From: Alphaproteobacteria bacterium
GTDB lineage: Bacteria; Pseudomonadota; Alphaproteobacteria; CAAHEQ01; UBA3637
Length of the DNA: 64,000 nt
Assembly: GCA_017962565.1 (NCBI GenBank)
Contig: JAGCVC010000005.1
Location: forward strand, 1-64,000
Direction of reading: 5' to 3'
The translations under genes were made by a program, and so were the position numbers. The stretch's first letter is position 1. The number at the start of each line of letters is the position of its first letter. Below, one piece after another: positions 1 through 64,000 of the stretch. The notes beneath the pieces were generated by a model. The model saw only the letters and a program-made list of their open reading frames with translations, was not told the origin of the DNA and did not search any database.

Positions 1-3000
1 CATAGCTGTCAAATCTTCATGCGCAAATCTTGAAATAGTGTCTTGACCGGTTAAACTATCCATCGTTGATTTAAACGCAGAAGCATTACCAATTGATTTG
101 ATTTCGTTAAAGAATGCTTCATTGTTTCCTAATGCATAGTTATTCGACAAGAAGTTTGCTAACGACTTATTATCCGTCACACTGTCAAATGACTTCATCG
201 TCATGACAATATCATGTGTCGTATCGGACCTAGCTTGTAACGATGCATCAAACAGATAAGAATTAGAAACCAAATTCAAATTGGAAAGATCATCTGAAAT
301 AAACGCATTTTCGATCACAAATTGCTCAGCATTGCTACCTTCAACAGCAGAAGAATCTACTTGTAACGAACCACTTGCTGCCGGAGTTTGCATACTGAAT
401 CCGGTTGTGACGGCATAATTACCTTCATTGTTATTGGTCAAAGCATCGAAGTTCACAGAGCTTGTTCCCATGCTTGTAAAACCGCCATCAATAAATGTTG
501 CACCATCCTCTAAATAAATGTGGTTGAAACCGTCAGCCGACAAAGAAGTTGTAACAAAGCCACTCAAGACATACGGATCTTCAGATGTCCCAGAACCGGT
601 AAAGGTTGTATAATAACCTTCTTGAGGTGCTGACCAGTACGCAGATCCTTCAAGAGCATTACCATTTTCAGTGCCTTTTACATATTTGCTTGGATTTGTA
701 TACACTTTTGTTTTTGGACCATTTACATAATAACAAGTTCCTGTGTCACAAACGTCAACAGCGGCAGAGCCTGTTTTACTGTTACCATTAACAGTAATTG
801 TACCTGTATTGTAAACGCGAACATCACGACCGGAAGCATAAATACCATATGCTTTTCCCGCTTCAACGCTTGTATTATCTGCATTAGTCGCATTTACTGT
901 AATCGTACCGGTATTGGAAATGTTTTTAAGCGCAATAGCATTACTGCTTAAAGAAGGTGCCGTTACACGTATACCGTAAGCCTTACCACCACCAGTTGCA
1001 TTTACGGTAATTGTCCCGTTATTGACAACTTGAGATGGAATTGCATCATAAGTTGAATCTAAGAAAATACCAGAGGCACCATCCGAACCATTGTTTGTTG
1101 CGATAATTGTACCATTATTTACAACGTTGAACGGATCTCCTCCATTTGTAATGCCACGGACAGCACCGCTCGATGTTAATCCCTTATTTTTAATAACAGA
1201 AATGGTACCATCGTTAATAATTTCTTTTGTATAAGTGTCACTAGCAACGTATACGCCGTATGCAGGTCCAGCACCATTTGATACGACACTAATTTCTGCT
1301 GGTTGGGTTTCTCCTTCATCCTTAAATCCGTTATAGAACGAAGCAGAATAAGTAATTGCTACACCAGTTGCCAATTGCAAATTATAAGGAGACAACTTAC
1401 TTACACTAATGTCTCCATAATTTTCAACAGGAGAATTGTTCAACTTTAATATACCAAAAAGTCCCCAACCGCTAGTAATAGAATTACCTAAATCATCTGT
1501 TACATCATTCAGTTCATTATTTGCTATAACTGTGATTGTTCCTTTATTGACTGTTTTAGTTTCTAAATTAGAATTAATTCCGGCATACATTGTTGCAAAA
1601 GGATTTTGTGCAAAAACAGAGGAAACACTCGAATTTCTGACCAATGTTAGTGAAATATCCCCTTCATTGTTTGCTAAATTATATGCTCCATAAACATACT
1701 TCGCTGTAAAGTTTGAATTAACATCAATTGTTCCGCGATTGTACGAATATTGCGCATTATTTGCATACATTCCATAAACCGTACTACTTCCATTCTTAGA
1801 TTGACGGTCAAGTACTGAAATATTACCACCTTCATCGTTAGTCCTTATACGTGCACCGGCAACATAACTTGCTGACCCACCTGCAGTATTAACCGTAATT
1901 TGTCCTGAGTTAGTACTATATATAGGAGATCCCCACAACCCATAAACATAACTATTGCCATTTCCTGAAGCTGTCACTGTAATTGTACCCGTTTCTGTAT
2001 TATTTGCTGTTCCGTAATAAGAGTCAGTAAATCCAGATTTAACACCATAGACAGCAGATTCTCCACCCGTTGCACTTACAGTAACAGTCCCCTTGTTTGT
2101 ATCTGTAAGACCGTGATGGCCATATATTCCGTAAACTTCGGCACTTTTACCAGTTGTAGATACTGTAATTGTGGCATCTTCCTCATTTACACTATTGGTG
2201 TCACTGCCATACATACCATACAAATCCGTTCCATTGCCGGAAGCCGTTAATGTAATTGTTCCATTATTTGTTGAATTTGGTGTCGCATTTACAGAACCTG
2301 TTTTATTAATACCCTTCAAAGTGGAATTGGTATAATCACTGTTTATTGTAATTGTACCATTGTTGACAATCGTTCCGTAACCGGTCTCCATACCTGTCAA
2401 ACTACCACCATTTCCTGAAGTTGCAGATTCTGAATCTTTTGTTGCTGTTACGGTAATCGTTGCTCCCGCATTGTTGGTAAGAGGACCATAATTAGTATCC
2501 ATACCCAAACCACTAATTATGCCCAATTGATTAGTCAAATTGATATCAATTGTCTTCGCATTGGTTAAAGTCGTCTTAGCTGTCGACGAATCATCCGCAC
2601 TCATTCCCCAAACGATAGCACCATTGCTAGAATACGAAGTTGCAACAACATTATCAACGTATGCCTCAATAACATTATTATTCAATACAGTTGAAGCACC
2701 TTTTGCAGACATTGCAACCAAATTGTATCCTTCAACCTTACCGTAATTTGATGAATCTCCGTAAGACAATGTCCCGTTATTAACTAAATCCGTATAGTCA
2801 CCACCGGCCATCAACCAACCGCGTATGTGATCACCGGATATAGAGATGGTTTTATTTTCGTTGTTGACTGCTGATCCACGATAATCATTCGTTCCAAAAG
2901 TGTACATCAAATCACCACCACCTAAAGCTGCAACAGAGCTGGTCGTCAATGAAATTGAACCATTGTTTTCCAAGATGTTACCATACATAGCATATGGTGT

Positions 3001-5256
3001 AGCTTGTGCTCCACCGCTTTCGGTAATGGCAATTGTTCCGTTATTAGTTAATGTAGAACCATTGGAATTTGCCCTCATACCATAATATTTTCCTAAAGAA
3101 TCTACCGTCAACGGTATATTTATAGTACCATCATTTTGTAAGGAAACATGCGTTCCTTCGGTTGAATCAGAACCATACATACCATAACGATTTCCGTTAG
3201 AAGTGGTATTTGAATTCAAGTTGATTACACCTGTTGTATCATTTAATATGGAAGCACCTTCTGATACAGCAAACGGAGTGTTTAACGTTCCTTGGTTAAT
3301 ACCTGTTGAACCTGTTCCGGTTGCTAACATTGATGCCATAAAGGTATATAAACTTGTTTCAGTTGCACCAATTGTAGCTGTACTTTCATTTACAATCTTA
3401 CCACCGTTTAGTGCGTACATAGCAATAATTGTATCTCCACTGTAGTAGCGCTTGTAATTACTCAACAAAATATTTCCTTTGTTGTAGGCTTCAGAACCGA
3501 TTCCTTTGGCTACCATACCATTGGCAAAAACACTACGATAACGTGTTTGGTCTATTAATGCTGTTAAATTATCCGGCGTTATATAAATATTACCGTTGTT
3601 GACAACTTTACCACCATTTGTTGCTGTCATACCATACATATTCAAATCGTGCGTTTTCAATCCTTTTCCGAGCAGCGAAATTGTTCCGTTGTTGGTTGCA
3701 ACAGATCTGCCGAAATCTTCTTCTGCCACTTCTGTTTCTGACAATTCACCCGTATAGACACCGTCTGCATTCATTCCGACTAGAGTTGTTTCTACTCCTG
3801 TTGCCGTTCCTGGTTCGAATTCGAAAGATATTTCACCGGTTGCGTCATTTACAATTTTACCACCATGTAAAGCCCTCATTCCATAATAGATAGATGATGG
3901 ATGTGCTAAGAAGAAATGAATCCAATGACGGTTATAGGCTGTCGCTCTTCTGCGCAATAACGAAGAAGGCAAAGACATTATTGACATGCCTGATGAAGGT
4001 GTTGATGTATCTGATGAAAGACCATCTGCAATCATACCAACAACAACTTCTGAACTGCCGTTTGTCTCATCATTTGTTACTGTGCCCGTATTGGATGCTG
4101 AAGCACCGTTTGTTGCCGTAATACCATATCCAAAAGGTGCCAACGTAACTGTTCCGCTGTTGGTTAATGCTGAATTTTCCGATGCCAAAATAGCCATACC
4201 TTGTGTGTTGGAAACAGTCGTGTTTCCATTGACCGCTACGGTGTTTTCTGTAGTAGAACTACCACCATAAGCATAAATTGCCGGGCTAGTCGGATCAGAG
4301 GTTGTATAATTCGTTGAGACTGTTACATCATCCTCATAAGTTGTCGTGGAACCTACCTTTGTCGAGTTTACAGTAGTATCTTCCGGTAATGCAACAACGG
4401 ATGTATCAGCATACTCATTGGTTACACAAACATTACCTACTTCTGTTGTTCCGACTGGACATTGGCAAGTTGCAGGATCTGCTCCTGTTGGAGTGCCACT
4501 TGGACATGGTCCATATTCACAATGCGGCCCAGAGTATCCACCTGAGCAAATACATACACCAGAACTACAATATCCGTGACTTCCACAATCAACACCAGCA
4601 CAAGACGTTGGTGTTGGTGTTGGTGTCGGTGTCGAGCCACCACCATCGCTCGGTGAAGAATCCTTTGATGAAGATCCACCGCCGCCACCACTAGCAGCTA
4701 AAGCAATACCGCCACCGACTAATGCGACAGCCCCAACTCCAATTCCGACTTTTGCAGCGGTTGATAGGCCTTCCTCTTCGGCCATTTCTGTTCCAGCATA
4801 GTATCTGTCTGCACTTCCTTGTGAAGATAGAGATGTTTGTTTTTGTGCATATCTGGATTGTTGTTGATTTGAACGCTGAGCATAGGTTGATTGCTGTCTC
4901 AATCCAACCGCTTGTTTATAATTTTGGGGGATTCTTTTCATACATTCACTATTTTGATTGGCTCCCATACGAATTAAAGTGGCAACCGCATTTCTTTCAC
5001 CTCTCCATACGGCTTCACATAAAGAACTATTTCCTTTTGCATCTGCCAAATCAATGTTATAGCCTCTTGCTTTCATTTGTTGCAACTTTTGAATATTACC
5101 ACGTTTTGCATATTCCATAATTGCTTCGCGTGGTGTCACTTTTCTGGCTGCAGCACTTCTAACTGTTCTTGTTACTTGTGCTTGAGCATAAGCAGAAATA
5201 TTTCCATTGATAATTAACCCCAAACAAAAAAAGATGTAAAGAATTTTTCTCAGCAT
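1..5256 (-). CDS. Giant autotransporter-like surface protein with ankyrin-like and EGF-like modules (C-terminus outside window)
   Basis: The minus-strand frame opens at an ATG at 5256, preceded by AGGGGGA, and stays open for 1752 codons to the window edge, so the gene is partial. Residues 1-25 are a signal peptide ending in YAQA. Residues about 40-110 resemble two ankyrin repeats (GNIQKLQQMKARGYNI, ERNAVATLIRMGAN). A Gly/Ala-rich hydrophobic stretch near 178-200 leads to a GGGGGSSS and TPTPTPT linker. Residues 219-247 form a six-cysteine EGF-like module ending CICSGGYSGPHC. From about 270 onward there are dozens of degenerate NNGTI(T/S)V and YGMY/YGI units typical of beta-helix passengers. 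The last residues seen (SLTGQDTISRFAHEDLTAM) resemble the linker just before an autotransporter barrel, which should lie to the left. Secretion and surface location are inferred; the ligand is unknown. The many plus-strand frames here are shadows of the repeats. Confidence 0.85.
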   Translation of the reverse strand, partial: MLRKILYIFFCLGLIINGNISAYAQAQVTRTVRSAAARKVTPREAIMEYAKRGNIQKLQQMKARGYNIDLADAKGNSSLCEAVWRGERNAVATLIRMGANQNSECMKRIPQNYKQAVGLRQQSTYAQRSNQQQSRYAQKQTSLSSQGSADRYYAGTEMAEEEGLSTAAKVGIGVGAVALVGGGIALAASGGGGGSSSKDSSPSDGGGSTPTPTPTPTSCAGVDCGSHGYCSSGVCICSGGYSGPHCEYGPCPSGTPTGADPATCQCPVGTTEVGNVCVTNEYADTSVVALPEDTTVNSTKVGSTTTYEDDVTVSTNYTTSDPTSPAIYAYGGSSTTENTVAVNGNTTVSNTQGMAILASENSALTNSGTVTLAPFGYGITATNGASASNTGTVTNDETNGSSEVVVGMIADGLSSDTSTPSSGMSIMSLPSSLLRRRATAYNRHWIHFFLAHPSSIYYGMRALHGGKIVNDATGEISFEFEPGTATGVETTLVGMNADGVYTGELSETEVAEEDFGRSVATNNGTISLLGKGLKTHDLNMYGMTATNGGKVVNNGNIYITPDNLTALIDQTRYRSVFANGMVAKGIGSEAYNKGNILLSNYKRYYSGDTIIAMYALNGGKIVNESTATIGATETSLYTFMASMLATGTGSTGINQGTLNTPFAVSEGASILNDTTGVINLNSNTTSNGNRYGMYGSDSTEGTHVSLQNDGTINIPLTVDSLGKYYGMRANSNGSTLTNNGTIAITESGGAQATPYAMYGNILENNGSISLTTSSVAALGGGDLMYTFGTNDYRGSAVNNENKTISISGDHIRGWLMAGGDYTDLVNNGTLSYGDSSNYGKVEGYNLVAMSAKGASTVLNNNVIEAYVDNVVATSYSSNGAIVWGMSADDSSTAKTTLTNAKTIDINLTNQLGIISGLGMDTNYGPLTNNAGATITVTATKDSESATSGNGGSLTGMETGYGTIVNNGTITINSDYTNSTLKGINKTGSVNATPNSTNNGTITLTASGNGTDLYGMYGSDTNSVNEEDATITVSTTGKSAEVYGIYGHHGLTDTNKGTVTVSATGGESAVYGVKSGFTDSYYGTANNTETGTITVTASGNGNSYVYGLWGSPIYSTNSGQITVNTAGGSASYVAGARIRTNDEGGNISVLDRQSKNGSSTVYGMYANNAQYSYNRGTIDVNSNFTAKYVYGAYNLANNEGDISLTLVRNSSVSSVFAQNPFATMYAGINSNLETKTVNKGTITVIANNELNDVTDDLGNSITSGWGLFGILKLNNSPVENYGDISVSKLSPYNLQLATGVAITYSASFYNGFKDEGETQPAEISVVSNGAGPAYGVYVASDTYTKEIINDGTISVIKNKGLTSSGAVRGITNGGDPFNVVNNGTIIATNNGSDGASGIFLDSTYDAIPSQVVNNGTITVNATGGGKAYGIRVTAPSLSSNAIALKNISNTGTITVNATNADNTSVEAGKAYGIYASGRDVRVYNTGTITVNGNSKTGSAAVDVCDTGTCYYVNGPKTKVYTNPSKYVKGTENGNALEGSAYWSAPQEGYYTTFTGSGTSEDPYVLSGFVTTSLSADGFNHIYLEDGATFIDGGFTSMGTSSVNFDALTNNNEGNYAVTTGFSMQTPAASGSLQVDSSAVEGSNAEQFVIENAFISDDLSNLNLVSNSYLFDASLQARSDTTHDIVMTMKSFDSVTDNKSLANFLSNNYALGNNEAFFNEIKSIGNASAFKSTMDSLTGQDTISRFAHEDLTAM

Positions 5257-5290
5257 AAGATCCCCCTGTATTTAAAGTATTCTTTTAATT

Positions 5291-5320
5291 TTAATACACT
5301 GCAGTGTATGATATAAACAA
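5291..5320 (-). promoter_or_regulatory. Candidate promoter with embedded 16-bp palindrome for the surface protein gene
   Basis: A perfect 16-bp palindrome, ATACACTGCAGTGTAT, lies at 5294-5309, about 40 bp upstream of the start codon. Read on the minus strand it falls between a possible -35 (TTGTTT, 5320-5315) and a possible -10 (TATTAA, 5296-5291), spacer 18. The palindrome is certain; the promoter assignment is tentative. A dimeric repressor or activator site is the simplest reading. Confidence 0.45.
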
Positions 5321-5467
5321 AAGAATTAATAAACAGTTAAAAATTTTGAAGAATTTTTCAATAGTAGCGAAAGTGAGAAAACCCGTCATTTTCATCTTTT
5401 TAAGTCCATGAACAAGATACTTATTTTTTGTACTTTATCAGAAGACTTTAAAATCAAAATATTCCAC

Positions 5468-5496
5468 TTGACAGAAAAAAGGCTGAATATTATAGT
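5468..5496 (+). promoter_or_regulatory. Sigma70-type promoter for the phosphoethanolamine-transferase-like gene
   Basis: TTGACA at 5468-5473 and TATAGT at 5491-5496 are separated by exactly 17 bases, 35 bases upstream of the ATG at 5531. This is close to the housekeeping consensus. Confidence 0.7.
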
Positions 5497-5530
5497 ATTC
5501 ACCGTTTGATAAACAAAAAAAGGAATACAT

Positions 5531-7114
5531 ATGGGTTGCTTTTTTGCTGTGTTGTATATTGCATTTATAGGCTTTTTACCTTTAATCTATTTAATGCTAA
5601 AAAATCTTTCATTTGAAAAATTAAAAAATAAAACTTTTACAAAATTTCTTCTAAAAGATTTTTTTCGCACCGTGCCTGTTTGCGCTTTGTTTTCACTTCC
5701 TTTCTTAATAGCTCCGACTATAACAAAACCTTATTTGATGTTTATTCAGACCGTTTTTATGCCTTTAATGTTTTTAGAATTGGGGCATATTTACTTGTTC
5801 GGTACTCGTATCGGACTTAATACCTTTTACAGCTTTTTCGTTTCCAATATTCGTGAAACAAGAGAGTTTATCAGTCAAAACATCCCATTTATTTTATACA
5901 TTGGATTGTTTTTCTTTTATGCGTTGCCTTTTTATTTTCTGTCCTTTATTCCGACTTTTTCTTATGATTCTGCTTTAACGCAAATTAGCGTTGTTGTTAT
6001 AGCAATTCTTCTAAGTATTCCGTTTATCCGAAATTTATTCAAAAGATGGCCTAAATTTAAAGAAGCTTATGTTTTAAATCCGTTTAGCAATTTGGTGTAC
6101 CATTATATTGCTTATCGTAAAAGTTATACTGCCTTAAGAAAAAAGATTTCAGAACATAAAGCCCCTGATTTCGATAAAATTTCTTCAAAAGTTACGGGTA
6201 AACAAACCTATGTTATTGTTATTGGAGAAAGTGCCAACAGCATGCACTTTTCTTGCTATGGTTATCCAAGAAACACCAATGAGTTTACAGATGCCTTTAA
6301 AAATGAAATCATTTCATTTTCCAAAGTTCGTTCTCAATTTGCTCAAACAATGCCTTCTTTAGAAAAAGCAATCAGCTTTGCTGATACGGAACACCCTAAT
6401 TTTGTTTATACCAAAGGCTCTTTAATTGATTATTTTAAACAAGCCGGTTTTAAAACCTATTGGTTATCTAATCAATACGCCTTGGATGATACCGTTATTA
6501 CTGCTATGACCATTCATGCTGACTACAGTAAGTGTTTTAATTATAGCGGGATGAAACGATTTGAAAAGGCTGGTCTGGATCAAGATATGTTGCCGGATAT
6601 CCAAAAAATTATTGACAACGATGATGAAAAGAAAGTAATTTTCGTACATTTGATCGGATCGCATGCTGCATACATCAATCGATATCCATCTTCCTTTATT
6701 CATTTTTCAGATAAAATACCCGATAAGAAGTTGACAGACTCAAATTATCAGTTTCTAAACAGTTATGATGATTCTATTCGTTATACGGATTGGGTATTAT
6801 CCGAAATAATTTCAGCGCTTAAAAAGAACAACAATATAAATTATTTGCTTTATTTTTCGGACCATGGGGAAGATGTTTTCGACACTGACAATAAAAAATT
6901 ATTAGGACATTCAGAGTTAGCAAATGAGCCAATGACTTCCATACCTCTAAGATTATGGCTTTCCAGTAAATTAAATGAAGTCCGTCCGGATATTAAAAAA
7001 CGGGCAACGCATTTGGACACCCCTTATAAGCTGGAAGATGTTATACATACAATCATTGATATATCTTCTTTATCTAATTCAGATTATATCCCACAAAAAA
7101 GCATTTTAAATTAG
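5531..7114 (+). CDS. Sulfatase-fold membrane transferase, phosphoethanolamine transferase (EptA/CptA)-like
   Basis: 527 residues. About 165 N-terminal residues contain roughly five hydrophobic segments, followed by a soluble domain of the alkaline-phosphatase/sulfatase superfamily. The nucleophile motif is GES at residues 232-234 followed by HFSCYGYPRNT, and metal-ligand motifs are FSDHGED and LLGHSE near 440-465. Lipid A and LPS-core phosphoethanolamine transferases share this plan: they move phosphoethanolamine from phosphatidylethanolamine to a cell-surface glycolipid in the periplasm, using Thr in many members at the position where Ser stands here. The exact acceptor cannot be read from sequence. 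Alone on the plus strand behind its own promoter, divergent from the giant surface protein gene. Other sulfatase-family activities (phosphoglycerol transfer) remain possible. Confidence 0.75.
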   Translation: MGCFFAVLYIAFIGFLPLIYLMLKNLSFEKLKNKTFTKFLLKDFFRTVPVCALFSLPFLIAPTITKPYLMFIQTVFMPLMFLELGHIYLFGTRIGLNTFYSFFVSNIRETREFISQNIPFILYIGLFFFYALPFYFLSFIPTFSYDSALTQISVVVIAILLSIPFIRNLFKRWPKFKEAYVLNPFSNLVYHYIAYRKSYTALRKKISEHKAPDFDKISSKVTGKQTYVIVIGESANSMHFSCYGYPRNTNEFTDAFKNEIISFSKVRSQFAQTMPSLEKAISFADTEHPNFVYTKGSLIDYFKQAGFKTYWLSNQYALDDTVITAMTIHADYSKCFNYSGMKRFEKAGLDQDMLPDIQKIIDNDDEKKVIFVHLIGSHAAYINRYPSSFIHFSDKIPDKKLTDSNYQFLNSYDDSIRYTDWVLSEIISALKKNNNINYLLYFSDHGEDVFDTDNKKLLGHSELANEPMTSIPLRLWLSSKLNEVRPDIKKRATHLDTPYKLEDVIHTIIDISSLSNSDYIPQKSILN

Positions 7115-7138
7115 TTAATTCTCGTCGATTTTAGGCAT

Positions 7139-7164
7139 AAAAAAAGTCCCTATTTCAAGGACTT
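7139..7164 (-). terminator. Rho-independent terminator after tRNA-Asp
   Basis: AAGTCC/GGACTT stem (7144-7149 with 7159-7164) with a nine-base loop. On the minus strand a run of T follows, ending transcription that comes through tRNA-Asp. It may also slow plus-strand readthrough, where the T-tract is weaker. Confidence 0.7.
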
Positions 7165-7174
7165 ATTTTAATAA

Positions 7175-7252
7175 TGGCGGGAGTGAAGGGGCTCGAACCC
7201 TCGACCTTCTGCGTGACAGGCAGACGCTCTAACCAAGCTGAGCTACACCCCC
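7175..7252 (-). tRNA. tRNA-Asp(GUC)
   Basis: Read on the minus strand the 78-base element has a seven-pair acceptor stem (GGGGGTG with CACTCCC), the D-arm sequence AGCTCAGCTTGGTTAGAGC, an anticodon loop CTGTCAC giving anticodon GTC, a TTCGAGC T-loop and an encoded CCA. It lies 54 bases downstream of glk and could be part of the same transcript. Confidence 0.95.
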
Positions 7253-7305
7253 AAGGACGTGGATGTATTTATATCAAACTTTAAATCAAAATGCAAGTAC
7301 TTTTT

Positions 7306-8241
7306 TTAAAAATTTTGTTTTTCTGACAATCCTATGCTTTTCAGGCCCCTAAATACAGTATCTTTTTTAACAATAACCTTCACAGGAACCAATTTCATCA
7401 TCTTCGAATAACGCCCTTTATTTTCAAAGCGTTTTAAAAATTCTGATTTTTTAAATAAATCCAAAACACCATCCATTTGAATCACACCACCGCTTAGGTA
7501 AACACCACCACAAGCACCGGCCATCAAAGCCAAATCTCCGGTAACATCACCCCAAAAAGCAAACATTTGCAACAATGCCTTTTGCGATAAGGCATCCTTA
7601 TTTGTAGCATTCTGAATAATTTTTTCAGCCTTTTCGGTTTTTCCGGTCAAAACCTGGTATATATTTTGCAATCCTTGTCCGGAAATAAAGCGTTCAGCAG
7701 AAGCGCGCCCATACTTTTTCACAATAAAATTCTTAATCTTCGTTTCTTGCTCTGTTGTGTCACAAACGGCAATATGACCACCTTCCGAATGGACGGCCTT
7801 ATATTTTCCCTTTTCCAAAGGAACCAAAATACCGACACCCAAACCGGTTCCGGCACCCGTAATTAACTTTGGAGACGAAGCCTGTGCAGTTCCGTTTTTT
7901 ACCTGAACAACATCTTTGGCCGTCAAAAAAGGAACTGCCATAGCGGCGGCTTCAAAATCATTAACGATAAACACGTTCTTAAAAGCAAATTCTTTTTTTA
8001 ATTGTTTGATTGAAAAATGCCATGGATTATTCACAAAGTCATATTCTTTTCTGTTCGATGGACCGGGAACATCCAATATAAACGAATCCGGTAACTGCCC
8101 TACTTTATCACGATAAGCATTTAAAACATCGGAAAAGTGGGGAAAATCAGCACATTTATAACGTGTTATAGTCCCGATTTTTTTACCGTCAAACACCGCA
8201 AAACGAATATTCGTTCCGCCCATATCAGCCATTAAAAACAT
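7306..8241 (-). CDS. glk: Glucokinase
   Basis: Phosphorylates glucose to glucose-6-phosphate in the cytoplasm. The N-terminus carries the phosphate-binding motif ADMGGTNIRFA, and GAGTGLG and the glucose-binding EGGH motif (HSEGGHIAV) follow near residue 130-160, as in the GlkA family; about 311 residues is the usual length. The frame extends to an ATG at 8247, but that ATG is inside the ribosome-binding site (AAGGATG), so the next ATG at 8241 is the likely start. It is the last protein gene of the minus-strand run ptsP, glmU-like, small membrane protein, glk. Confidence 0.9.
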   Translation of the reverse strand: MFLMADMGGTNIRFAVFDGKKIGTITRYKCADFPHFSDVLNAYRDKVGQLPDSFILDVPGPSNRKEYDFVNNPWHFSIKQLKKEFAFKNVFIVNDFEAAAMAVPFLTAKDVVQVKNGTAQASSPKLITGAGTGLGVGILVPLEKGKYKAVHSEGGHIAVCDTTEQETKIKNFIVKKYGRASAERFISGQGLQNIYQVLTGKTEKAEKIIQNATNKDALSQKALLQMFAFWGDVTGDLALMAGACGGVYLSGGVIQMDGVLDLFKKSEFLKRFENKGRYSKMMKLVPVKVIVKKDTVFRGLKSIGLSEKQNF

Positions 8242-8253
8242 GTTCATCCTTTT

Positions 8254-8475
8254 TTAAAATAACTGTCCGATTAAGCATCCCAAATTTTTCACAGTACAAA
8301 CTATATTTGTCCACATCCGTGGGAAGAAAGACTGTGTTTTTCCTGGTAACATACAAAAACTCAACTTTGCTGAACAAGTATCAGAAAAAGCAGAACGCGT
8401 TAAAACCCATACTAAAAAGGCGACAATAACGATTATCAATATAATCCAATAAGATTTTTTCATTTTAAATTTCAT
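8254..8475 (-). CDS. Small single-pass membrane protein, unknown
   Basis: 73 residues when started at the ATG at 8475, which follows a good site (GAAAGGAAGT); the frame runs further upstream but overlaps the gene before it. Residues 7-27 are one strongly hydrophobic helix preceded by lysines, followed by a short tail with four cysteines (DTCSAKLSFCMLPG..NIVCTVKNLGC). No family recognised. Tight packing, one base after the glmU-like gene and 12 bases before glk, argues that it is a genuine operon member rather than spurious. Confidence 0.6.
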   Translation of the reverse strand: MKFKMKKSYWIILIIVIVAFLVWVLTRSAFSDTCSAKLSFCMLPGKTQSFFPRMWTNIVCTVKNLGCLIGQLF

Positions 8476-8476
8476 T

Positions 8477-9382
8477 TTACTTCCTTTCAATAACTTTATT
8501 TTCAATGCGTGTAAAAGCTGGTATACGCGCACCTTTCTTTATGTGTACATTCGGGCCAAAGTAAACACATGGTTCAATGTACACATCATTTTCAAACGTT
8601 GTATCATACGAAAAATAAACGGAGTTCGGATCTTGCATTGTCACACCGCTTTCAAATGCTTTTTGTCGCATCCGTTGTTGAAAAACTTCTTCAACCATTG
8701 CTAATTCTCTTCGCGAATTTGCACCGGCAACTTCATCAGCATCCGCCATTTCGACATCAACTTTCAAACCTTGTTTTTTTGCAACTTTAACAATATCCGG
8801 CAAATAATATTCTTTAGCAGCATTATTATTATCAATCTGCTTCAACAATTCGTACAAGTAACGACCGTTTATACACATAGCCCCCGAATTACATAACCCG
8901 ATTTTACGTTGTTCTTCAGTTGCGTCTTTGTATTCCACAATAGCATCCAATCCGTCTGCGCCCATAATCAAACGGCCATAACGAGCCGGATCTGCCGGTG
9001 TAAAGCCTAAAACAACAACGTCTGTTCCGCTTTCACATTTATCCAACATTTTTTTAAAAGTCTCCGGATAAAATAAAGGGTGATCGCCAAACAAAACCAA
9101 ACAAGCCCCATCAAACGGTTGAATGTAATTTTCTGTTGCTAACACAGCATGTGCCGTTCCCAGTGCTTGTTCTTGAATAACAAAGGGAACCGGATCAATT
9201 TCTTTTTTAACTGCTTCCATATCGGGAGCAAGCACAACCACCGTTTCATCCACTTGATTTTTTTTCAGAGTATCCAACAAATGTCCGATCATTGAACGGT
9301 TGCCAATCGGATGCAAAACTTTAAATGTATCAGATTTCATCCGAGTTCCTTTTCCGGCAGCCAATATAATCGCTTTTTTCAT
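8477..9382 (-). CDS. GlmU-like N-acetylglucosamine-1-phosphate uridyltransferase lacking the acetyltransferase domain
   Basis: 301 residues against about 450 for bifunctional GlmU. Residues 1-225 are a nucleotidyltransferase with the signature LAAGKGTRMKS, followed by KVLHPIGNRSM, FGDHPLF and EYKDATEEQR. From about 255 there are only a few hexapeptide turns (VYIEPCVYFGPNVHIKKGA) before the protein ends. The frame closes cleanly 1 base before the next gene and the end is not obviously broken. It probably makes UDP-sugar (likely UDP-GlcNAc) from a sugar-1-phosphate and UTP for peptidoglycan/LPS, but cannot do the acetylation step of canonical GlmU. Genome-wide search for a second acetyltransferase would settle the exact role. 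Confidence 0.8.
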   Translation of the reverse strand: MKKAIILAAGKGTRMKSDTFKVLHPIGNRSMIGHLLDTLKKNQVDETVVVLAPDMEAVKKEIDPVPFVIQEQALGTAHAVLATENYIQPFDGACLVLFGDHPLFYPETFKKMLDKCESGTDVVVLGFTPADPARYGRLIMGADGLDAIVEYKDATEEQRKIGLCNSGAMCINGRYLYELLKQIDNNNAAKEYYLPDIVKVAKKQGLKVDVEMADADEVAGANSRRELAMVEEVFQQRMRQKAFESGVTMQDPNSVYFSYDTTFENDVYIEPCVYFGPNVHIKKGARIPAFTRIENKVIERK

Positions 9383-9394
9383 CTTACTATTCCT

Positions 9395-11665
9395 TTAAAT
9401 TACAATATCGTGATCCAGCGCAAATAAACGTAATTTTTCACGTAACGAATGTGCCGGCACAGGTAGAATTGTATTCAAATAATCAATTACTTGACGTGTA
9501 TCCATACTTAAAATCATTGCCTTAATAGCCCCCAAAGATGCCGGATTCATTGACAGCTTTTTGAAACCCAAAGCAACCAAAACCATCGCTTCTAATGGCT
9601 TTCCTGCCATTTCACCACAAACAGAGCAAGGCACTTTATGTTTATCACACAAATCAACAACATGTTTTAATGTTCTGATCATCGGAGCCGATAATACGTC
9701 ATACCGTTCCCAAACAGTCGGATCACTTCTGTCCGTTGCAAACAAAAATTGAGACAAATCATTTGTTCCTACCGATAAAAAGTCTACCAGAGGCAATAAT
9801 TCATCTAATTGAAAGATTAAAGATGGTACTTCCAACATTGTACCAACATAAATTTTAGATGGTAATATATGACCTTTTTCTTCTTCACGAGCCAATTCAA
9901 TATCTAATGTTTTCTTTGCTTGAACAAATTCGTCTGTGTCTGTAATCATCGGGAACATAACGTACAATTCCCCACCATTTACGGCACGAATAAAAGCACG
10001 TAATTGTTGACGTAACAATGTTCGCCGATCTAAAGTAATTCGAATCGAACGCCATCCCATTGCCGGATTTTCTTCCGGTTTACGTTGGACATAGGGTAAA
10101 ACTTTATCCGAACCAATATCCAATGTTCTGAAAACAACCGGTTTGTCCGCCGCATTTGAAATAACTCTGCGATAAATTTCCGTTTGTTTTTGAGTATCCG
10201 GTAATTGTGCTGTCGACATAAAAGGCAATTCCGTTCTGTACAATCCGATACCATCCGCAAAACCTTCACCCAAAGACAGCATATCTAAAGACAACCCAGC
10301 ATTAAGATTTAAAGAAACTTTTATCCCATCTTTTGTCTGGCATGGAACATCTTTTAACTTTTCATATTTCCGGCGGATACGTTCACGGCTGTCAATTTTC
10401 TTTTTAAAATCATTTAAAATATCTTCAACAGGATTGATATAAATGTATCCGTTATCACCATCCAAAGCAATCGTATCACCCTTGACAACGGTATTGACAA
10501 CGTCTTTCACCCCACCTATAACAGGAATATTCATTGCCTTGGCGACAATGACAACGTGCATAGTGGGAGAACCTTCCTCCAAAATTATACCTTTTATTTT
10601 CTCTCTGTCATAGTCCAACAATTCCGCAGGGCCCATGGAATGAGCCACCAAAATAGTATTATCTGTTAATTCATTGTTTTTGGATTTTATATCCTTGCCA
10701 GCCAAATGCTGTAATAAACGATCTGCCAAATCCTGAAAATCATGAATACGTTCTTTCAAATACGGATCCGTAATCATACTCATCCGTTCGGTCATATCAT
10801 CCGTCACTTTTTGAACAGCACCTTCTGCTGTAAAACCGGAATGGATATAATCCGTCATTTTTTGTATCCAACCTTTGTCTTTTGTGAACATTCGGTAAGT
10901 TTCAAAAATTTCGGCATTTTCTTCGGATATTTCAGCATCAGCCAACGTATCACTTAATACCTTATCCATTTCCGTCAGCGCGTTTGTCAACTTACTTAAT
11001 TCAGCCGCTTCATTATTTGTAGAAATTAGATTTTCGACACGTTTTGTTCTGGAATGTATAAATGCTTTACCCAATGCCATACCGGACATTAAACGTACGC
11101 CTTCCATACGGGAACGAACATCTTTATGTACTTTAACCAAGGTGTTTTGTTGTTTTTCAAAAGCTACGGAAACCAAAATTTGAGCAATCAGCATAGCCAC
11201 TGTTTCCAAAGTTTCAATTTCATCTTCTGTATAGTCGTGTTCCCGTTCGGTTTGAACCGCAACAACGCCCAACAAATTTGATCCTTGCAAAACAGGAACG
11301 CCCATCAAAGTTTGAAAAGGTTTTTCACCTGTTTCCTGTTTAAAAACAAAACTGGGATGATGCCATGCATCTTCAAAACTTAATGCTTTTTTTTGAACAG
11401 CAATTTCACCAATCAGTCCTTCACCCAAACGCAAACTGGTTTCATGAACAGCTGATTGTTTTAATCCGTAAGTTGAAAACAATTCCAAAATATCGCCCGG
11501 CTGCAACAGGTAAAAAGAACAAACGTCCGTATGCATTTCTTTTGCAACAACACTGACTATTTGATTCAATTTTTCTTGAACGACGATGCCGGAAGACATT
11601 ATTTCGCGCAATTGTTTTAATAATTGACGCGATGAAACCGTTTTGACATCTTGTTCTTTTTCCAT
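9395..11665 (-). CDS. ptsP: Phosphoenolpyruvate-protein phosphotransferase PtsP (EI-Ntr)
   Basis: 756 residues, full length. Residues about 15-165 form a GAF sensor domain. An EI N-terminal domain follows with phosphorylatable His370 in SPTMHVVIVAKAMNIPVIGG, then a TIM-barrel PEP-binding domain with DGIGLYRTELPFM and the catalytic-Cys motif PCSVCGEMAG. EI-Ntr takes phosphate from PEP and starts the nitrogen PTS (NPr, EIIA-Ntr), a regulatory relay linked to nitrogen and potassium state. In enterics the GAF domain binds glutamine; whether it does here cannot be read off. First gene of the ptsP-glmU-like-glk run, with AAGGGG ahead of the ATG. Confidence 0.93.
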   Translation of the reverse strand: MEKEQDVKTVSSRQLLKQLREIMSSGIVVQEKLNQIVSVVAKEMHTDVCSFYLLQPGDILELFSTYGLKQSAVHETSLRLGEGLIGEIAVQKKALSFEDAWHHPSFVFKQETGEKPFQTLMGVPVLQGSNLLGVVAVQTEREHDYTEDEIETLETVAMLIAQILVSVAFEKQQNTLVKVHKDVRSRMEGVRLMSGMALGKAFIHSRTKRVENLISTNNEAAELSKLTNALTEMDKVLSDTLADAEISEENAEIFETYRMFTKDKGWIQKMTDYIHSGFTAEGAVQKVTDDMTERMSMITDPYLKERIHDFQDLADRLLQHLAGKDIKSKNNELTDNTILVAHSMGPAELLDYDREKIKGIILEEGSPTMHVVIVAKAMNIPVIGGVKDVVNTVVKGDTIALDGDNGYIYINPVEDILNDFKKKIDSRERIRRKYEKLKDVPCQTKDGIKVSLNLNAGLSLDMLSLGEGFADGIGLYRTELPFMSTAQLPDTQKQTEIYRRVISNAADKPVVFRTLDIGSDKVLPYVQRKPEENPAMGWRSIRITLDRRTLLRQQLRAFIRAVNGGELYVMFPMITDTDEFVQAKKTLDIELAREEEKGHILPSKIYVGTMLEVPSLIFQLDELLPLVDFLSVGTNDLSQFLFATDRSDPTVWERYDVLSAPMIRTLKHVVDLCDKHKVPCSVCGEMAGKPLEAMVLVALGFKKLSMNPASLGAIKAMILSMDTRQVIDYLNTILPVPAHSLREKLRLFALDHDIVI

Positions 11666-11796
11666 AGTAACCCCTTGAAGCCCTTTTTCGTGACTTTATT
11701 CTACATTTATTGTCCTAAGCCGTCAAGAAATTTATTAAAAAAGACACCTCTTTTTCATATTCATTCAAAAAGATAATCTTTATGGTAAAAAAGCAT

Positions 11797-11823
11797 AAAA
11801 AAAGCCACCCATTTCAAGGTGAC
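11797..11823 (-). terminator. Rho-independent terminator after tRNA-Val
   Basis: GTCACC pairs with GGTGGC across an eight-base loop (11804-11823), followed on the minus strand by a run of seven T. It separates tRNA-Val from ptsP. Confidence 0.75.
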
Positions 11824-11832
11824 TGCATTAAA

Positions 11833-11909
11833 TGGTGGGTGTAAGAGGACTCGAACCTCTGACCTTTACGATGTCAACGTAACGCTCTAACCACCTGAGC
11901 TACACACCC
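11833..11909 (-). tRNA. tRNA-Val(GAC)
   Basis: 77 bases on the minus strand: GGGTGTG acceptor strand, D-arm AGCTCAGGTGGTTAGAGC, anticodon stem TTACG/CGTAA with loop TTGACAT giving GAC, T-loop TTCGAGT, encoded CCA. Confidence 0.95.
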
Positions 11910-11977
11910 TTTTTCAAAAAGTGCACTCTTTATACCACAATGCAAATAACTTTGCAAGTGTTTTTTAAAAAAATAAT

Positions 11978-13081
11978 TTATTCAAATAAGACAGATAATG
12001 GCAAAAGGAATCGTCTTGGCAATTCGTATTGCGGAAAGCCGTAATAAAAAGTCAACGGCAAATTCCATTTTTCAACAACAAAGTGCAATCCGTATAATTT
12101 GGCATTTTTAATAATTTGCTGTCTTTTATTTTCCAATTCTTGAACAGATGAAGCAGACACATAAATGTTTACTCCATAAAAACAGAATATATCACCATTT
12201 TCTGCCATTTCCATCGATTGTACATATTGCCGCTGAGCTGATGAATTTTTAAGGGTCAAATTTTCCATACGACGACGTTGTTCTAGCATCATCATCAATT
12301 TCACATAGAGCAACGGATTAAAATACGATAAAATTGAAACATTTGCATCAGGCAACCGATTTATAAATTCAAAATCAGCCATATCATCGAAACAGGATAA
12401 AGCCAAAACACTGGTATAAACTTTTCTACCATTCTGTTCAAAGCACATAATGTCCTTTTGAACTTGTGTACGATTATTCGTTAATAAACTTTTTTTATTC
12501 AAAGTTAAATCGGCAAAAAATACATTCTCATCCACCGGGTTCAAAATGGCTTTGAATATATCTGCCGCAGTCGTGTCGGATGCGTTTGTTAACAATTCAC
12601 AAGGAAAACTTGAAAGTGTCTCTTGCACAATGGAAGTTATATTTAATTTTGGATGTTGAGGACCGGAAATAATCAAATACAAATCATTTTTAAAATAGAA
12701 TAAACGCAAATTCATTCCGCAAATATTTTCCATATACTTTTCTTTATTTTTAAAAGAAAATCTGTTTTCATTCATTTTAAAGACACAAGCTAATGTTTTA
12801 TCTTCAAACAAAATCGTTGAATTATCATAATCATATTTTTCACAAAGTATTTCCGCTTTTCTGTTTTTTATTTTTAATAAGTTCGACAAATGAGGTTCTT
12901 TAATTCCGGCAATAATAAGCCCTGCATGAACAATAAGTAAGCTTATAATCAGCCACAAAGGGTTAAAAGAAGCAAGTGTTATCATAGGTAAGTGAACACC
13001 TATGTTTGCAGCAGCTAATGCCATTGGAGCTTTAAACAAACGCGATGGCATAGCAACGGATTTAAAAATTTGTTTTTTCAT
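11978..13081 (-). CDS. VirB3-VirB4 N-terminal-domain fusion without ATPase
   Basis: 367 residues. Residues 1-70 match the VirB3-like protein at 27959-28249 almost segment for segment (IFKSVAMPSRLFKAPMA, SFNPLWLI, GIKEPHLSNL). The remainder matches the N-terminal half of the VirB4 at 25513-27948, including the RRMENLTLKNSSAQRQYVQSMEM stretch's counterpart and the final YYGFPQYELPRRFLLPLS, which aligns with FSQFPTYEVYPKTFLYLS of VirB4. It ends there, before the Walker A domain, with an ordinary stop codon. VirB3 is a short inner-membrane T4SS protein and VirB4 its energising ATPase; this protein keeps the membrane anchor and the platform-binding part only. Last in the pyrH-frr-uppS-nudix run. 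It could be a structural subunit, a dominant modulator of the intact pair, or a decaying duplicate; the uninterrupted frame favours a retained gene. Confidence 0.75.
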   Translation of the reverse strand: MKKQIFKSVAMPSRLFKAPMALAAANIGVHLPMITLASFNPLWLIISLLIVHAGLIIAGIKEPHLSNLLKIKNRKAEILCEKYDYDNSTILFEDKTLACVFKMNENRFSFKNKEKYMENICGMNLRLFYFKNDLYLIISGPQHPKLNITSIVQETLSSFPCELLTNASDTTAADIFKAILNPVDENVFFADLTLNKKSLLTNNRTQVQKDIMCFEQNGRKVYTSVLALSCFDDMADFEFINRLPDANVSILSYFNPLLYVKLMMMLEQRRRMENLTLKNSSAQRQYVQSMEMAENGDIFCFYGVNIYVSASSVQELENKRQQIIKNAKLYGLHFVVEKWNLPLTFYYGFPQYELPRRFLLPLSVLFE

Positions 13082-13097
13082 TTCTTACCTCTATATT

Positions 13098-13520
13098 TTA
13101 AAAATTTAATTGGTTACTTTCAAAAAAAGTTATTCCCTTTTCTATGGCTTTAATTTCATTAACCGTTACGGGATGAATCTGTGCATCATCTAAAGATAAA
13201 AAGGCAACGTCTTCATGCTTTTGCGGTTCATTGTTTTTGATTTCCCCTTCATAATGCAATACTTCGAAAAAGAAATGCGTATGCGTTTGTGTGGGTTCGG
13301 CCAAACGAAAAACCAAATCTTCGGATTTGATGTCAATATCCAATTCTTCTTTCAATTCACGAGAACAAGCCGATAAAACGGGCTCTCCTTCATCCACATG
13401 CCCGCCCGGCAACATATAATATCCGTCGCATTTACCTGTATGCGCCCTTTTCACAAACAAATACTTTCCGTCTTTCTTAATCAAAAGAATAACGGCCAAT
13501 TTTTTCACTTCATAAGTCAT
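13098..13520 (-). CDS. NUDIX hydrolase
   Basis: 140 residues, the size of a single MutT-type domain. The Nudix box is complete: GGHVDEGEPVLSACSRELKEE, with the two Mg-binding glutamates. The family hydrolyses nucleoside diphosphates linked to another moiety; the substrate is not deducible. Its start lies one base beyond the uppS stop, so it is translated from the same minus-strand transcript. Confidence 0.85.
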   Translation of the reverse strand: MTYEVKKLAVILLIKKDGKYLFVKRAHTGKCDGYYMLPGGHVDEGEPVLSACSRELKEELDIDIKSEDLVFRLAEPTQTHTHFFFEVLHYEGEIKNNEPQKHEDVAFLSLDDAQIHPVTVNEIKAIEKGITFFESNQLNF

Positions 13521-13521
13521 T

Positions 13522-14238
13522 TTAAGCTACTTTCACTTTACCAAAGCGCCGATCGCGTGTGTTATAGGCCTCAATAGCGTCATCCAAATCGGCTTCGGAA
13601 AATTCCGGCCAATGTACTTTCGGAAAATAAAACTCAGCATAAGAAGCTTGCCACAACAAAAATCCGCTCAATCTTTGTTCACCACTGGTACGAACAATTA
13701 AGTCAGGATCCGGCAAACCAGCCGTATCCAAATAATTTGAAACTGTATTTTCCGTAACATCCTCAGGTTTAATCTTGCCATCAATTGCATCCTGCATCAT
13801 TTTTTGAACAGCACGTTTGATTTCATCACGCCCGGAATAACTTAAACAAACCGTTAAATGATAATTTTCTTTTCCGCTACACAAACCTTCCAAAGTTGCC
13901 ATACGTTCTTGAATATCTTTTGTAAAACGTTTGCGATCACCGATAAAGCGAAATTGCACATCATTTTCCGGTTTAAATTCTTTAATTGCTTCGGCTAAAT
14001 ATTGACGAAACAAAGTCATCAACAAATGAACTTCCGGTTCCGGTCTGTGCCAATTTTCTGTCGAAAAAGCATATAAAGTCATATAATGAATACCACGTTT
14101 TTGACATGCTTCCAAAACACGCTTTAAATTTTTAGCACCTTCTTTATGACCATCAGAACGTGTCAGACCGCGTCTTTGCGCCCAACGACCATTACCATCC
14201 ATAATAAAACCAATATGATTCAACGGCTTATCAGTCAT
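13522..14238 (-). CDS. uppS: Undecaprenyl diphosphate synthase
   Basis: 238 residues. Contains the cis-prenyltransferase motifs FIMDGNGRWA (catalytic Asp), LYAFSTENWHRP, and RTSGEQRLSGFLLWQ with the substrate-binding arginines. Adds isopentenyl units to farnesyl diphosphate to make the C55 lipid carrier for peptidoglycan and O-antigen. The start codon follows directly on the frr stop (TAAATG). Confidence 0.95.
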   Translation of the reverse strand: MTDKPLNHIGFIMDGNGRWAQRRGLTRSDGHKEGAKNLKRVLEACQKRGIHYMTLYAFSTENWHRPEPEVHLLMTLFRQYLAEAIKEFKPENDVQFRFIGDRKRFTKDIQERMATLEGLCSGKENYHLTVCLSYSGRDEIKRAVQKMMQDAIDGKIKPEDVTENTVSNYLDTAGLPDPDLIVRTSGEQRLSGFLLWQASYAEFYFPKVHWPEFSEADLDDAIEAYNTRDRRFGKVKVA

Positions 14239-14799
14239 TTACACCTGCCTGATTTCAGCCTCTTTGGCCTTCAAAAGTTCATCCATTTCTTTTGTTGCCG
14301 TATCCGTTATTTTCTGAACTTCATCTTCATAACGTTTTTGTTCATCTTCGGAAATTTCATTGTCATTTTTCAACTTTTTGATTTTATCCAAAATATCCCG
14401 ACGAATGTTGCGAACCGCCACTTTTGCATCCTCTGTATAACGTCCGGCAATTTTGGTCAACTCGACACGACGTTCTTCCGATAAAGGAGGCAGAGGAATA
14501 CGCAAACCGACACCATCATTCATCGGATTCAAACCTAAAGAAGATTCGCGAATGGCTTTTTCGACATGCTTCAACAAATTTTTATCCCATACATTGACAG
14601 ATAACATACGCGCTTCCGGAACACTGACCGTTGCGACTTGATTGATAGGAACACTTGAACCGTAAGCATCAACCATAATAGTATCCAATAATCCAGTGGA
14701 AGCACGTCCTGTTCTTAATCCTTGAAAATCCTTTTTCAAAGAATCTATTGTCTTTTGGACACGTGTTTGCATATCTGTTTTTAATTCGCTAAAACCCAT
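14239..14799 (-). CDS. frr: Ribosome recycling factor
   Basis: 186 residues, the standard length. N-terminal helix with LKTDMQTRVQKTIDSLKKDF, the conserved GLRTGRAS, then VPINQVATVSVPEARML, and a C-terminal helical arm rich in charged residues. With EF-G it splits the post-termination ribosome. Between pyrH (15-base gap) and uppS, the classic pyrH-frr-uppS order. Confidence 0.97.
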   Translation of the reverse strand: MGFSELKTDMQTRVQKTIDSLKKDFQGLRTGRASTGLLDTIMVDAYGSSVPINQVATVSVPEARMLSVNVWDKNLLKHVEKAIRESSLGLNPMNDGVGLRIPLPPLSEERRVELTKIAGRYTEDAKVAVRNIRRDILDKIKKLKNDNEISEDEQKRYEDEVQKITDTATKEMDELLKAKEAEIRQV

Positions 14800-14814
14800 T
14801 TTATAACTTCCTTT

Positions 14815-15537
14815 CTATTTTTTCTTTAAAATCGAATATGTGCCTTTACCACAAACAACATTTGCCAAAGCACCTTTACTTTTTTGATTAAATACAACTA
14901 TCGGCAATAAAGCATCTTGCGCCATTGCCATTGCTGTTAAATCCAATACGCCTAACTTCTTCTTTAAAGCCGTTTCATAATCAATGACATCATAACGTTT
15001 TGCTTTCGGATTCGTTTTCGGATCGCTGTCGTAAATACCGTCAACCTGTGTTGATTTTAAACAAGCATCACACGCCATTTCTGTTGCCCGTAAGACAGCG
15101 CACGTATCTGTTGTAAAGAACGGACTGCCTGTACCGGCGGCAAAAATCACAACGCGTCCGTTTTGTAAATGATTTAACGCATTTTTTTGATTAAAAACTT
15201 CACCGATTCCTTCAACGGATAAAGCCGTCATGATCCGTGCCGGCATGCCATTTTCTTCCAAAATATCCGCGAATGCCAACGCATTCATTACGGTCGCTAA
15301 CATACCTATATAATCACCGGTAACGCGTTCAACACCTTTGCTGACACCCTTTGCACCACGCCAAAAATTACCGCCACCGACAACCAAACAAACTTGAACA
15401 CCCATATCATGGATTGTTTTTATTTCTTTTGCCGAATTCGACATAATTTCGCAATCAAGCGCACCTTTGGAACTGCCAAATCCTTCACCGGAAAGTTTTA
15501 ACAAAACACGTTTATAAATCGGTTGCATTTTCATCAT
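14815..15537 (-). CDS. pyrH: UMP kinase
   Basis: 240 residues. Amino-acid-kinase fold with VLLKLSGEGFG, the GGGNFWRG loop, RVTGDYIGMLATVMNALA and GTGSPFFTTDT, all diagnostic for bacterial hexameric PyrH. Converts UMP to UDP. A doubled Met at the start (MMKMQ) leaves the exact first residue uncertain by up to three residues. First gene of the pyrH-frr-uppS-nudix-VirB3/B4-like run. Confidence 0.96.
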   Translation of the reverse strand: MMKMQPIYKRVLLKLSGEGFGSSKGALDCEIMSNSAKEIKTIHDMGVQVCLVVGGGNFWRGAKGVSKGVERVTGDYIGMLATVMNALAFADILEENGMPARIMTALSVEGIGEVFNQKNALNHLQNGRVVIFAAGTGSPFFTTDTCAVLRATEMACDACLKSTQVDGIYDSDPKTNPKAKRYDVIDYETALKKKLGVLDLTAMAMAQDALLPIVVFNQKSKGALANVVCGKGTYSILKKK

Positions 15538-15605
15538 ATTTTCCTTTCCTTATGTTTTGGTTCAGTTTAAATTCCTATATACCTTTTTGTCAATAGAAAA
15601 TTAAA

Positions 15606-17159
15606 TCAATGACCTTTCAAAAGAGCATCTATCAATTCTTTTACTGTCGGCACATAATTATTTTTGTACATCGGATCTTGCGCAAAACGATAAGCCATAT
15701 GACCGGCAAACATCAAATTATCTTCCACATCACCTCCATGAGCAACGTCTTCCAACGTTGAGCAAATGCAGAACGAACGCGGATCAGGTAATCGGGAAGT
15801 ATGGCCATCCGCTTGGCTCCAACCTGAAAAGGCACATTGTGATAAACAGCCGACACATTTTGCACGTGCGGCATCAATTTTTTGACGCACTTGCTTTGTT
15901 ACAAAAATCAAAGATGAATCCGGTGTCCGTAAAGGAATAAATCCTTTTTTCTGATAATCCAAAGCACGTTTTAAATCATGTGCGGTCAAAAATACCGTAT
16001 GTGCTTCAGATACTTTAAACGGGTGTACAAAGATGGTTTCTTTGGTAACTTTATATGGCATCTCCGTTTCTTTTCGGTCCATCAATTCTTGTAAAAAACG
16101 AGTACGAACAGCCGAAGAATAAAAACCGGTTGGTGAAAATTGTTGTAAAATCACATCACCTTTTTTCAAACTCATCAACTTTTTTTGCCAAGTTGCAAGT
16201 ATCGGACTTTCTTTTGTCAACAACGGACGTGTTCCCAACTGGAAAGCCAACGGACCGATTTCAGGATTATCAATATAATCTTCCCATTCGGACAAATTCC
16301 AAACACCACCGGCCATAATAATAGGCACTTGATTTAATCCGAAAGAATTCATCATTTGACGCAATTCAATCAAACGTTCATACGGTCGTTGCGGTTTTAA
16401 AGGATCTTCACTGTTAGATAAACCGTTATGACCACCGGCCAACCAAGGATCTTCATAAACAACGCCACCTAAAAATTCTTTACAGTTCTTGTATGAACGC
16501 AACCACAACGCACGAAAAGCACGTGCACTGGAAACAATCGGATAATAATAAACCCCATGTTTTGATGCAATTTCAGCTAAACGGTATGGCATACCTGCAC
16601 CACAAGTTACTCCGTGGATAAAGTTTTTAACTTCATCCAAAACACCGTCTACAACCGGTAAAGTATTTTGTATTTTCGTTTGATATTTAAAACGCAAAGC
16701 ACCCAAAGTCCCATGCACTTTTTCACTTAAGGCATCAATTTTCGGTTGAAATTTGTCGGGAATATGCGATCTTAATGTCTTTACCATATTTTCACATGAA
16801 TCCATAACGCCTTCCAAAATAGGAATACTGCCGCCCATTTCCCATAGCACGTTCATATGAATACGGCCTTTGCCGCCCGATATTTCATGAGCCAACTTAG
16901 CTTGTGCGATTCCGCCTTTAATGGACATTTCAACCAACTCATCATGACGAGCTGGACGTGTCCGCCGCATGTACGTTTTTGGAATAACTTTTCCATCTTC
17001 ATCCAACATATCAGCAAAAACACCGGACAAAGTACCAACTGCACCGCACGCTGCCCAAGCGCCACTTGTTTTGCCATCAGAAACGGCAACACCCTTACCG
17101 CCTTCAACCAAAGGCAATACTTCTTTTCCGGAAATAACAACAGGATTCAATTTTTTCAT
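15606..17159 (-). CDS. Nitronate-monooxygenase-family flavin oxidoreductase with C-terminal cysteine cluster
   Basis: 517 residues. The central TIM barrel has features of the 2-nitropropane dioxygenase/enoyl-reductase-II family: VTCGAGMPYRLAEIASKHGV, IIMAGGVWN and FQLGTRPLL for FMN phosphate binding. It is longer than typical 320-360-residue members, with an extra N-terminal segment and a C-terminal extension holding CVGCLSQCAFSGW and a later CIC, which could ligate a metal or Fe-S cluster. The substrate is unknown. Monocistronic, between ccrM and pyrH. Confidence 0.7.
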   Translation of the reverse strand: MKKLNPVVISGKEVLPLVEGGKGVAVSDGKTSGAWAACGAVGTLSGVFADMLDEDGKVIPKTYMRRTRPARHDELVEMSIKGGIAQAKLAHEISGGKGRIHMNVLWEMGGSIPILEGVMDSCENMVKTLRSHIPDKFQPKIDALSEKVHGTLGALRFKYQTKIQNTLPVVDGVLDEVKNFIHGVTCGAGMPYRLAEIASKHGVYYYPIVSSARAFRALWLRSYKNCKEFLGGVVYEDPWLAGGHNGLSNSEDPLKPQRPYERLIELRQMMNSFGLNQVPIIMAGGVWNLSEWEDYIDNPEIGPLAFQLGTRPLLTKESPILATWQKKLMSLKKGDVILQQFSPTGFYSSAVRTRFLQELMDRKETEMPYKVTKETIFVHPFKVSEAHTVFLTAHDLKRALDYQKKGFIPLRTPDSSLIFVTKQVRQKIDAARAKCVGCLSQCAFSGWSQADGHTSRLPDPRSFCICSTLEDVAHGGDVEDNLMFAGHMAYRFAQDPMYKNNYVPTVKELIDALLKGH

Positions 17160-17225
17160 TTTAACTCACTTTCATTCGCATCAATTTAAATGCTTTTTAT
17201 CATAAAAGCAAGTTAAAAAGAAATT

Positions 17226-18332
<1,107 letters not shown>

Positions 18333-18364
18333 TCAATCTAAAATCTAAAAGTTAACAAAATATT

Positions 18365-18374
18365 GAGTCGAGTC
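18365..18374. promoter_or_regulatory. Tandem GANTC methylation sites upstream of ccrM
   Basis: GAGTC occurs twice back to back (18365-18369 and 18370-18374) in the divergent region between ccrM and the next gene. GANTC is the target of this methyltransferase class, and in Caulobacter GANTC sites in the ccrM leader make its transcription methylation-sensitive. The same role here is inferred. Confidence 0.6.
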
Positions 18375-18406
18375 GTTTTTTTATTTATTTTTTTTGTAAA
18401 AAAATG

Positions 18407-18435
18407 TTGACAAAAACATGAAACTGTGATAAAAT
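18407..18435 (+). promoter_or_regulatory. Sigma70-type promoter
   Basis: TTGACA (18407-18412), 17-base spacer, TAAAAT (18430-18435), about 35 bases before the start of the 18470 gene. Confidence 0.7.
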
Positions 18436-18469
18436 ATGGCATATTTTGATTAAAAAGGGAGATAAAAAA

Positions 18470-19309
18470 ATGGAACTCGACATTAACAGCATTGTAAAAA
18501 CAGAACAAAAATTAAAATTGAATATGAATAAACCTATGGCATCCGGTATTGTAGCAAATACCGTAAAGGCTCCTTGGTACATAAGAATATTGCCTTCTTT
18601 TATACCTATTCCTCGCAGAGATTATGAAGCTGCTAAGATAACTCAATCACAATTAGAACATATTTTAAAGGCTGCAAAAGAAAAACAAGAAGCTGCTAAA
18701 ATAACTCAACCACAATTGGCAAAAATGTTTGAAGCAAAAAAGAAAAGAGAAACGGCATCCTCAGAAAATAAAGACAAAATGGATGCAATAAGAAAAGTTT
18801 TGAACTCTTATACAGCCCTTGCTGCTATTACTATTGTTTCAGCTTTTACTACCTATGCTTTCTATGAAAAAGTAGTAGAAATAGACGACAGAGAACATCA
18901 ACCTTATGTAAATGAAGCAAATGCACATCCTGAAGATTTGCGTTGGGCAAAAAGAGAAATGGTAAAAAATTATCAGGATCTTCGAGAAAATGATAAAGGA
19001 ACTTCTGTTTACAACTTGTTGCGTGAAGCCGAAAAAAAGGCTGTACAAGAAGCTGAAAGAATATATCCGTCTGATAATTTTTTCCATCCGAAATATAATC
19101 CTAATGCTCCTTTATCGGAAACAACAAAGGTTCATTTGGTCTTTGAAGATTTAGCCTTATTATCAAAAGAATTAACACCGGAAGAATTCGATAAAATGTT
19201 GCCGACCTATTTGCAAAAAGATGCACCGGTTTCAACTTTGGCAGATCCTAAGAAGAAAATCAGGGACGCAGCTCAACAATATAAAAATTTGGAAAACGGA
19301 AGAGATTAA
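18470..19309 (+). CDS. Membrane-anchored protein with tandem 21-residue repeat, unknown
   Basis: 279 residues from the ATG at 18470, which has AAAGGGAG ahead of it. Residues about 50-95 contain two adjoining copies of a 20-21-residue charged unit beginning AAKITQSQLE / AAKITQPQLA, likely helical. A single hydrophobic segment near 115-135 (YTALAAITIVSAFTTYAFY) splits an N-terminal basic part from a C-terminal charged part. No family recognised. It has its own promoter and converges on rnhB, the two stop codons overlapping at 19306-19309. Function unknown. Confidence 0.7.
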   Translation: MELDINSIVKTEQKLKLNMNKPMASGIVANTVKAPWYIRILPSFIPIPRRDYEAAKITQSQLEHILKAAKEKQEAAKITQPQLAKMFEAKKKRETASSENKDKMDAIRKVLNSYTALAAITIVSAFTTYAFYEKVVEIDDREHQPYVNEANAHPEDLRWAKREMVKNYQDLRENDKGTSVYNLLREAEKKAVQEAERIYPSDNFFHPKYNPNAPLSETTKVHLVFEDLALLSKELTPEEFDKMLPTYLQKDAPVSTLADPKKKIRDAAQQYKNLENGRD

Positions 19310-19929
19310 TCTTTTTTCAACAACGCCGCTATCGGTGCATATGATTTGCGATGATACGGCGTTATTCCCTTTTCTTTTAATGCCGCAATATGCTCTGCTG
19401 TGCCATATCCGGCATTTTTTTCCCAACCATAGCCAGGATATTCTTTGGCCAACACACACATCAGCCTATCCCTTGTCACCTTGGCAATAATACTGGCCGC
19501 TGAAATAGAAAGACTGAGAGCATCTCCCTTAATAATTTCTTGGCTTGGCCACTTCCAATCACGTGGATGTCGATTACCATCAATCAATACAAAATCAATT
19601 TGACGACCGCTTTGTTCGATTTGCTCCAAGGCACGCTGCATAGCCAAAAAAGAAGCTTGCAAAATATTGATTTTATCGATTTCTTCAGCAGATGCCTGAC
19701 CCACTCCGATTAAAGCACCGCTTTGATAAATCATATCAAATAATTTTTCGCGCTTTTTAGCAGACAATTTTTTCGAATCGTTTAATTGACTTGCTAATTC
19801 TTCAGAAATTTTCAAATCCGGAAAACATACTGCCGCAGCAACCACGGGGCCAACCCAAGGACCTCGCCCTGCTTCATCTGTTCCTGCGACTAAACCGCTA
19901 TATTGTTTTTCATAATCAAAATTTGGCAT
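19306..19929 (-). CDS. rnhB: Ribonuclease HII
   Basis: 207 residues. Starts with the signature GTDEAGRGPWVGPVVAAAV (the DEAGRG acidic pair), then FVLIDGNRHP and ISAASIIAKVTRDRLM with the remaining catalytic acids. Removes ribonucleotides from DNA and RNA of RNA/DNA hybrids. Confidence 0.95.
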   Translation of the reverse strand: MPNFDYEKQYSGLVAGTDEAGRGPWVGPVVAAAVCFPDLKISEELASQLNDSKKLSAKKREKLFDMIYQSGALIGVGQASAEEIDKINILQASFLAMQRALEQIEQSGRQIDFVLIDGNRHPRDWKWPSQEIIKGDALSLSISAASIIAKVTRDRLMCVLAKEYPGYGWEKNAGYGTAEHIAALKEKGITPYHRKSYAPIAALLKKD

Positions 19930-19965
19930 ATTTTCTACATACCATGATAAAATAATTTTGGCAAT

Positions 19966-19991
19966 AAAAAATCCCCGAATTCATCGGGGAT
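19966..19991 (-). terminator. Rho-independent terminator after the FadL-like gene
   Basis: Perfect ATCCCCG/CGGGGAT stem (19971-19977 with 19985-19991), seven-base loop, T-run on the minus strand. Separates the porin gene from rnhB. Confidence 0.85.
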
Positions 19992-20009
19992 TTTATTTGT
20001 TTTATTCTT

Positions 20010-21224
20010 TTAGAATTTATATTGAACACTGAAAGCGGCCATATAAGCACCGGCATTATTGTAGTGAACATCTGGAAGCTTATTCATAGCTCTTGACCTT
20101 TCATCACCACCGGTTGCATCACCGCCACGCATCCAAACGTGTGTATAGCCAAGGTCATATTGCCAATTACCCGTCATGTAAGATGCCCCCAAGGAAGCAA
20201 ATATTCTGCGTCCGTCCGGAACACGAACTGTTCTGTATTCAGGAGCTTTAATAACTGATTCATCATAAGCACCACCGAATCGAACTGTCCAATTTTCATT
20301 AATTTTATAGTCAGCCCCCAAAGCAAAAAACCATGTATTCTTCCAATTTTCATGAGTAGAGGAAATAGTAGTTCCTGCAGGATAAACCAAGAATGCTTTT
20401 TTTGTTATGATATTCAGATTTTCAAATCTGCTCCAACGTGTCCAACGGGCAGAAGCAGACAAAGTCCATTGTTTATTCACATCATAAGCACCGGAAAACA
20501 ACACATACTCAGGCGTTGTAATTTTGGCGTGAATCGGTGTTGATCCCATTCCGGTTTTTAGTTTTCCTCCATGTAAATCATGACTGACTTTTGAACGATA
20601 AGAAACACCCAAACGAATATCCTCACGCGGAGTTACCGTCATACCGACACTGTAACCCAAAGCGACATCATGACCATCCAAATCTTGACCTGTAGCCGTC
20701 AAGTGAGCATCGGCATATTGTGCGTTAAGAGCTGCACCCAAAGCAACCATTGAATGAAGTTTATATGAAGCACCTGCTGACAAATCAACGGCTTTCAAAC
20801 CGGAAAACAAACCATGAGAACCTTGTGGCCATTTGTTATTGTCATAATCTGTGATCAAACCATAAGGTGTATAAGCGCCTAAGCCAATCGTCAAATCTTC
20901 GTTAAAACGGTATTGAGTAAAGAAATTTGGCAACACACGGGCCATTTTTGAACTGCCTTTTACACCCGTTCCACCCGGAGTATTATCCTTCCAATCAGAA
21001 TGCAACACGATTGCAGCTGCACCCAATTGTGCACCGTTTGTTTTATTATATGACATACCGGCCGGATTATATGCAATAGATGAAAAATCATCTCCGACAA
21101 CACCGGCACCGGCAAATGCACGTCCAATTCCCGTTGCAGAATATTCAGAAACCTGATATCCGGAAGCCATAGCTCCGGTAGCAATGCAAGTACCACATAT
21201 AATATATAAAGCTTTTTTAAACAT
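20010..21224 (-). CDS. Outer-membrane protein of the OmpP1/FadL family
   Basis: 404 residues from the ATG at 21224, after GAAAGGAAAA; the frame runs on to 21317 but without signal. A signal peptide (MFKKALYIICGTCIATGAMA) precedes the family hallmark GRAFAGAGVVGDDFSSIAYNPAGMS, the N-terminal plug. Alternating amphipathic strands fill the rest and the chain ends in the aromatic VQYKF expected for outer-membrane insertion. FadL-type barrels take up long-chain fatty acids or other hydrophobic compounds. Monocistronic, with its own terminator. Confidence 0.88.
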   Translation of the reverse strand: MFKKALYIICGTCIATGAMASGYQVSEYSATGIGRAFAGAGVVGDDFSSIAYNPAGMSYNKTNGAQLGAAAIVLHSDWKDNTPGGTGVKGSSKMARVLPNFFTQYRFNEDLTIGLGAYTPYGLITDYDNNKWPQGSHGLFSGLKAVDLSAGASYKLHSMVALGAALNAQYADAHLTATGQDLDGHDVALGYSVGMTVTPREDIRLGVSYRSKVSHDLHGGKLKTGMGSTPIHAKITTPEYVLFSGAYDVNKQWTLSASARWTRWSRFENLNIITKKAFLVYPAGTTISSTHENWKNTWFFALGADYKINENWTVRFGGAYDESVIKAPEYRTVRVPDGRRIFASLGASYMTGNWQYDLGYTHVWMRGGDATGGDERSRAMNKLPDVHYNNAGAYMAAFSVQYKF

Positions 21225-21433
21225 ATTTTTTCCTTTCTTTTTTTGACCTACGCCTCCTTTATATATAAGCATATACGGGTGTGCAAATTTTTTTATCAAT
21301 TTTGACAAAATTGTCATATTTTTGACTTAATAAAAAAAGTTAAAAAAAAGTAAAAAAAGTTCTTGCCTTTTATTTTTATTTATGCAAGATTGTTAAACGC
21401 AAAACATTTTAATTTTAAAATTAGGAGAAAAAA

Positions 21434-22363
21434 ATGATGCAAAATAATCGTAAACATACAAATCATCCAATGGCTAGACCGGCTGTTGTGGAAACAAAAA
21501 AACAAGAATGCTGCAAATGCGGTTGCCAAGAAGGTAAAGAATGCTCTTGCTGCTGCAAATCTTGCCCTTCTTGCGGTGTAAATATTGTTAATGGCATTTT
21601 GGTATTAATCGGATGCTTATTTATCGCTGGTACTATCATGTTCTTATCTGACAGACTCGTTTCTGCAATAAGTGGTGGGGAAACAGCCGTTGTTACAACT
21701 ACAACAAAAGGTGCTGCTCGTGTTGATGACAAAGCTTTCACTGATTACATCAAAAGAAATCCAAAGCTCATCATTGATACTTTGAATGCATATTATCAAA
21801 AACAACAAGCCGCTCAAGAACCGGCTCCGACTGTTGCTGACAAAGCACTTATCGATGAAATCTTGAAAGATAAAACAAATAACGTTTTAGGTAATCCAAA
21901 AGGTTCTTTCATTGTAATTGAATTCTTTGATTACAACTGCGGATACTGCAAAATGATGAACAAGAAGATGGCAGAAGCTATCAAAAAGTCCGGCAACATT
22001 CGTTGGGTTTTGATGGATGCTCCAATTTTCGGACCAAGATCTGAAATCATCTCTCGCTATGCTTTTGCTGCTGCTAAACAAGGCAAGTTTGCTGAATTCC
22101 ATGCAGCTTTAGGTGATGCAGACAAGAAAGATGAAGAAGGTTTGAAAGAAATCGGTAAAAAGTTGGGCTTAAATGTTGATAAGCTTGCTAAAGACGCTGA
22201 TTCTGATGCTGCTAAAAACAAATTAGCTCAAAACCGTAAATACATCGAAAAATTGAAAATCAATGGTGTTCCAGTATTTGTTGTTAATGGAGATGTCCGT
22301 GTAGGTGCTTTCTCTGATGAACAAATGGAAGACTACATTAAACAAGCAAATGCGAAAAAATAA
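21434..22363 (+). CDS. DsbA-family thiol oxidoreductase with cysteine-rich N-terminal tail
   Basis: 309 residues. Residues 26-47 hold ten cysteines in 22 positions (ECCKCGCQEGKECSCCC...CPSC). A transmembrane helix follows at about 51-72, then a periplasmic region with a coiled stretch and a thioredoxin-fold domain with catalytic C169-G-Y-C172 (FFDYNCGYCKMM) and a cis-Pro loop (NGVPVFVV). This is the arrangement of DsbA/ScsC-like oxidoreductases that introduce or shuffle disulfides. The cysteine-rich tail is on the side of the membrane opposite the catalytic domain and is unusual. TTAGGAG precedes the paired ATGs. Confidence 0.85.
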   Translation: MMQNNRKHTNHPMARPAVVETKKQECCKCGCQEGKECSCCCKSCPSCGVNIVNGILVLIGCLFIAGTIMFLSDRLVSAISGGETAVVTTTTKGAARVDDKAFTDYIKRNPKLIIDTLNAYYQKQQAAQEPAPTVADKALIDEILKDKTNNVLGNPKGSFIVIEFFDYNCGYCKMMNKKMAEAIKKSGNIRWVLMDAPIFGPRSEIISRYAFAAAKQGKFAEFHAALGDADKKDEEGLKEIGKKLGLNVDKLAKDADSDAAKNKLAQNRKYIEKLKINGVPVFVVNGDVRVGAFSDEQMEDYIKQANAKK

Positions 22364-22388
22364 TTTTCCTTACTTGTGTTGAATACAA

Positions 22389-22418
22389 ATCCCCACCTTC
22401 TTTGGTGGGGATTTTTTT
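22389..22418 (+). terminator. Rho-independent terminator
   Basis: ATCCCCACC/GGTGGGGAT perfect stem with a six-base loop and seven T; ends the DsbA-family transcript. Confidence 0.9.
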
Positions 22419-22437
22419 ATCGAAAGACATTTTTTAC

Positions 22438-22465
22438 TTGAATTTTCGGAAAAAATGAGTATGAT
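22438..22465 (+). promoter_or_regulatory. Candidate promoter of trcR-gapR
   Basis: TTGAAT (22438-22443), 16-base spacer, TATGAT (22460-22465), 37 bases before the trcR start. Confidence 0.5.
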
Positions 22466-22501
22466 GGCTCTATCAATTTTAACAATGAAAGGTAATATAT
22501 T

Positions 22502-23044
22502 ATGACACGTCCTTTAATGCCGAAAGCGACTGCCGTTTGGTTGGTAGAAAATACAACGCTTTCTTTTGATCAGATTGCAGATTTTTGTGAAATGCATACA
22601 TTGGAAATTCAAGCTATCGCAGATGGTGAAGTTGCTTCACATATTATGGGCCTGGATCCTGTTGCAAACGGTCAATTAACAAAAGAAGAAATCAAACGTT
22701 GCGAAGCTGATGAAAATGCACGTTTAAAAATGAATGAACACGAAGATGTTTCTCATTTGGGAAAGAAAGGTATCCGTTATACCCCAATGGCCAAACGTGA
22801 AGACAGACCTGCCGCCGTTATGTGGTTATTATCAAAACACCCGGAACTCAGCGATTTGCAAATTGTCAAACTGATTCGCACGACTCGTCCGGCTATTGAA
22901 TCCATTCGTACAAAAAAACATAAAAATTATGACGAATTAGAACCAAAGAATCCTGTTTTAGCGGGTCTTTGTACTCAAAAGGAATTAGATCAAGCTGTTG
23001 CAACTGCAGTCAAAATCATTCCGGTTGAAGGTAAGAAAAAATAA
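22502..23044 (+). CDS. trcR: Cell-cycle transcriptional regulator TrcR (DUF1013)
   Basis: 180 residues. The start MTRPLMPKATAVWLVENTTLSFDQIA, followed by FCEMHTLEIQAIADGE and HIMGLDPVANGQLT, is characteristic of the alphaproteobacterial DUF1013 family; the second half has another helix-turn-helix-like segment (LSDLQIVKLIRTTRPAIESI). Thought to act as a conserved transcription factor tied to the cell cycle. Followed by gapR after 11 bases, so the two are probably co-transcribed. Confidence 0.85.
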   Translation: MTRPLMPKATAVWLVENTTLSFDQIADFCEMHTLEIQAIADGEVASHIMGLDPVANGQLTKEEIKRCEADENARLKMNEHEDVSHLGKKGIRYTPMAKREDRPAAVMWLLSKHPELSDLQIVKLIRTTRPAIESIRTKKHKNYDELEPKNPVLAGLCTQKELDQAVATAVKIIPVEGKKK

Positions 23045-23055
23045 AGGGGAGAAAA

Positions 23056-23316
23056 ATGACAGAAGAAAATAAAACACAAGTCGGTGGAATCGACAGCAAT
23101 CAATTAAATTCCTACTTTGATCGCATTGAAAGAATCGAAGAAGAAATGAAAGAAATGCGTGCCGATGTCCGTGAAATTTATGCAGAAGCAAAAGGCAACG
23201 GATTTGATCCGAAAGTAATGCGCCAAGTAATGCGTCTGCGTAAAATGAATCCTGCCGATCGTGCCGAAACAGAATTTTTATTGGAATCATATAAAGCTGC
23301 ATTGGGTATGGATTAA
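23056..23316 (+). CDS. gapR: GapR nucleoid-associated protein (DUF2312)
   Basis: 86 residues, family length. Coiled-coil N-terminal half (SYFDRIERIEEEMKEMRADV) followed by EAKGNGFDPKVMRQVMRLRKM, the diagnostic GapR segment. In Caulobacter GapR binds AT-rich, overtwisted DNA ahead of polymerases and is needed for normal replication. AAAGGGGAG is a strong ribosome-binding site. Tied to trcR by position. Confidence 0.92.
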   Translation: MTEENKTQVGGIDSNQLNSYFDRIERIEEEMKEMRADVREIYAEAKGNGFDPKVMRQVMRLRKMNPADRAETEFLLESYKAALGMD

Positions 23317-23334
23317 GGTTAAAAAGACTATTTT

Positions 23335-23362
23335 AAAAGGGGCTGAATAAGCCCCTTTTTTT
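23335..23362 (+). terminator. Rho-independent terminator after gapR
   Basis: AAGGGGC/GCCCCTT stem with a seven-base loop and a T-tract. Confidence 0.9.
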
Positions 23363-23379
23363 ATTGCCCATCGATTTGA

Positions 23380-24624
23380 TTATTTTTCTTTTAGCTCAAT
23401 AAAAGTATATTGCCGACCTGGATTTTCAGGATCCCTTCTGTAACTGTAAAAATCCTCATCAATGTAGGTATCTATATCAATCAAATCTATATCCGATATT
23501 CCGGCTCTGTCCAAACGGTACATAACATAACCCGGTAAGTTAAAATGAGGCACACCGTCCGGATAAATCGGTAAAAATCGCATAACATCTTCTGATAAAA
23601 ACTTATTCAAATCCGGATTTGGATAACTGCTTTCATGAATACATGGCCCGACAGCAGCAACTATTCGACTTAAATCTGCACCCTGCCGCAACATTTCTAA
23701 CAAGGCAGCTTCCAAAACACCACTGACAGCCCCTTTCCAACCTGCATGAACAACTGCTATTACTTTCCCATCTGTCATTAAAACAGGAGCGCAATCCGCC
23801 GTTCTGACCGCAATTTTTAAATCTGTCGCCGTTGTAACAAAAGCATCGCCTTCCAAATTCAAAGTTCCTGTTTTTGACGGATCTATTACCACGATGGAAT
23901 GCAACTGTTTTTCAAAAGAAACTATATCCTTCTGAGCATCCGTATTAAAACGATTACAAAAACCATGTTCAATATTTGAAAAGCGTTCCAATTTTTGACT
24001 TTTCAACATTTTGCGTTTTTTAATATGAAGAGCGGAAGATATCTTAGAATGCCAATAAGCACGTCTTTCCCCTGCATTTTTCTTTCTTTCTGCTCTACGA
24101 TACAACCATTTCAATGTCAGACGATAAGAAAACCAACCGAAGAAAATTGACCAAGGAATACAGCCGATTGCCATTGCTAATCCCCACTCTTTCATCAATA
24201 ACCCGACAAAAACCATAATGGCTTTACTGATTTCCCAAAATGAAATATCTACAGAAAAAGCCTGTCGTCCGGCCTCTGCAAAAACAGAAAAGGCGCTGAT
24301 ATTAAAATCGCCCATCATTACTTTGCCGGTTACATAAAAAACATAATAAATCGGCCACATGGTAAAAACATTTGTTACCCACGTATAAGCTAATGCAACC
24401 GGTAACGAAAAATTCCATTTAAAAACTTTTTTAGCTGCCAGCCAAGTCAAAAAAACCGTTGTCATTTGAACACCAACCAACGGTGTCATTGCCCACATCA
24501 TACCGACCAAAACACCTTTTGCCGTATATTCCGGTGGATGCGGGCTGCGCTTTAAAGGCACAATCAATTTCAAATTTAATAATCTTAAAAAACGCCGAAA
24601 TAAAGAATTTTTATCAGGATTCAT
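23380..24624 (-). CDS. Fusion of DUF2062 membrane domain and PgeF/YfiH (laccase-fold) purine nucleoside phosphorylase
   Basis: 414 residues in one frame. Residues 1-190 are a DUF2062-type membrane region (MMWAMTPLVGVQMTTVFLTWLAA, several hydrophobic helices). A basic linker leads to a multi-copper-oxidase-like PgeF domain at about 210-414: IEHGFCNRF, AVRTADCAPVLM, VVHAGWKGAV, GPCIHESSY, SYRRDPENPGRQYTF, which include the zinc-binding His-Cys-His set. Stand-alone PgeF is about 250 residues and corrects misincorporated residues in peptidoglycan; the domain here is slightly shortened near its start. The start overlaps the lgt end by 11 bases. Covalent attachment to the membrane near lgt suggests envelope-associated action (inference). 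Confidence 0.8.
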   Translation of the reverse strand: MNPDKNSLFRRFLRLLNLKLIVPLKRSPHPPEYTAKGVLVGMMWAMTPLVGVQMTTVFLTWLAAKKVFKWNFSLPVALAYTWVTNVFTMWPIYYVFYVTGKVMMGDFNISAFSVFAEAGRQAFSVDISFWEISKAIMVFVGLLMKEWGLAMAIGCIPWSIFFGWFSYRLTLKWLYRRAERKKNAGERRAYWHSKISSALHIKKRKMLKSQKLERFSNIEHGFCNRFNTDAQKDIVSFEKQLHSIVVIDPSKTGTLNLEGDAFVTTATDLKIAVRTADCAPVLMTDGKVIAVVHAGWKGAVSGVLEAALLEMLRQGADLSRIVAAVGPCIHESSYPNPDLNKFLSEDVMRFLPIYPDGVPHFNLPGYVMYRLDRAGISDIDLIDIDTYIDEDFYSYRRDPENPGRQYTFIELKEK

Positions 24625-25450
24625 TTTTACTCCTTGCTATTTTTCTTAATTGAACTTTGGGAGAAGACCTGTAAATTAACCATAGTCCCAATATTAACAT
24701 AGGAACACACAGCAATTGTCCCATTGTAAAATAATGTGCAAAGAAGCCCAAATGCGCATCCGGTTCACGCAGCATTTCTAAGAAGAAACGCCCCGCTCCA
24801 TACAAACAAAAGAACAAACCGGCAGTAAAACCATAACGATTACGGTACTTTTCACTTTTCCACCAAACACAATTTAACACAACAAACAAGAAAATACCTT
24901 CCCATAAAGCTTCATATAGTTGTGATGGATGGCGTGGTTCATCCCCACCCATAGGAAAGATAATTGCCCATGGAACCGCATGCGTTACACGTCCGTAGAG
25001 TTCTCCGTTTGCAAAGTTGGCCAAACGCCCTAAAAACAAGCCAATCGGAGCGACAGCACACAGCATATCCGACACCATATATAAATTGATTTTCTTAACT
25101 TTACAAAAAGTAATTGTTGCAATAATCATACCCAATAATCCGCCATGAAAAGACATTCCGCCGTTCCAAACGGCAAAAACCTCCAACGGATTTTCGGTAA
25201 AGTACATCAAATTATAAAACAGTACATAACCTAATCGCCCACCTAAGATAATTCCCAAAATGGCATAGCCTAAAAAATCATCCACCTTTAACACAGTAAA
25301 AGTAGATTTTGAAAAAACAGACATTCTGCGGACTAACCACCAAGCCAACAAAATGCCTACAAAATAAGCCAACGAATACCAACGCAAAGCAAAAAATCCA
25401 ATTTGAAAAATAACCGGATCAATGTCGGGAAACGGAATTCCTGAATACAT
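24614..25450 (-). CDS. lgt: Prolipoprotein diacylglyceryl transferase
   Basis: 278 residues, seven hydrophobic segments. Contains the family signature GRLANFANGELYGRVT with catalytic residues, MSFHGGLLG and HPSQLYEALWEG. Transfers diacylglycerol from phosphatidylglycerol to the lipobox cysteine, the first step of lipoprotein maturation. Its product is needed for lipoproteins such as the one at 28430. Upstream of and overlapping the DUF2062-PgeF gene. Confidence 0.95.
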   Translation of the reverse strand: MYSGIPFPDIDPVIFQIGFFALRWYSLAYFVGILLAWWLVRRMSVFSKSTFTVLKVDDFLGYAILGIILGGRLGYVLFYNLMYFTENPLEVFAVWNGGMSFHGGLLGMIIATITFCKVKKINLYMVSDMLCAVAPIGLFLGRLANFANGELYGRVTHAVPWAIIFPMGGDEPRHPSQLYEALWEGIFLFVVLNCVWWKSEKYRNRYGFTAGLFFCLYGAGRFFLEMLREPDAHLGFFAHYFTMGQLLCVPMLILGLWLIYRSSPKVQLRKIARSKNES

Positions 25451-25512
25451 ATCTTAAACCTTTCTTTTATTATTTTGCATTATATAAAAAGAGAACTGCC
25501 CTTGCAAGCATT

Positions 25513-27948
25513 TTATGCTTTTTCCAAATAAGCACGTAAGAATGCAGCTTGATCATCTCCAAATTGAGCTTTCAACTGCTCAGCCAATAAAACATGCTTA
25601 TTACCGGATGAATAAACCTTCAAATAAGGACCTAAACCGCTTAAATTGACATCCAAGATAACAGATTCATGTACTGCAGGGCGTGATACCAAAATCGCAT
25701 ATTTACGATCAGCAAACTCTTTACCTAAAATGAAATTCATCTCACGCGGGCTTAAATTCCAGCTGGCATAGTCTTGCTCTGTTGCCTGCGGATTGCGGAA
25801 GAAAATAACTGTTTGGCACTGACCACGAATTACATCACCCAATCCGGCAGCTTCCAAAAAGTTTGGTTGCTGGAAAGCGCATAAGAAGGCTTGACGTTTT
25901 TTACGTCCTTCACGTAAACCGACAATGAAACTTTCGCGGAACATCGGGTGTTCCAACATAGGTGCTGTTTCATCAATCATGATCATTGATGGAGTTCCTT
26001 GTGCCGCTGCAACTGTATGAATACGATGCATCAAGTAACTGATAACCGCCGGTGACAACAAAGAATCCTGGAAAATAGTTGTAAAGTCAAATGCCATATA
26101 TTGATTGGCGGTCATATCCAACGTATCTTCGACAGAGTTAAAAATACGTCCGTATTGATCGTTGTTAATCCATCGGAACAATTCACGACGCATCCGACCT
26201 GCTTGAGAGAAACAAGCTTTATACAAATTCTTTAATAAACGTTCTTCCGGTCTTAAATATTCAAAAGCCGTTGTTACGGAACGCGCAATTTCTTGTTCTG
26301 ACAGAGCATCTGTACAACCCGTTATATCACGCAACCACGTTCTTAAAAAAGCACGGTTATCAGAACTGTCCGGTGTTGCAAACGGATTTAATGTCGTTGA
26401 ACCTTCCCCACCATCAAATCGAATATAAGGTGCATTCAAAGCCAACGCAAAAATTTTCGCACCATTGTTTCTATCGAAGAAATAAACGTTCAAATCCGGA
26501 TGACGCATAGCTTGACCGGCCAAGAAAGAAAACATTGTTGTTTTACCTTGTCCGGTTGGACCAATCAATGCCGTATGTGCAACAGCATAAGCTTCACTGG
26601 ATACGTGGAATTGGAAAGCATAAGCCGTACCGGTTATTGTTCTGAAGTAAGAAATAGGTCCGTCACCCCAATCGGATTTTTGCAAACCTTCTGCCGTTTT
26701 ATCCATACACAAAGCACAGGCAACTATGCGCGACAAATAAAGGAATGTTTTAGGATAAACTTCATATGTCGGGAACTGTGAGAAGAACGTTGATTGAGCT
26801 GCCCAACCTTCACGAACTGGTGTCACATTATAGTAACGACAAATACGTTCAACTTCTTCTTGTCCGAAATTCAATTCTTCCTTGCTGTCTGCAAACAGAT
26901 AAAGTGTCATTGCATACTTATTCAATGTCTGAGCGTTGGCATCAGATGCATCCAACATTTCCATAGTTTCCATATACTGTTCTTGCACATTTACGGATGG
27001 ACTTGTCAAACGTGCCATACGGCGTTGTTGTGCCAAAAGTGCATTTGCTTTTATGTAATTCATAGGTTGAATGTTATGGACCAAATTAACTTCCATATCA
27101 ATTGAAAGTAAATCCACAACCATTTGTTCATCCATGAAATCACCGGGCTTACGAATACCTATAACAATACCCAATTTTTCTTTATCGCCCGCTTTAAACT
27201 TTACAATTCCTTCATCTCTTGTAAAGATAACATAGTCGGAAGTCAGTAAAGAATTTAATTCATCCCCCAACTGAGAACCGATAACGGGTTTTGGACGAGT
27301 TAAAGGACTGGCCAATCTGGCAAATAACCAGAAAGGACTTTTATCTTCGTGTTTATTCGGAGTCAATTCTGAAATCAAAACCGGCTGATAAGGTTCCAAA
27401 ATAGCAATCAAAGCTTGACCGGCTTGCGATAAATCCTTTTCCGCATTTTTTCGTTCCGGAACAGACAAAACAATATAATGTCTGTTTTTATAAATTCTGC
27501 GCAAATTTCGTATCCAACGGGCAGCTATTTCACGTAACATTTCGTCTTTATGCGGCGTATATTCTTTCAACGAAATTCTTTCACGAACGGTAATCAAACG
27601 CGCTGTTATTTCCAACTCGGCTAAACTGTCAATCCATTGTTTACGCGATTCCATCAAAGCTTGACGTTCTTCGGGCAACAACAAAGTTGTATCCGCACCC
27701 TTTAATTCAAATACACGAGCTAAAGAACCGTTTTTACAGTGAATCGTATATCCGTCTTTATCCAATCTTGAAAAAGGCAAAAAGTCAGCAACTCGTGTTT
27801 CTTTCGGACGCGGTAAGACCCATTCGCCAAACTTAGAAGCCAGCGCAGCCGTGAAAAATATTGCAGCCAAAACACCGGTTACGACAAGCCACATTGATAT
27901 TGAGCTCGCCGTATTCACAATCATTGCCAAAATATTTACTTCTTCCAT
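25513..27948 (-). CDS. virB4: VirB4-family type IV secretion ATPase
   Basis: 811 residues. An N-terminal hydrophobic helix (15-35) is followed by a VirB4 N-domain and, at about 460, Walker A (IGPTGQGKTTMF) and at about 650 a Walker B variant (MIMIDETAPMLEH) with Thr where DEAW is usual. A RecA-like domain with HTTL-type arginine region follows. VirB4 energises T4SS assembly and substrate transfer. Ten bases downstream of virB3; no other VirB genes are nearby, so other components must be elsewhere if a T4SS is made. Confidence 0.9.
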   Translation of the reverse strand: MEEVNILAMIVNTASSISMWLVVTGVLAAIFFTAALASKFGEWVLPRPKETRVADFLPFSRLDKDGYTIHCKNGSLARVFELKGADTTLLLPEERQALMESRKQWIDSLAELEITARLITVRERISLKEYTPHKDEMLREIAARWIRNLRRIYKNRHYIVLSVPERKNAEKDLSQAGQALIAILEPYQPVLISELTPNKHEDKSPFWLFARLASPLTRPKPVIGSQLGDELNSLLTSDYVIFTRDEGIVKFKAGDKEKLGIVIGIRKPGDFMDEQMVVDLLSIDMEVNLVHNIQPMNYIKANALLAQQRRMARLTSPSVNVQEQYMETMEMLDASDANAQTLNKYAMTLYLFADSKEELNFGQEEVERICRYYNVTPVREGWAAQSTFFSQFPTYEVYPKTFLYLSRIVACALCMDKTAEGLQKSDWGDGPISYFRTITGTAYAFQFHVSSEAYAVAHTALIGPTGQGKTTMFSFLAGQAMRHPDLNVYFFDRNNGAKIFALALNAPYIRFDGGEGSTTLNPFATPDSSDNRAFLRTWLRDITGCTDALSEQEIARSVTTAFEYLRPEERLLKNLYKACFSQAGRMRRELFRWINNDQYGRIFNSVEDTLDMTANQYMAFDFTTIFQDSLLSPAVISYLMHRIHTVAAAQGTPSMIMIDETAPMLEHPMFRESFIVGLREGRKKRQAFLCAFQQPNFLEAAGLGDVIRGQCQTVIFFRNPQATEQDYASWNLSPREMNFILGKEFADRKYAILVSRPAVHESVILDVNLSGLGPYLKVYSSGNKHVLLAEQLKAQFGDDQAAFLRAYLEKA

Positions 27949-27958
27949 TGATCTCTTC

Positions 27959-28249
27959 CTATGATGACAATTTTTTCCCGTGTTCCGGATAAACGTTATA
28001 ATAAGTACGGAGGAAAGGTCCCTGTGATTGCATCATCTGGGACAAATGCGGTTCTTTAACCCCAGCAATAACAATACCGATATGAACCAAAACTAACGTT
28101 GCAACAATCCACAAAGGGTTAAAGGAATCAAATGCCTGCATAATAAAAATCATCGGCAATTGAACACCTATATTTGCCCCTGCAGGAGCCATAGGTGCCC
28201 AAAACAAACGTGGCGGCATTGCAACAGCTTTAAAAATTGGTTCTTTCAC
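27959..28249 (-). CDS. virB3: VirB3-like inner-membrane protein
   Basis: 96 residues with two adjacent hydrophobic helices and the typical VirB3 C-terminal GVKEPHLSQMM. It closely resembles residues 1-70 of the fusion at 11978. Precedes virB4, as in canonical T4SS operons; VirB3 stabilises the VirB4 platform at the inner membrane. Confidence 0.85.
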   Translation of the reverse strand: MKEPIFKAVAMPPRLFWAPMAPAGANIGVQLPMIFIMQAFDSFNPLWIVATLVLVHIGIVIAGVKEPHLSQMMQSQGPFLRTYYNVYPEHGKKLSS

Positions 28250-28429
28250 TTTTTCTTCCCTTACTTTTTTCCAAGCATACCTAATTTTCTTCGATGATAC
28301 AAGAGCTTTATTAAAAAAAAATTAAAATTTTTCTAAATCATTATCGATTTTACTATAAAAGCTTTTACTGTTTGTTAACAATAAAAATCCTATACTGGCA
28401 ACAAGTTAAGTTTTAAAGGGAGCAAAATT

Positions 28430-29359
28430 ATGAATCGTTTACATAAACTGAGTTTTATTTTACTGGGAATTATTACTATCGGCGCACTCACAGCCTGCCA
28501 AAGTTCAGAATTTGAATTATGTCCGGAAGGCTTTGAAGAAACACAAAATATCGGCTATGGGGAGGATTTGATTTGTTGTCCTTATGGTACAACCGGAGTT
28601 GATGGTATGTGCGTTGAAGAAGAAAAAAAAGCTCCTGTACAAACAGAACAGAATAATATTTATACGCCAAAAGAAGAAAGTACACCACAAACTCTCTTAA
28701 TTGTTCCTGATGATTTTGTTTATTTGACTGCTCCGAATGAAAAAGGAAGTGCTTATTGCCCACAAGAAGCCGGTTCTTTGGCATGGAATGGTATACAATT
28801 TAAATGCTGTGGCAAAGAACTAAACAGTGTTGTTGTACCATCTCGTGAAGATTCTCTTTGCTGTCCGCAAGAAAGTTCATCAGCCAGATGGATCGGAAAA
28901 AGTGCATTTGATTATGAATGTTGTCCAAAAGGGACAGTCGAAGTTAAAAATGAAGGCGAAGGTGATAAATACATTTGTTGTCCACAAGGACAAATTGGAA
29001 AAGACGGTGAATGCATCGTAAAAAGTAATCTTGTCAAAGATGATAAAATATTAATGACCGCTCTTGGAAATAAAGGGAAAGCTTATTGTCCAAAAAATGC
29101 AAATTCTTTGGCCTGGGATGGAAAAGAATTTCAATGTTGCGGTAAAAATATGAAAGCAACCGTTATTCCATCGCGCAGTGATTCCATTTGCTGTCCAGAC
29201 AAAACAACTGATGCACGTTGGGTTGGCAAAAAATGGAACGATTTTGAATGTTGTCCGGCCGGAACAGTCGAAACTAAGAATGTCGGCGATGGTGACAAAT
29301 ACATTTGTTGTCCAAAGGGTGATAAAGCCTCTAACGGTAAATGTTCAAGCGATCAATAA
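28430..29359 (+). CDS. Cysteine-rich repeat lipoprotein, unknown
   Basis: 309 residues. A lipoprotein signal with lipobox LTAC places the acylated Cys at residue 23. The mature part has two long repeats of about 85 residues, each with the order YCP, SLAW(N/D)G, (K/Q)CCG, VIPSR..S.CCP, (S/T)ARW.GK, ECCP.GTVE.KN.G.GDKYICCP.G; a partial copy precedes them. More than 20 cysteines in pairs suggest extensive disulfides in the envelope, consistent with the DsbA-family protein at 21434. CP-GTTEVGNVC in the surface protein at 1-5256 is similar. No known family recognised. Flanked by its own terminator; the gene converges on the 29426 gene. Confidence 0.75.
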   Translation: MNRLHKLSFILLGIITIGALTACQSSEFELCPEGFEETQNIGYGEDLICCPYGTTGVDGMCVEEEKKAPVQTEQNNIYTPKEESTPQTLLIVPDDFVYLTAPNEKGSAYCPQEAGSLAWNGIQFKCCGKELNSVVVPSREDSLCCPQESSSARWIGKSAFDYECCPKGTVEVKNEGEGDKYICCPQGQIGKDGECIVKSNLVKDDKILMTALGNKGKAYCPKNANSLAWDGKEFQCCGKNMKATVIPSRSDSICCPDKTTDARWVGKKWNDFECCPAGTVETKNVGDGDKYICCPKGDKASNGKCSSDQ

Positions 29360-29373
29360 AAGAAAATTAAATA

Positions 29374-29406
29374 TAAAAAAAGTCCGCCATCACGACGGAC
29401 TTTTTT
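29374..29406. terminator. Bidirectional rho-independent terminator
   Basis: AAGTCCG/CGGACTT stem (29380-29402) flanked by A-run and T-run, between convergent genes ending at 29359 and 29426. Confidence 0.85.
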
Positions 29407-29425
29407 CTTATTTGCAAGTAAAATT

Positions 29426-30499
29426 CTATTCCTTTTGAAGCTTATCTTCTAAACGTTTCCGGCGTATTTTTTCTGATCTATCAACGACCTCTTTAACTCC
29501 TTCTCGCTCGGCTTGAGTTCTAAAACCAGGTACAACACTTTCCCTTTCTTGCCCTATAACTTTCTTGAAAGCTTCTTCTGATCCTTTGCTCAATTGTGCA
29601 AGCGTACTCTTCAAACCACCTTTTTTGTACGCTTCGACCGCATCTTCCTTGATCTTTCCGATATCTTCTCCAATACTATCCTGTTGCTTCTCTTGCAGAT
29701 TTTCTTTTACCTTCTCTAAAGTAGCCTGACGAAGATCATTATCCAACATAGGTGTTGCACTTGCTAATGTAAAAGGTAGAGTAGGTAATACCCCGTTTAC
29801 AGCGTATCCTAATCCAGTTACAGCTCTCGCTGTACCATCTGTTGCATCAACCGTTTCTTGAATCTTTTCTCCAGTACCGGAATCGACTAAACCAACCGCC
29901 TTAGCACCCAAACTCCCTGCACCTTTAACTGTTGTAAGGGCAATGTCTGCTCCAGCCGCAGCGACCAAATTTGCATTTTCTATTGCATCGCTACCAACAC
30001 CCAGCATTCCAGGTCCTAAAAACGATGCTTCTTTAAAGAATCGCCTTCCCGCTTCTTCTGAATCACGTGTTGCCGTTGCTCCCGCATCAACTCCTGCACC
30101 AAGTAAACCAACGCCACCTTCAATTGTCTTTTGTAGCCCGTTTGCCACTATATTTGTAGTAGCTGCAGGCAATGCAGTCGCATAAAAGGCAGCTTTACCT
30201 AAAGAATTCGTAACAGATGATGCACCTGTAGAATCACCCAAATCGTTCAATTCCTTTGCTGCAATCCGACCTCCTTCTGCCAGACCACTGGTAATCAATC
30301 GAACTGGATAAAGCGCACCTTCTAATCCATAATGAACACCTGTATCGACAATGCTTGTTGCACCGTGAACAATGCGTTCAAAAACATTGCGGTTATCTGT
30401 CTGTGAAATTTCATTCTCTGGCGCTTTTTCTTGTCCATAAGCAAAAGTTCCAGCTAAAATTGTTGTACCTAAAAGAAGTTTTCTGCCCCACTTTCCCAT
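29426..30499 (-). CDS. Secreted Gly/Ala-rich protein, unknown
   Basis: 357 residues from the ATG at 30499, which follows a near-perfect AAAGGAGG; the frame extends seven residues upstream. A signal peptide (MGKWGRKLLLGTTILAGTFAYG) is followed by about 220 residues of small-residue-rich, weakly hydrophobic segments (VGLLGAGVDAGATATRD, VAAAGADIALTTVKGAGSLGAKAVGLVD) and a charged C-terminal tail with an RKR end. The pattern recalls amphipathic helical hairpins of pore-forming or apolipoprotein-like secreted proteins, but no homology is recognised. Shares the terminator at 29374 with the convergent lipoprotein gene. Confidence 0.65.
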   Translation of the reverse strand: MGKWGRKLLLGTTILAGTFAYGQEKAPENEISQTDNRNVFERIVHGATSIVDTGVHYGLEGALYPVRLITSGLAEGGRIAAKELNDLGDSTGASSVTNSLGKAAFYATALPAATTNIVANGLQKTIEGGVGLLGAGVDAGATATRDSEEAGRRFFKEASFLGPGMLGVGSDAIENANLVAAAGADIALTTVKGAGSLGAKAVGLVDSGTGEKIQETVDATDGTARAVTGLGYAVNGVLPTLPFTLASATPMLDNDLRQATLEKVKENLQEKQQDSIGEDIGKIKEDAVEAYKKGGLKSTLAQLSKGSEEAFKKVIGQERESVVPGFRTQAEREGVKEVVDRSEKIRRKRLEDKLQKE

Positions 30500-30594
30500 C
30501 TTTAACCTCCTTTTTTTCAAATCACTTCTTTTATTATATCATAAAAATGAAAAAAAGTCAAAAAGGCCAAGGGATAAATGATTTTTCAAACTTC

Positions 30595-32451
30595 TTAAAA
30601 TCCCTTTTCCATAAAGGCATTCACTTTTTCCATAAAACCTGCAGGATCTTCCAAAGGTTCTCCTTCAATTGCTCTGGCTTCGTCGTATAAAATCCATACG
30701 GCATCGGCAATTTTTTCATCCGGAGCTTTATCAAAAACAGCCTGTCCTAATTTTTTAATTAAGGCATGACGCGGATTCAGCTCTAAAATGCGAGTAGAAG
30801 CAAAACTTTGTTGTTGTCCGTGTTGTTTCATTAACCGTTCCAAATGAATGCTCATTTGACCATTTGCGGCCCTTAAAGCAACCGGAGATTTATTCAAACG
30901 ATTTGTCATTTGAACATCATTAACTTGATCTTTCAAAATTTCCTTCACTTTGGTAATTAATAGTGTTTGCAAACTGTCCGTCAAAGATTCAGCATCATTT
31001 TCCGATAAAGCTTTAATTTCTTCGAAATCCTTGTCAGGTTGTGTCACGGATAAAATCTTTTTTCCATCCCATTCATTAAATACCTGAGGCCAAAATTCGT
31101 CTATCGGATCGGTCAACAATAAAACTTCGATTCCTTTGGCCGTAAATCCTTCCAAAGACGGATTATTACGCAAAACAGCCAAATCATCTCCTGTAATATA
31201 GTAAATATTTTTTTGTCCGACCGGCATCCGTTTGATATATTCATCCAAAGATGTTAAACCATCAACTTTACTGGAATAAAATCGGCATAAAGGCGCAATT
31301 TTTTTGACATTCTCAGGCTCTTCGTATAAACCTTCTTTGAAAACAATTCCGAAATCTTTCCAAAAAGTATTATAAGAATCGGATTCTTCCATTTTCTTTT
31401 TTATGGCTTCCAACAAACGCGTTACAATGCCCTTGCGAATCTTTGCTAAAACAGGTGTATGTTGCAACATTTCACGGCTGACGTTCAATGGCAATTCGTT
31501 TGTATCAATAATACCTTTAACAAAACGCAGGTAATGTGGCAATAATTCTTCCACTTCATCGGAAATAAACACACGATTAACATACAAATTCAGCCCGCGT
31601 TTTTTATCCGGTTGAAACAAATCAAACGGAGCTTTTGATGGAATAAAAAGTAGTGCTTTGTATTCAATAATACCTTCAGCATTATAATGCAAAGTTAACC
31701 ATGGCTCATCGAAATTATGAGTCAAAGAACGATAAAAATCACGATATTGTTCTTCCGTAATTTCCGTTTTCGGGCGTGTCCATAAAGCCGATGCGGAATT
31801 CAAAGTTTCTTTATCCCTGCCATTTTCCAAAATAATAGGAATCGAGACATGGTCGGAATATTGTTTAACTATAAACCGCAAACGCATTGGGTCTAAATAT
31901 TCTTCAAATTGCTTCTTTAAATGCAACAAAATTGTTGTTCCGGTCGGTGTTTTTTTGTCTTCATCAATTGTAAAGCTGCCCGCACCTTCACTGGTCCAGT
32001 GCCATCCTGTCGAATCGCCTGCCTTGCGTGTAAATACTTCTACTTTTGATGCAACCATAAAAGCGGAATAAAAACCGACACCAAATTGACCAATTAAATT
32101 CATGTCTTTTTTGGAATCACCCGTTAAATGCGCTGCAAATTCAGCGGATCCGGATCTGGCGATTGTTCCCAAATTTTGAATCAATTCTTCTTTATTCATA
32201 CCGATTCCGTTATCAACGATAGCCAAAGTCTTTTGCGCTTTATCGGGTCTTAAAATAATTTCAAAAGCCCCGTGATCCTTCATCAAACCCGGATGAGTCA
32301 ACGCACTGTAACGCAGTTTATCCGCCGCATCAGAAGCGTTTGAAATTAATTCACGCAAGAAAATTTCACTGTGTGAATAAAGAGCATTAACAACGATATC
32401 CAATACTTTGCCGACTTCGGCTTGAAATTCATATTTTTCGGTTTTCGACAT
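30595..32451 (-). CDS. htpG: Chaperone HtpG (Hsp90 family)
   Basis: 618 residues, normal length. GHKL ATP-binding motifs ELISNASDAADKLRY, DNGIGM, and GQFGVGFYSAF in the first 130 residues; the middle domain has LYVNRVFISD and PLNVSREMLQ. ATP-dependent protein-folding chaperone in the cytoplasm. Monocistronic. Confidence 0.97.
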   Translation of the reverse strand: MSKTEKYEFQAEVGKVLDIVVNALYSHSEIFLRELISNASDAADKLRYSALTHPGLMKDHGAFEIILRPDKAQKTLAIVDNGIGMNKEELIQNLGTIARSGSAEFAAHLTGDSKKDMNLIGQFGVGFYSAFMVASKVEVFTRKAGDSTGWHWTSEGAGSFTIDEDKKTPTGTTILLHLKKQFEEYLDPMRLRFIVKQYSDHVSIPIILENGRDKETLNSASALWTRPKTEITEEQYRDFYRSLTHNFDEPWLTLHYNAEGIIEYKALLFIPSKAPFDLFQPDKKRGLNLYVNRVFISDEVEELLPHYLRFVKGIIDTNELPLNVSREMLQHTPVLAKIRKGIVTRLLEAIKKKMEESDSYNTFWKDFGIVFKEGLYEEPENVKKIAPLCRFYSSKVDGLTSLDEYIKRMPVGQKNIYYITGDDLAVLRNNPSLEGFTAKGIEVLLLTDPIDEFWPQVFNEWDGKKILSVTQPDKDFEEIKALSENDAESLTDSLQTLLITKVKEILKDQVNDVQMTNRLNKSPVALRAANGQMSIHLERLMKQHGQQQSFASTRILELNPRHALIKKLGQAVFDKAPDEKIADAVWILYDEARAIEGEPLEDPAGFMEKVNAFMEKGF

Positions 32452-32596
32452 TTTTTAACTCCATTTTAATCATTTATGTGTATCATTATATGGTATGGAA
32501 TGAAGAAAAAAGCAAGCACAATAAAAAAAGACTTGAATTTTTCTTTTTTTTAGTCTATGAGTGAAGTGTTTTTTTAATATTTAAAAGGAGTATAAA

Positions 32597-32836
32597 ATGG
32601 CATCAGTAGTAAATGATTCTTGCGTTTTGTGCAAAAGCTGCGTAGAGGTTTGTCCTGTCAGTGCTTTCCACGAAGGTGATACACAAGTTGTTGTCGATCC
32701 GGATACATGCATTGATTGCGGAATTTGCATTTCCGAATGCCCGCAAGGCGCAATCGCTAATTCCGATGATGCGGATGAAAAGTGGGTTGCTTTTAACGCT
32801 GAAAAAGCAAAAGAATGGCCGGTTGCGGACAAATAA
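32597..32836 (+). CDS. 2[4Fe-4S] ferredoxin (FdxA/YfhL type)
   Basis: 79 residues. Two cluster motifs: C-VLC-KSC-VEVCP near residues 9-20 and C-IDC-GIC-ISECP near 38-50. Electron carrier. Strong ribosome-binding site (AAAAGGAG) and a downstream terminator. The short C-terminal tail follows the second cluster, as in alphaproteobacterial FdxA-like proteins; a partner oxidoreductase is not nearby. Confidence 0.9.
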   Translation: MASVVNDSCVLCKSCVEVCPVSAFHEGDTQVVVDPDTCIDCGICISECPQGAIANSDDADEKWVAFNAEKAKEWPVADK

Positions 32837-32840
32837 ATTC

Positions 32841-32877
32841 AAAAAGCTAACTTTTTTTGGAAGGTTAGCTTTTTTTA
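32841..32877 (+). terminator. Rho-independent terminator after ferredoxin
   Basis: AGCTAAC pairs with GTTAGCT (32845-32851 with 32864-32870), flanked by A and T runs. Confidence 0.8.
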
Positions 32878-32942
32878 TGTTTGATTTTTTGAAAAAAATG
32901 TGCTATATATAAAGGCATGATTAGAACAGAAAAGGAAAGTAA

Positions 32943-33467
32943 ATGAGTAAAGAATATCGTTTCAATCCGGGGGATTTTGTGGTTTATCCGACACATGGTG
33001 TTGGCAAAGTTGTTGATATCACGCAATCCGAAGTCGGTGGACAAAAGTTGGAGCTCATTGCAGTCAACTTTGATAAAGAAAGAATGACCATGCGTATTCC
33101 GATGACAAGTGTAGGAAAAACAAATTTACGTCCTTTATCGTCACGCGATATTATGGAAAGTGCGTTGGAATGTTTAAAGGGCAAACCCAAAATCAAAAAA
33201 ACAATGTGGAGCCGTCGCAGTCAAGAATATGATGCTAAAATCAATTCCGGCGATCCGTGTCAAATTGCAGAAGTCGTTCGTGATTTAAATAAGCCGGCCG
33301 ACAAAGGTGAACAATCATACAGTGAACGCCAAGTTTTTGAACATGCTTTCGGACGTTTAGTTCACGAATATGCTGCATGTTGTGGTATTGGAATTGAAGA
33401 AGCTACGACAAAAATTCAAAATATTTTAAAGGGCGATGTTCCATCTTCTGAAAGTTCGTCTTTATAA
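32943..33467 (+). CDS. carD: CarD/CdnL-family transcription regulator
   Basis: 174 residues. N-terminal Tudor-like RNAP-binding domain with FNPGDFVVYPTHGVGKVVDI, followed by a helical C-terminal domain containing the Trp motif (KKTMWSRRSQEYDAKI) that contacts promoter DNA near the -10. CdnL in Caulobacter stabilises open complexes at housekeeping promoters. Start preceded by AAGGAAAG. Confidence 0.93.
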   Translation: MSKEYRFNPGDFVVYPTHGVGKVVDITQSEVGGQKLELIAVNFDKERMTMRIPMTSVGKTNLRPLSSRDIMESALECLKGKPKIKKTMWSRRSQEYDAKINSGDPCQIAEVVRDLNKPADKGEQSYSERQVFEHAFGRLVHEYAACCGIGIEEATTKIQNILKGDVPSSESSSL

Positions 33468-33481
33468 TAAAAATACGTAAT

Positions 33482-33518
33482 AAAAAAAGCACCAAAGTTC
33501 CAACTTTGGTGCTTTTTT
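33482..33518. terminator. Bidirectional rho-independent terminator between carD and flhG
   Basis: GCACCAAAGTT/AACTTTGGTGC, eleven perfect pairs with a two-base loop, A-run before and T-run after; serves both convergent transcripts. Confidence 0.9.
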
Positions 33519-33526
33519 ATTTTCTT

Positions 33527-34327
33527 TTATATTTGTGACACTAAATTTTGGACATCCGCAGAGGCATCTGCATTAGGATATGCTTCCAAAATGGATGTTT
33601 GTGCGCGAATTGCATCTCTAACCCGCATATCACGACGAATCACACCTGCCAGCTTTGGCGTAATCTTTAAAAATCCCTGGCAAGCTTTCAATAATGTTGC
33701 ATAAGTGCGTTCACCTTCTTTTACCGAACCAACGGCATTAACAACAATTTGAATATCAACAGCGGGATTTTCTGTTGAAACAATCTTGATAAAAGCATAT
33801 GCATCTGTCAAAGAAGTCGGTTCATCTGTACAAACGACCATCAAAGTCCCCGCATTTTGTGCAAACAAACGAACAGCTTTTTCAACACCGGCCCCCAAAT
33901 CAATAATAACATGATCATATTGACTGGAAAGCAACTGCAAATCGTCAAAAATCAATTGCAATCGTGAAAGCGGTATATTGGCTAAACTACCCGAACCGGA
34001 ACGTCCGGCAATCACATCAAAACCCAATTCGGATTTTGAAATTGCCTGTGTCATCGGTACTTTCCCCGTAATAACAGAACCTAAATCGTATTGAGCCACC
34101 AAACCTAATTGAATATCCACATTTGCCAAACCTAAATCACCATCAAAAAGCAATACCTTTTCGCCTTTTTTAACCAACGCATGAGCCATCGAAATAGACA
34201 ACCAAGTCTTACCGACACCACCTTTTCCGGAAGCAACTGCAATCATATTGCGTCCTTTAACAGGTAATGCATTTTTGGAAGCCATTGATAAGTGTGTAGG
34301 TAAAGATAAAATATGCGAAATATTCAT
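33527..34327 (-). CDS. flhG: FlhG/FleN-type MinD-family ATPase
   Basis: 266 residues. Deviant Walker A ASGKGGVGKTWLS near residue 35, LLFDGDLGLANVDIQLG, and HVIIDLGAG as Walker B, as in FlhG. The family limits flagellar number and stimulates FlhF GTPase. The N-terminal DQAxxLR FlhF-activating motif is not visible in the first 30 residues. ATGA overlap with flhF (34324-34327) implies translational coupling. Last gene of the motor cluster. Confidence 0.85.
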   Translation of the reverse strand: MNISHILSLPTHLSMASKNALPVKGRNMIAVASGKGGVGKTWLSISMAHALVKKGEKVLLFDGDLGLANVDIQLGLVAQYDLGSVITGKVPMTQAISKSELGFDVIAGRSGSGSLANIPLSRLQLIFDDLQLLSSQYDHVIIDLGAGVEKAVRLFAQNAGTLMVVCTDEPTSLTDAYAFIKIVSTENPAVDIQIVVNAVGSVKEGERTYATLLKACQGFLKITPKLAGVIRRDMRVRDAIRAQTSILEAYPNADASADVQNLVSQI

Positions 34328-35286
34328 AAAACAACCTCTTTTTTACTTTCTAACAATAATAATTCTGCCAATGATTTAGCTTTCAAAGGACACAATCCTT
34401 CAGAAACATGCGGGCTGGCGCCAACATCCGTTAATGCGTATCCGTTACTTTGTGCTGCCCACAGCAAATTACCCAACCGGCGCGATAAATCCAATCTTGT
34501 GCCCAACAATCTGTGACAACCCAATTTTCTGAAAATACCGCCTATTTCCTCAGCTTCATATGCATCCATTCCGGCTGACATAACCAATATCGGTTCTATA
34601 CCTTGAGTATCTTTCAACATATCATTTAACAAATTCATATCCGCTGACAAATACGGATTTACACCCGGCGTATCAATAAGAATTAAATCACTGCTTGCCC
34701 GACATTCTTCCACAACATTTTTCAGTAAATCGGCCTTTCTGACCTTAATCAAATTCAAATCCAAAATCTTCGTGAATGCCTCTAATTGTTCAATAGCACC
34801 GGCACGTTTAACATCCGTTGTAATAACAGCAACTTTCTTACCGGCAACTTTTGCTTTAACTGCCATTTTTGCAGTCACAATTGTTTTTCCGCATCCGCAA
34901 GCCCCAACTAACATAAAGGCGCGTTTTGTCGAATTAACAGGCAGATTGGCAAATTGAAAAATCTTATCCAACGCTTTTTCCAAAGATTCCGTTTCCTGTC
35001 CTTCTAACATTACCGGCAAAGCATCCAAAATTCTTTCAACCAATAAAGGCGGAACGCCTGCATTTAACAAAGCCTTCTGTATCTTTTCGGCACGCTGGTC
35101 CGCCGGTGTTCCGAATAACGCGTCTTGTATTTGCATTTCAGCGTCATTGTCTTCCAAACCGACAGTTATACGCACACCTTCTAAAGTTCTATGGTTAGAT
35201 AAAATAACAGCACCATTACCAAAATCGTGACGAATTTTATTCATCGCTTCAGGAACAGACGGTGCTATGTATGTTTTTATCCGCAT
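34324..35286 (-). CDS. flhF: FlhF-type SRP-like GTPase
   Basis: 320 residues. Short N-terminal region (MRIKTYIAPSVPEAMNKIRHDFGN), then an NG GTPase domain with G1 VGACGCGKTIVTAKMA, VITTDVKRAGAIEQLEAF and LILIDTPGVNPY. FlhF places the flagellar basal body at the membrane. Directly behind motA (3-base gap) and overlapping flhG. Confidence 0.9.
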   Translation of the reverse strand: MRIKTYIAPSVPEAMNKIRHDFGNGAVILSNHRTLEGVRITVGLEDNDAEMQIQDALFGTPADQRAEKIQKALLNAGVPPLLVERILDALPVMLEGQETESLEKALDKIFQFANLPVNSTKRAFMLVGACGCGKTIVTAKMAVKAKVAGKKVAVITTDVKRAGAIEQLEAFTKILDLNLIKVRKADLLKNVVEECRASSDLILIDTPGVNPYLSADMNLLNDMLKDTQGIEPILVMSAGMDAYEAEEIGGIFRKLGCHRLLGTRLDLSRRLGNLLWAAQSNGYALTDVGASPHVSEGLCPLKAKSLAELLLLESKKEVVL

Positions 35287-35289
35287 AAA

Positions 35290-36093
35290 CTATCCCTCAA
35301 AGTAATTTAATTGCTTTTCTATTGGCAATAAAGCATTTAATTCCATTTGTGTCTTACGCGGATTTTGACCACTATCCACAGCCTTAAAACCAACCAAACA
35401 CAATTGATTTTGTGCCAAATTTGCTTCTGCAACCTGCTCTAATCTTGAAGCAAGAGGCAAGCAAAATAAATATGCAAATAAAGCACCATAGAAGGTAGTT
35501 AACATCGCAACAGCCATTGCCGGTCCGATTGCTGACGGATCAGATAATGTAGAAAGCATTTGAACCAAACCGATTAAAGTTCCTATCAATCCCATGGCCG
35601 GTGCAATTTCCGCCATTTTATTTAAAAAAGAAACACCGTTCATTTGAGTCGCATATATGTTCATCATACGACTGCGCATAATTTGTTCGCATTCCGAACC
35701 GGTCATTCCGTCAATCATCAAGTTTAAACCATCTGCCCAAAAAGATTTTGCCGGTATGCTTTTCATATAATTTTTTTGCAAAGACAACAAACCATTTGTA
35801 TGAACAATATCAGAAGCACGCATAATAAAAGAACCAATATTTGAATTTTGCCCGGACACACCGAAAATCAATTTGAAAATACTGGCAAAAGCACGAAAAA
35901 CATCTGATGGGGAAAAACTAACCATTGCAGCGCATAAAGTACCCCCGAAAACAATCATCAATGCAGATAAATTTAAAAAAGCCACAATTGAGCTATATAA
36001 TCCGATACCGACTGCGACAAAGGCAAATGCACCCAGCAAGCCGAATAAAACTGAAAAATCAAAACGATTTGATCGAAGTACTTTTTTTTGCAT
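35290..36093 (-). CDS. motA: MotA-family stator protein
   Basis: 267 residues with four hydrophobic segments and a cytoplasmic loop. The MotA/PomA core is clear: IAPAMGLIGTLIGLVQML and PAMAVAMLTTFYGALFAYLF with the conserved prolines. The stator couples ion flow to rotation through FliG. No MotB partner adjoins it, which is unusual. Three bases after fliN and before flhF. Confidence 0.88.
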   Translation of the reverse strand: MQKKVLRSNRFDFSVLFGLLGAFAFVAVGIGLYSSIVAFLNLSALMIVFGGTLCAAMVSFSPSDVFRAFASIFKLIFGVSGQNSNIGSFIMRASDIVHTNGLLSLQKNYMKSIPAKSFWADGLNLMIDGMTGSECEQIMRSRMMNIYATQMNGVSFLNKMAEIAPAMGLIGTLIGLVQMLSTLSDPSAIGPAMAVAMLTTFYGALFAYLFCLPLASRLEQVAEANLAQNQLCLVGFKAVDSGQNPRKTQMELNALLPIEKQLNYFEG

Positions 36094-36096
36094 AAT

Positions 36097-36417
36097 TTAA
36101 ACCTTTAAAATTTCCGTCAAAGTAATGCCCAATCTGTCACCTTGAGCAACTAGCTCACCCTTTGCAATCATCTTGTTATTAACATAAATATCAACACTGT
36201 CTCCGACCTGTTTATCCAAATCCAAAACAGATCCTTCGTTCATTCCCAATAATTGATGAATTGTCAAAGTTGTCTTACCCAAAACCGCCGTCACCGTTAC
36301 CGGAATATCATAAACCATCTCCATACCACGCGTTGCAGAAGATTGTTCCCCACCACGTACTCCGTTTAAGTTTTTTTCCGCCATTTTTAAGAAAGCTTCT
36401 TTTTGTTTTTCATTCAT
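36097..36417 (-). CDS. fliN: FliN-type flagellar C-ring protein
   Basis: 106 residues. The C-terminal SpoA domain is typical: MVYDIPVTVTAVLGKTTLTI, GSVLDLDKQVGDSVDIYVNNKMIAKGE, DRLGITLTEI. Lower part of the rotor switch, binding CheY-P and FliH. No fliH lies between fliG and fliN, where alphaproteobacterial fliF-fliG clusters often have it. Confidence 0.9.
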   Translation of the reverse strand: MNEKQKEAFLKMAEKNLNGVRGGEQSSATRGMEMVYDIPVTVTAVLGKTTLTIHQLLGMNEGSVLDLDKQVGDSVDIYVNNKMIAKGELVAQGDRLGITLTEILKV

Positions 36418-36431
36418 TGTTTTCCCCTTTC

Positions 36432-37457
36432 CTAATCAATCATTTCTTCGTTTTCATCCGCTTGTGCTGAAATTTCAATTTCACCGTTTTGTGCCATTTT
36501 TCTTGCCGTATCTACAATCAAAGATTGCGCTGCGTCAACATCCTTTAAACGAACAGCCCCCAAAGCATCCATGTCTTCCATCAGCATCAAACTGGCATTT
36601 TCAGACATATTTTCCAGAAAGATCGCTTTTAAACTTTCTGAAGCACCTTTTAAAGCCAATGCAATCTTCTTTCTGTCAATAACACGCAAGATTTTTTGTA
36701 AACTTTCACTTGTTAAATGAATCAAATCTTCAAAAGTAAACATCTGTGCACGGATATTTTCTGCCAGTTCCCTGTTACGCTCAAATAATCCAGTCATTAA
36801 ACGGTTTTCGGTATGTCGATCCAAACAATTGAAAATCCCGGCAACACGTTCGGAAGCATCTTGAGTATCCCCGGCCGTTAAAGTTGACATGAAATCATCT
36901 TTAATTGTCTGTTCGATTTCATCTAATACTTCTTTTTGCACCTTCTCCAAATGCAACAAACGCATAATGACGTCCATAACAAATCCATCCGGCAAATATG
37001 CCATCACTTTTGCCGCATACTCCGGTGACACACGAGCCAGAATAACGGCAACTGTCTGCGGATATTCATTTTTAAGATAATTGGCCAAAATTTCTTCATC
37101 AACATTTTGCAATTTATCCCAAATTGTACGACCCGCAGGACCTTGCATTTCGCCAATAATCTCTGCACGCCGTTCAGGCGGTAAAACTTGAGATAGAAAT
37201 TTTTCCGTAATATCAAAAGTCCCAATTACAGGAGAAGGTGATGTCAGTCGCGAACTGTATTCATTCAGCACTTGTTCCACCAAATGTGCATCCACTTTTC
37301 CCAAACTTGCCATAGCCAAAGAAATGTCCCGAATCTCATCATTATTCATTCGACCAAAGACATTTTTTGTAACACTTTCGCCCATTGCCATCAGGAAAAT
37401 GGCTGCTTTTTGTACCCCCGTCAGTTCGGAAAAAGTCAAGGTTTTATTAAGATCCAT
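36432..37457 (-). CDS. fliG: FliG rotor protein
   Basis: 341 residues from the ATG at 37457, which follows AAGGAGAAGG; the frame runs 11 residues further upstream. All three domains are present: N-terminal TGVQKAAIFLMAMGE, middle ENEYPQTVAVILARV equivalent, and a C-terminal torque domain with IDRKKIALALKGASESLKAIF and EDMDALGAVRLKDVDAAQ, retaining the charged residues that face MotA. So the rotor face looks functional. Start overlaps the end of the fliF-like gene by 11 bases. Confidence 0.93.
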   Translation of the reverse strand: MDLNKTLTFSELTGVQKAAIFLMAMGESVTKNVFGRMNNDEIRDISLAMASLGKVDAHLVEQVLNEYSSRLTSPSPVIGTFDITEKFLSQVLPPERRAEIIGEMQGPAGRTIWDKLQNVDEEILANYLKNEYPQTVAVILARVSPEYAAKVMAYLPDGFVMDVIMRLLHLEKVQKEVLDEIEQTIKDDFMSTLTAGDTQDASERVAGIFNCLDRHTENRLMTGLFERNRELAENIRAQMFTFEDLIHLTSESLQKILRVIDRKKIALALKGASESLKAIFLENMSENASLMLMEDMDALGAVRLKDVDAAQSLIVDTARKMAQNGEIEISAQADENEEMID

Positions 37458-38316
37458 GCCCTTCTCCTTCACTTTGACACAACCATCCACGCAACAAAGT
37501 CAGCGTTTCATCTGGCTTTGATTGAAGCAAATCTTGTGCTTTTTTCAATGCATTCGGGGCTACTTGACCTTCCACAGCCGAAGGCATGGCAACAGAATTG
37601 ACCACCGCCGGATTGGTAAATGCCGGTAAAACAGCGGGCGGAGGTTCAATCTGTCCTGCCAATTGACCATTTTTGGTCATTAAAACACCAAACAAAACAA
37701 ATAATAAAATCAAAACAAATATAAACAAAGACGGTTGCCAAACCGCACTTGAGAAGAACGGAGTCGGAGCAAATGACGTTTCTATAATTTCTAACGAATC
37801 GCCTCTTTTAGAATTAAAACCGGCTGCGCTTTCTACCAGTCTTTGGATATCGGCACGCATTTTGTCGGAAACAGATAACTTTTGATTATCTACCAAAACA
37901 GTAATGGATAAATGTTTGACCTGTCCGCTTTTAAAAGAAGACAGGATTGTTTGTTTAGAATAAGTATATTCTACATCATCTCCGGCAGCTTTTGATAAAG
38001 CGGGATTATCTAAATCCAACAGTTCTTGTTTTTGTTCATTTTGCGTAAAATCCAAATCAGCATGAACACTGACTTTTGTCTTATCAGCGCCCAACCAAGT
38101 ATCTAACATACTTTGAACAGACATTTGAATTTCATTTTCATAAGAAGAACGCGCACCTTCTAAAGACAAAATTTCGTGCGTATCTTGAGCGGGTAAATCG
38201 GAACGGTTAAATAAATTGGATGGTATTAATGACGGTAATAAAAAAGCCAGTCCCAATGATAAGAGTATCATCAGAACCCACATAAAAAGCCTACTGTTTC
38301 TAGCACTAATAGTCAT
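37447..38316 (-). CDS. fliF: Shortened FliF (MS-ring) protein lacking RBM1 and RBM2
   Basis: 289 residues against about 550 for FliF. Residues 8-32 are a first membrane helix, then at about 58-182 the third ring-building motif: YENEIQMSVQSMLDTWLGAD and KVSVHADLDFTQNEQKQELL match FliF's RBM3, followed by the second membrane helix (194-214) and a C-terminal LLRGWL segment like the FliG-binding end. RBM1 and RBM2, normally between the first helix and RBM3, are absent. No stop or frameshift remnants of them are visible upstream (rluD begins at 38425 divergently). First gene of the fliF-fliG-fliN-motA-flhF-flhG run. Confidence 0.8.
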   Translation of the reverse strand: MTISARNSRLFMWVLMILLSLGLAFLLPSLIPSNLFNRSDLPAQDTHEILSLEGARSSYENEIQMSVQSMLDTWLGADKTKVSVHADLDFTQNEQKQELLDLDNPALSKAAGDDVEYTYSKQTILSSFKSGQVKHLSITVLVDNQKLSVSDKMRADIQRLVESAAGFNSKRGDSLEIIETSFAPTPFFSSAVWQPSLFIFVLILLFVLFGVLMTKNGQLAGQIEPPPAVLPAFTNPAVVNSVAMPSAVEGQVAPNALKKAQDLLQSKPDETLTLLRGWLCQSEGEGHGS

Positions 38317-38424
38317 AGCTGCTTACCTTAACCGTCATTTACCAAAAATCATTATGATTAAAGAAAGTGAATTTTTCGTTAACAAGCTCTTTCTTTTTTA
38401 TTTTGTTTGTGATAGTTTAAAAAC

Positions 38425-39360
38425 ATGAATGAAACACAGAAATTACATATCCAAGTAATCAATCCGTCCGAAGTCGGCTTACGGTTAGATAAGTTTTTAA
38501 GTTTAAAAACGGATTTATCTCGAACTCGCATTGCTTCTTTAATAAAAGAAGGTTACTTGAATCCGAACTTACCAGCTGATTTTAAAGTCGTTTTGGGGCA
38601 ATCTTTTGATTTGATTTTACCACCAGCACAAGATGCTGTTCCGAACGCTCAAGAAATTCCTTTAGATATCTTGTATGAAGATAATGATTTAATTGTATTA
38701 AACAAACCTGCCGGTATGGTTGTTCATCCCGGAGCCGGTAATTTTTCCGGTACTTTGGTCAATGCCTTACTGGCACATTGTGGCGATTCTTTATCCGGTA
38801 TAGGCGGAGTTAAACGTCCTGGCATTGTTCATCGTATAGATAAAGAAACTTCCGGTGTTTTAGTTGTTGCTAAAAATGATGTAACACATCAAAAATTATC
38901 CGAACAATTTTCCGTCCATTCTATTCATCGTATTTATCAAGCAATTGTTTACGGTTTTACACCACCTTCCGGCACAGTTCGCGGTAACATCGGACGCAGC
39001 TCGACAAATCGTCAAAAAATGGCCATTTTAACGCAGGGTGGCAAACCTGCCGTTACGCACTTTAAGTTAATCAAGCCGCTGTTCAACGGAAAAGCAAGTT
39101 TAATAGAATGTCGCTTGGAAACGGGCAGAACGCATCAAATTCGTGTTCATATGACATCAATCAAACACCCTTTGGTGGGCGATAAAACGTACGGAAATGC
39201 ACCAAAAGGAACACCGGAAATTTTGCGATTGTTTCCACGACAAGCTTTACACGCTGCCGAATTGGGATTTATTCACCCGCGTACAGAAAAAAACATTTTG
39301 ATTAAAGCACCCATGCCAACGGATATGCAATTGCTGATTCAAGCTTCAGATATATTGTAA
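38425..39360 (+). CDS. rluD: RluA/RluD-family 23S rRNA pseudouridine synthase
   Basis: 311 residues. N-terminal S4 domain (GLRLDKFLSLKTDLSRTRIASLIKEG) followed by the catalytic domain with GIVHRIDKETSGVLVVAKN (catalytic Asp in HRIDKETSG) and ECRLETGRTHQIRVHM. RluD modifies helix 69 uridines in 23S rRNA; RluA-clade relatives are similar, so the exact site is assigned with some reserve. Confidence 0.9.
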   Translation: MNETQKLHIQVINPSEVGLRLDKFLSLKTDLSRTRIASLIKEGYLNPNLPADFKVVLGQSFDLILPPAQDAVPNAQEIPLDILYEDNDLIVLNKPAGMVVHPGAGNFSGTLVNALLAHCGDSLSGIGGVKRPGIVHRIDKETSGVLVVAKNDVTHQKLSEQFSVHSIHRIYQAIVYGFTPPSGTVRGNIGRSSTNRQKMAILTQGGKPAVTHFKLIKPLFNGKASLIECRLETGRTHQIRVHMTSIKHPLVGDKTYGNAPKGTPEILRLFPRQALHAAELGFIHPRTEKNILIKAPMPTDMQLLIQASDIL

Positions 39361-39362
39361 AA

Positions 39363-39902
39363 TTAGAATCTTTGCCGATCGGAAAGTCTGCCAAAAAAGA
39401 TTTCGTTACGTTCGATACATTTTCTGTATTTTTGCATTTCCAACAGCTTTCTGTCGTCTGTCGGTGTTTTCTTTTTCCATCTTAAAAGTATTATGGGAAG
39501 TACGTGTTTTCTTATGAATCTCAAATTCTTATTTTTTCGTGTTTGTTGTTGAACAGTTCGTTGTTGAATAGACGGCTGAGCTTGAGCAAATTCAGGAACA
39601 AAACGTGCCTGTCTTTGAATACTTCTGTTACTTTGAAAGTTTCTTGTTGGGGCTTTATATCTTCTTGGCGTACTCCTGGGATAACGTGTTTTCGTACTGG
39701 ACGGATTATAATTATAAGTAATTCTGTTCCAATCTTCTGCGATGACTGCTGACAGTGAAAATCCCATTAATGACGCACCAACAATGGCCCCCGCACCACC
39801 GCCGATTATAGAAGAACAACCGCCTGCCACCACGATCAAAAATAGGTTATAGGTCAATCTGGTAAGGGCCACAATTCTTTCGACAAAAGAAACTTCACTC
39901 AT
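39363..39902 (-). CDS. Small membrane protein with basic tail, unknown
   Basis: About 179 residues from the ATG at 39902, with AAAGGATGATT upstream; an earlier in-frame start at 39932 lacks a site. Hydrophobic region about 18-50 includes a glycine-rich stretch (VVAGGCSSIIGGGAGAIVGAS), then a long Arg/Gln/Pro-rich tail. No family recognised. Ends three bases after the convergent rluD stop. Confidence 0.55.
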   Translation of the reverse strand: MSEVSFVERIVALTRLTYNLFLIVVAGGCSSIIGGGAGAIVGASLMGFSLSAVIAEDWNRITYNYNPSSTKTRYPRSTPRRYKAPTRNFQSNRSIQRQARFVPEFAQAQPSIQQRTVQQQTRKNKNLRFIRKHVLPIILLRWKKKTPTDDRKLLEMQKYRKCIERNEIFFGRLSDRQRF

Positions 39903-39961
39903 CTGAATAATCATCCTTTCGGATTTGACCATAACACAAAAAAACGGACTTGTCCAATGAA

Positions 39962-40993
39962 TTATTTACGTACCAAAAAAGCGACTATTTCCAAGTGCTC
40001 AGAGTAAACAAATTGGTCTACAGGTTGTATCCATTTAAAGTGATATCCTGCGTCTGTTAAAATACGACAATCACGGGCAAAGGTTATCGGATTGCATGAC
40101 ACCATTACAATTTTGGAAACTTTTGATAAAGCTAATTTTTCACACTGACTTTTGGCTCCTGCTCTTGCCGGATCTAATACAACAGCATCATAAGAATCCA
40201 ACTCATCCGGCAGCACGGGTGCACGAAACAAATCACGTACAGTTGCCGAAAAACCTTGTTTGGTCAAGGCATCAATTGATTCGGTTGTAATGTCCATACC
40301 TAGAACTTTTTTACCAGACAAGACCAACGGTTTTGTAAACGTCCCTAAACCACAAAACAAGTCCAATATTTTATGGCTGTCTCCACATGCTGATAAGACC
40401 AAATCAACCAATGTTTTTTCACCTTCCACACTGGGTTGCATAAAAACATTTACCGGAAAAGGCAAAGGACATAATTGAAACAAAATATCATCGTCATAAA
40501 CAAACCGTGCAACAGCATTTTTCTGACAAAATTCGGTCACAGTTTCCAAAAAAGCTACATCTTGTACTGAATTATGATGCACTTTTGAATGAAAACGTTT
40601 TACTTTATTTTTTTCGGGAATAACCGTAATATCCGCACCAAAATCCGTCATTAAAACAGCTACATCACCGCTACCGAAAAAATGTTTTGCCAATTGATGA
40701 AGCGCGGGCAATAACTTTTCCAATGCCGGTGTCAAAACCAAACAAGATTGAATCGGGACTATTTTATGACTTTGCTTTTCATTAAAACCCAACACACCGT
40801 TTTGATATGCAAAAGTAGCTCGTCTTCTGGTATGTGCACCTATTTCAATTATTGGCAAAATATCAGCATCCAAACCAACCGCAGATAATGCGTTTTGAAC
40901 AAACTTTAATTTCAAAGCACGATAATCTTCGGCGGATAAATCTTGATAACGGCACCCGCCACACGACTTGAAATACGGACAAATGTCACTCAT
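39962..40993 (-). CDS. RumA/TrmA-family RNA m5U methyltransferase
   Basis: 343 residues, without an N-terminal TRAM domain. Fe-S cysteines CPYFKSCGGC near the start and a fourth in QSCLVL; AdoMet motif ILDLFCGLGTFTKPL; DPARAGAKSQ; catalytic MVSCNPITFARD. Methylates uridine C5 in rRNA (U1939-type, RlmD) or tRNA; RlmD-like is more likely from the Fe-S motif. Overlaps the upstream gene by ATGA. Confidence 0.85.
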   Translation of the reverse strand: MSDICPYFKSCGGCRYQDLSAEDYRALKLKFVQNALSAVGLDADILPIIEIGAHTRRRATFAYQNGVLGFNEKQSHKIVPIQSCLVLTPALEKLLPALHQLAKHFFGSGDVAVLMTDFGADITVIPEKNKVKRFHSKVHHNSVQDVAFLETVTEFCQKNAVARFVYDDDILFQLCPLPFPVNVFMQPSVEGEKTLVDLVLSACGDSHKILDLFCGLGTFTKPLVLSGKKVLGMDITTESIDALTKQGFSATVRDLFRAPVLPDELDSYDAVVLDPARAGAKSQCEKLALSKVSKIVMVSCNPITFARDCRILTDAGYHFKWIQPVDQFVYSEHLEIVAFLVRK

Positions 40994-41928
40994 TTTTTAA
41001 CAGTTTTACCTTTTTTGCGAGTAACTTTTGTCTTTACCTTTTTAGTAGCTACTGATTTTTTTGTTTTTACTTTTTTAGCAGCTACTTTTTTTGCTGTTTT
41101 TACCTTTTCTGCCGATGTTTTTTTGACCGGTTGTTTGGTTGATTGCTTTTTCTGTACTACAGGAGCTTCTTTTTCATCAACAGCTTTTGGTGCAACCGGA
41201 GCAACTTCTGGTTCGACAGGAACGATTTTTGCCTTTTTGGCAATAAGTCCCAACAAAACAGCATTAAATGACATTAAATAGAATAATGACAAATACCCTA
41301 AAAGTAACAAACTGGCTTCTTTCCATGAAAGGACTGAAAAATTTCTTACAAAGCTATACAACCATTGTGCAAAAATGATCCAAATGTGATAAGAAAGTGA
41401 ACTTAAAAGCAAAAACAAAAGACAAAAATCCAGTTTCTTTTTGAAAAAAGTCCAACCTAAAAAGTAAGGTAATTCTTCTGCATCTGCAACAAAAAATACA
41501 CAGAACGGAATAAATACCAAAACAGTATAAACCAACAAGAACGCATTAAAGAAGTTATCAGCATCTTCCCCACCGCGCAAAAGAGTTACCCAGAAAATGA
41601 TAATTAATGGCAAACAAATGAAAATAAAACGACATATAGTATGTACACCCATCACAAAAGATTTTTTTAAACCCAATGGATATAAAGGGAACTGTTCTCC
41701 TCTCGAAGTTCGTATTGCAATACAAAAGAAATATCCCAGGAACCATATCTTAAGCACCCATCCCAAAAGGTCCAATCCGACTAATACATAATATTTTAAA
41801 TTTTCTGCCTCTTTGATAGGTTCATACAGGCAATAGGTCTCCAACATATGCCATAGTAAAAATATCACCATCCAAAAACACAAAGGCCAACCTATTGATT
41901 TTCTAAATAATTGCATAATTGTTTTCAT
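40990..41928 (-). CDS. Polytopic membrane protein with lysine-rich histone-H1-like tail
   Basis: 312 residues. About six hydrophobic segments in residues 10-230, then a linker (VEPEVAPVAPKAVDEKEAPV) and an 80-residue tail of KKTSAEKVKTAKKVAAKKVKT-type repeats, like bacterial H1/AlgP tails. No family recognised for the membrane part. Strong GGAGG ribosome-binding site; follows the 41931 gene immediately, so the two are co-transcribed and may act together. Confidence 0.7.
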   Translation of the reverse strand: MKTIMQLFRKSIGWPLCFWMVIFLLWHMLETYCLYEPIKEAENLKYYVLVGLDLLGWVLKIWFLGYFFCIAIRTSRGEQFPLYPLGLKKSFVMGVHTICRFIFICLPLIIIFWVTLLRGGEDADNFFNAFLLVYTVLVFIPFCVFFVADAEELPYFLGWTFFKKKLDFCLLFLLLSSLSYHIWIIFAQWLYSFVRNFSVLSWKEASLLLLGYLSLFYLMSFNAVLLGLIAKKAKIVPVEPEVAPVAPKAVDEKEAPVVQKKQSTKQPVKKTSAEKVKTAKKVAAKKVKTKKSVATKKVKTKVTRKKGKTVKK

Positions 41929-41930
41929 TT

Positions 41931-43040
41931 TTAATCCTCCATATGATGAAAAAAGTTATCTTGAACATCGTTTTTATGCTCTTTTAAATATTTATTATAC
42001 AGCTCATCTATCCTGCGTAATTTTTCAGGAGCTTGCTGTTTGACATCTTTTGCAGGTGTTTTGTTGAAACGGAATACATAAGATGTTGAAGCAAAAGAAT
42101 ATGCAAATGAACTGAAAAGACATCCCGTAAAAAAGAAAAACGAAAAATAAATCAAAACACCAATCAGGTATGCAATCAAAAGATTCCTGGCAAAGAAGGT
42201 ATATCCGAAGGAATGACCTAAATAAATCCCCAACCCCGCAATGATTAAAAAGAATGTCATAAATACCCAACGAGATGAAGACATGATAGTACATATAAAA
42301 TAAACCAAAAGGCCACAAAAACAAGCGTAAATCGGATCCATTATAAAACAACAATAACCTATACCAACGACACTTACACAGAAAAAGACTATTGTCGTTA
42401 TTATTTGTAAAACCAATTCCGAAACAACCTTTAAATTTTTAAAAAATAATTTTACATTTAACAAAGAACTAAACGAAAAACGGCCACAGAATAACGTAAC
42501 GGCGTAAACCACCCAAATAAACAAAACGACAGTACATAGGGCACTTTCTTGCCACGTATACGGAGAAATAAACCTCTTTCCTTCCGTAAAAGACACAACC
42601 ACAGGATATAAAATTCTTCTGAAAACCCTGTATAAAACAAATAGAACCGGTGAAAATAAAACCAGCATTTTTGCTAAAGCAATAACATAAAATGCCGGTG
42701 TTGAATCAGTTTTTTGTTTAAACAAATCTTTTTTAGAAATAATCGTTTGCCAAGAAAAAAACAATAAATCAGCTAAAATAAACAGGCATAACATCCATAA
42801 AATCTTACTTGTAAGTGCAAAGTTGAACAATGGATCATGAAGGGTCAATATAATTGCACTGGCGGAAATGTTATCCCCAGTCAACAAATAATTTTTGAAA
42901 TTACTGAAAATCATATATTGTTTTTCAAAAGAAAAACCAATTAAAACAAAAAAGAAAAGCATAACCAAGGCCAAACAAAAGCCCATCAAGAAGCCTTTTT
43001 TTTGGAACGAGAATGACAATGTGTCGTAATAAGATAGCAC
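41931..43040 (-). CDS. Polytopic membrane protein, unknown (GTG start)
   Basis: 369 residues with about nine hydrophobic helices and a charged C-terminal tail (KTPAKDVKQQAPEKLRRIDELYNKYLKEHKND). The likely start is GTG at 43040 behind GCGGAG. Composition rich in Phe and Cys. No family recognised; adjacent to the 40990 membrane protein. Confidence 0.65.
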   Translation of the reverse strand: MLSYYDTLSFSFQKKGFLMGFCLALVMLFFFVLIGFSFEKQYMIFSNFKNYLLTGDNISASAIILTLHDPLFNFALTSKILWMLCLFILADLLFFSWQTIISKKDLFKQKTDSTPAFYVIALAKMLVLFSPVLFVLYRVFRRILYPVVVSFTEGKRFISPYTWQESALCTVVLFIWVVYAVTLFCGRFSFSSLLNVKLFFKNLKVVSELVLQIITTIVFFCVSVVGIGYCCFIMDPIYACFCGLLVYFICTIMSSSRWVFMTFFLIIAGLGIYLGHSFGYTFFARNLLIAYLIGVLIYFSFFFFTGCLFSSFAYSFASTSYVFRFNKTPAKDVKQQAPEKLRRIDELYNKYLKEHKNDVQDNFFHHMED

Positions 43041-43179
43041 GATTTATTCTCCGCTATATGTAAATAAAAATTGAACCATCAGAAGTATACTAACAAAAAG
43101 CTTTTAATTTTTCAAATAAAATGTTGACGATTTCAAAAAAAATGTTAAAATTCGTAAAAAGAGAAAGGATTTTAATAAA

Positions 43180-44661
43180 ATGAGTACACCTGAAAATACA
43201 CAAAATTTAGATCAGCGTTCCATGCGTTTGGAAAAGTTAAAGAAGATTGAGGACAAGGGATTAAATGCCTATCCACACATCTATCGTCCAAATTTCAATT
43301 CGGCTTCTTTGAATAAAAAATACGCTGATTTACCAAATGAAGAACAAACACAAGATGTCGTTCAGGTTGCCGGACGAATTAAAGCTATTCGTAATTCCGG
43401 CATGTTTATGGACATTTATGATGATACGGGAAAAATTCAAATTTTCTCATCTTTGGAAAATTTACCCGAATCGGAAAAAGAAATTTTAGCTTTATTGGAT
43501 TTAGGTGATTTCGTTGGTGTAGAAGGAACAGTCCGCCGTACAAAACGCGGAGAATTATCTGTTAACACGCAACATTTGACTGTTTTGTCAAAAGCATTAC
43601 TACCATTACCGGAGAAGTTTCACGGATTAACTGACACGGACACAAAATATCGTCAACGTTATTTGGATATGATTACAAATGATGAGACGTTGAAAACACT
43701 CAGCAAGCGCAGTCAAATTATTTCCACTATGCGTGAATATTTAAACAACTTGGGTTTCTTGGAAGTGGAAACACCGATTTTACACCCGATTTTGGGTGGT
43801 GCAAATGCAAAACCGTTTATTACGCATCACAATACATTGGATATGGAATTATATATGCGTATCGCACCGGAACTTTATTTGAAACGTTTAATCATCGGTG
43901 GTATGCCTGCGGTTTATGAAATCGGTCGTGTATTCAGAAATGAAGGTATGGATACTCGTCATAATCCGGAATTTACCATCATGGAACTTTATTGGACATA
44001 CAAAGATTATAATGACATGATGGATTTATTTGAACAAATGGTTCAATATGTCGCAATGAAAGTCAACGGCACAACGGAATGTGAAATCAACGGTGTTAAA
44101 ATTGATTTGGGCGGACATTGGCCACGCCGCAGTATGCTTGATTTAGTCAAAGAAGAAACCGGTGTTGATTTTGACCAAATTGCTACTGCAAAAGAAGCTG
44201 TTGCTAAGGCAAAAGAATTGGGTGTTCCTGTGGACGATAATGCCAACTGGGGAACAGTTGTCTCAACCGTATTTGAAGAAAAATGCGAACACAAATTGAT
44301 TCAACCGATTTTTGTTATTGACCATCCGAAAGATATTTCACCTTTGACCAAAACGCACAGGAAAAATCCACGTTTAGTTGAACGTTTTGAACCGTATATC
44401 AATACTTGGGAAGTCGGTAATGCGTACTCTGAATTGACAAACCCGATTGATCAACGTGAACGTTTAGAAGAACAGGTCAAAGCGCGTGAAGCCGGCGATG
44501 AGGAAGCCAATATGATGGATGAAGATTTTGTAACCGCTCTGGAACACGGAATGCCGCCAACAGGCGGATTAGGTATGGGTGTTGACAGAATCGTTATGAT
44601 TTTGACAAATTCACCAACCATTCGTGATGTAATTGCATTCCCGACAATGCGTAAAAAATAA
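43180..44661 (+). CDS. lysS: Lysyl-tRNA synthetase, class II
   Basis: 493 residues. OB-fold N-domain (VQVAGRIKAIRNSGMFMDIY), then class II motif 2 (RNEGMDTRHNPEFTIMELYW) and motif 3 (GGLGMGVDRIVMILTN). Attaches lysine to tRNA-Lys. Start preceded by GAAAGGAT. Followed by a small membrane protein gene. Confidence 0.96.
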   Translation: MSTPENTQNLDQRSMRLEKLKKIEDKGLNAYPHIYRPNFNSASLNKKYADLPNEEQTQDVVQVAGRIKAIRNSGMFMDIYDDTGKIQIFSSLENLPESEKEILALLDLGDFVGVEGTVRRTKRGELSVNTQHLTVLSKALLPLPEKFHGLTDTDTKYRQRYLDMITNDETLKTLSKRSQIISTMREYLNNLGFLEVETPILHPILGGANAKPFITHHNTLDMELYMRIAPELYLKRLIIGGMPAVYEIGRVFRNEGMDTRHNPEFTIMELYWTYKDYNDMMDLFEQMVQYVAMKVNGTTECEINGVKIDLGGHWPRRSMLDLVKEETGVDFDQIATAKEAVAKAKELGVPVDDNANWGTVVSTVFEEKCEHKLIQPIFVIDHPKDISPLTKTHRKNPRLVERFEPYINTWEVGNAYSELTNPIDQRERLEEQVKAREAGDEEANMMDEDFVTALEHGMPPTGGLGMGVDRIVMILTNSPTIRDVIAFPTMRKK

Positions 44662-44675
44662 AAAAGGAGAAGAAA

Positions 44676-45035
44676 ATGAAAGCTAGCACAAAAAAAAGTT
44701 TCAAAAAAGTATGGGATGAACTAAAGAAAATATGGGCTGCAATCCTGCAATTTTTGTGGCCATACAGAAATTTGGATAAGCTTATGCTGAAACCGCATGT
44801 TGAACCTTTCTTAAAAAAACATATTAATCAAGTTTATTTTGCTGGATTGATTATTTTAGCTATTTTTGCGATACTCGGTTTCATTTCTTTCAGAATAATG
44901 ACCATTTTAGGTACATGGCTTATCTTGATTATTATTTTCTTAATCTTCCGTTTGGCATGCGAATTAATCGCGGGTACGGAGAAAAAAGAAGTTGTTGAAG
45001 AAGAAAAAAAAGTTTTAAAGAAAAATAAAAAGTAA
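44676..45035 (+). CDS. Small membrane protein, DUF4282-like (tentative)
   Basis: 119 residues. Two hydrophobic segments at about 53-74 and 78-95 followed by RLACELIAG and a Lys/Glu-rich tail. The helix-helix-R..CEL layout resembles DUF4282 proteins, but this is a pattern match only. AAAAGGAGA is a good ribosome-binding site; 14 bases after lysS, so co-transcribed. Confidence 0.6.
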   Translation: MKASTKKSFKKVWDELKKIWAAILQFLWPYRNLDKLMLKPHVEPFLKKHINQVYFAGLIILAIFAILGFISFRIMTILGTWLILIIIFLIFRLACELIAGTEKKEVVEEEKKVLKKNKK

Positions 45036-45053
45036 TTAGCCTTCCTTCCTGAA

Positions 45054-45085
45054 AATCCCTTCAATCAAATGAAGGGATTTTTTTT
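45054..45085 (+). terminator. Rho-independent terminator after lysS operon
   Basis: AATCCCTTC/GAAGGGATT stem with eight-base loop and eight T. Confidence 0.88.
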
Positions 45086-45153
45086 ATTGCATACAAAAAA
45101 CACCATAGACAAACACATATAAAAGTCCTATATTATGTGAACAAGGAGTTCTG

Positions 45154-46134
45154 ATGGAATTTTTATGGCCTTTTAACATTTTTGCACTGTTATTACCGTT
45201 CATCGTAAGGTATTTCATGAAACCCTTACCACCAAAAAACGGTGAACAAGCCTTACGCGTGCCTTTTTTCAAAGTTTTTCAAAATCAATCTACGGCGCAC
45301 ATCTATTCTCGTTCCGGTTTTGCTGTTTCTTTATTTATCCTAGGTTGGTTTTGTTTGATTATATCTTCCATGCGTCCCGTCACTTATGAAGATGTTGTTG
45401 ATCTACCCGTTAACGGTCGTCAATTGATGTTGGTATTAGATGTTTCCGGTTCAATGGAACAAAGAGATTTTGTTTGGAACAATCGACAAACAACACGTTT
45501 GAATGCAGTCCAAAACATGGCTTTTGACTTTATTAAAAACAGAACCGGTGATGCAGTCGGATTAACCATTTTCGGAACAGAAGCATATCTGTATGCTCCC
45601 TTGACGTTGGATACAAAAACGGTTGCACAAATGTTAAAGGAAATCGGTGTCGGTATAGCCGGCGACAGAACCGCTATCGGCGATGCCTTGTTGGTCGCAT
45701 TAAAACAAATGAAAGACATTCCTTCCGATAAAAAAGTTATCATATTATTATCTGACGGATCTGCAAATGCCGGAATTATCCATCCGGAAGAAGCCATTGA
45801 AATGGCAAAACAAATGGGTGTTAAAATTTATACAATCGGTATGGGATCGGATGGAAAAATTGTTAATGATTTTTTCTTTCCGCGTCAAATAAATCTTTCT
45901 GCAGATTTGGATGAAGCTTTATTGAAAAAAATAGCATCCGATACCGGTGGAAATTATTTCCGTGTTAAAAAATCTGAAGATTTAAGAAAAGTTTATGATG
46001 AATTAAACAAAGTTGAACCGACTCAAATGGACGGACAGATGATTCGCCCCCAAAAAGAGTTGTTTTGGATACCGCTGTTTTGTGCAATGATTTTATTTTT
46101 TGTTGGTCTTTATTTTAAAAGGAAAAGCGAATGA
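45154..46134 (+). CDS. batA: BatA, von Willebrand factor A membrane protein
   Basis: 326 residues. Two N-terminal helices, then a VWA domain with intact MIDAS residues: VLDVSGSMEQ, the Thr in GDRTAIGDAL, and ILLSDGSANAG; a C-terminal helix at 305-322. BatA belongs to the Bacteroides-aerotolerance set of MoxR-associated VWA proteins. AAGGAGTTCTG precedes the start. Overlaps the next gene by four bases. Confidence 0.88.
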   Translation: MEFLWPFNIFALLLPFIVRYFMKPLPPKNGEQALRVPFFKVFQNQSTAHIYSRSGFAVSLFILGWFCLIISSMRPVTYEDVVDLPVNGRQLMLVLDVSGSMEQRDFVWNNRQTTRLNAVQNMAFDFIKNRTGDAVGLTIFGTEAYLYAPLTLDTKTVAQMLKEIGVGIAGDRTAIGDALLVALKQMKDIPSDKKVIILLSDGSANAGIIHPEEAIEMAKQMGVKIYTIGMGSDGKIVNDFFFPRQINLSADLDEALLKKIASDTGGNYFRVKKSEDLRKVYDELNKVEPTQMDGQMIRPQKELFWIPLFCAMILFFVGLYFKRKSE

Positions 46135-47882
46135 TATTTCTTTATCCTTATTTTTTACTTTTGCTTTTTGTCCCGTTCGTTCTGTTGCTGATTAAGCACC
46201 TTTCACGAAAACATACTTCTTGGGCTAATGTTTGCGATGCTCATTTGCTGCCCTTCTTAATAATTCAAACAGAAAATAAAAAAAATATTTTCTATAAACA
46301 CTTATTGATCGCCACATGGTGTTTGGCGTGTATTTGTATGGCAGGTCCTGCCGTTTTAAAAAAGGATTTATCTACTGCTTTTGTCGGAAACGGAATAGCC
46401 GTTGTCATTGATATGTCGCCGGCAATGAATAAAGAAGCAAGCGAACAAATGACTCGTAAACTTTACGATTTAACGACAAAGAAAAATGATTTTTCATTTG
46501 GATTGATATTAACGGATAAACTGGCTTATACCGCATTACCAATGACGCAAGATAAGGCTATATTTCAAAACATCATCCCAACTTTAAAAGAACCGATTAT
46601 GCCAACGGTTGGTCAAAATATAAAAGCGGGGATCAAAAAAGCAGAAGATTTGTTAAATCAAAGCGGTTTTAAAAATGGTCAAATCTTATTGATTACCGCA
46701 GGCGTAACAGATAATAGTGAAGTTGTACAGGCCATTCAACAAACTTCTCATCCGGTCTACATTATGGGGGTAGGAACGGAAACTCAAAAACATCCTGTTA
46801 CTTTACCAAACGGACAATTTTGGGGCGGTCAAACACCGATTTTAGTCGAATTGGAATCTCTTACCGATATATCCACATACAATTATGCTTCATTAGATGA
46901 CAGCGACATCGAAATGTTGTTGAGTAATTCTTCCATTGATAAAATAGAACGATCAGAACAATCAACTGAACAATATCAAAATTTAGGCATTTACGGTGTA
47001 TTATTATTGTTACCTTTGGTGGCATTACTGTTCAGACGCGGTGTTTTGTTCTTGCTTTTGATTTGTTTGTTAACATCACCCTGTTATGCCGGTTTTTGGT
47101 GGCGGACAGAACAAGAGCTTTATCAAAAACAAATGCAAGGTGTCGCCGATTTCAATCTTGGGCAATACGAACAATCACAAAAACAATTTGGTGAAGTTGC
47201 TCCCTTTGACATTGAAGCACTTTATAATTTAGGAACGGCACAAGCTTATGCCGGAAATTTCCAACAAGCAATTGCCACTTATGAACAAGTACTGGCAAAA
47301 AATCCAAATCATACAGATGCGGCATATAACTTGGAATATTTAAAAAAACAAATGCCACCACAAGAACAACAATCTTCTTCCAAACAACAAAATTCAGATC
47401 AGCAACAAAACGAAGATAAAAATGAAAACTCAGATAATTCGGATTCTGAAAATCAAGATCAATCCGACGAAAATCAAGAAAATGATTCTTCATCCGATTC
47501 AAACAGTTCTGATAATCAAAACAATGATGATTCGCAAAACAGTGAACAGCAATCGAATGATTTTTCGCAAAATGAAAACACATCGGAAGAGGAAAAAGAA
47601 GAACAATCAAACAGCAACCAAACTGATAAAAACACAGAACAAAACCAATCTTCACAGAGTCAAACAGATAAACAACAATCGCCAGAGACAGATAAAACCG
47701 AAACACAAGAACAAACAACCATTGCAGCTCAAGCATCTGACGATCCGAATGCACAACAAGCCGCCCCAAAACCGGTTTCATTGCAAGATCAAAAACAAAA
47801 AGAATGGTTGGATCAAATTAAACCGGATGCCGGCCGCGTTTTACGTTATCGTTTATTTAGACAATATCAGGAGCAACAATGA
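46131..47882 (+). CDS. batB: BatB-BatC fusion: VWA plus TPR protein with long acidic Q/N-rich tail
   Basis: 583 residues. Two N-terminal helices, a VWA domain at about 80-270 whose first MIDAS motif is degraded (VIDMSPAMNK instead of DxSxS), two helices near 288-330, then a TPR segment (YNLGTAQAYAGNFQQAIATYEQ, residues about 345-405) and about 140 residues of Gln/Asn/Ser/Asp/Glu. The end (PKPVSLQDQKQKEWLDQIKPD) is the conserved BatC tail motif. In many bacteria BatB and BatC are separate. Overlaps batA and batD by four bases each. Confidence 0.85.
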   Translation: MIFLYPYFLLLLFVPFVLLLIKHLSRKHTSWANVCDAHLLPFLIIQTENKKNIFYKHLLIATWCLACICMAGPAVLKKDLSTAFVGNGIAVVIDMSPAMNKEASEQMTRKLYDLTTKKNDFSFGLILTDKLAYTALPMTQDKAIFQNIIPTLKEPIMPTVGQNIKAGIKKAEDLLNQSGFKNGQILLITAGVTDNSEVVQAIQQTSHPVYIMGVGTETQKHPVTLPNGQFWGGQTPILVELESLTDISTYNYASLDDSDIEMLLSNSSIDKIERSEQSTEQYQNLGIYGVLLLLPLVALLFRRGVLFLLLICLLTSPCYAGFWWRTEQELYQKQMQGVADFNLGQYEQSQKQFGEVAPFDIEALYNLGTAQAYAGNFQQAIATYEQVLAKNPNHTDAAYNLEYLKKQMPPQEQQSSSKQQNSDQQQNEDKNENSDNSDSENQDQSDENQENDSSSDSNSSDNQNNDDSQNSEQQSNDFSQNENTSEEEKEEQSNSNQTDKNTEQNQSSQSQTDKQQSPETDKTETQEQTTIAAQASDDPNAQQAAPKPVSLQDQKQKEWLDQIKPDAGRVLRYRLFRQYQEQQ

Positions 47883-49282
47883 AAAAGATACTTATTTTAT
47901 TGATGTTTTTTTATGCAACAAATGCTTTTGCTTTTTTAAGAGCTAAAACAAGTGAAGTCAGCATTTCTGAAACGGATGTTTTTCAATTGGAAATTCAAAC
48001 CGATGCCAATATTCAAGATATGCCGGATCTAACAGCTCTTCAAACTGATTTTGAAATTGTCGGACAAGGAACAAGTCAATCTTACCAATTTGATGGGAGA
48101 AACCATATTTCCAGAAACTCTCTTAATTTAAATCTGATACCTAAAAGAACCGGTATTTTAACGATCCCTTCAATAACGTGGGGAAAAGAAAAAACAGATC
48201 CGTTGCAAATAGAAGTCAAGCAAACCGCAGATACTGTTCAAATGCAAAATGAAAATGCCGTTATTATCGAAGCACAACTTTTATCAAATGAAGTTTATCA
48301 AGGCGCCGGATTAATTTATCGCGCAAAAGTTTTTGAACGAATTGGATTGATAAACGGGGACTTTGAACCTCCTTATTTGCAAAATGCTGAAATTCTTGCT
48401 TTAGGGCCTTATACATTATCACAGGAACAAAAAGATGGATCTTTATATCAAGTATTGACACAAGATTATGCTATTTTTCCGCAAGATGCCGGAAAAAATT
48501 TAACCATTGAACCGGCAAAATTTCAAGGATATTACCGCAAAATGCGTTCAACGGAACAATTGTTACCTTTCGGATTGTCGGATTCTTTTATTTATCAACC
48601 CAGAACATCCGTACGAAAAGAGGTCTCTGTTTGTGCAAAACCTGTTCAAATAACGGTTTTACCGCAACCGGCGAACACAAAAAATCACTGGTGGTTACCG
48701 GCAAATAATGTGTCATTAACTGAAGATTGGAACGTTTCACCGGAAATTAAAGTTGGCGATTCTATTACGCGTCAAATAGAATTAAGCGCAAATGGTGCGT
48801 CCAATCGTATGTTACCGGATTTACATTTTACCAATAATGATGATTTTAAAGTCTATCCGGAAGAAGCCAAAAAAAATCAAATATATGATAAAGATAGCGG
48901 TTTGATTGCCTATGAAACACAAAATTTTGCATTTATTCCGCTTCATGCCGGACAAGTGACCTTACCTGCTCTATCGGTATATTGGTTTGACGTAAATGAC
49001 GGACAAATAAAAATGACTACACTACCGTCAAAGACATTCACTGTCAAACCCAATCCGCAGTACGCTTCCACCGTTCAAAAAAAGAAAGATAAAACTTCTG
49101 CCCAACAGGAAACACCAGCCCCAATATCACAGCAAGAACCATTTAGAAAAGAAAATAATTTACTTTATTTTATAGGGGGTTTGTGCTTTGGATTAATTTT
49201 CGGTATATTCGGAATTATCCTGTTACACCAAAAACATGCTCACAAAAAGAAATTACCCGAACTTTATCCGCATGAAAAATAA
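47879..49282 (+). CDS. batD: BatD-like protein
   Basis: 467 residues. Signal peptide (MKKILILLMFFYATNAFA), repeated Ig-like beta domains with SVSISETDVFQLEI-type N-terminal motif equivalent, IPKRTGILTIPSITW, a C-terminal helix near 432-452 and a short cytoplasmic KKK tail. BatD proteins complete Bat clusters. The three genes overlap ATGA-style, so stoichiometric translation is likely. Confidence 0.85.
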   Translation: MKKILILLMFFYATNAFAFLRAKTSEVSISETDVFQLEIQTDANIQDMPDLTALQTDFEIVGQGTSQSYQFDGRNHISRNSLNLNLIPKRTGILTIPSITWGKEKTDPLQIEVKQTADTVQMQNENAVIIEAQLLSNEVYQGAGLIYRAKVFERIGLINGDFEPPYLQNAEILALGPYTLSQEQKDGSLYQVLTQDYAIFPQDAGKNLTIEPAKFQGYYRKMRSTEQLLPFGLSDSFIYQPRTSVRKEVSVCAKPVQITVLPQPANTKNHWWLPANNVSLTEDWNVSPEIKVGDSITRQIELSANGASNRMLPDLHFTNNDDFKVYPEEAKKNQIYDKDSGLIAYETQNFAFIPLHAGQVTLPALSVYWFDVNDGQIKMTTLPSKTFTVKPNPQYASTVQKKKDKTSAQQETPAPISQQEPFRKENNLLYFIGGLCFGLIFGIFGIILLHQKHAHKKKLPELYPHEK

Positions 49283-49291
49283 AATTATTAC

Positions 49292-49320
49292 TTGACAAAG
49301 TAAAAAAAAAGGTGTAATGT
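49292..49320 (+). promoter_or_regulatory. Sigma70-type promoter of rpmJ
   Basis: TTGACA (49292-49297), 17-base spacer, TAATGT (49315-49320), 44 bases before the rpmJ start. Confidence 0.7.
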
Positions 49321-49363
49321 GCTTTCCTAGTTTCGACAAGCTACAATATATAAGGTGATACAA

Positions 49364-49507
49364 ATGAAAATTTTAAATTCTTTAAAAGCCGCTTTGAAAC
49401 GCGACAAAAACAACAAGTTGGTTCGTCGTAAAGGTCGTGTTTTGATTATTAACAAAACAAACCCTCGCTATAAAGCGCGTCAGGGCAAGCCGACAAAACA
49501 TAAATAA
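49364..49507 (+). CDS. rpmJ: 50S ribosomal protein L36
   Basis: 47 residues: starts [20 protein letters not shown] and continues [21 protein letters not shown]. This is the cysteine-free (zinc-independent) L36 type, a few residues longer at the C-terminus (KPTKHK) than usual. Own promoter, AAGGTG site and terminator. Confidence 0.93.
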
Positions 49508-49515
49508 TTGAAACG

Positions 49516-49537
49516 CCCGCCAACCGGCGGGTTTTTT
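49516..49537 (+). terminator. Rho-independent terminator after rpmJ
   Basis: CCCGCC/GGCGGG with a four-base loop and six T. Confidence 0.9.
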
Positions 49538-49563
49538 AATAGAACTTTTAGGGCCTGGTAAAA

Positions 49564-51429
49564 ATGCAAACAGATTTTGACGTTATTGTTGTCGGAGGAG
49601 GACATGCCGGTTGTGAGGCGTGTACTGCCGCTGCACGAACAGGCGCAAAAACAGCATTGGTTACGCATAAAATTGCTTCTATCGGAGATATGTCCTGCAA
49701 TCCGGCAATCGGCGGATTAGGAAAAGGAACTGTTGTCCGCGAAGTTGATGCTTTAGATGGCGTTATGGGACGCGTCATCGATGCTGCCGGTTTGCAATTT
49801 CGGATGCTTAATTCATCAAAGGGGGCTGCCGTTCAAGGTCCGCGTGCACAAGCCGATAAAGATGAATATAAACGCATCATGCAAGAAACTTTGCTTTCAT
49901 ACCCGAATTTAACGGTTGTAGAAGCAGCTTGTGAAGGCATTTTATTTGATGCCGACAAATCCATTGTTTACGGTGTAAAATTAGCAGACGGAAGAACACT
50001 AAACAGTAAAACTGTTGTTATCACAACAGGAACTTTCTTAAACGGCTTAATGCACCAAGGCGAAACAAAAACCATCGGTGGTCGTTTCGGTGATATTTCA
50101 TGTACCGGCATCACACCAGATTTGAAAGCCATGGGATTAACTTTGGGACGATTAAAAACCGGAACGCCGGCACGATTGGACAAAGACAGTATTGATTGGT
50201 CCGTCACCGTTGCAGAACCGGGCGATAAAGATCCGAAGCCTTTTTCATATATGACAAAAACAATTGAACAAGAACAAATTCCGTGTTACGTCACACATAC
50301 AACACCGGCAACACACAAAATTATCGAAGCCAATTTTCACCGTGCACCGATGTATTCCGGACAAATTAAATCCATCGGCCCACGTTATTGTCCAAGCATA
50401 GAAGATAAATTGAAGCGTTTTGCCGGACGTGATTCTCATCATATTTTTTTGGAACCGGAAACGCGTAACGGCAATTCCATTTATCCAAACGGTATTTCGA
50501 CCAGTTTGCCTGTTGATGTACAAGATGCTTTTTTACGCACTATTCCAGGACTTGAAAATGTGAAGGTTATTCGTTACGGTTACGCAATCGAATATGACTT
50601 TGTTGATCCGCGCGAATTAAAACGCACTTTGGAAACAAAGAAAATTCACAATTTATTTTTAGCCGGACAAATTAACGGCACAACCGGTTACGAGGAAGCG
50701 GCCGGACAAGGATTGGTCGCCGGCGTAAATGCCGGTCTGCGTGCTATCGGTTCAGAAAAAGAATTGGTTTTAAATCGTTCTAACAGTTATATCGGTGTGA
50801 TGATTGACGACATTACAACTTTCGGAGTTGACGAACCTTATCGATTATTTACTTCTCGCGCAGAATATCGTTTAAGCATCCGTGCCGATAATGCCGACAT
50901 GCGTTTAACACCGATGGGAATTGATTTAGGTGTTATTTGCAAACAACGTGCGGAAACATTTAAAGTAAAAGAAAAAGCATATGCACAAGCTTTATCTGAT
51001 TTAAAAAATACCTTTATTGCTCCCAAAGAATTATCGCAAAAAGGATTTGAAGTTAATATGAACGGCGGACGACGCAGTTTATATGAATTATTAAGTTTTG
51101 CAGATGTTTCTTGGGATAAAATGGTTCGTTCTTTTCCGCATCTGGCAGAAATTCGTCAAGATGTAGCAGAATTGATTGCTATTGAAGGACGTTACCAAGG
51201 ATATTTAGCAAGACAACAAAGTGACATTGATGCATTACGTAAGGATGAAGCGTTAAAAATTCCGGTCGATATTGACTATTCAAAAATCGGTGGATTATCC
51301 ATCGAAATGCAACAACGATTGAAAAGAGCCATGCCCGAAACAATCGGTGTAGCGGCACGATTGCCAGCCATGACACCGGCTGCTTTAACTGCTTTAATTG
51401 GTTATATTAAAAGCAAAAAGAAAAACTAA
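49564..51429 (+). CDS. mnmG: tRNA uridine-5-carboxymethylaminomethyl modification enzyme MnmG (GidA)
   Basis: 621 residues. FAD-binding [19 protein letters not shown] at the start, [24 protein letters not shown] and a helical C-terminal domain. With MnmE it modifies wobble U34 of several tRNAs. The end overlaps the convergent dut stop by four bases. Confidence 0.97.
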
Positions 51430-51878
51430 ACACCGCTTGAACCAAAACCGGATGCACCACGTTCGGAAGAACCGACCTCTTCTACTGTTTGTACTTGCGG
51501 TCTGACAATCGGACACACAACCATTTGTGCAATTCTGTCACCCGGATTGATGGTAAAAGGTTCTGTCCCTGTGTTTAATAAAATCGTCATCAACTCTCCG
51601 CGATATCCCCAATCAACTGTTCCCGGTGTATTGACAACAATAATTCCATTTTTTGCCGCCAACCCCGAACGCGGACGAACCTGTATTTCATAATCTGTAT
51701 TTTCATCTTCCATTTCACAAACAATACCGTTCGGAATCACTTGTCTTTGGCCTGGTTGCAAAACGATTGTTTGAGGAATGGCTGCACGTATATCCATACC
51801 TGAATCACCGCTTTTGGCATAGCCCAACCGGTTCCAGGAAACATCATAATTTGGTAAATATTTTACTTTCAATATCAT
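51426..51878 (-). CDS. dut: dUTP diphosphatase
   Basis: 150 residues, trimeric dUTPase type with its five motifs: [41 protein letters not shown] and [10 protein letters not shown]. Keeps uracil out of DNA and makes dUMP. Confidence 0.96.
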
Positions 51879-51958
51879 TTTTTACTCCTTCTTTCCTTTA
51901 TAACAGAACTTTGTTTTCTTGTCTTTATTTAATTTTATACAAAAAATTAAACAAAATA

Positions 51959-51987
51959 TTGACAGTTTGATATTTTTGTGATATTAT
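51959..51987 (+). promoter_or_regulatory. Sigma70-type promoter
   Basis: TTGACA (51959-51964), 17-base spacer, TATTAT (51982-51987), ahead of the 52024 gene. Confidence 0.7.
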
Positions 51988-52023
51988 GCCCGACACATTG
52001 GAATTTGAATTCAAGGAATAAAA

Positions 52024-52770
52024 ATGAAACAAAAAGAAGTTAATTTAACAGCAAATCCAAATCTTTCTTTGATTGATATATTGGAAATGCAAGAAGGTAC
52101 GGAAGTTATATTTAAAGCTTATGGTCGTGACGGAGTTCCGCAAAAGATTTTACGTGTTAACCAAAACTTTTATTTGGAACAGCCGAACGTTAAGTCTATT
52201 CATTTAAAAAAAGGCAATTACATAGCGGCATACAAAACACCAAAAACTAAAACATGTCCGAATGCTTTGTATTTAGCTCCCTTACATGAAAAAGAATTAA
52301 ATGAAATTGATAAAATTTTAAAAGATAAGTTTAATACTTCTTTAGAAGAAGAAAAAATGGCTAATAATCTTGTTTCTATCAGCCTTTTGCCCATGCTTCC
52401 GATTTGTCACAGCACACTGGTTGCAATTGATTTATGTTCACGTGAAGCCTATAAATCTGATGGAAAAAGCAAAACCGGTTTGTTATCCATTAAGCAACTG
52501 GATAAGGATGTATCTTTTTGGGTAAATAAACCCAAGAAATATACTTATCAGGCGCATAAAGGGGATTATTTCGTTGTCATTTCAAAAAATAACGGCAAAC
52601 TTTATTTAGCACCTGTTTCTTGGGATAACGTCCCGTCAATAAAGATGCAAGATAAAAAGGAAAGAATCTCAAGAACCTATTTAAGTAACTTTCCGACTTT
52701 AAAGAAGGTTCTTCATCAACCGTGTAAAAAAGTCAATCCGAAGGATATTAAACAAAACAAAAAAGTGTAA
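52024..52770 (+). CDS. Cytoplasmic protein, unknown
   Basis: 248 residues, no signal or membrane helix. Two halves look alike: each has an aromatic-basic segment followed by G.Y..A/VI and LYLAP (YIAAYKTPKTKTCPNALYLAP near 70-85; YFVVISKNNGKLYLAPVSW near 175-195), suggesting an internal duplication. Basic C-terminal tail. Not recognised. Own promoter; precedes tRNA-Leu. Confidence 0.65.
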   Translation: MKQKEVNLTANPNLSLIDILEMQEGTEVIFKAYGRDGVPQKILRVNQNFYLEQPNVKSIHLKKGNYIAAYKTPKTKTCPNALYLAPLHEKELNEIDKILKDKFNTSLEEEKMANNLVSISLLPMLPICHSTLVAIDLCSREAYKSDGKSKTGLLSIKQLDKDVSFWVNKPKKYTYQAHKGDYFVVISKNNGKLYLAPVSWDNVPSIKMQDKKERISRTYLSNFPTLKKVLHQPCKKVNPKDIKQNKKV

Positions 52771-52849
52771 AAGACAAACATTTTTAAAAAAAGTCTTTAC
52801 TTTTTTAAAAAATGCGCTATGCTATCGAGTATTCTATCAGATTTGTTAT

Positions 52850-52937
52850 GCGGATATGGCGGAACTGGTAGACGCAACAGACTTAAAATCTGTTGGGACT
52901 TGCTCCCGTGCCGGTTCGATTCCGGCTTTCCGCACCA
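52850..52937 (+). tRNA. tRNA-Leu(UAA), integration site
   Basis: 88 bases with class II long variable arm: GCGGATATGGCGGAACTGGT start, ACAGA/TCTGT anticodon stem with loop CTTAAAA (anticodon TAA), variable arm GGGACTTGCTCCC, T-loop TTCGATT and encoded CCA. One T-T mismatch in the acceptor stem. The adjacent integrase shows that its 3' end served as the attachment site of the following element. Confidence 0.93.
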
Positions 52938-52947
52938 CTTTTGAAAT

Positions 52948-52974
52948 AACCCTTTGGAAACAAAGGGTTTTTTT
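52948..52974 (+). terminator. Rho-independent terminator after tRNA-Leu
   Basis: AACCCTTTG/CAAAGGGTT perfect nine-pair stem capped by a GAAA tetraloop, then seven T. Confidence 0.9.
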
Positions 52975-52998
52975 ATGCCTGAATCACTGGTTTTTAGG

Positions 52999-53033
52999 TG
53001 TAACACCGGGGTGTAACACCGAACTGTAACACC
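52999..53033. repeat. Three TGTAACACC repeats, 13-bp period, in the att-integrase interval
   Basis: TGTAACACC begins at 52999, 53012 and 53025; TGTAACAC recurs at 53271. The 419-base gap between tRNA-Leu and the integrase gene contains these, the terminator and no gene. Short direct repeats here are typical of arm-type binding sites for integrases or excisionases (inference). Confidence 0.6.
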
Positions 53034-53356
53034 AAGCATCAAAAACAAGGTGAATTTTACATCAATTTTGGAACACATTTTTGCAATTTTTTTACAGAAC
53101 TGATTTTGATTTATTTTTGGAATCTTACCCTTTTGGTTTCAAAGGATTTTCCAACCTTTTAGGCATTTGTTTTCTGAACACTTTTGAACAAAAGTTGCTT
53201 TCTGATGACATTTACTCCGAGAAGCACTCTTAAAGATTTCTCCATTTGCTTTTTTTAACAGGTTCATCCATGTAACACAGCATAAAAAATTGACCTTGTA
53301 AGACATTTGAAAAATCCAACAAGGTCAATGTCGTAAAAAGCAGATATGTTCTACCC

Positions 53357-55117
53357 TCATCCGTGCATTACATAACAGTTTCTAAATTCTTTTTTCAGTT
53401 CATTCAGTTCTCGGTTAATTGGATAACTGATTTTGCTGATTTCTTCTTTCATGGTGTTTATGTCCTTTTTATGAGCATAAATTCTTTGACCTACCCCCTG
53501 GTCTGTCCAACCACAAATGGCATTCTGATATTCAGCGGGTATTTTCTTTTCCACAGCCATTGTTTCAAATGTATGTCGGAATGAATGGAATACCTTTGAT
53601 TTATCTGTGATACCAAGTTTATCCAAGTGTCTTGCAAACCAAGATTGAACTGGGCGACCATACATTCCATTTTTGATGCGTTCTAATTCAAAAAGTTTTG
53701 TCTTGCTCTGTTTTCTTCGATAGTTCACATAATGCAAGAAACCCATATCGATTAATTTAGGATGCAATGGAACAATTCTGACAGAACTTCTGTTCTTTAC
53801 TGATTTATCCGGAGCATTGTCATTAATACTGATACAAGGGACACCCTTTTCCTGTACTATGTCATTAACATCTAATTGGCATATTTCGTTCAAACGGCAG
53901 CCATGGTATAAAGCAATTATTGGTATCCAGAACCTTGCTTGGTTTTTTCTTAAATGTGGATTTGGATAAGTTGGTAAGGAAAATATCTTTCTTAATTCAG
54001 AAGTTTCAAAACCAACTCTCTTTAATCCGTCTTTCATTGGCGGAATATCCACAAATTCATTCAAACTGTTTTCAATAATATCTTCCTTCACGGCATATCT
54101 CATGAACTCTTTAAATGTTGTCAGATATTTTTTAACACTCTTCCGGCTCAATGCTTCATCTGGATTATCTGTTAAAATACTCAACAAGGTTTTTCTCTTG
54201 GATATTTTTTCAGTCCAACGTTTAGGAACACGATAAATTCTCGCACATAATGTTCGGCAATCTTGTTTGTTCACATCTTCAATACATTCTCTTTCCATTA
54301 AAGTAAAGCATGCTTGAAGAATAACGCCTATAGTATGGATGCGTTTTTCATCAGTTCCACGCATATCCTTTTTCATCCTTGCAAAACGTTTAAAAAACTT
54401 TTCCCAATGTGTCGCAGACATAGATTTATGGATGCGTTCATCGGTTTTCATATCATCATAAGTTCTTAACAGTGTTATTACTTTAGGATTTGTCGGAGAA
54501 TAATGTTTATCCTTTTGTATTGCCTTTACGGATTGTTTAGCATAATGGTCAAGTTGACTAATATGTGTTGAAAACGCCTTTAACCAATCATATTTTGCAT
54601 CTTTTTCTACAATACCCAATTCAATTTCTTTATCTCGTAATTGATGATAAATCGTCCGCAAAGTTACATTTGCTTTATTTTTATCGACCAATCCCTTCAG
54701 GTAATCCAATATCATATCTTGCATCAGTTTGCGAATATCTGCTTCTTTCTTCCCGTTTGGGAATAAAATGATATTTGCCTCTGATTTATGTTTGCTTTGA
54801 ATTTCTTCAGTATTATTTTCCAAAAATGACTGGATTTGCTCTAACCGATGGAGAAGTAATTTATCCACATCGGTTGCTGTCAATGTTATTTGTTTTTGTT
54901 CATTTACTTTCATAATTATATCCTTAAATAAAGTTAAAAATGCTTGTAAATGAGCAAATTCTACACGCCACTTCTCAATTGCTTCTTGATAGACAGATGT
55001 GTTTAGTGAATACACCAATTCTGTACAACGGGCTAATTCTCTTAGCTCCATTGGTATTTTCAATCTGAAATAAAACAATCTATCTCTCGCAACAAGTCCT
55101 GGGTAATGATATGACAT
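53357..55117 (-). CDS. int: Tyrosine-recombinase integrase (DUF6538-type N-terminus)
   Basis: 586 residues. The N-terminus (LVARDRLFYFRLKIPMEL) matches the DUF6538 domain found on large integrases; a core-binding segment covers about 240-360 and the catalytic domain about 390-570 with R in HGCRLNEICQL, HSFRHTFETMA (HxxR) and the nucleophilic Tyr in GQRIYAHK. Integrates the element at tRNA-Leu. Its 3' end faces the tRNA. Confidence 0.92.
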   Translation of the reverse strand: MSYHYPGLVARDRLFYFRLKIPMELRELARCTELVYSLNTSVYQEAIEKWRVEFAHLQAFLTLFKDIIMKVNEQKQITLTATDVDKLLLHRLEQIQSFLENNTEEIQSKHKSEANIILFPNGKKEADIRKLMQDMILDYLKGLVDKNKANVTLRTIYHQLRDKEIELGIVEKDAKYDWLKAFSTHISQLDHYAKQSVKAIQKDKHYSPTNPKVITLLRTYDDMKTDERIHKSMSATHWEKFFKRFARMKKDMRGTDEKRIHTIGVILQACFTLMERECIEDVNKQDCRTLCARIYRVPKRWTEKISKRKTLLSILTDNPDEALSRKSVKKYLTTFKEFMRYAVKEDIIENSLNEFVDIPPMKDGLKRVGFETSELRKIFSLPTYPNPHLRKNQARFWIPIIALYHGCRLNEICQLDVNDIVQEKGVPCISINDNAPDKSVKNRSSVRIVPLHPKLIDMGFLHYVNYRRKQSKTKLFELERIKNGMYGRPVQSWFARHLDKLGITDKSKVFHSFRHTFETMAVEKKIPAEYQNAICGWTDQGVGQRIYAHKKDINTMKEEISKISYPINRELNELKKEFRNCYVMHG

Positions 55118-55203
55118 ATTCTGTGCCTCAACTCGATCTAAATATCGGACATTTTGAACATGTCAAGATCGTATTTGTAGAATTTGCTCTTTTTTACTCT
55201 TAC

Positions 55204-55800
55204 TTAAAAATTATTCCTATTTACCTCTCTTATTAGGCAACCATTTCGAAAAACATATGTATTATCTACGAGATTTCCACATTCGTACTCATGAAGACGA
55301 AATGTAAGTTTTGGATACATAGCTGATAGTTTTTCAATAATTGGCAGAGGAGCAGCCCAAGCCGTATAGAATACGAAACGACAAGAAGGTTTTCTATGGT
55401 AAGTTGACCACCGACATGGAAAACCAAAATCCTCTGTATTTGCGTTCCATTTTGTTCCCCAATGTTCAACACTCCAGTCATACCAACTTTTAGCACCATA
55501 ATGTTCTAAACAGAACAAGGATTTTTCTGCATTCTGACGATAGGATATATTATCTTCAATTATTGAATCTAACCTTTTTTTATCGTTTTCAGATATTTCC
55601 TTGCCTTCTTTTTCATCTTTTACCAATTGAATATCTTCTGATAAGCTACCAACTTCCCTGACTTCTTCTAATTCTTTTGGCATTGGGATTATTCTATCAA
55701 AATCAATGGTATCCTCATTACCTCCGAATTTATCGAAGCATTCCCGTAGGGATTTCTCATCACCATACATAATTACTGTATTTTCAGACCAATTTGGCAT
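55204..55800 (-). CDS. YubB/DUF1281 ferredoxin-like-fold protein
   Basis: 198 residues. Family signatures: MPNWSENTVIMYG at the start, IPMPKEL, KSWYDWSVEHWGTKWNA and VFYTAWAAPLPIIEKL. Widespread on conjugative plasmids and ICEs; biochemical function unknown. GAAAGGAGG precedes the start, and the small gene at 55816 lies directly upstream. Confidence 0.85.
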   Translation of the reverse strand: MPNWSENTVIMYGDEKSLRECFDKFGGNEDTIDFDRIIPMPKELEEVREVGSLSEDIQLVKDEKEGKEISENDKKRLDSIIEDNISYRQNAEKSLFCLEHYGAKSWYDWSVEHWGTKWNANTEDFGFPCRWSTYHRKPSCRFVFYTAWAAPLPIIEKLSAMYPKLTFRLHEYECGNLVDNTYVFRNGCLIREVNRNNF

Positions 55801-55815
55801 TTTTACCTCCTTTCG

Positions 55816-55980
55816 TTACGCTGGCATATAGCCCTTGGTTAAGATTGTATCCACAACATATTCTAAGAATTGTTTATCCTCATCAGAACTGTTCACATAT
55901 TCTACATAAAGGGGCTCTTGCTTCATTTTTCTTAATGCTTCACGCATTTTAATTTTTGTTTGACTTTCGTATTTTGTCAT
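55816..55980 (-). CDS. Small protein, unknown
   Basis: 54 residues: MTKYESQTKIKMREALRKMK then a segment ending in TKGYMPA. AAAGGAT stands before the ATG and the stop is 16 bases before the YubB start. Charged and helical; too short to classify. Packing between two same-strand genes supports it. Confidence 0.6.
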   Translation of the reverse strand: MTKYESQTKIKMREALRKMKQEPLYVEYVNSSDEDKQFLEYVVDTILTKGYMPA

Positions 55981-56044
55981 TTTATAATCCTTTTGTTAGT
56001 TTGGGTTGGGAGAGTACCAGTCCCCCAACCAGTTAAAAATTAAA

Positions 56045-56548
56045 CTACACCTGAGGCAGATACTTTTTAGCTTCTGCCTCTTTTTTTGCCTGTTCTTCTC
56101 TCTCGGCTTGTCTTTTAGCTTTACGTTTTTCTTTTTGTTTCTCTTTACGAGCTTCGGCTAATTTGACTTCTTTTTCACAAAAATTAACGATGTGCTTATC
56201 TAACATACCTTGAGCCACTGCAGAGTAGAATTTGTTTAAGAAATCTATCTTTTCTGGAAGTTGCAACTTTTGTGTATTGCAACGATAGATCCTTTTTCCA
56301 CCTAAACGCATGGTAAAAATAGATTTGTTACGCTTATCATCCAAATCTACTAGTAACTTTAACATACGGTTTTCCTTTTTCCAAAGGTCTTCTTTAAAGT
56401 TCTTGATGTTAAGTTTAATCAAGTCCAAAACACGTTGTTTACATGTATCAAAATTCAATAAACCTTCATCTTTTGCTGTTGTCATCGGGACAATTCCAAA
56501 ACTGCTCATGAAATCTTCCACCGACATTACATTTGTATTTTCTAACAT
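56045..56548 (-). CDS. Element-encoded protein with basic coiled tail, unknown
   Basis: 167 residues from the ATG at 56548, which follows GAAAGGAAAA; the frame extends 17 residues upstream. Globular part to about 125, then a Lys/Arg/Glu/Ala helix (AEARKEKQKEKRKAKRQAER). Not recognised. Divergent from the ankyrin-like gene at 56884. Confidence 0.6.
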   Translation of the reverse strand: MLENTNVMSVEDFMSSFGIVPMTTAKDEGLLNFDTCKQRVLDLIKLNIKNFKEDLWKKENRMLKLLVDLDDKRNKSIFTMRLGGKRIYRCNTQKLQLPEKIDFLNKFYSAVAQGMLDKHIVNFCEKEVKLAEARKEKQKEKRKAKRQAEREEQAKKEAEAKKYLPQV

Positions 56549-56686
56549 TTTAATTTTCCTTTCATTTAAGTTAGAATTTAAACACCTTTGTGAGACCATC
56601 CCACATCGGTGAGCAATATAATATGAATCGAAAAAACAATGTCAATGCACCCAAAATTGACAAACCCTCAAATTTGGTCATTTTGG

Positions 56687-56723
56687 ATATATTACGGTAT
56701 ATTAGGGTATATTACGGTATAAT
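56687..56723. repeat. Three 10-bp direct repeats in divergent intergenic region
   Basis: ATTACGGTAT, ATTAGGGTAT, ATTACGGTAT occupy 56691-56720 with no gap, i.e. one per helical turn, ending in a TATAAT-like sequence. The 335-base interval between the starts at 56548 and 56884 has no gene. Likely an operator or protein-loading array for one or both divergent genes. Confidence 0.6.
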
Positions 56724-56883
56724 TTTTATTTTTAGTCAAAGTTGGATTTTGAGTGATTTTTGATATGATTTTTCCAAAACCACATAAAAATGAGTTAATT
56801 TTATGCGAATCGTAAAAGTGTTCGATTCCATTTTTGAATCACAAGCAGATAAATACATTTATAGAAATATAAAGGAGCAGAAA

Positions 56884-57351
56884 ATGGATGTTGAAATCGT
56901 GATTTCAGATATGGAAAATGTTGAGATGTTTAATGATGTGGATAAAATTAAGGATTTTATCTCCACATTGGAATACATAGACCAACCACTAAATACGCAA
57001 TTGAGTAGTATTTTACAGGTATGTTGTCAATTTGCCAAAGATGATAAGGTTGTAAAATATCTTTTGAAGCAAAATGCTAACCCAAATTATTTGGATATAA
57101 ATGGGCATGATTGTAGGCACTATGTGGATTTGAATAAGAATACATTAGCAGCATTGAAGTGCTTAAAGGTTATATGCCACTATACAGGAATGTTCCCAGA
57201 GGAAGACCCATCATTAAGAAAACAAGTTGGGTTTGATGTGATTAAAGCAGAAATACAAAGACATCGAGATAAAGAGATAGAAGAGAAGGAGAGAATTGGA
57301 AAAATGATTAAATGGATGACAGAATGGGTGGAAGCAGAAGATGGAAAATAA
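56884..57351 (+). CDS. Ankyrin-like repeat protein
   Basis: 155 residues from the ATG at 56884, which follows AAAGGAGC; the frame extends 27 residues upstream. One recognisable ankyrin unit (FAKDDKVVKYLLKQNANPNYLDINGHDCRHY) preceded by a degenerate helical pair, then a charged helical tail. Partner binding is the usual role. The next ankyrin gene starts 11 bases before this one ends. Confidence 0.7.
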   Translation: MDVEIVISDMENVEMFNDVDKIKDFISTLEYIDQPLNTQLSSILQVCCQFAKDDKVVKYLLKQNANPNYLDINGHDCRHYVDLNKNTLAALKCLKVICHYTGMFPEEDPSLRKQVGFDVIKAEIQRHRDKEIEEKERIGKMIKWMTEWVEAEDGK

Positions 57352-57625
57352 TGAAACAATTTATATTGATACTCTGGATGGAGTAAAGAAAATACTGAAA
57401 GAATTGCCAGATATAAACACTGAAATTGGTAATGAGGGTGGAACATTGTTAGAACTTGCCTGTGCTTTTACTAATGATATAGAAGTTGTGAAGTATTTGT
57501 TAGAGCATGGAGCAGATATTCACCACACAGACAAATATGGTCGTAATGCCTTTGCTTACGCATGGTTCAACAGAAACCCTTATATGGATGTGTTTATAAA
57601 TGAAGAATTGAAGAAGTATTGGTAA
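57341..57625 (+). CDS. Small ankyrin-repeat protein
   Basis: 94 residues. LLELACAFTNDIEVVKYLLEHGADI followed by HTDKYGRNAFAYAW is a canonical ankyrin repeat. Resembles the preceding protein (FTNDIEVVKYLLEHGAD against FAKDDKVVKYLLKQNAN), so the pair probably arose by duplication. Translationally coupled by the overlap. Confidence 0.75.
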   Translation: MENNETIYIDTLDGVKKILKELPDINTEIGNEGGTLLELACAFTNDIEVVKYLLEHGADIHHTDKYGRNAFAYAWFNRNPYMDVFINEELKKYW

Positions 57626-57687
57626 AAAATTCTTGTTCTTTCTAAAATATTCATTTAGTATCAAACCATATACAGAAAGGAGCAAAC

Positions 57688-58158
57688 ATGAAAAAGATAT
57701 TATTTCTATTACTCTTATTATTCTCACAGAATATCTATGCAAATACAATCATATGTAAATGTGATCCTTATTGTAAAGGAAAGAATTTTGACCTTAGCAA
57801 AGAGCAATATGAAGATTCTACAATGCCAAAAGGTGTGAGCGTTTTCGTTTATGATGCAAATAAAACAGGCCTAAATCAGGCTGTAGCATATTGGCCTCAA
57901 ACATATACAAAAGAATATAAAAATGCTGAAAAGACAGATTTGATGGTATGGACGGGGGAAAACAATCCATATAGCCCAAATGTATCCCATATGTCAGAAC
58001 TAATTTCCTTTATCTACCTTTTTCCTCATGGAGGAACTAAAATATGGACATATTTTCCGAAGGAAAAGAAAATGATAGAGATGAAAACGAATAATTTTTC
58101 CGACTATTCATATGGTTACTTGTTCTATTATGAGAACTGTGAAGAAGTAATAGAATAA
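57688..58158 (+). CDS. Secreted small protein, unknown
   Basis: 156 residues with a clear signal peptide (MKKILFLLLLLFSQNIYA). The mature part starts NTIICKCDPYCKG and contains many aromatic residues. No membrane anchor. GAAAGGAGC is a strong ribosome-binding site. Not recognised. Confidence 0.65.
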   Translation: MKKILFLLLLLFSQNIYANTIICKCDPYCKGKNFDLSKEQYEDSTMPKGVSVFVYDANKTGLNQAVAYWPQTYTKEYKNAEKTDLMVWTGENNPYSPNVSHMSELISFIYLFPHGGTKIWTYFPKEKKMIEMKTNNFSDYSYGYLFYYENCEEVIE

Positions 58159-58187
58159 TTAAACAGGGCTTAACCAATCTGTATAAT

Positions 58188-58730
58188 TTATTGAGTAGAT
58201 TGGCCAATTAACTCTTCTAACTTTTCTGGGCTTACTCCATTTTGATAGAAGATGTTTTCCAAACTGGATACTCGTTTCTTTAAGGCAGCAAGCTCTTCCT
58301 CTAACTTTTGAACCCTTTGTGTCAATTCTGAATTAGATAGAACCAACTCTGTATTTTGATGGGAAAGTTGTTCAGCATGCGCAGTTTCTATGGAAAGTTG
58401 TTCATTTAAGTACAGATTGTCCCTTTCATAATTATCCCTATCTTCTTTTAACACTTTCTTGTCAATGTTATTCATATCCTCAAATAATGGGCGATATTCT
58501 TTACCAGTTAAAGACAATACACGCCTGCCCTTCTTATCAATCTCTTTATAAAGATAACCATCTCGTATCAACTCATTGACAAACACTTTTGCCGATGAAG
58601 CCATAATATCCAATGCCCGAGCAATATAGTCATTTGATTCATAAAAGTTGAAGTTATTGCGTGTTCTGAACTTAATATAACTTAACAACACACGCTTTGT
58701 TATAGATAAATCTGATTGTTTCTTTGGCAT
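58188..58730 (-). CDS. Winged-helix protein with coiled coil, possible iteron-binding replication or control protein
   Basis: 180 residues. An HTH_36-like wHTH occupies about 10-70 (RVLLSYIKFRTRNNF, DIMASSAKVFVNELIRDGYLYKE, KKGRRVLSLTGKEY). Residues about 95-165 form a long coiled coil (ELTQRVQKLEEELAALKKRV). Plasmid replication and copy-control proteins often use such winged helices. The six iterons at 58812-58954 lie directly upstream of its start, so it is a good candidate for their binder. Assignment is by position and fold only. Confidence 0.65.
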   Translation of the reverse strand: MPKKQSDLSITKRVLLSYIKFRTRNNFNFYESNDYIARALDIMASSAKVFVNELIRDGYLYKEIDKKGRRVLSLTGKEYRPLFEDMNNIDKKVLKEDRDNYERDNLYLNEQLSIETAHAEQLSHQNTELVLSNSELTQRVQKLEEELAALKKRVSSLENIFYQNGVSPEKLEELIGQSTQ

Positions 58731-58811
58731 TCTTTACTCCTTTAATCTCAATTACGAAAGTATTTATTGCCGAAGAAAATGAATTTTTCTTTTTACAAAA
58801 AAAATTTTCAG

Positions 58812-58954
58812 GGATAGCGTTGTTTCCACTTTTTCAGGGGGTGGATAGCGTTGTTGCCCAAAAGTGGTATTTGGGATACTTTTGTTTCCTTTTTGGATAG
58901 TGTTGTTGCCGTATAAGGATAGCGTTGTTTCCACAAACGGATAAGGTTGTTTCC
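58812..58954. repeat. Array of six 16-bp iterons (GGATAGCGTTGTTTCC-like)
   Basis: Copies start at 58812, 58843, 58874, 58895, 58917 and 58939. Five match GGATAGCGTTGTT(T/G)CC with one or two changes, the third is GGATACTTTTGTTTCC. Spacings are 31, 31, 21, 22 and 22 bases, close to whole helical turns (three, three, two, two, two), so bound proteins would sit on one face. The 564-base interval to 59295 has no accepted gene. Iteron arrays of this kind mark plasmid origins or autoregulated operators. Confidence 0.8.
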
Positions 58955-59204
58955 ACCACAAAATTAGCAAATCCAGCAAATACAAGGCGTTCAGAGGTGT
59001 TTTTTACTGCTACAATAGTATTATAATAGATAAAGACAATACTATTGTATAAGTAAATTTAGACACCAGATTTCTTCTTTTTATATGACAATAGAGCCCT
59101 TTAAGGAGTTTATAACAAATTGATACATTAAACCGCCAAAAGCCATTATACATATAACAAAGAAATTGATGTAGCCGCCTTTTGGCGAGCGAATTGATTT
59201 TGCT

Positions 59205-59234
59205 TGACTCGTATGCAAATAAACAGGTATGATG
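59205..59234 (+). promoter_or_regulatory. Candidate promoter of the DUF262 gene
   Basis: TTGACT (59205-59210), 18-base spacer, TATGAT (59229-59234), 60 bases before the start. Confidence 0.55.
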
Positions 59235-59294
59235 AGCAAATATAATAAAAGATAAAAATATCTAAAAATGCTTTTAAATAATTTGTGAGGAAAA

Positions 59295-61310
59295 ATGAAA
59301 AGTAATGACAACGAGATTTTGCAACTATTATCGAATAATGATGTAACTTTTTTTATCCCGCCTTATCAAAGAAATTACGAGTGGGATACACAAATGTGTG
59401 AAGCATTTTATAGAGATATTAGAAAGGTAGCTCAGAGTCACGATATAAAACATTTCTTCGGGACTGTAATTTATTACGCTGAACAATCTCAGATACTAGG
59501 CGAACCAAGTAAATATATTCTAGTTGACGGACAACAACGATTAACAACAACTATGCTGTTTTTGATTGCTGCAAGAGATGTAATAGAAGATGCTTCATTA
59601 AAAAATACAATCGATGTAAAATATCTTAGAAATAATAATGTTTCGGGAGACGATGTCGAATATAAAATAAAGCTTAAACAAGTAGAGAGTGATTGGAGCG
59701 CATATAAAAAGCTGGTTCTTGAAGAACCATTAACTGAAACAGAAAAAAAATCTATTGTTTTCTCGAATTATTCATTCTTTAAATCAAAGTTAGAGAAGTT
59801 AGAACAATCCGAAATAAATAGTTTGATTATAAATGGGTTAGTAAACTTTAATATTGTTACGATTCAATTAGAGCCAGAGCGTAATAAATGGGAAAAGCCA
59901 CAAGAAATTTTTGAATCTATGAATTCTCTAGGGAAACCATTATCTCTTGCAGATCTAGTTAGAAATTATTTACTTCTTGGAAAATCTGCCTCTAAACAAA
60001 ATGTGCTATATCATAACTATTGGCTAAGAATTGAAAAGAACTTGGTTGGAGATAATGATAGCTTTTCCGTTTCATCTTTTATAAGAGATTATATGCAATT
60101 AGAAGCTGCCGCTTGCTATAAAAAAGCGACAGAGACGAATTATAAAGAACTTTACCGCAACTTTAAAGATCTGTTCGCTGATGTTGATGCAGAAGAACTT
60201 ATACAGAAATTGGCTCTTTATTCGGAGAATTACTCTGTTCTAGCAGGATACAAATCTTCTGGAAATGATAGAATAGATAAAAAAATTGCAGATTTGAAAA
60301 TTGTGGAAGCATCTGGGTTTTACTCATTCATCCTAGGAATATTGAACTTATATACTGATAAAAAATTAACATCAGAGGACTGTTTGTCAATTTTGGACTC
60401 TATTTTTGTTTATATAACACGACGCCGTATTTTACGTTTAACCCAAGCAGAAAATAAAAATGCTCCACAATTGGTTAAATATTTTGATAAGTTAATAGAA
60501 AGCGCAGATAAAAAAGATAAAATGTTGTCTATACTTTCTGATCAACAATATGCTCTAAGATTACCAAATGATAATGAAATATCTTCATATTTGCTTGGAG
60601 TTGATGCAAATTTCTACAATTTGAGAATTTGTAAATTTATATTTACTTTGATAGAAGAAAATATTACTAAAAGTCGACCAATAAATGATATGAACTTGCA
60701 AATTGAACATATTATGCCTCAAACGTTAAATGAGGGATGGAAAAATATGTTAGGGCAAGAATATCAACGCATTTATGATGGTTATGTCAATAATATAGGA
60801 AACCTTACACTTATTAGGCACAATCAAGAACTTGGAAATAAATCTTTTTCCTATAAGAAAGATGTTTACATTAATAATTCTGGCATGCAAATTTCTAAAA
60901 ATTATATAATTGATCAAAACGTTTGGAGTGAAGATCAAATAAAAGGCAGGGCTAGTTATTTGATCAATTTGTTAGTTGATAAAATTATTCCCGTTTCAGA
61001 GAAATTAAAAACATCTAATAACTATTCAATTGAAAAGAAACAGGGATCTTCTAGATTCTCGTTCGCTGAGGTCGATTTAATAGGTAAAACAATAACCTAT
61101 TTTGATGATGCCATGATTCAAGCAGAAGTAATCGGAGATAAAGAAGTAAGATTTGAGGGGGAAATATGGCATTTATCACCATTAACAAGAGAAATTGAAA
61201 CCAGAAAAAATCGTCGAACAAAATCAGGAGCTTATTGGGGAATAGACAAATGGACGTATCAAGGGAAAACGTTAGAAACCTTAATGCGCGAGCTGACAGA
61301 AGACGAGTAG
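59295..61310 (+). CDS. DUF262-DUF1524 (GmrSD-like) defence nuclease
   Basis: 671 residues. N-terminal DUF262 ParB-like domain with IPPYQRNYEW and YILVDGQQRLTTTMLF (DGQQR motif); the middle is helical; a DUF1524 HNH-type nuclease at about 470-560 shows QIEHIMPQTL, YVNNIGNLTLIRHNQELGNKSF. The last 80 residues (EVRFEGEIWHLSPLTREIE..GIDKWTYQGKTL) look like a RAMA-type DNA-reading domain, tentatively. GmrSD enzymes are single-protein type IV restriction systems acting on modified phage DNA. No methylase adjoins. Own promoter; start behind GAGGAAAA. Confidence 0.85.
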   Translation: MKSNDNEILQLLSNNDVTFFIPPYQRNYEWDTQMCEAFYRDIRKVAQSHDIKHFFGTVIYYAEQSQILGEPSKYILVDGQQRLTTTMLFLIAARDVIEDASLKNTIDVKYLRNNNVSGDDVEYKIKLKQVESDWSAYKKLVLEEPLTETEKKSIVFSNYSFFKSKLEKLEQSEINSLIINGLVNFNIVTIQLEPERNKWEKPQEIFESMNSLGKPLSLADLVRNYLLLGKSASKQNVLYHNYWLRIEKNLVGDNDSFSVSSFIRDYMQLEAAACYKKATETNYKELYRNFKDLFADVDAEELIQKLALYSENYSVLAGYKSSGNDRIDKKIADLKIVEASGFYSFILGILNLYTDKKLTSEDCLSILDSIFVYITRRRILRLTQAENKNAPQLVKYFDKLIESADKKDKMLSILSDQQYALRLPNDNEISSYLLGVDANFYNLRICKFIFTLIEENITKSRPINDMNLQIEHIMPQTLNEGWKNMLGQEYQRIYDGYVNNIGNLTLIRHNQELGNKSFSYKKDVYINNSGMQISKNYIIDQNVWSEDQIKGRASYLINLLVDKIIPVSEKLKTSNNYSIEKKQGSSRFSFAEVDLIGKTITYFDDAMIQAEVIGDKEVRFEGEIWHLSPLTREIETRKNRRTKSGAYWGIDKWTYQGKTLETLMRELTEDE

Positions 61311-61495
61311 ATGAAAAGTCAAAAAATGCTCTATTCTATCTTCTCTTTTCCATTGTGTCCCAGTTTTCGGGTTTGATAACTTTGACGTGCAAAGAGCATA
61401 CATAAAAGTACCAACTGCATACATGATTTGGGTATTTTTAATTGTATGAACAAAGTTGATGAAATAAAAATATATCTATTCTTAACATTTATCAC

Positions 61496-61526
61496 TTGAA
61501 AAATAGAAAAATAAGTGTATTATAAT
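61496..61526 (+). promoter_or_regulatory. Candidate promoter of the riboswitch-controlled operon
   Basis: TTGAAA (61496-61501) with either TATTAT (61518, spacer 16) or TATAAT (61521-61526, spacer 19). Transcription would start just before the first riboswitch strand at 61532. Confidence 0.5.
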
Positions 61527-61531
61527 AATTG

Positions 61532-61655
61532 CCTATAAAGAGTGTGCGAGAGACAAGCTCAATGACCACACAGCAACCTTCCGAATAGGAAAAGGTGCTA
61601 ATGCTTGAACGATGGGGAAGATAATAACCTATCGTAACTGATGGGTTTATTTTTT
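61532..61655 (+). promoter_or_regulatory. SAM-I (S-box) riboswitch with terminator/antiterminator
   Basis: The aptamer core is intact: P2 GTGTG/CACAC (61542-61546 with 61567-61571) enclosing the kink-turn GAG-AGAC-AAG-CTC-AATGA; then AGCAACC (61572-61578), P3 CTTCC/GGAAAAG, and AAGGTGCTAA. P1 pairs CCTAT (61532-61536) with ATGGG (61612-61616). Downstream a terminator stem AACCTATC/GATGGGTT (61626-61633 with 61640-61647) is followed by TATTTTTTG. GATGGG at 61611-61616 can instead pair with CCTATC at 61628-61633 as antiterminator. Thus SAM binding should favour termination. The downstream operon encodes a small protein and a Y-family polymerase. The 390-base interval 61311-61700 contains only this and its promoter. 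Confidence 0.85.
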
Positions 61656-61700
61656 GCTCTCTTTTAGGTTTGTTTATAATTTAACTTAAAGGAGATTAAA

Positions 61701-61940
61701 ATGCAAAAATTGTTCGATTACTGCAAAAAACGTGAAGCTGAGATATACAAGCAAATCGCTACTATGAATTTGCCGATAACAGTTAAAGCGGCAATGTACA
61801 CTTGTAAAACAAGAGAGATGGACAGATTAATAAAACAATCATCTTTCCCCTTGACAACTAAAACACCCGTCATTAAAATGAGAACAAAAAGAGAACATTA
61901 TAATGACGATGCTAAAGGAACACATTATTGCATTAGTTGA
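61701..61940 (+). CDS. Small protein, unknown, first gene of the SAM-controlled operon
   Basis: 79 residues, basic and helical at the N-terminus (MQKLFDYCKKREAEIYKQIA). AAAGGAGA is an excellent ribosome-binding site. Overlaps the polymerase gene by 38 bases, so the polymerase is probably translated by coupling; its own site is weak. No family recognised; not UmuD-like (no S24 peptidase motifs). Confidence 0.65.
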   Translation: MQKLFDYCKKREAEIYKQIATMNLPITVKAAMYTCKTREMDRLIKQSSFPLTTKTPVIKMRTKREHYNDDAKGTHYCIS

Positions 61941-63072
61941 TTGTGACTGCTTTTTTGTCAGTTGTGAACGAGTGGATAATCCTAAATTAAATGGAAAACC
62001 CGTGTGTGTTACAACAGGTGCAAGCAGCAAAGGAATTGTTGTGTCTCGTTCTAATGAAGCCAAAGCACTTGGTATCAAAATGGGTGCCCCTATGTTTCAA
62101 TTGGAAGGAAAGTATAACAATGTGCATTACATTCCTGCACGACATACACGTTATGGAGAGATTTCTAAGCAGGTTATGGATGCCTTGCGGGAGTTTACAC
62201 CTGATGTTGAAGAAGTATCAGTAGATGAAGCATACCTTGATTTAACAGGAATGGACAAGATGTACGGGATGACTTATGAAGATTTGGTCAGAAAGATACG
62301 CTCTACCGTTTTAGAGAAAACAAAAGTTCCTGTGTCAATCGGTTTATCTACCAGCAAAACATTAGCAAAACTTGCAAGTGACAAAGCCAAAAAGACAGGT
62401 GGCATCTTTATTATTCCACCAGACAATGTAATGGAAATCTTAAAAGGCATTGAATTGGAAGAAATCTGCGGCATCAACCATCAAACAGCTATTAACTTTT
62501 GGAAAAAAGGTGTTTACACTTTGGAAGATTTTTTATCCAAAAAACCTTGTTGGGTGCGTCAGGCATTTGGCATCAATGGGGAAAGATTACGGTATGAGTT
62601 GGCTGGAACATCTGTATCTCCCGTTAATCCTGTAGAAGAAGCCCCACAATCCATACAGGATACAAGGGCTTTAGAAGATTTCACGGACAATTTGGCTGTT
62701 TTGGAAAGCACTTTGCCGTATCATGTCCACAGAGCATCTCGGAAGTTGCGTAAATGGGATGGATATTGTGGCGTTCTGTCGGTAATGCTGCGGACAAAGG
62801 ATTTTAAGGTCGTTGAAACAGAAATCAAACTGGACAAGCCAACCAATTCAGAACAAACACTTTTGCGCAAATCACATGAGTTAATCAAAGTAATTTACAA
62901 ACCAAGGACTTTATATCGTTCTGTTGGGATTACATTACGGAATCTGGTATTTGGAAAAGTAGAGCAACAATCACTTTTTGAAGAAATTGAACGAGAAGAT
63001 GACAAACTTTCTCACCTGATAGACGATTTGGAAAAGAAATACGGCAAACAAGTCGTGAAATTGGGTGGGTAA
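61903..63072 (+). CDS. Y-family DNA polymerase (UmuC/DinB-like)
   Basis: 389 residues. Catalytic palm motifs: ALVDCDCFFVSCERV with the metal-binding Asp and steric-gate Phe, VSRSNEAKALGIKMGAP, and VSVDEAYLDLTG with the DE pair. SIGLSTSKTLAKLASDKAK follows, then a helix-hairpin-helix thumb and a C-terminal little finger, ending near QQSLFEE, a clamp-binding motif. Translesion synthesis, error-prone. Closer to the mobile-element UmuC branch than to DinB by the VSCERV segment. An alternative start is the Met two codons on. Confidence 0.92.
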   Translation: MTMLKEHIIALVDCDCFFVSCERVDNPKLNGKPVCVTTGASSKGIVVSRSNEAKALGIKMGAPMFQLEGKYNNVHYIPARHTRYGEISKQVMDALREFTPDVEEVSVDEAYLDLTGMDKMYGMTYEDLVRKIRSTVLEKTKVPVSIGLSTSKTLAKLASDKAKKTGGIFIIPPDNVMEILKGIELEEICGINHQTAINFWKKGVYTLEDFLSKKPCWVRQAFGINGERLRYELAGTSVSPVNPVEEAPQSIQDTRALEDFTDNLAVLESTLPYHVHRASRKLRKWDGYCGVLSVMLRTKDFKVVETEIKLDKPTNSEQTLLRKSHELIKVIYKPRTLYRSVGITLRNLVFGKVEQQSLFEEIEREDDKLSHLIDDLEKKYGKQVVKLGG

Positions 63073-63137
63073 AGGGTTGATTTTTAGGCAAAACATACAT
63101 ATGTAAATGAATGGACTATTAAGAAATTGGGAAAATA

Positions 63138-63914
63138 ATGGATAAAGAAAACAAAAATATTAATTCGTTAGTAAATGCACATAAAAAATTATTAGATGAT
63201 TTAATTATGCACGGAAAAACAATTAAATTACAATTCGACACTAATGAAAATAAAATTTATTCTGTATTTTTAGAACGACAAATATCATTGGCAAAATCAA
63301 TTGAAATTCTATTGAGAAAAAAACAATTCTATGATGCTTGTATTTTAGCATCATCTTTAGCTGAAAACTTCATTTTAGTAAAATATTTGATTGTGTATGA
63401 AAAAATAGATGATTTTGTCGATTTCCATTGTATAGAAACATTTCCAATGATTAAACAAAATCCGAAATTGCAACAAGAAGCTTTAGAAGTGATAGAAACG
63501 CATAACCTAAGAAGATTTCTAAAACAAAGGAAGACAAAGGGAAAAATTGATTTGTTGGATTCCAATAATTACATCGCTCCGTGGAAAAATATTCAAGCAA
63601 TGGTAGACCAAATTGTAAAAAAAGGAGATGAGGATATTAAATCTTTAAAGTTTAACTACGATATACTATGCTCCTATAAACATTCTGGGCCTTATACTTT
63701 ACTCTCCAGAAAATTTGGGGCTCCTCCGGAAAATGATGCGATGATTGTTTTAGGAATAACATGTATGGTTCTTTTACATCAATTTGCTGTAGTAGCACAG
63801 AATCCAAATAGTATTTTCTTTCAAAAACAAGTAAAATTAAAAGAAAAATTTGAACATTTGATGGAAACTGTTAAACAATTTGAAGAAAACAGAAAAAAAG
63901 AACATTTTTCTTGA
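63138..63914 (+). CDS. Helical protein, DUF5677-like (tentative)
   Basis: 258 residues, almost entirely helical. DACILASSLAENFILVKYLIVYE and DILCSYKHSGPYTL resemble the DUF5677 family of HEPN-like proteins found among defence and mobile genes; the match is by eye. No RxxxxH-type catalytic motif is obvious. Follows the polymerase gene by 65 bases. Confidence 0.5.
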   Translation: MDKENKNINSLVNAHKKLLDDLIMHGKTIKLQFDTNENKIYSVFLERQISLAKSIEILLRKKQFYDACILASSLAENFILVKYLIVYEKIDDFVDFHCIETFPMIKQNPKLQQEALEVIETHNLRRFLKQRKTKGKIDLLDSNNYIAPWKNIQAMVDQIVKKGDEDIKSLKFNYDILCSYKHSGPYTLLSRKFGAPPENDAMIVLGITCMVLLHQFAVVAQNPNSIFFQKQVKLKEKFEHLMETVKQFEENRKKEHFS

Positions 63915-63977
63915 TTCTTTTCAAAAACTTACATAAACTAAAAGCCATGTAAAACTTTCTATCAAACGAGGTTGAAA

Positions 63978-64000
63978 ATGGCAGTAAAAAGTAACGCAAA
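63978..64000 (+). CDS. Start of a gene running off the window
   Basis: ATG at 63978 behind GAGGTTGAAA opens a frame reading MAVKSNA to the edge. Too little to identify. Confidence 0.35.

What the first reader, a model, noticed from the sequence alone, without database searches (positions are those of the whole stretch)
61496..63072. SAM-I riboswitch in front of a mobile Y-family polymerase operon
The sequence shows a complete S-box core plus the repeated CCTAT/GATGGG pairs that let P1, antiterminator and terminator compete. SAM-I normally controls methionine/cysteine genes, mostly in Firmicutes, and is rare in alphaproteobacteria, which typically use SAM-II or SAM-V. Here it precedes a small unknown protein and an error-prone polymerase on an element. 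If real, low SAM (starvation, heavy methylation, or a phage SAM lyase) would switch on mutagenic synthesis, a regulation I do not know to be described.
Basis: partly seen in the sequence, partly recalled or inferred. Interest (0 to 1): 0.8.

Follow-up and report, generated by a model that had tools for sequence, protein, structure and literature searches.

The report
SAM riboswitch beside an SOS-controlled polymerase
The RNA switch that senses S-adenosylmethionine is real and belongs to a scattered gut-bacterial group with an apparent two-stage (transcription plus translation) off-switch, but the error-prone DNA polymerase behind it carries its own DNA-damage (SOS) promoter, so the proposed SAM control of mutagenesis is not supported as its main regulation.

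Summary
Observation confirmed: a SAM-I aptamer lies at 61530-61618 (+) (RF00162, 65.4 bits, cut-off 44.4), with overlapping P1, antiterminator and terminator, and it is the only one in this 1.34 Mb gut alphaproteobacterial genome. The interpretation does not hold as stated. The Y-family polymerase has its own promoter (TTGACA-17-TAAAAT, 61851-61879) and an alphaproteobacterial LexA box (GAAC-N7-GAAC, 61882-61896) just before its start codon. That box sits before 10 of 17 homologues (0.09% in shuffles) and before lexA itself. Four of the five closest homologues (76-84% identity) have it exactly or nearly but lack the RNA. The RNA's direct target is a different, variable small gene. One relative (G013) also carries the RNA upstream of the polymerase, so some read-through cannot be excluded. 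Following the RNA outward gave the more novel result: about 75 relatives in gut Clostridia, Erysipelotrichia, Gastranaerophilales, Elusimicrobia, Alphaproteobacteria and phages share a P4-less SAM-I aptamer and a second control layer. Beyond the terminator, a CTCTTTNTAGG strand pairs either with the Shine-Dalgarno (strong covariation, z = -12.9) or with the aptamer's own 5' strand (z = -3.9), suggesting a transcription-plus-translation off-switch with a low-SAM latch. All mechanism is inferred from sequence.

The parts
61496..61523 (+). promoter-like site of the riboswitch transcript (TTGAAA-16-TATTAT)
   Evidence: consensus scan, 10 of 12; weak on its own
61530..61618 (+). SAM-I aptamer without P4; pseudoknot CAAGC 61554-61558 / GCTTG 61603-61607
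   Evidence: RF00162 65.4 bits; core columns including J1/2 AAGAG, GCAACC and GGTGC invariant in 41 relatives
61609..61635 (+). antiterminator ACGATGGG/CCTATCGT
   Evidence: sequence; predicted fold
61626..61655 (+). intrinsic terminator AACCTATC..GATGGGTT followed by TATTTTTT
   Evidence: terminator scan, 9 pairs
61532..61542 (+). aptamer 5' strand CCTATAAAGAG (P1 5' side plus J1/2), one partner of the proposed latch helix
   Evidence: complementary to 61657-61668; own-versus-swapped pairing z -3.9 over relatives
61657..61668 (+). switch strand CTCTCTTTTAGG after the terminator; pairs with the Shine-Dalgarno or with the aptamer 5' strand
   Evidence: covariation tests
61688..61695 (+). Shine-Dalgarno AAAGGAGA, sequestered by the switch strand in the predicted OFF state
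   Evidence: SD stem z -12.9 over 88 relatives; fold of the window
61701..61940 (+). 79-aa ORF, direct target of the riboswitch; first ~40 aa related to the N-terminus of L076's M20 deacylase and to a 64-aa ORF elsewhere in this genome; 3' part runs over the polymerase promoter
61851..61879 (+). polymerase promoter TTGACA-17-TAAAAT
   Evidence: consensus scan, 11 of 12; same arrangement in five homologues
61882..61896 (+). LexA (SOS) box GAACAAAAAGAGAAC
   Evidence: exact in 10 of 17 homologues versus 0.09% of shuffles; same motif 24 nt before lexA
61903..63072 (+). Y-family (UmuC-like) DNA polymerase, 389 aa
   Evidence: PF00817 E 3.7e-43, PF11799 E 1.2e-14

Best explanation
Two regulatory units lie side by side. 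Unit 1 is a P4-less SAM-I riboswitch acting as an OFF switch for the small gene directly behind it. With SAM, P1 is held and the terminator forms; in any read-through RNA the CTCTCTTTT strand pairs with AAAGGAGA and hides the Shine-Dalgarno. Without SAM, the P1 3' strand forms the antiterminator. The freed 5' strand CCTATAAAGAG then captures CTCTCTTTTAGG, which releases the Shine-Dalgarno and locks the aptamer open. Unit 2 is the Y-family polymerase with its own promoter and LexA box, induced by DNA damage. The two sit together because of island shuffling, with at most some read-through from unit 1 into unit 2. Shown by sequence comparison: the aptamer, terminator, covarying SD stem, conserved complementarity of the 5' strand, and the conserved SOS box. 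Inferred: SAM binding, the switching, LexA binding, and the absence of a major SAM effect on the polymerase.
For: Aptamer. Polymerase: the five closest homologues are G026, G004, G035, G013 and G002 (84, 83, 79, 77, 76%). Four carry an exact GAAC-N7-GAAC box and G002 a near match, all with TTGAC[AT]-17-TAAAAT, about 20 nt before the start; four of the five have no SAM-I RNA. LexA is present with the same box 24 nt upstream of its start. The RNA precedes unrelated genes elsewhere. SD stem: own pairing -12.1 versus -9.0 kcal/mol for swapped partners, 0 of 20000 permutations; flanks only, 35 distinct stems, -1.96 versus -0.57, 0 of 20000. Latch helix: own -12.08 versus -11.57, 0 of 20000 permutations. 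In predicted folds the SD is paired in 92% of positions in state A and 27% in state B; B is on average 3.7 kcal/mol more stable without ligand; in the window A and B are nearly equal, -45.9 and -46.1.
Against: One other genome, G013, has the RNA about 0.7 kb upstream of the same polymerase, which chance placement does not explain and which allows co-regulation. GAAC-N7-GAAC is not enriched genome-wide over its control (27 versus 24). Permutation tests do not fully remove shared ancestry. Most sequences in the set were found with a pattern that required CTCY..TRGG, so that motif itself is partly ascertained, though hits found without it also mostly carry it. The latch helix signal is modest. 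No experiment was done.
Confidence: 0.75

Rival explanations
1. One reading: low SAM switches on the polymerase through the riboswitch, as one operon.
For: Same strand, no terminator seen between the 79-aa ORF and the polymerase, ORFs overlap by 38 nt; a second genome (G013) keeps RNA and polymerase in the same order around a different small gene.
Against: Own promoter and SOS box directly before the polymerase, conserved in homologues without the RNA; the other relatives of the RNA examined are not next to this polymerase.
Confidence: 0.15
2. The RNA in this window is a relic: its original gene was cut short when the polymerase cassette arrived, and it now drives only a meaningless ORF.
For: Only about 40 aa of the 79-aa ORF have relatives, including the N-terminus of the M20 deacylase behind the RNA in L076; the rest overlaps the polymerase promoter.
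Against: The RNA itself is undamaged and scores high; a 64-aa stand-alone relative exists in the same genome, so a short protein may be normal.
Confidence: 0.25
3. The CTCT..TAGG strand is only an SD-sequestering element or RNA-processing site; its fit to the aptamer 5' strand is a by-product of similarity to P1.
For: SD-stem covariation is far stronger than latch covariation; TAGG resembles the P1 3' strand.
Against: Complementarity extends through J1/2 (AAAGAG/CTCTTT) and follows changes in the 5' strand, e.g. CCAT with ATGG (L003, L084) and CCTATGAAGAG with CTCTTCATGGG (L113).
Confidence: 0.2

Closest known systems
SAM-I (S-box) riboswitch, RF00162
   Same: Aptamer core, pseudoknot, terminator/antiterminator OFF logic
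   Different: No P4; a further SD-sequestering strand that can also capture the aptamer 5' strand; genes not methionine related. Four Clostridia genomes checked carry a second, weaker SAM-I hit, before metK in three of them.
Dual transcription and translation attenuation platforms (Barrick and Breaker 2007, PMC2258182)
   Same: Terminator plus control of ribosome access in one leader
   Different: [quoted passage not shown] here it is a separate hairpin after the terminator with a long-range competing helix
SAM-I Xcc of Xanthomonas (PMC7270179)
   Same: Anti-SD strand under SAM control in a proteobacterium
   Different: No intrinsic terminator; met operon; anti-SD bound by tRNA(fMet) rather than the aptamer 5' strand
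LexA-controlled Y-family (UmuC-type) polymerases
   Same: Domain content, SOS box next to the start codon; alphaproteobacterial motif GTTC-N7-GTTC (PMC3323433)
   Different: A SAM-I leader transcript points into it from upstream

Membership tests
SAM-I riboswitch (RF00162) | Covariance-model score above the gathering cut-off | tested here: met
   65.4 versus 44.4 bits
SAM-I riboswitch (RF00162) | Conserved core around the SAM pocket: J1/2 AAGAG, GCAACC, GGTGC, AT of P1 3' strand | tested here: met
   present in the window and invariant in 41 relatives; which positions contact SAM is from own knowledge
SAM-I riboswitch (RF00162) | Pseudoknot between L2 and the strand after P3 | tested here: met
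   CAAGC 61554-61558 / GCTTG 61603-61607 by sequence
SAM-I riboswitch (RF00162) | P4 hairpin (in the consensus but variable, not taken as defining) | tested here: not met
   17 consensus positions deleted; other P4-less members score up to 73.9 bits
SAM-I riboswitch (RF00162) | Binds SAM and terminates transcription on binding | not testable with these tools
   needs in-line probing and in vitro transcription
SAM-I/IV riboswitch (RF01725) | Score above the gathering cut-off | tested here: not met
   29.6 versus 41.1 bits
Spermidine variant of SAM-I (PMC10853860) | Changes in J1/2 and the P3 internal loop; polyamine genes behind it | tested here: not met
   J1/2 and P3 core are of the SAM-I type; no polyamine gene behind it. 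The variant's alignment itself was not compared.
LexA-regulated Y-family polymerase | IMS and IMS_C domains | tested here: met
LexA-regulated Y-family polymerase | LexA box at the promoter, conserved in homologues | tested here: met
LexA-regulated Y-family polymerase | LexA binding and induction by DNA damage | not testable with these tools
   experiment needed

The most novel reading that the evidence does not exclude
An undescribed, widely scattered subgroup of SAM-I riboswitches in gut bacteria and their phages carries a two-stage OFF switch with a self-latching ON state (the aptamer's own 5' strand captures the anti-Shine-Dalgarno strand). It is used almost entirely for orphan small genes, including a ~100-aa family for which no Pfam, NCBIfam or PDB relative was found.
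Probability: 0.55. Interest if true: 0.62.

Novelty: new variant of a known kind. Interest (0 to 1): 0.5.

Why it matters
It removes a tempting but unsupported link between SAM starvation and mutagenesis here, replacing it with ordinary SOS control. It also points to a conserved SAM-I design in which transcription and translation would be checked by the same ligand, with a latch on the ON state, attached to small genes of unknown function in gut bacteria. That makes the question of what these genes do when SAM is low directly testable, and gives a defined RNA for studying layered riboswitch control.

Tried and rejected
SAM-I/IV: below cut-off. Close polymerase relatives in IMG/VR: none; phages and plasmids give only distant ones, best about 35%. 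First tail pattern had one N too many and found nothing, corrected. tRNA-Leu direct repeat as the far att site: none convincing on the contig. Functional names for downstream genes: 10 of them without Pfam hits at E 0.01; of 51, only FGase (3), MORN_2 (2), Sel1 and M20; few PHROGs matches, none named; no significant PDB hit for the ~100-aa family, best E 0.93. A consistent mobile-element neighbourhood around the RNA class: not found, neighbours are mixed and partly ordinary chromosomal genes, so I do not call the class mobile. GAAC-N7-GAAC counts genome-wide are no higher than the control; only the position at start codons is informative. Literature searches found no description of this RNA subgroup; the library holds open-licence papers only.

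Full report
OBSERVATION. The window holds one full-length SAM-I aptamer at 61530-61618 (+), 65.4 bits against a cut-off of 44.4, the only one in the genome. The competing SAM-I/IV model scores 29.6, below its cut-off. SAM-I is rare in the class: 8 of 385 genomes match, in line with PMC2258182, which calls alphaproteobacteria almost devoid of it.

THE POLYMERASE IS ITS OWN UNIT. The 389-aa ORF is a Y-family polymerase. Directly before it lie TTGACA-17-TAAAAT (61851-61879) and GAACAAAAAGAGAAC (61882-61896). GAAC-N7-GAAC is the reverse complement of GTTC-N7-GTTC, the alphaproteobacterial LexA motif given in PMC3323433. The genome has LexA with the same motif 24 nt before its start. Among 17 polymerase homologues in the family, the window's own included, 10 have an exact box near the start against 0.09% of shuffled upstream regions, down to about 30% identity. 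The five closest homologues (76-84%) all have the TTGAC[AT]-17-TAAAAT promoter and an exact or near box; four of them have no SAM-I RNA by RF00162 or by my own model. Genome-wide the motif is not enriched, so the argument rests on position and conservation.

THE GENE BEHIND THE RNA. The 79-aa ORF has relatives only for its first ~40 aa: the N-terminus of an M20 deacylase that follows the same RNA in L076 (39% over 38 aa), and a 64-aa ORF elsewhere in this genome. Its 3' part is the polymerase promoter read as protein. In G013 the RNA is followed by a different 110-aa ORF, further short reading frames, and then the polymerase with its own promoter and box. So the RNA and polymerase are neighbours in two genomes, the gene between them differs, and a minor read-through input cannot be ruled out.

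THE RNA CLASS. Pattern scans found 14 viral contigs and 90 GTDB stretches; about 75 of the 90 are this type, recognised by AAGAG..GAG[AG]GACAAGC and no P4. Hosts include Clostridia, Erysipelotrichia, Gastranaerophilales, Elusimicrobium and gut alphaproteobacteria. Phage records also carry it. After the terminator comes CTCTTTNTAGG and then the Shine-Dalgarno. SD stem: own partners -12.1 kcal/mol against -9.0 for swapped ones, z -12.9, none of 20000 permutations; using only the flanks of 35 distinct stems, -1.96 against -0.57, none of 20000. Latch helix with the aptamer 5' strand: -12.08 against -11.57, z -3.9, none of 20000. Permutations do not remove shared ancestry. Ascertainment: the scans required CTCY..TRGG. 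Without that requirement, 10 of 11 viral hits plus L002, L003, L004 and L005 carry the strand, as judged by reading; the exception, L016, precedes metK. In an order-wide search with an aptamer-only model, most of the six readable class members have it, with varied fit, and L186 lacks it.

MECHANISM. Predicted folds give two exclusive states: A (aptamer, terminator, hidden SD) and B (antiterminator, latch helix, open SD). The SD is paired in 92% of positions in A and 27% in B; B is favoured by 3.7 kcal/mol on average without ligand; in this window they are equal within 0.2. In this computation state A was folded freely in two parts, so for some sequences, the window among them, its first part does not show the textbook P1. 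SAM would be expected to stabilise A. Dual platforms are a known category (PMC2258182); the separate post-terminator hairpin and the latch are, as far as the searched papers show, undescribed.

GENES CONTROLLED. First genes are diverse; 31 could be aligned as a loose ~100-aa family. Few have names: FGase in 3 of 51, M20 in 1, MORN_2 in 2, Sel1 in 1. FGase and M20 deacylases could in principle release methionine from N-formyl or N-acetyl methionine, which would make sense under SAM control; this is inference from own knowledge. Neighbourhoods are mixed. In four Clostridia genomes checked, a second, weaker SAM-I hit exists; three of these precede metK.

VERDICT. Real riboswitch, doubtful target: ordinary SOS control explains the polymerase, and the new element is a SAM-I variant with a second control layer.

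Noticed in passing
59295-61310: GmrSD-type (type IV) restriction endonuclease gene directly upstream of the riboswitch
   Followed up: partly
contig C15 63972-72024 (L019): Downstream of the window's polymerase lies what looks like a type I restriction-modification locus (HsdM-, HsdS- and HsdR-like ORFs, named by eye, no family search)
   Followed up: no
63138-63914: DUF5677 protein between the polymerase and the restriction locus
   Followed up: no
52850-55117: tRNA-Leu followed by a tyrosine integrase (DUF6538 + Phage_integrase); no convincing repeat of the tRNA end was found further along the contig
   Followed up: partly
57441-57455: A second GAAC-N7-GAAC site in the window, not at a start codon; the count in the window is as expected by chance
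   Followed up: partly
L171 (G008): A fourth genome of the family has the same RNA, cut by a contig end, before a 156-aa gene resembling those in L018 and L055
   Followed up: partly
L038, L095, L104, L076: Same RNA before N-formylglutamate amidohydrolase-family and M20 deacylase genes, possibly methionine salvage
   Followed up: partly
L214: 64-aa ORF with the IKAAAYTC motif of the 79-aa ORF, without a riboswitch noticed in front
   Followed up: partly
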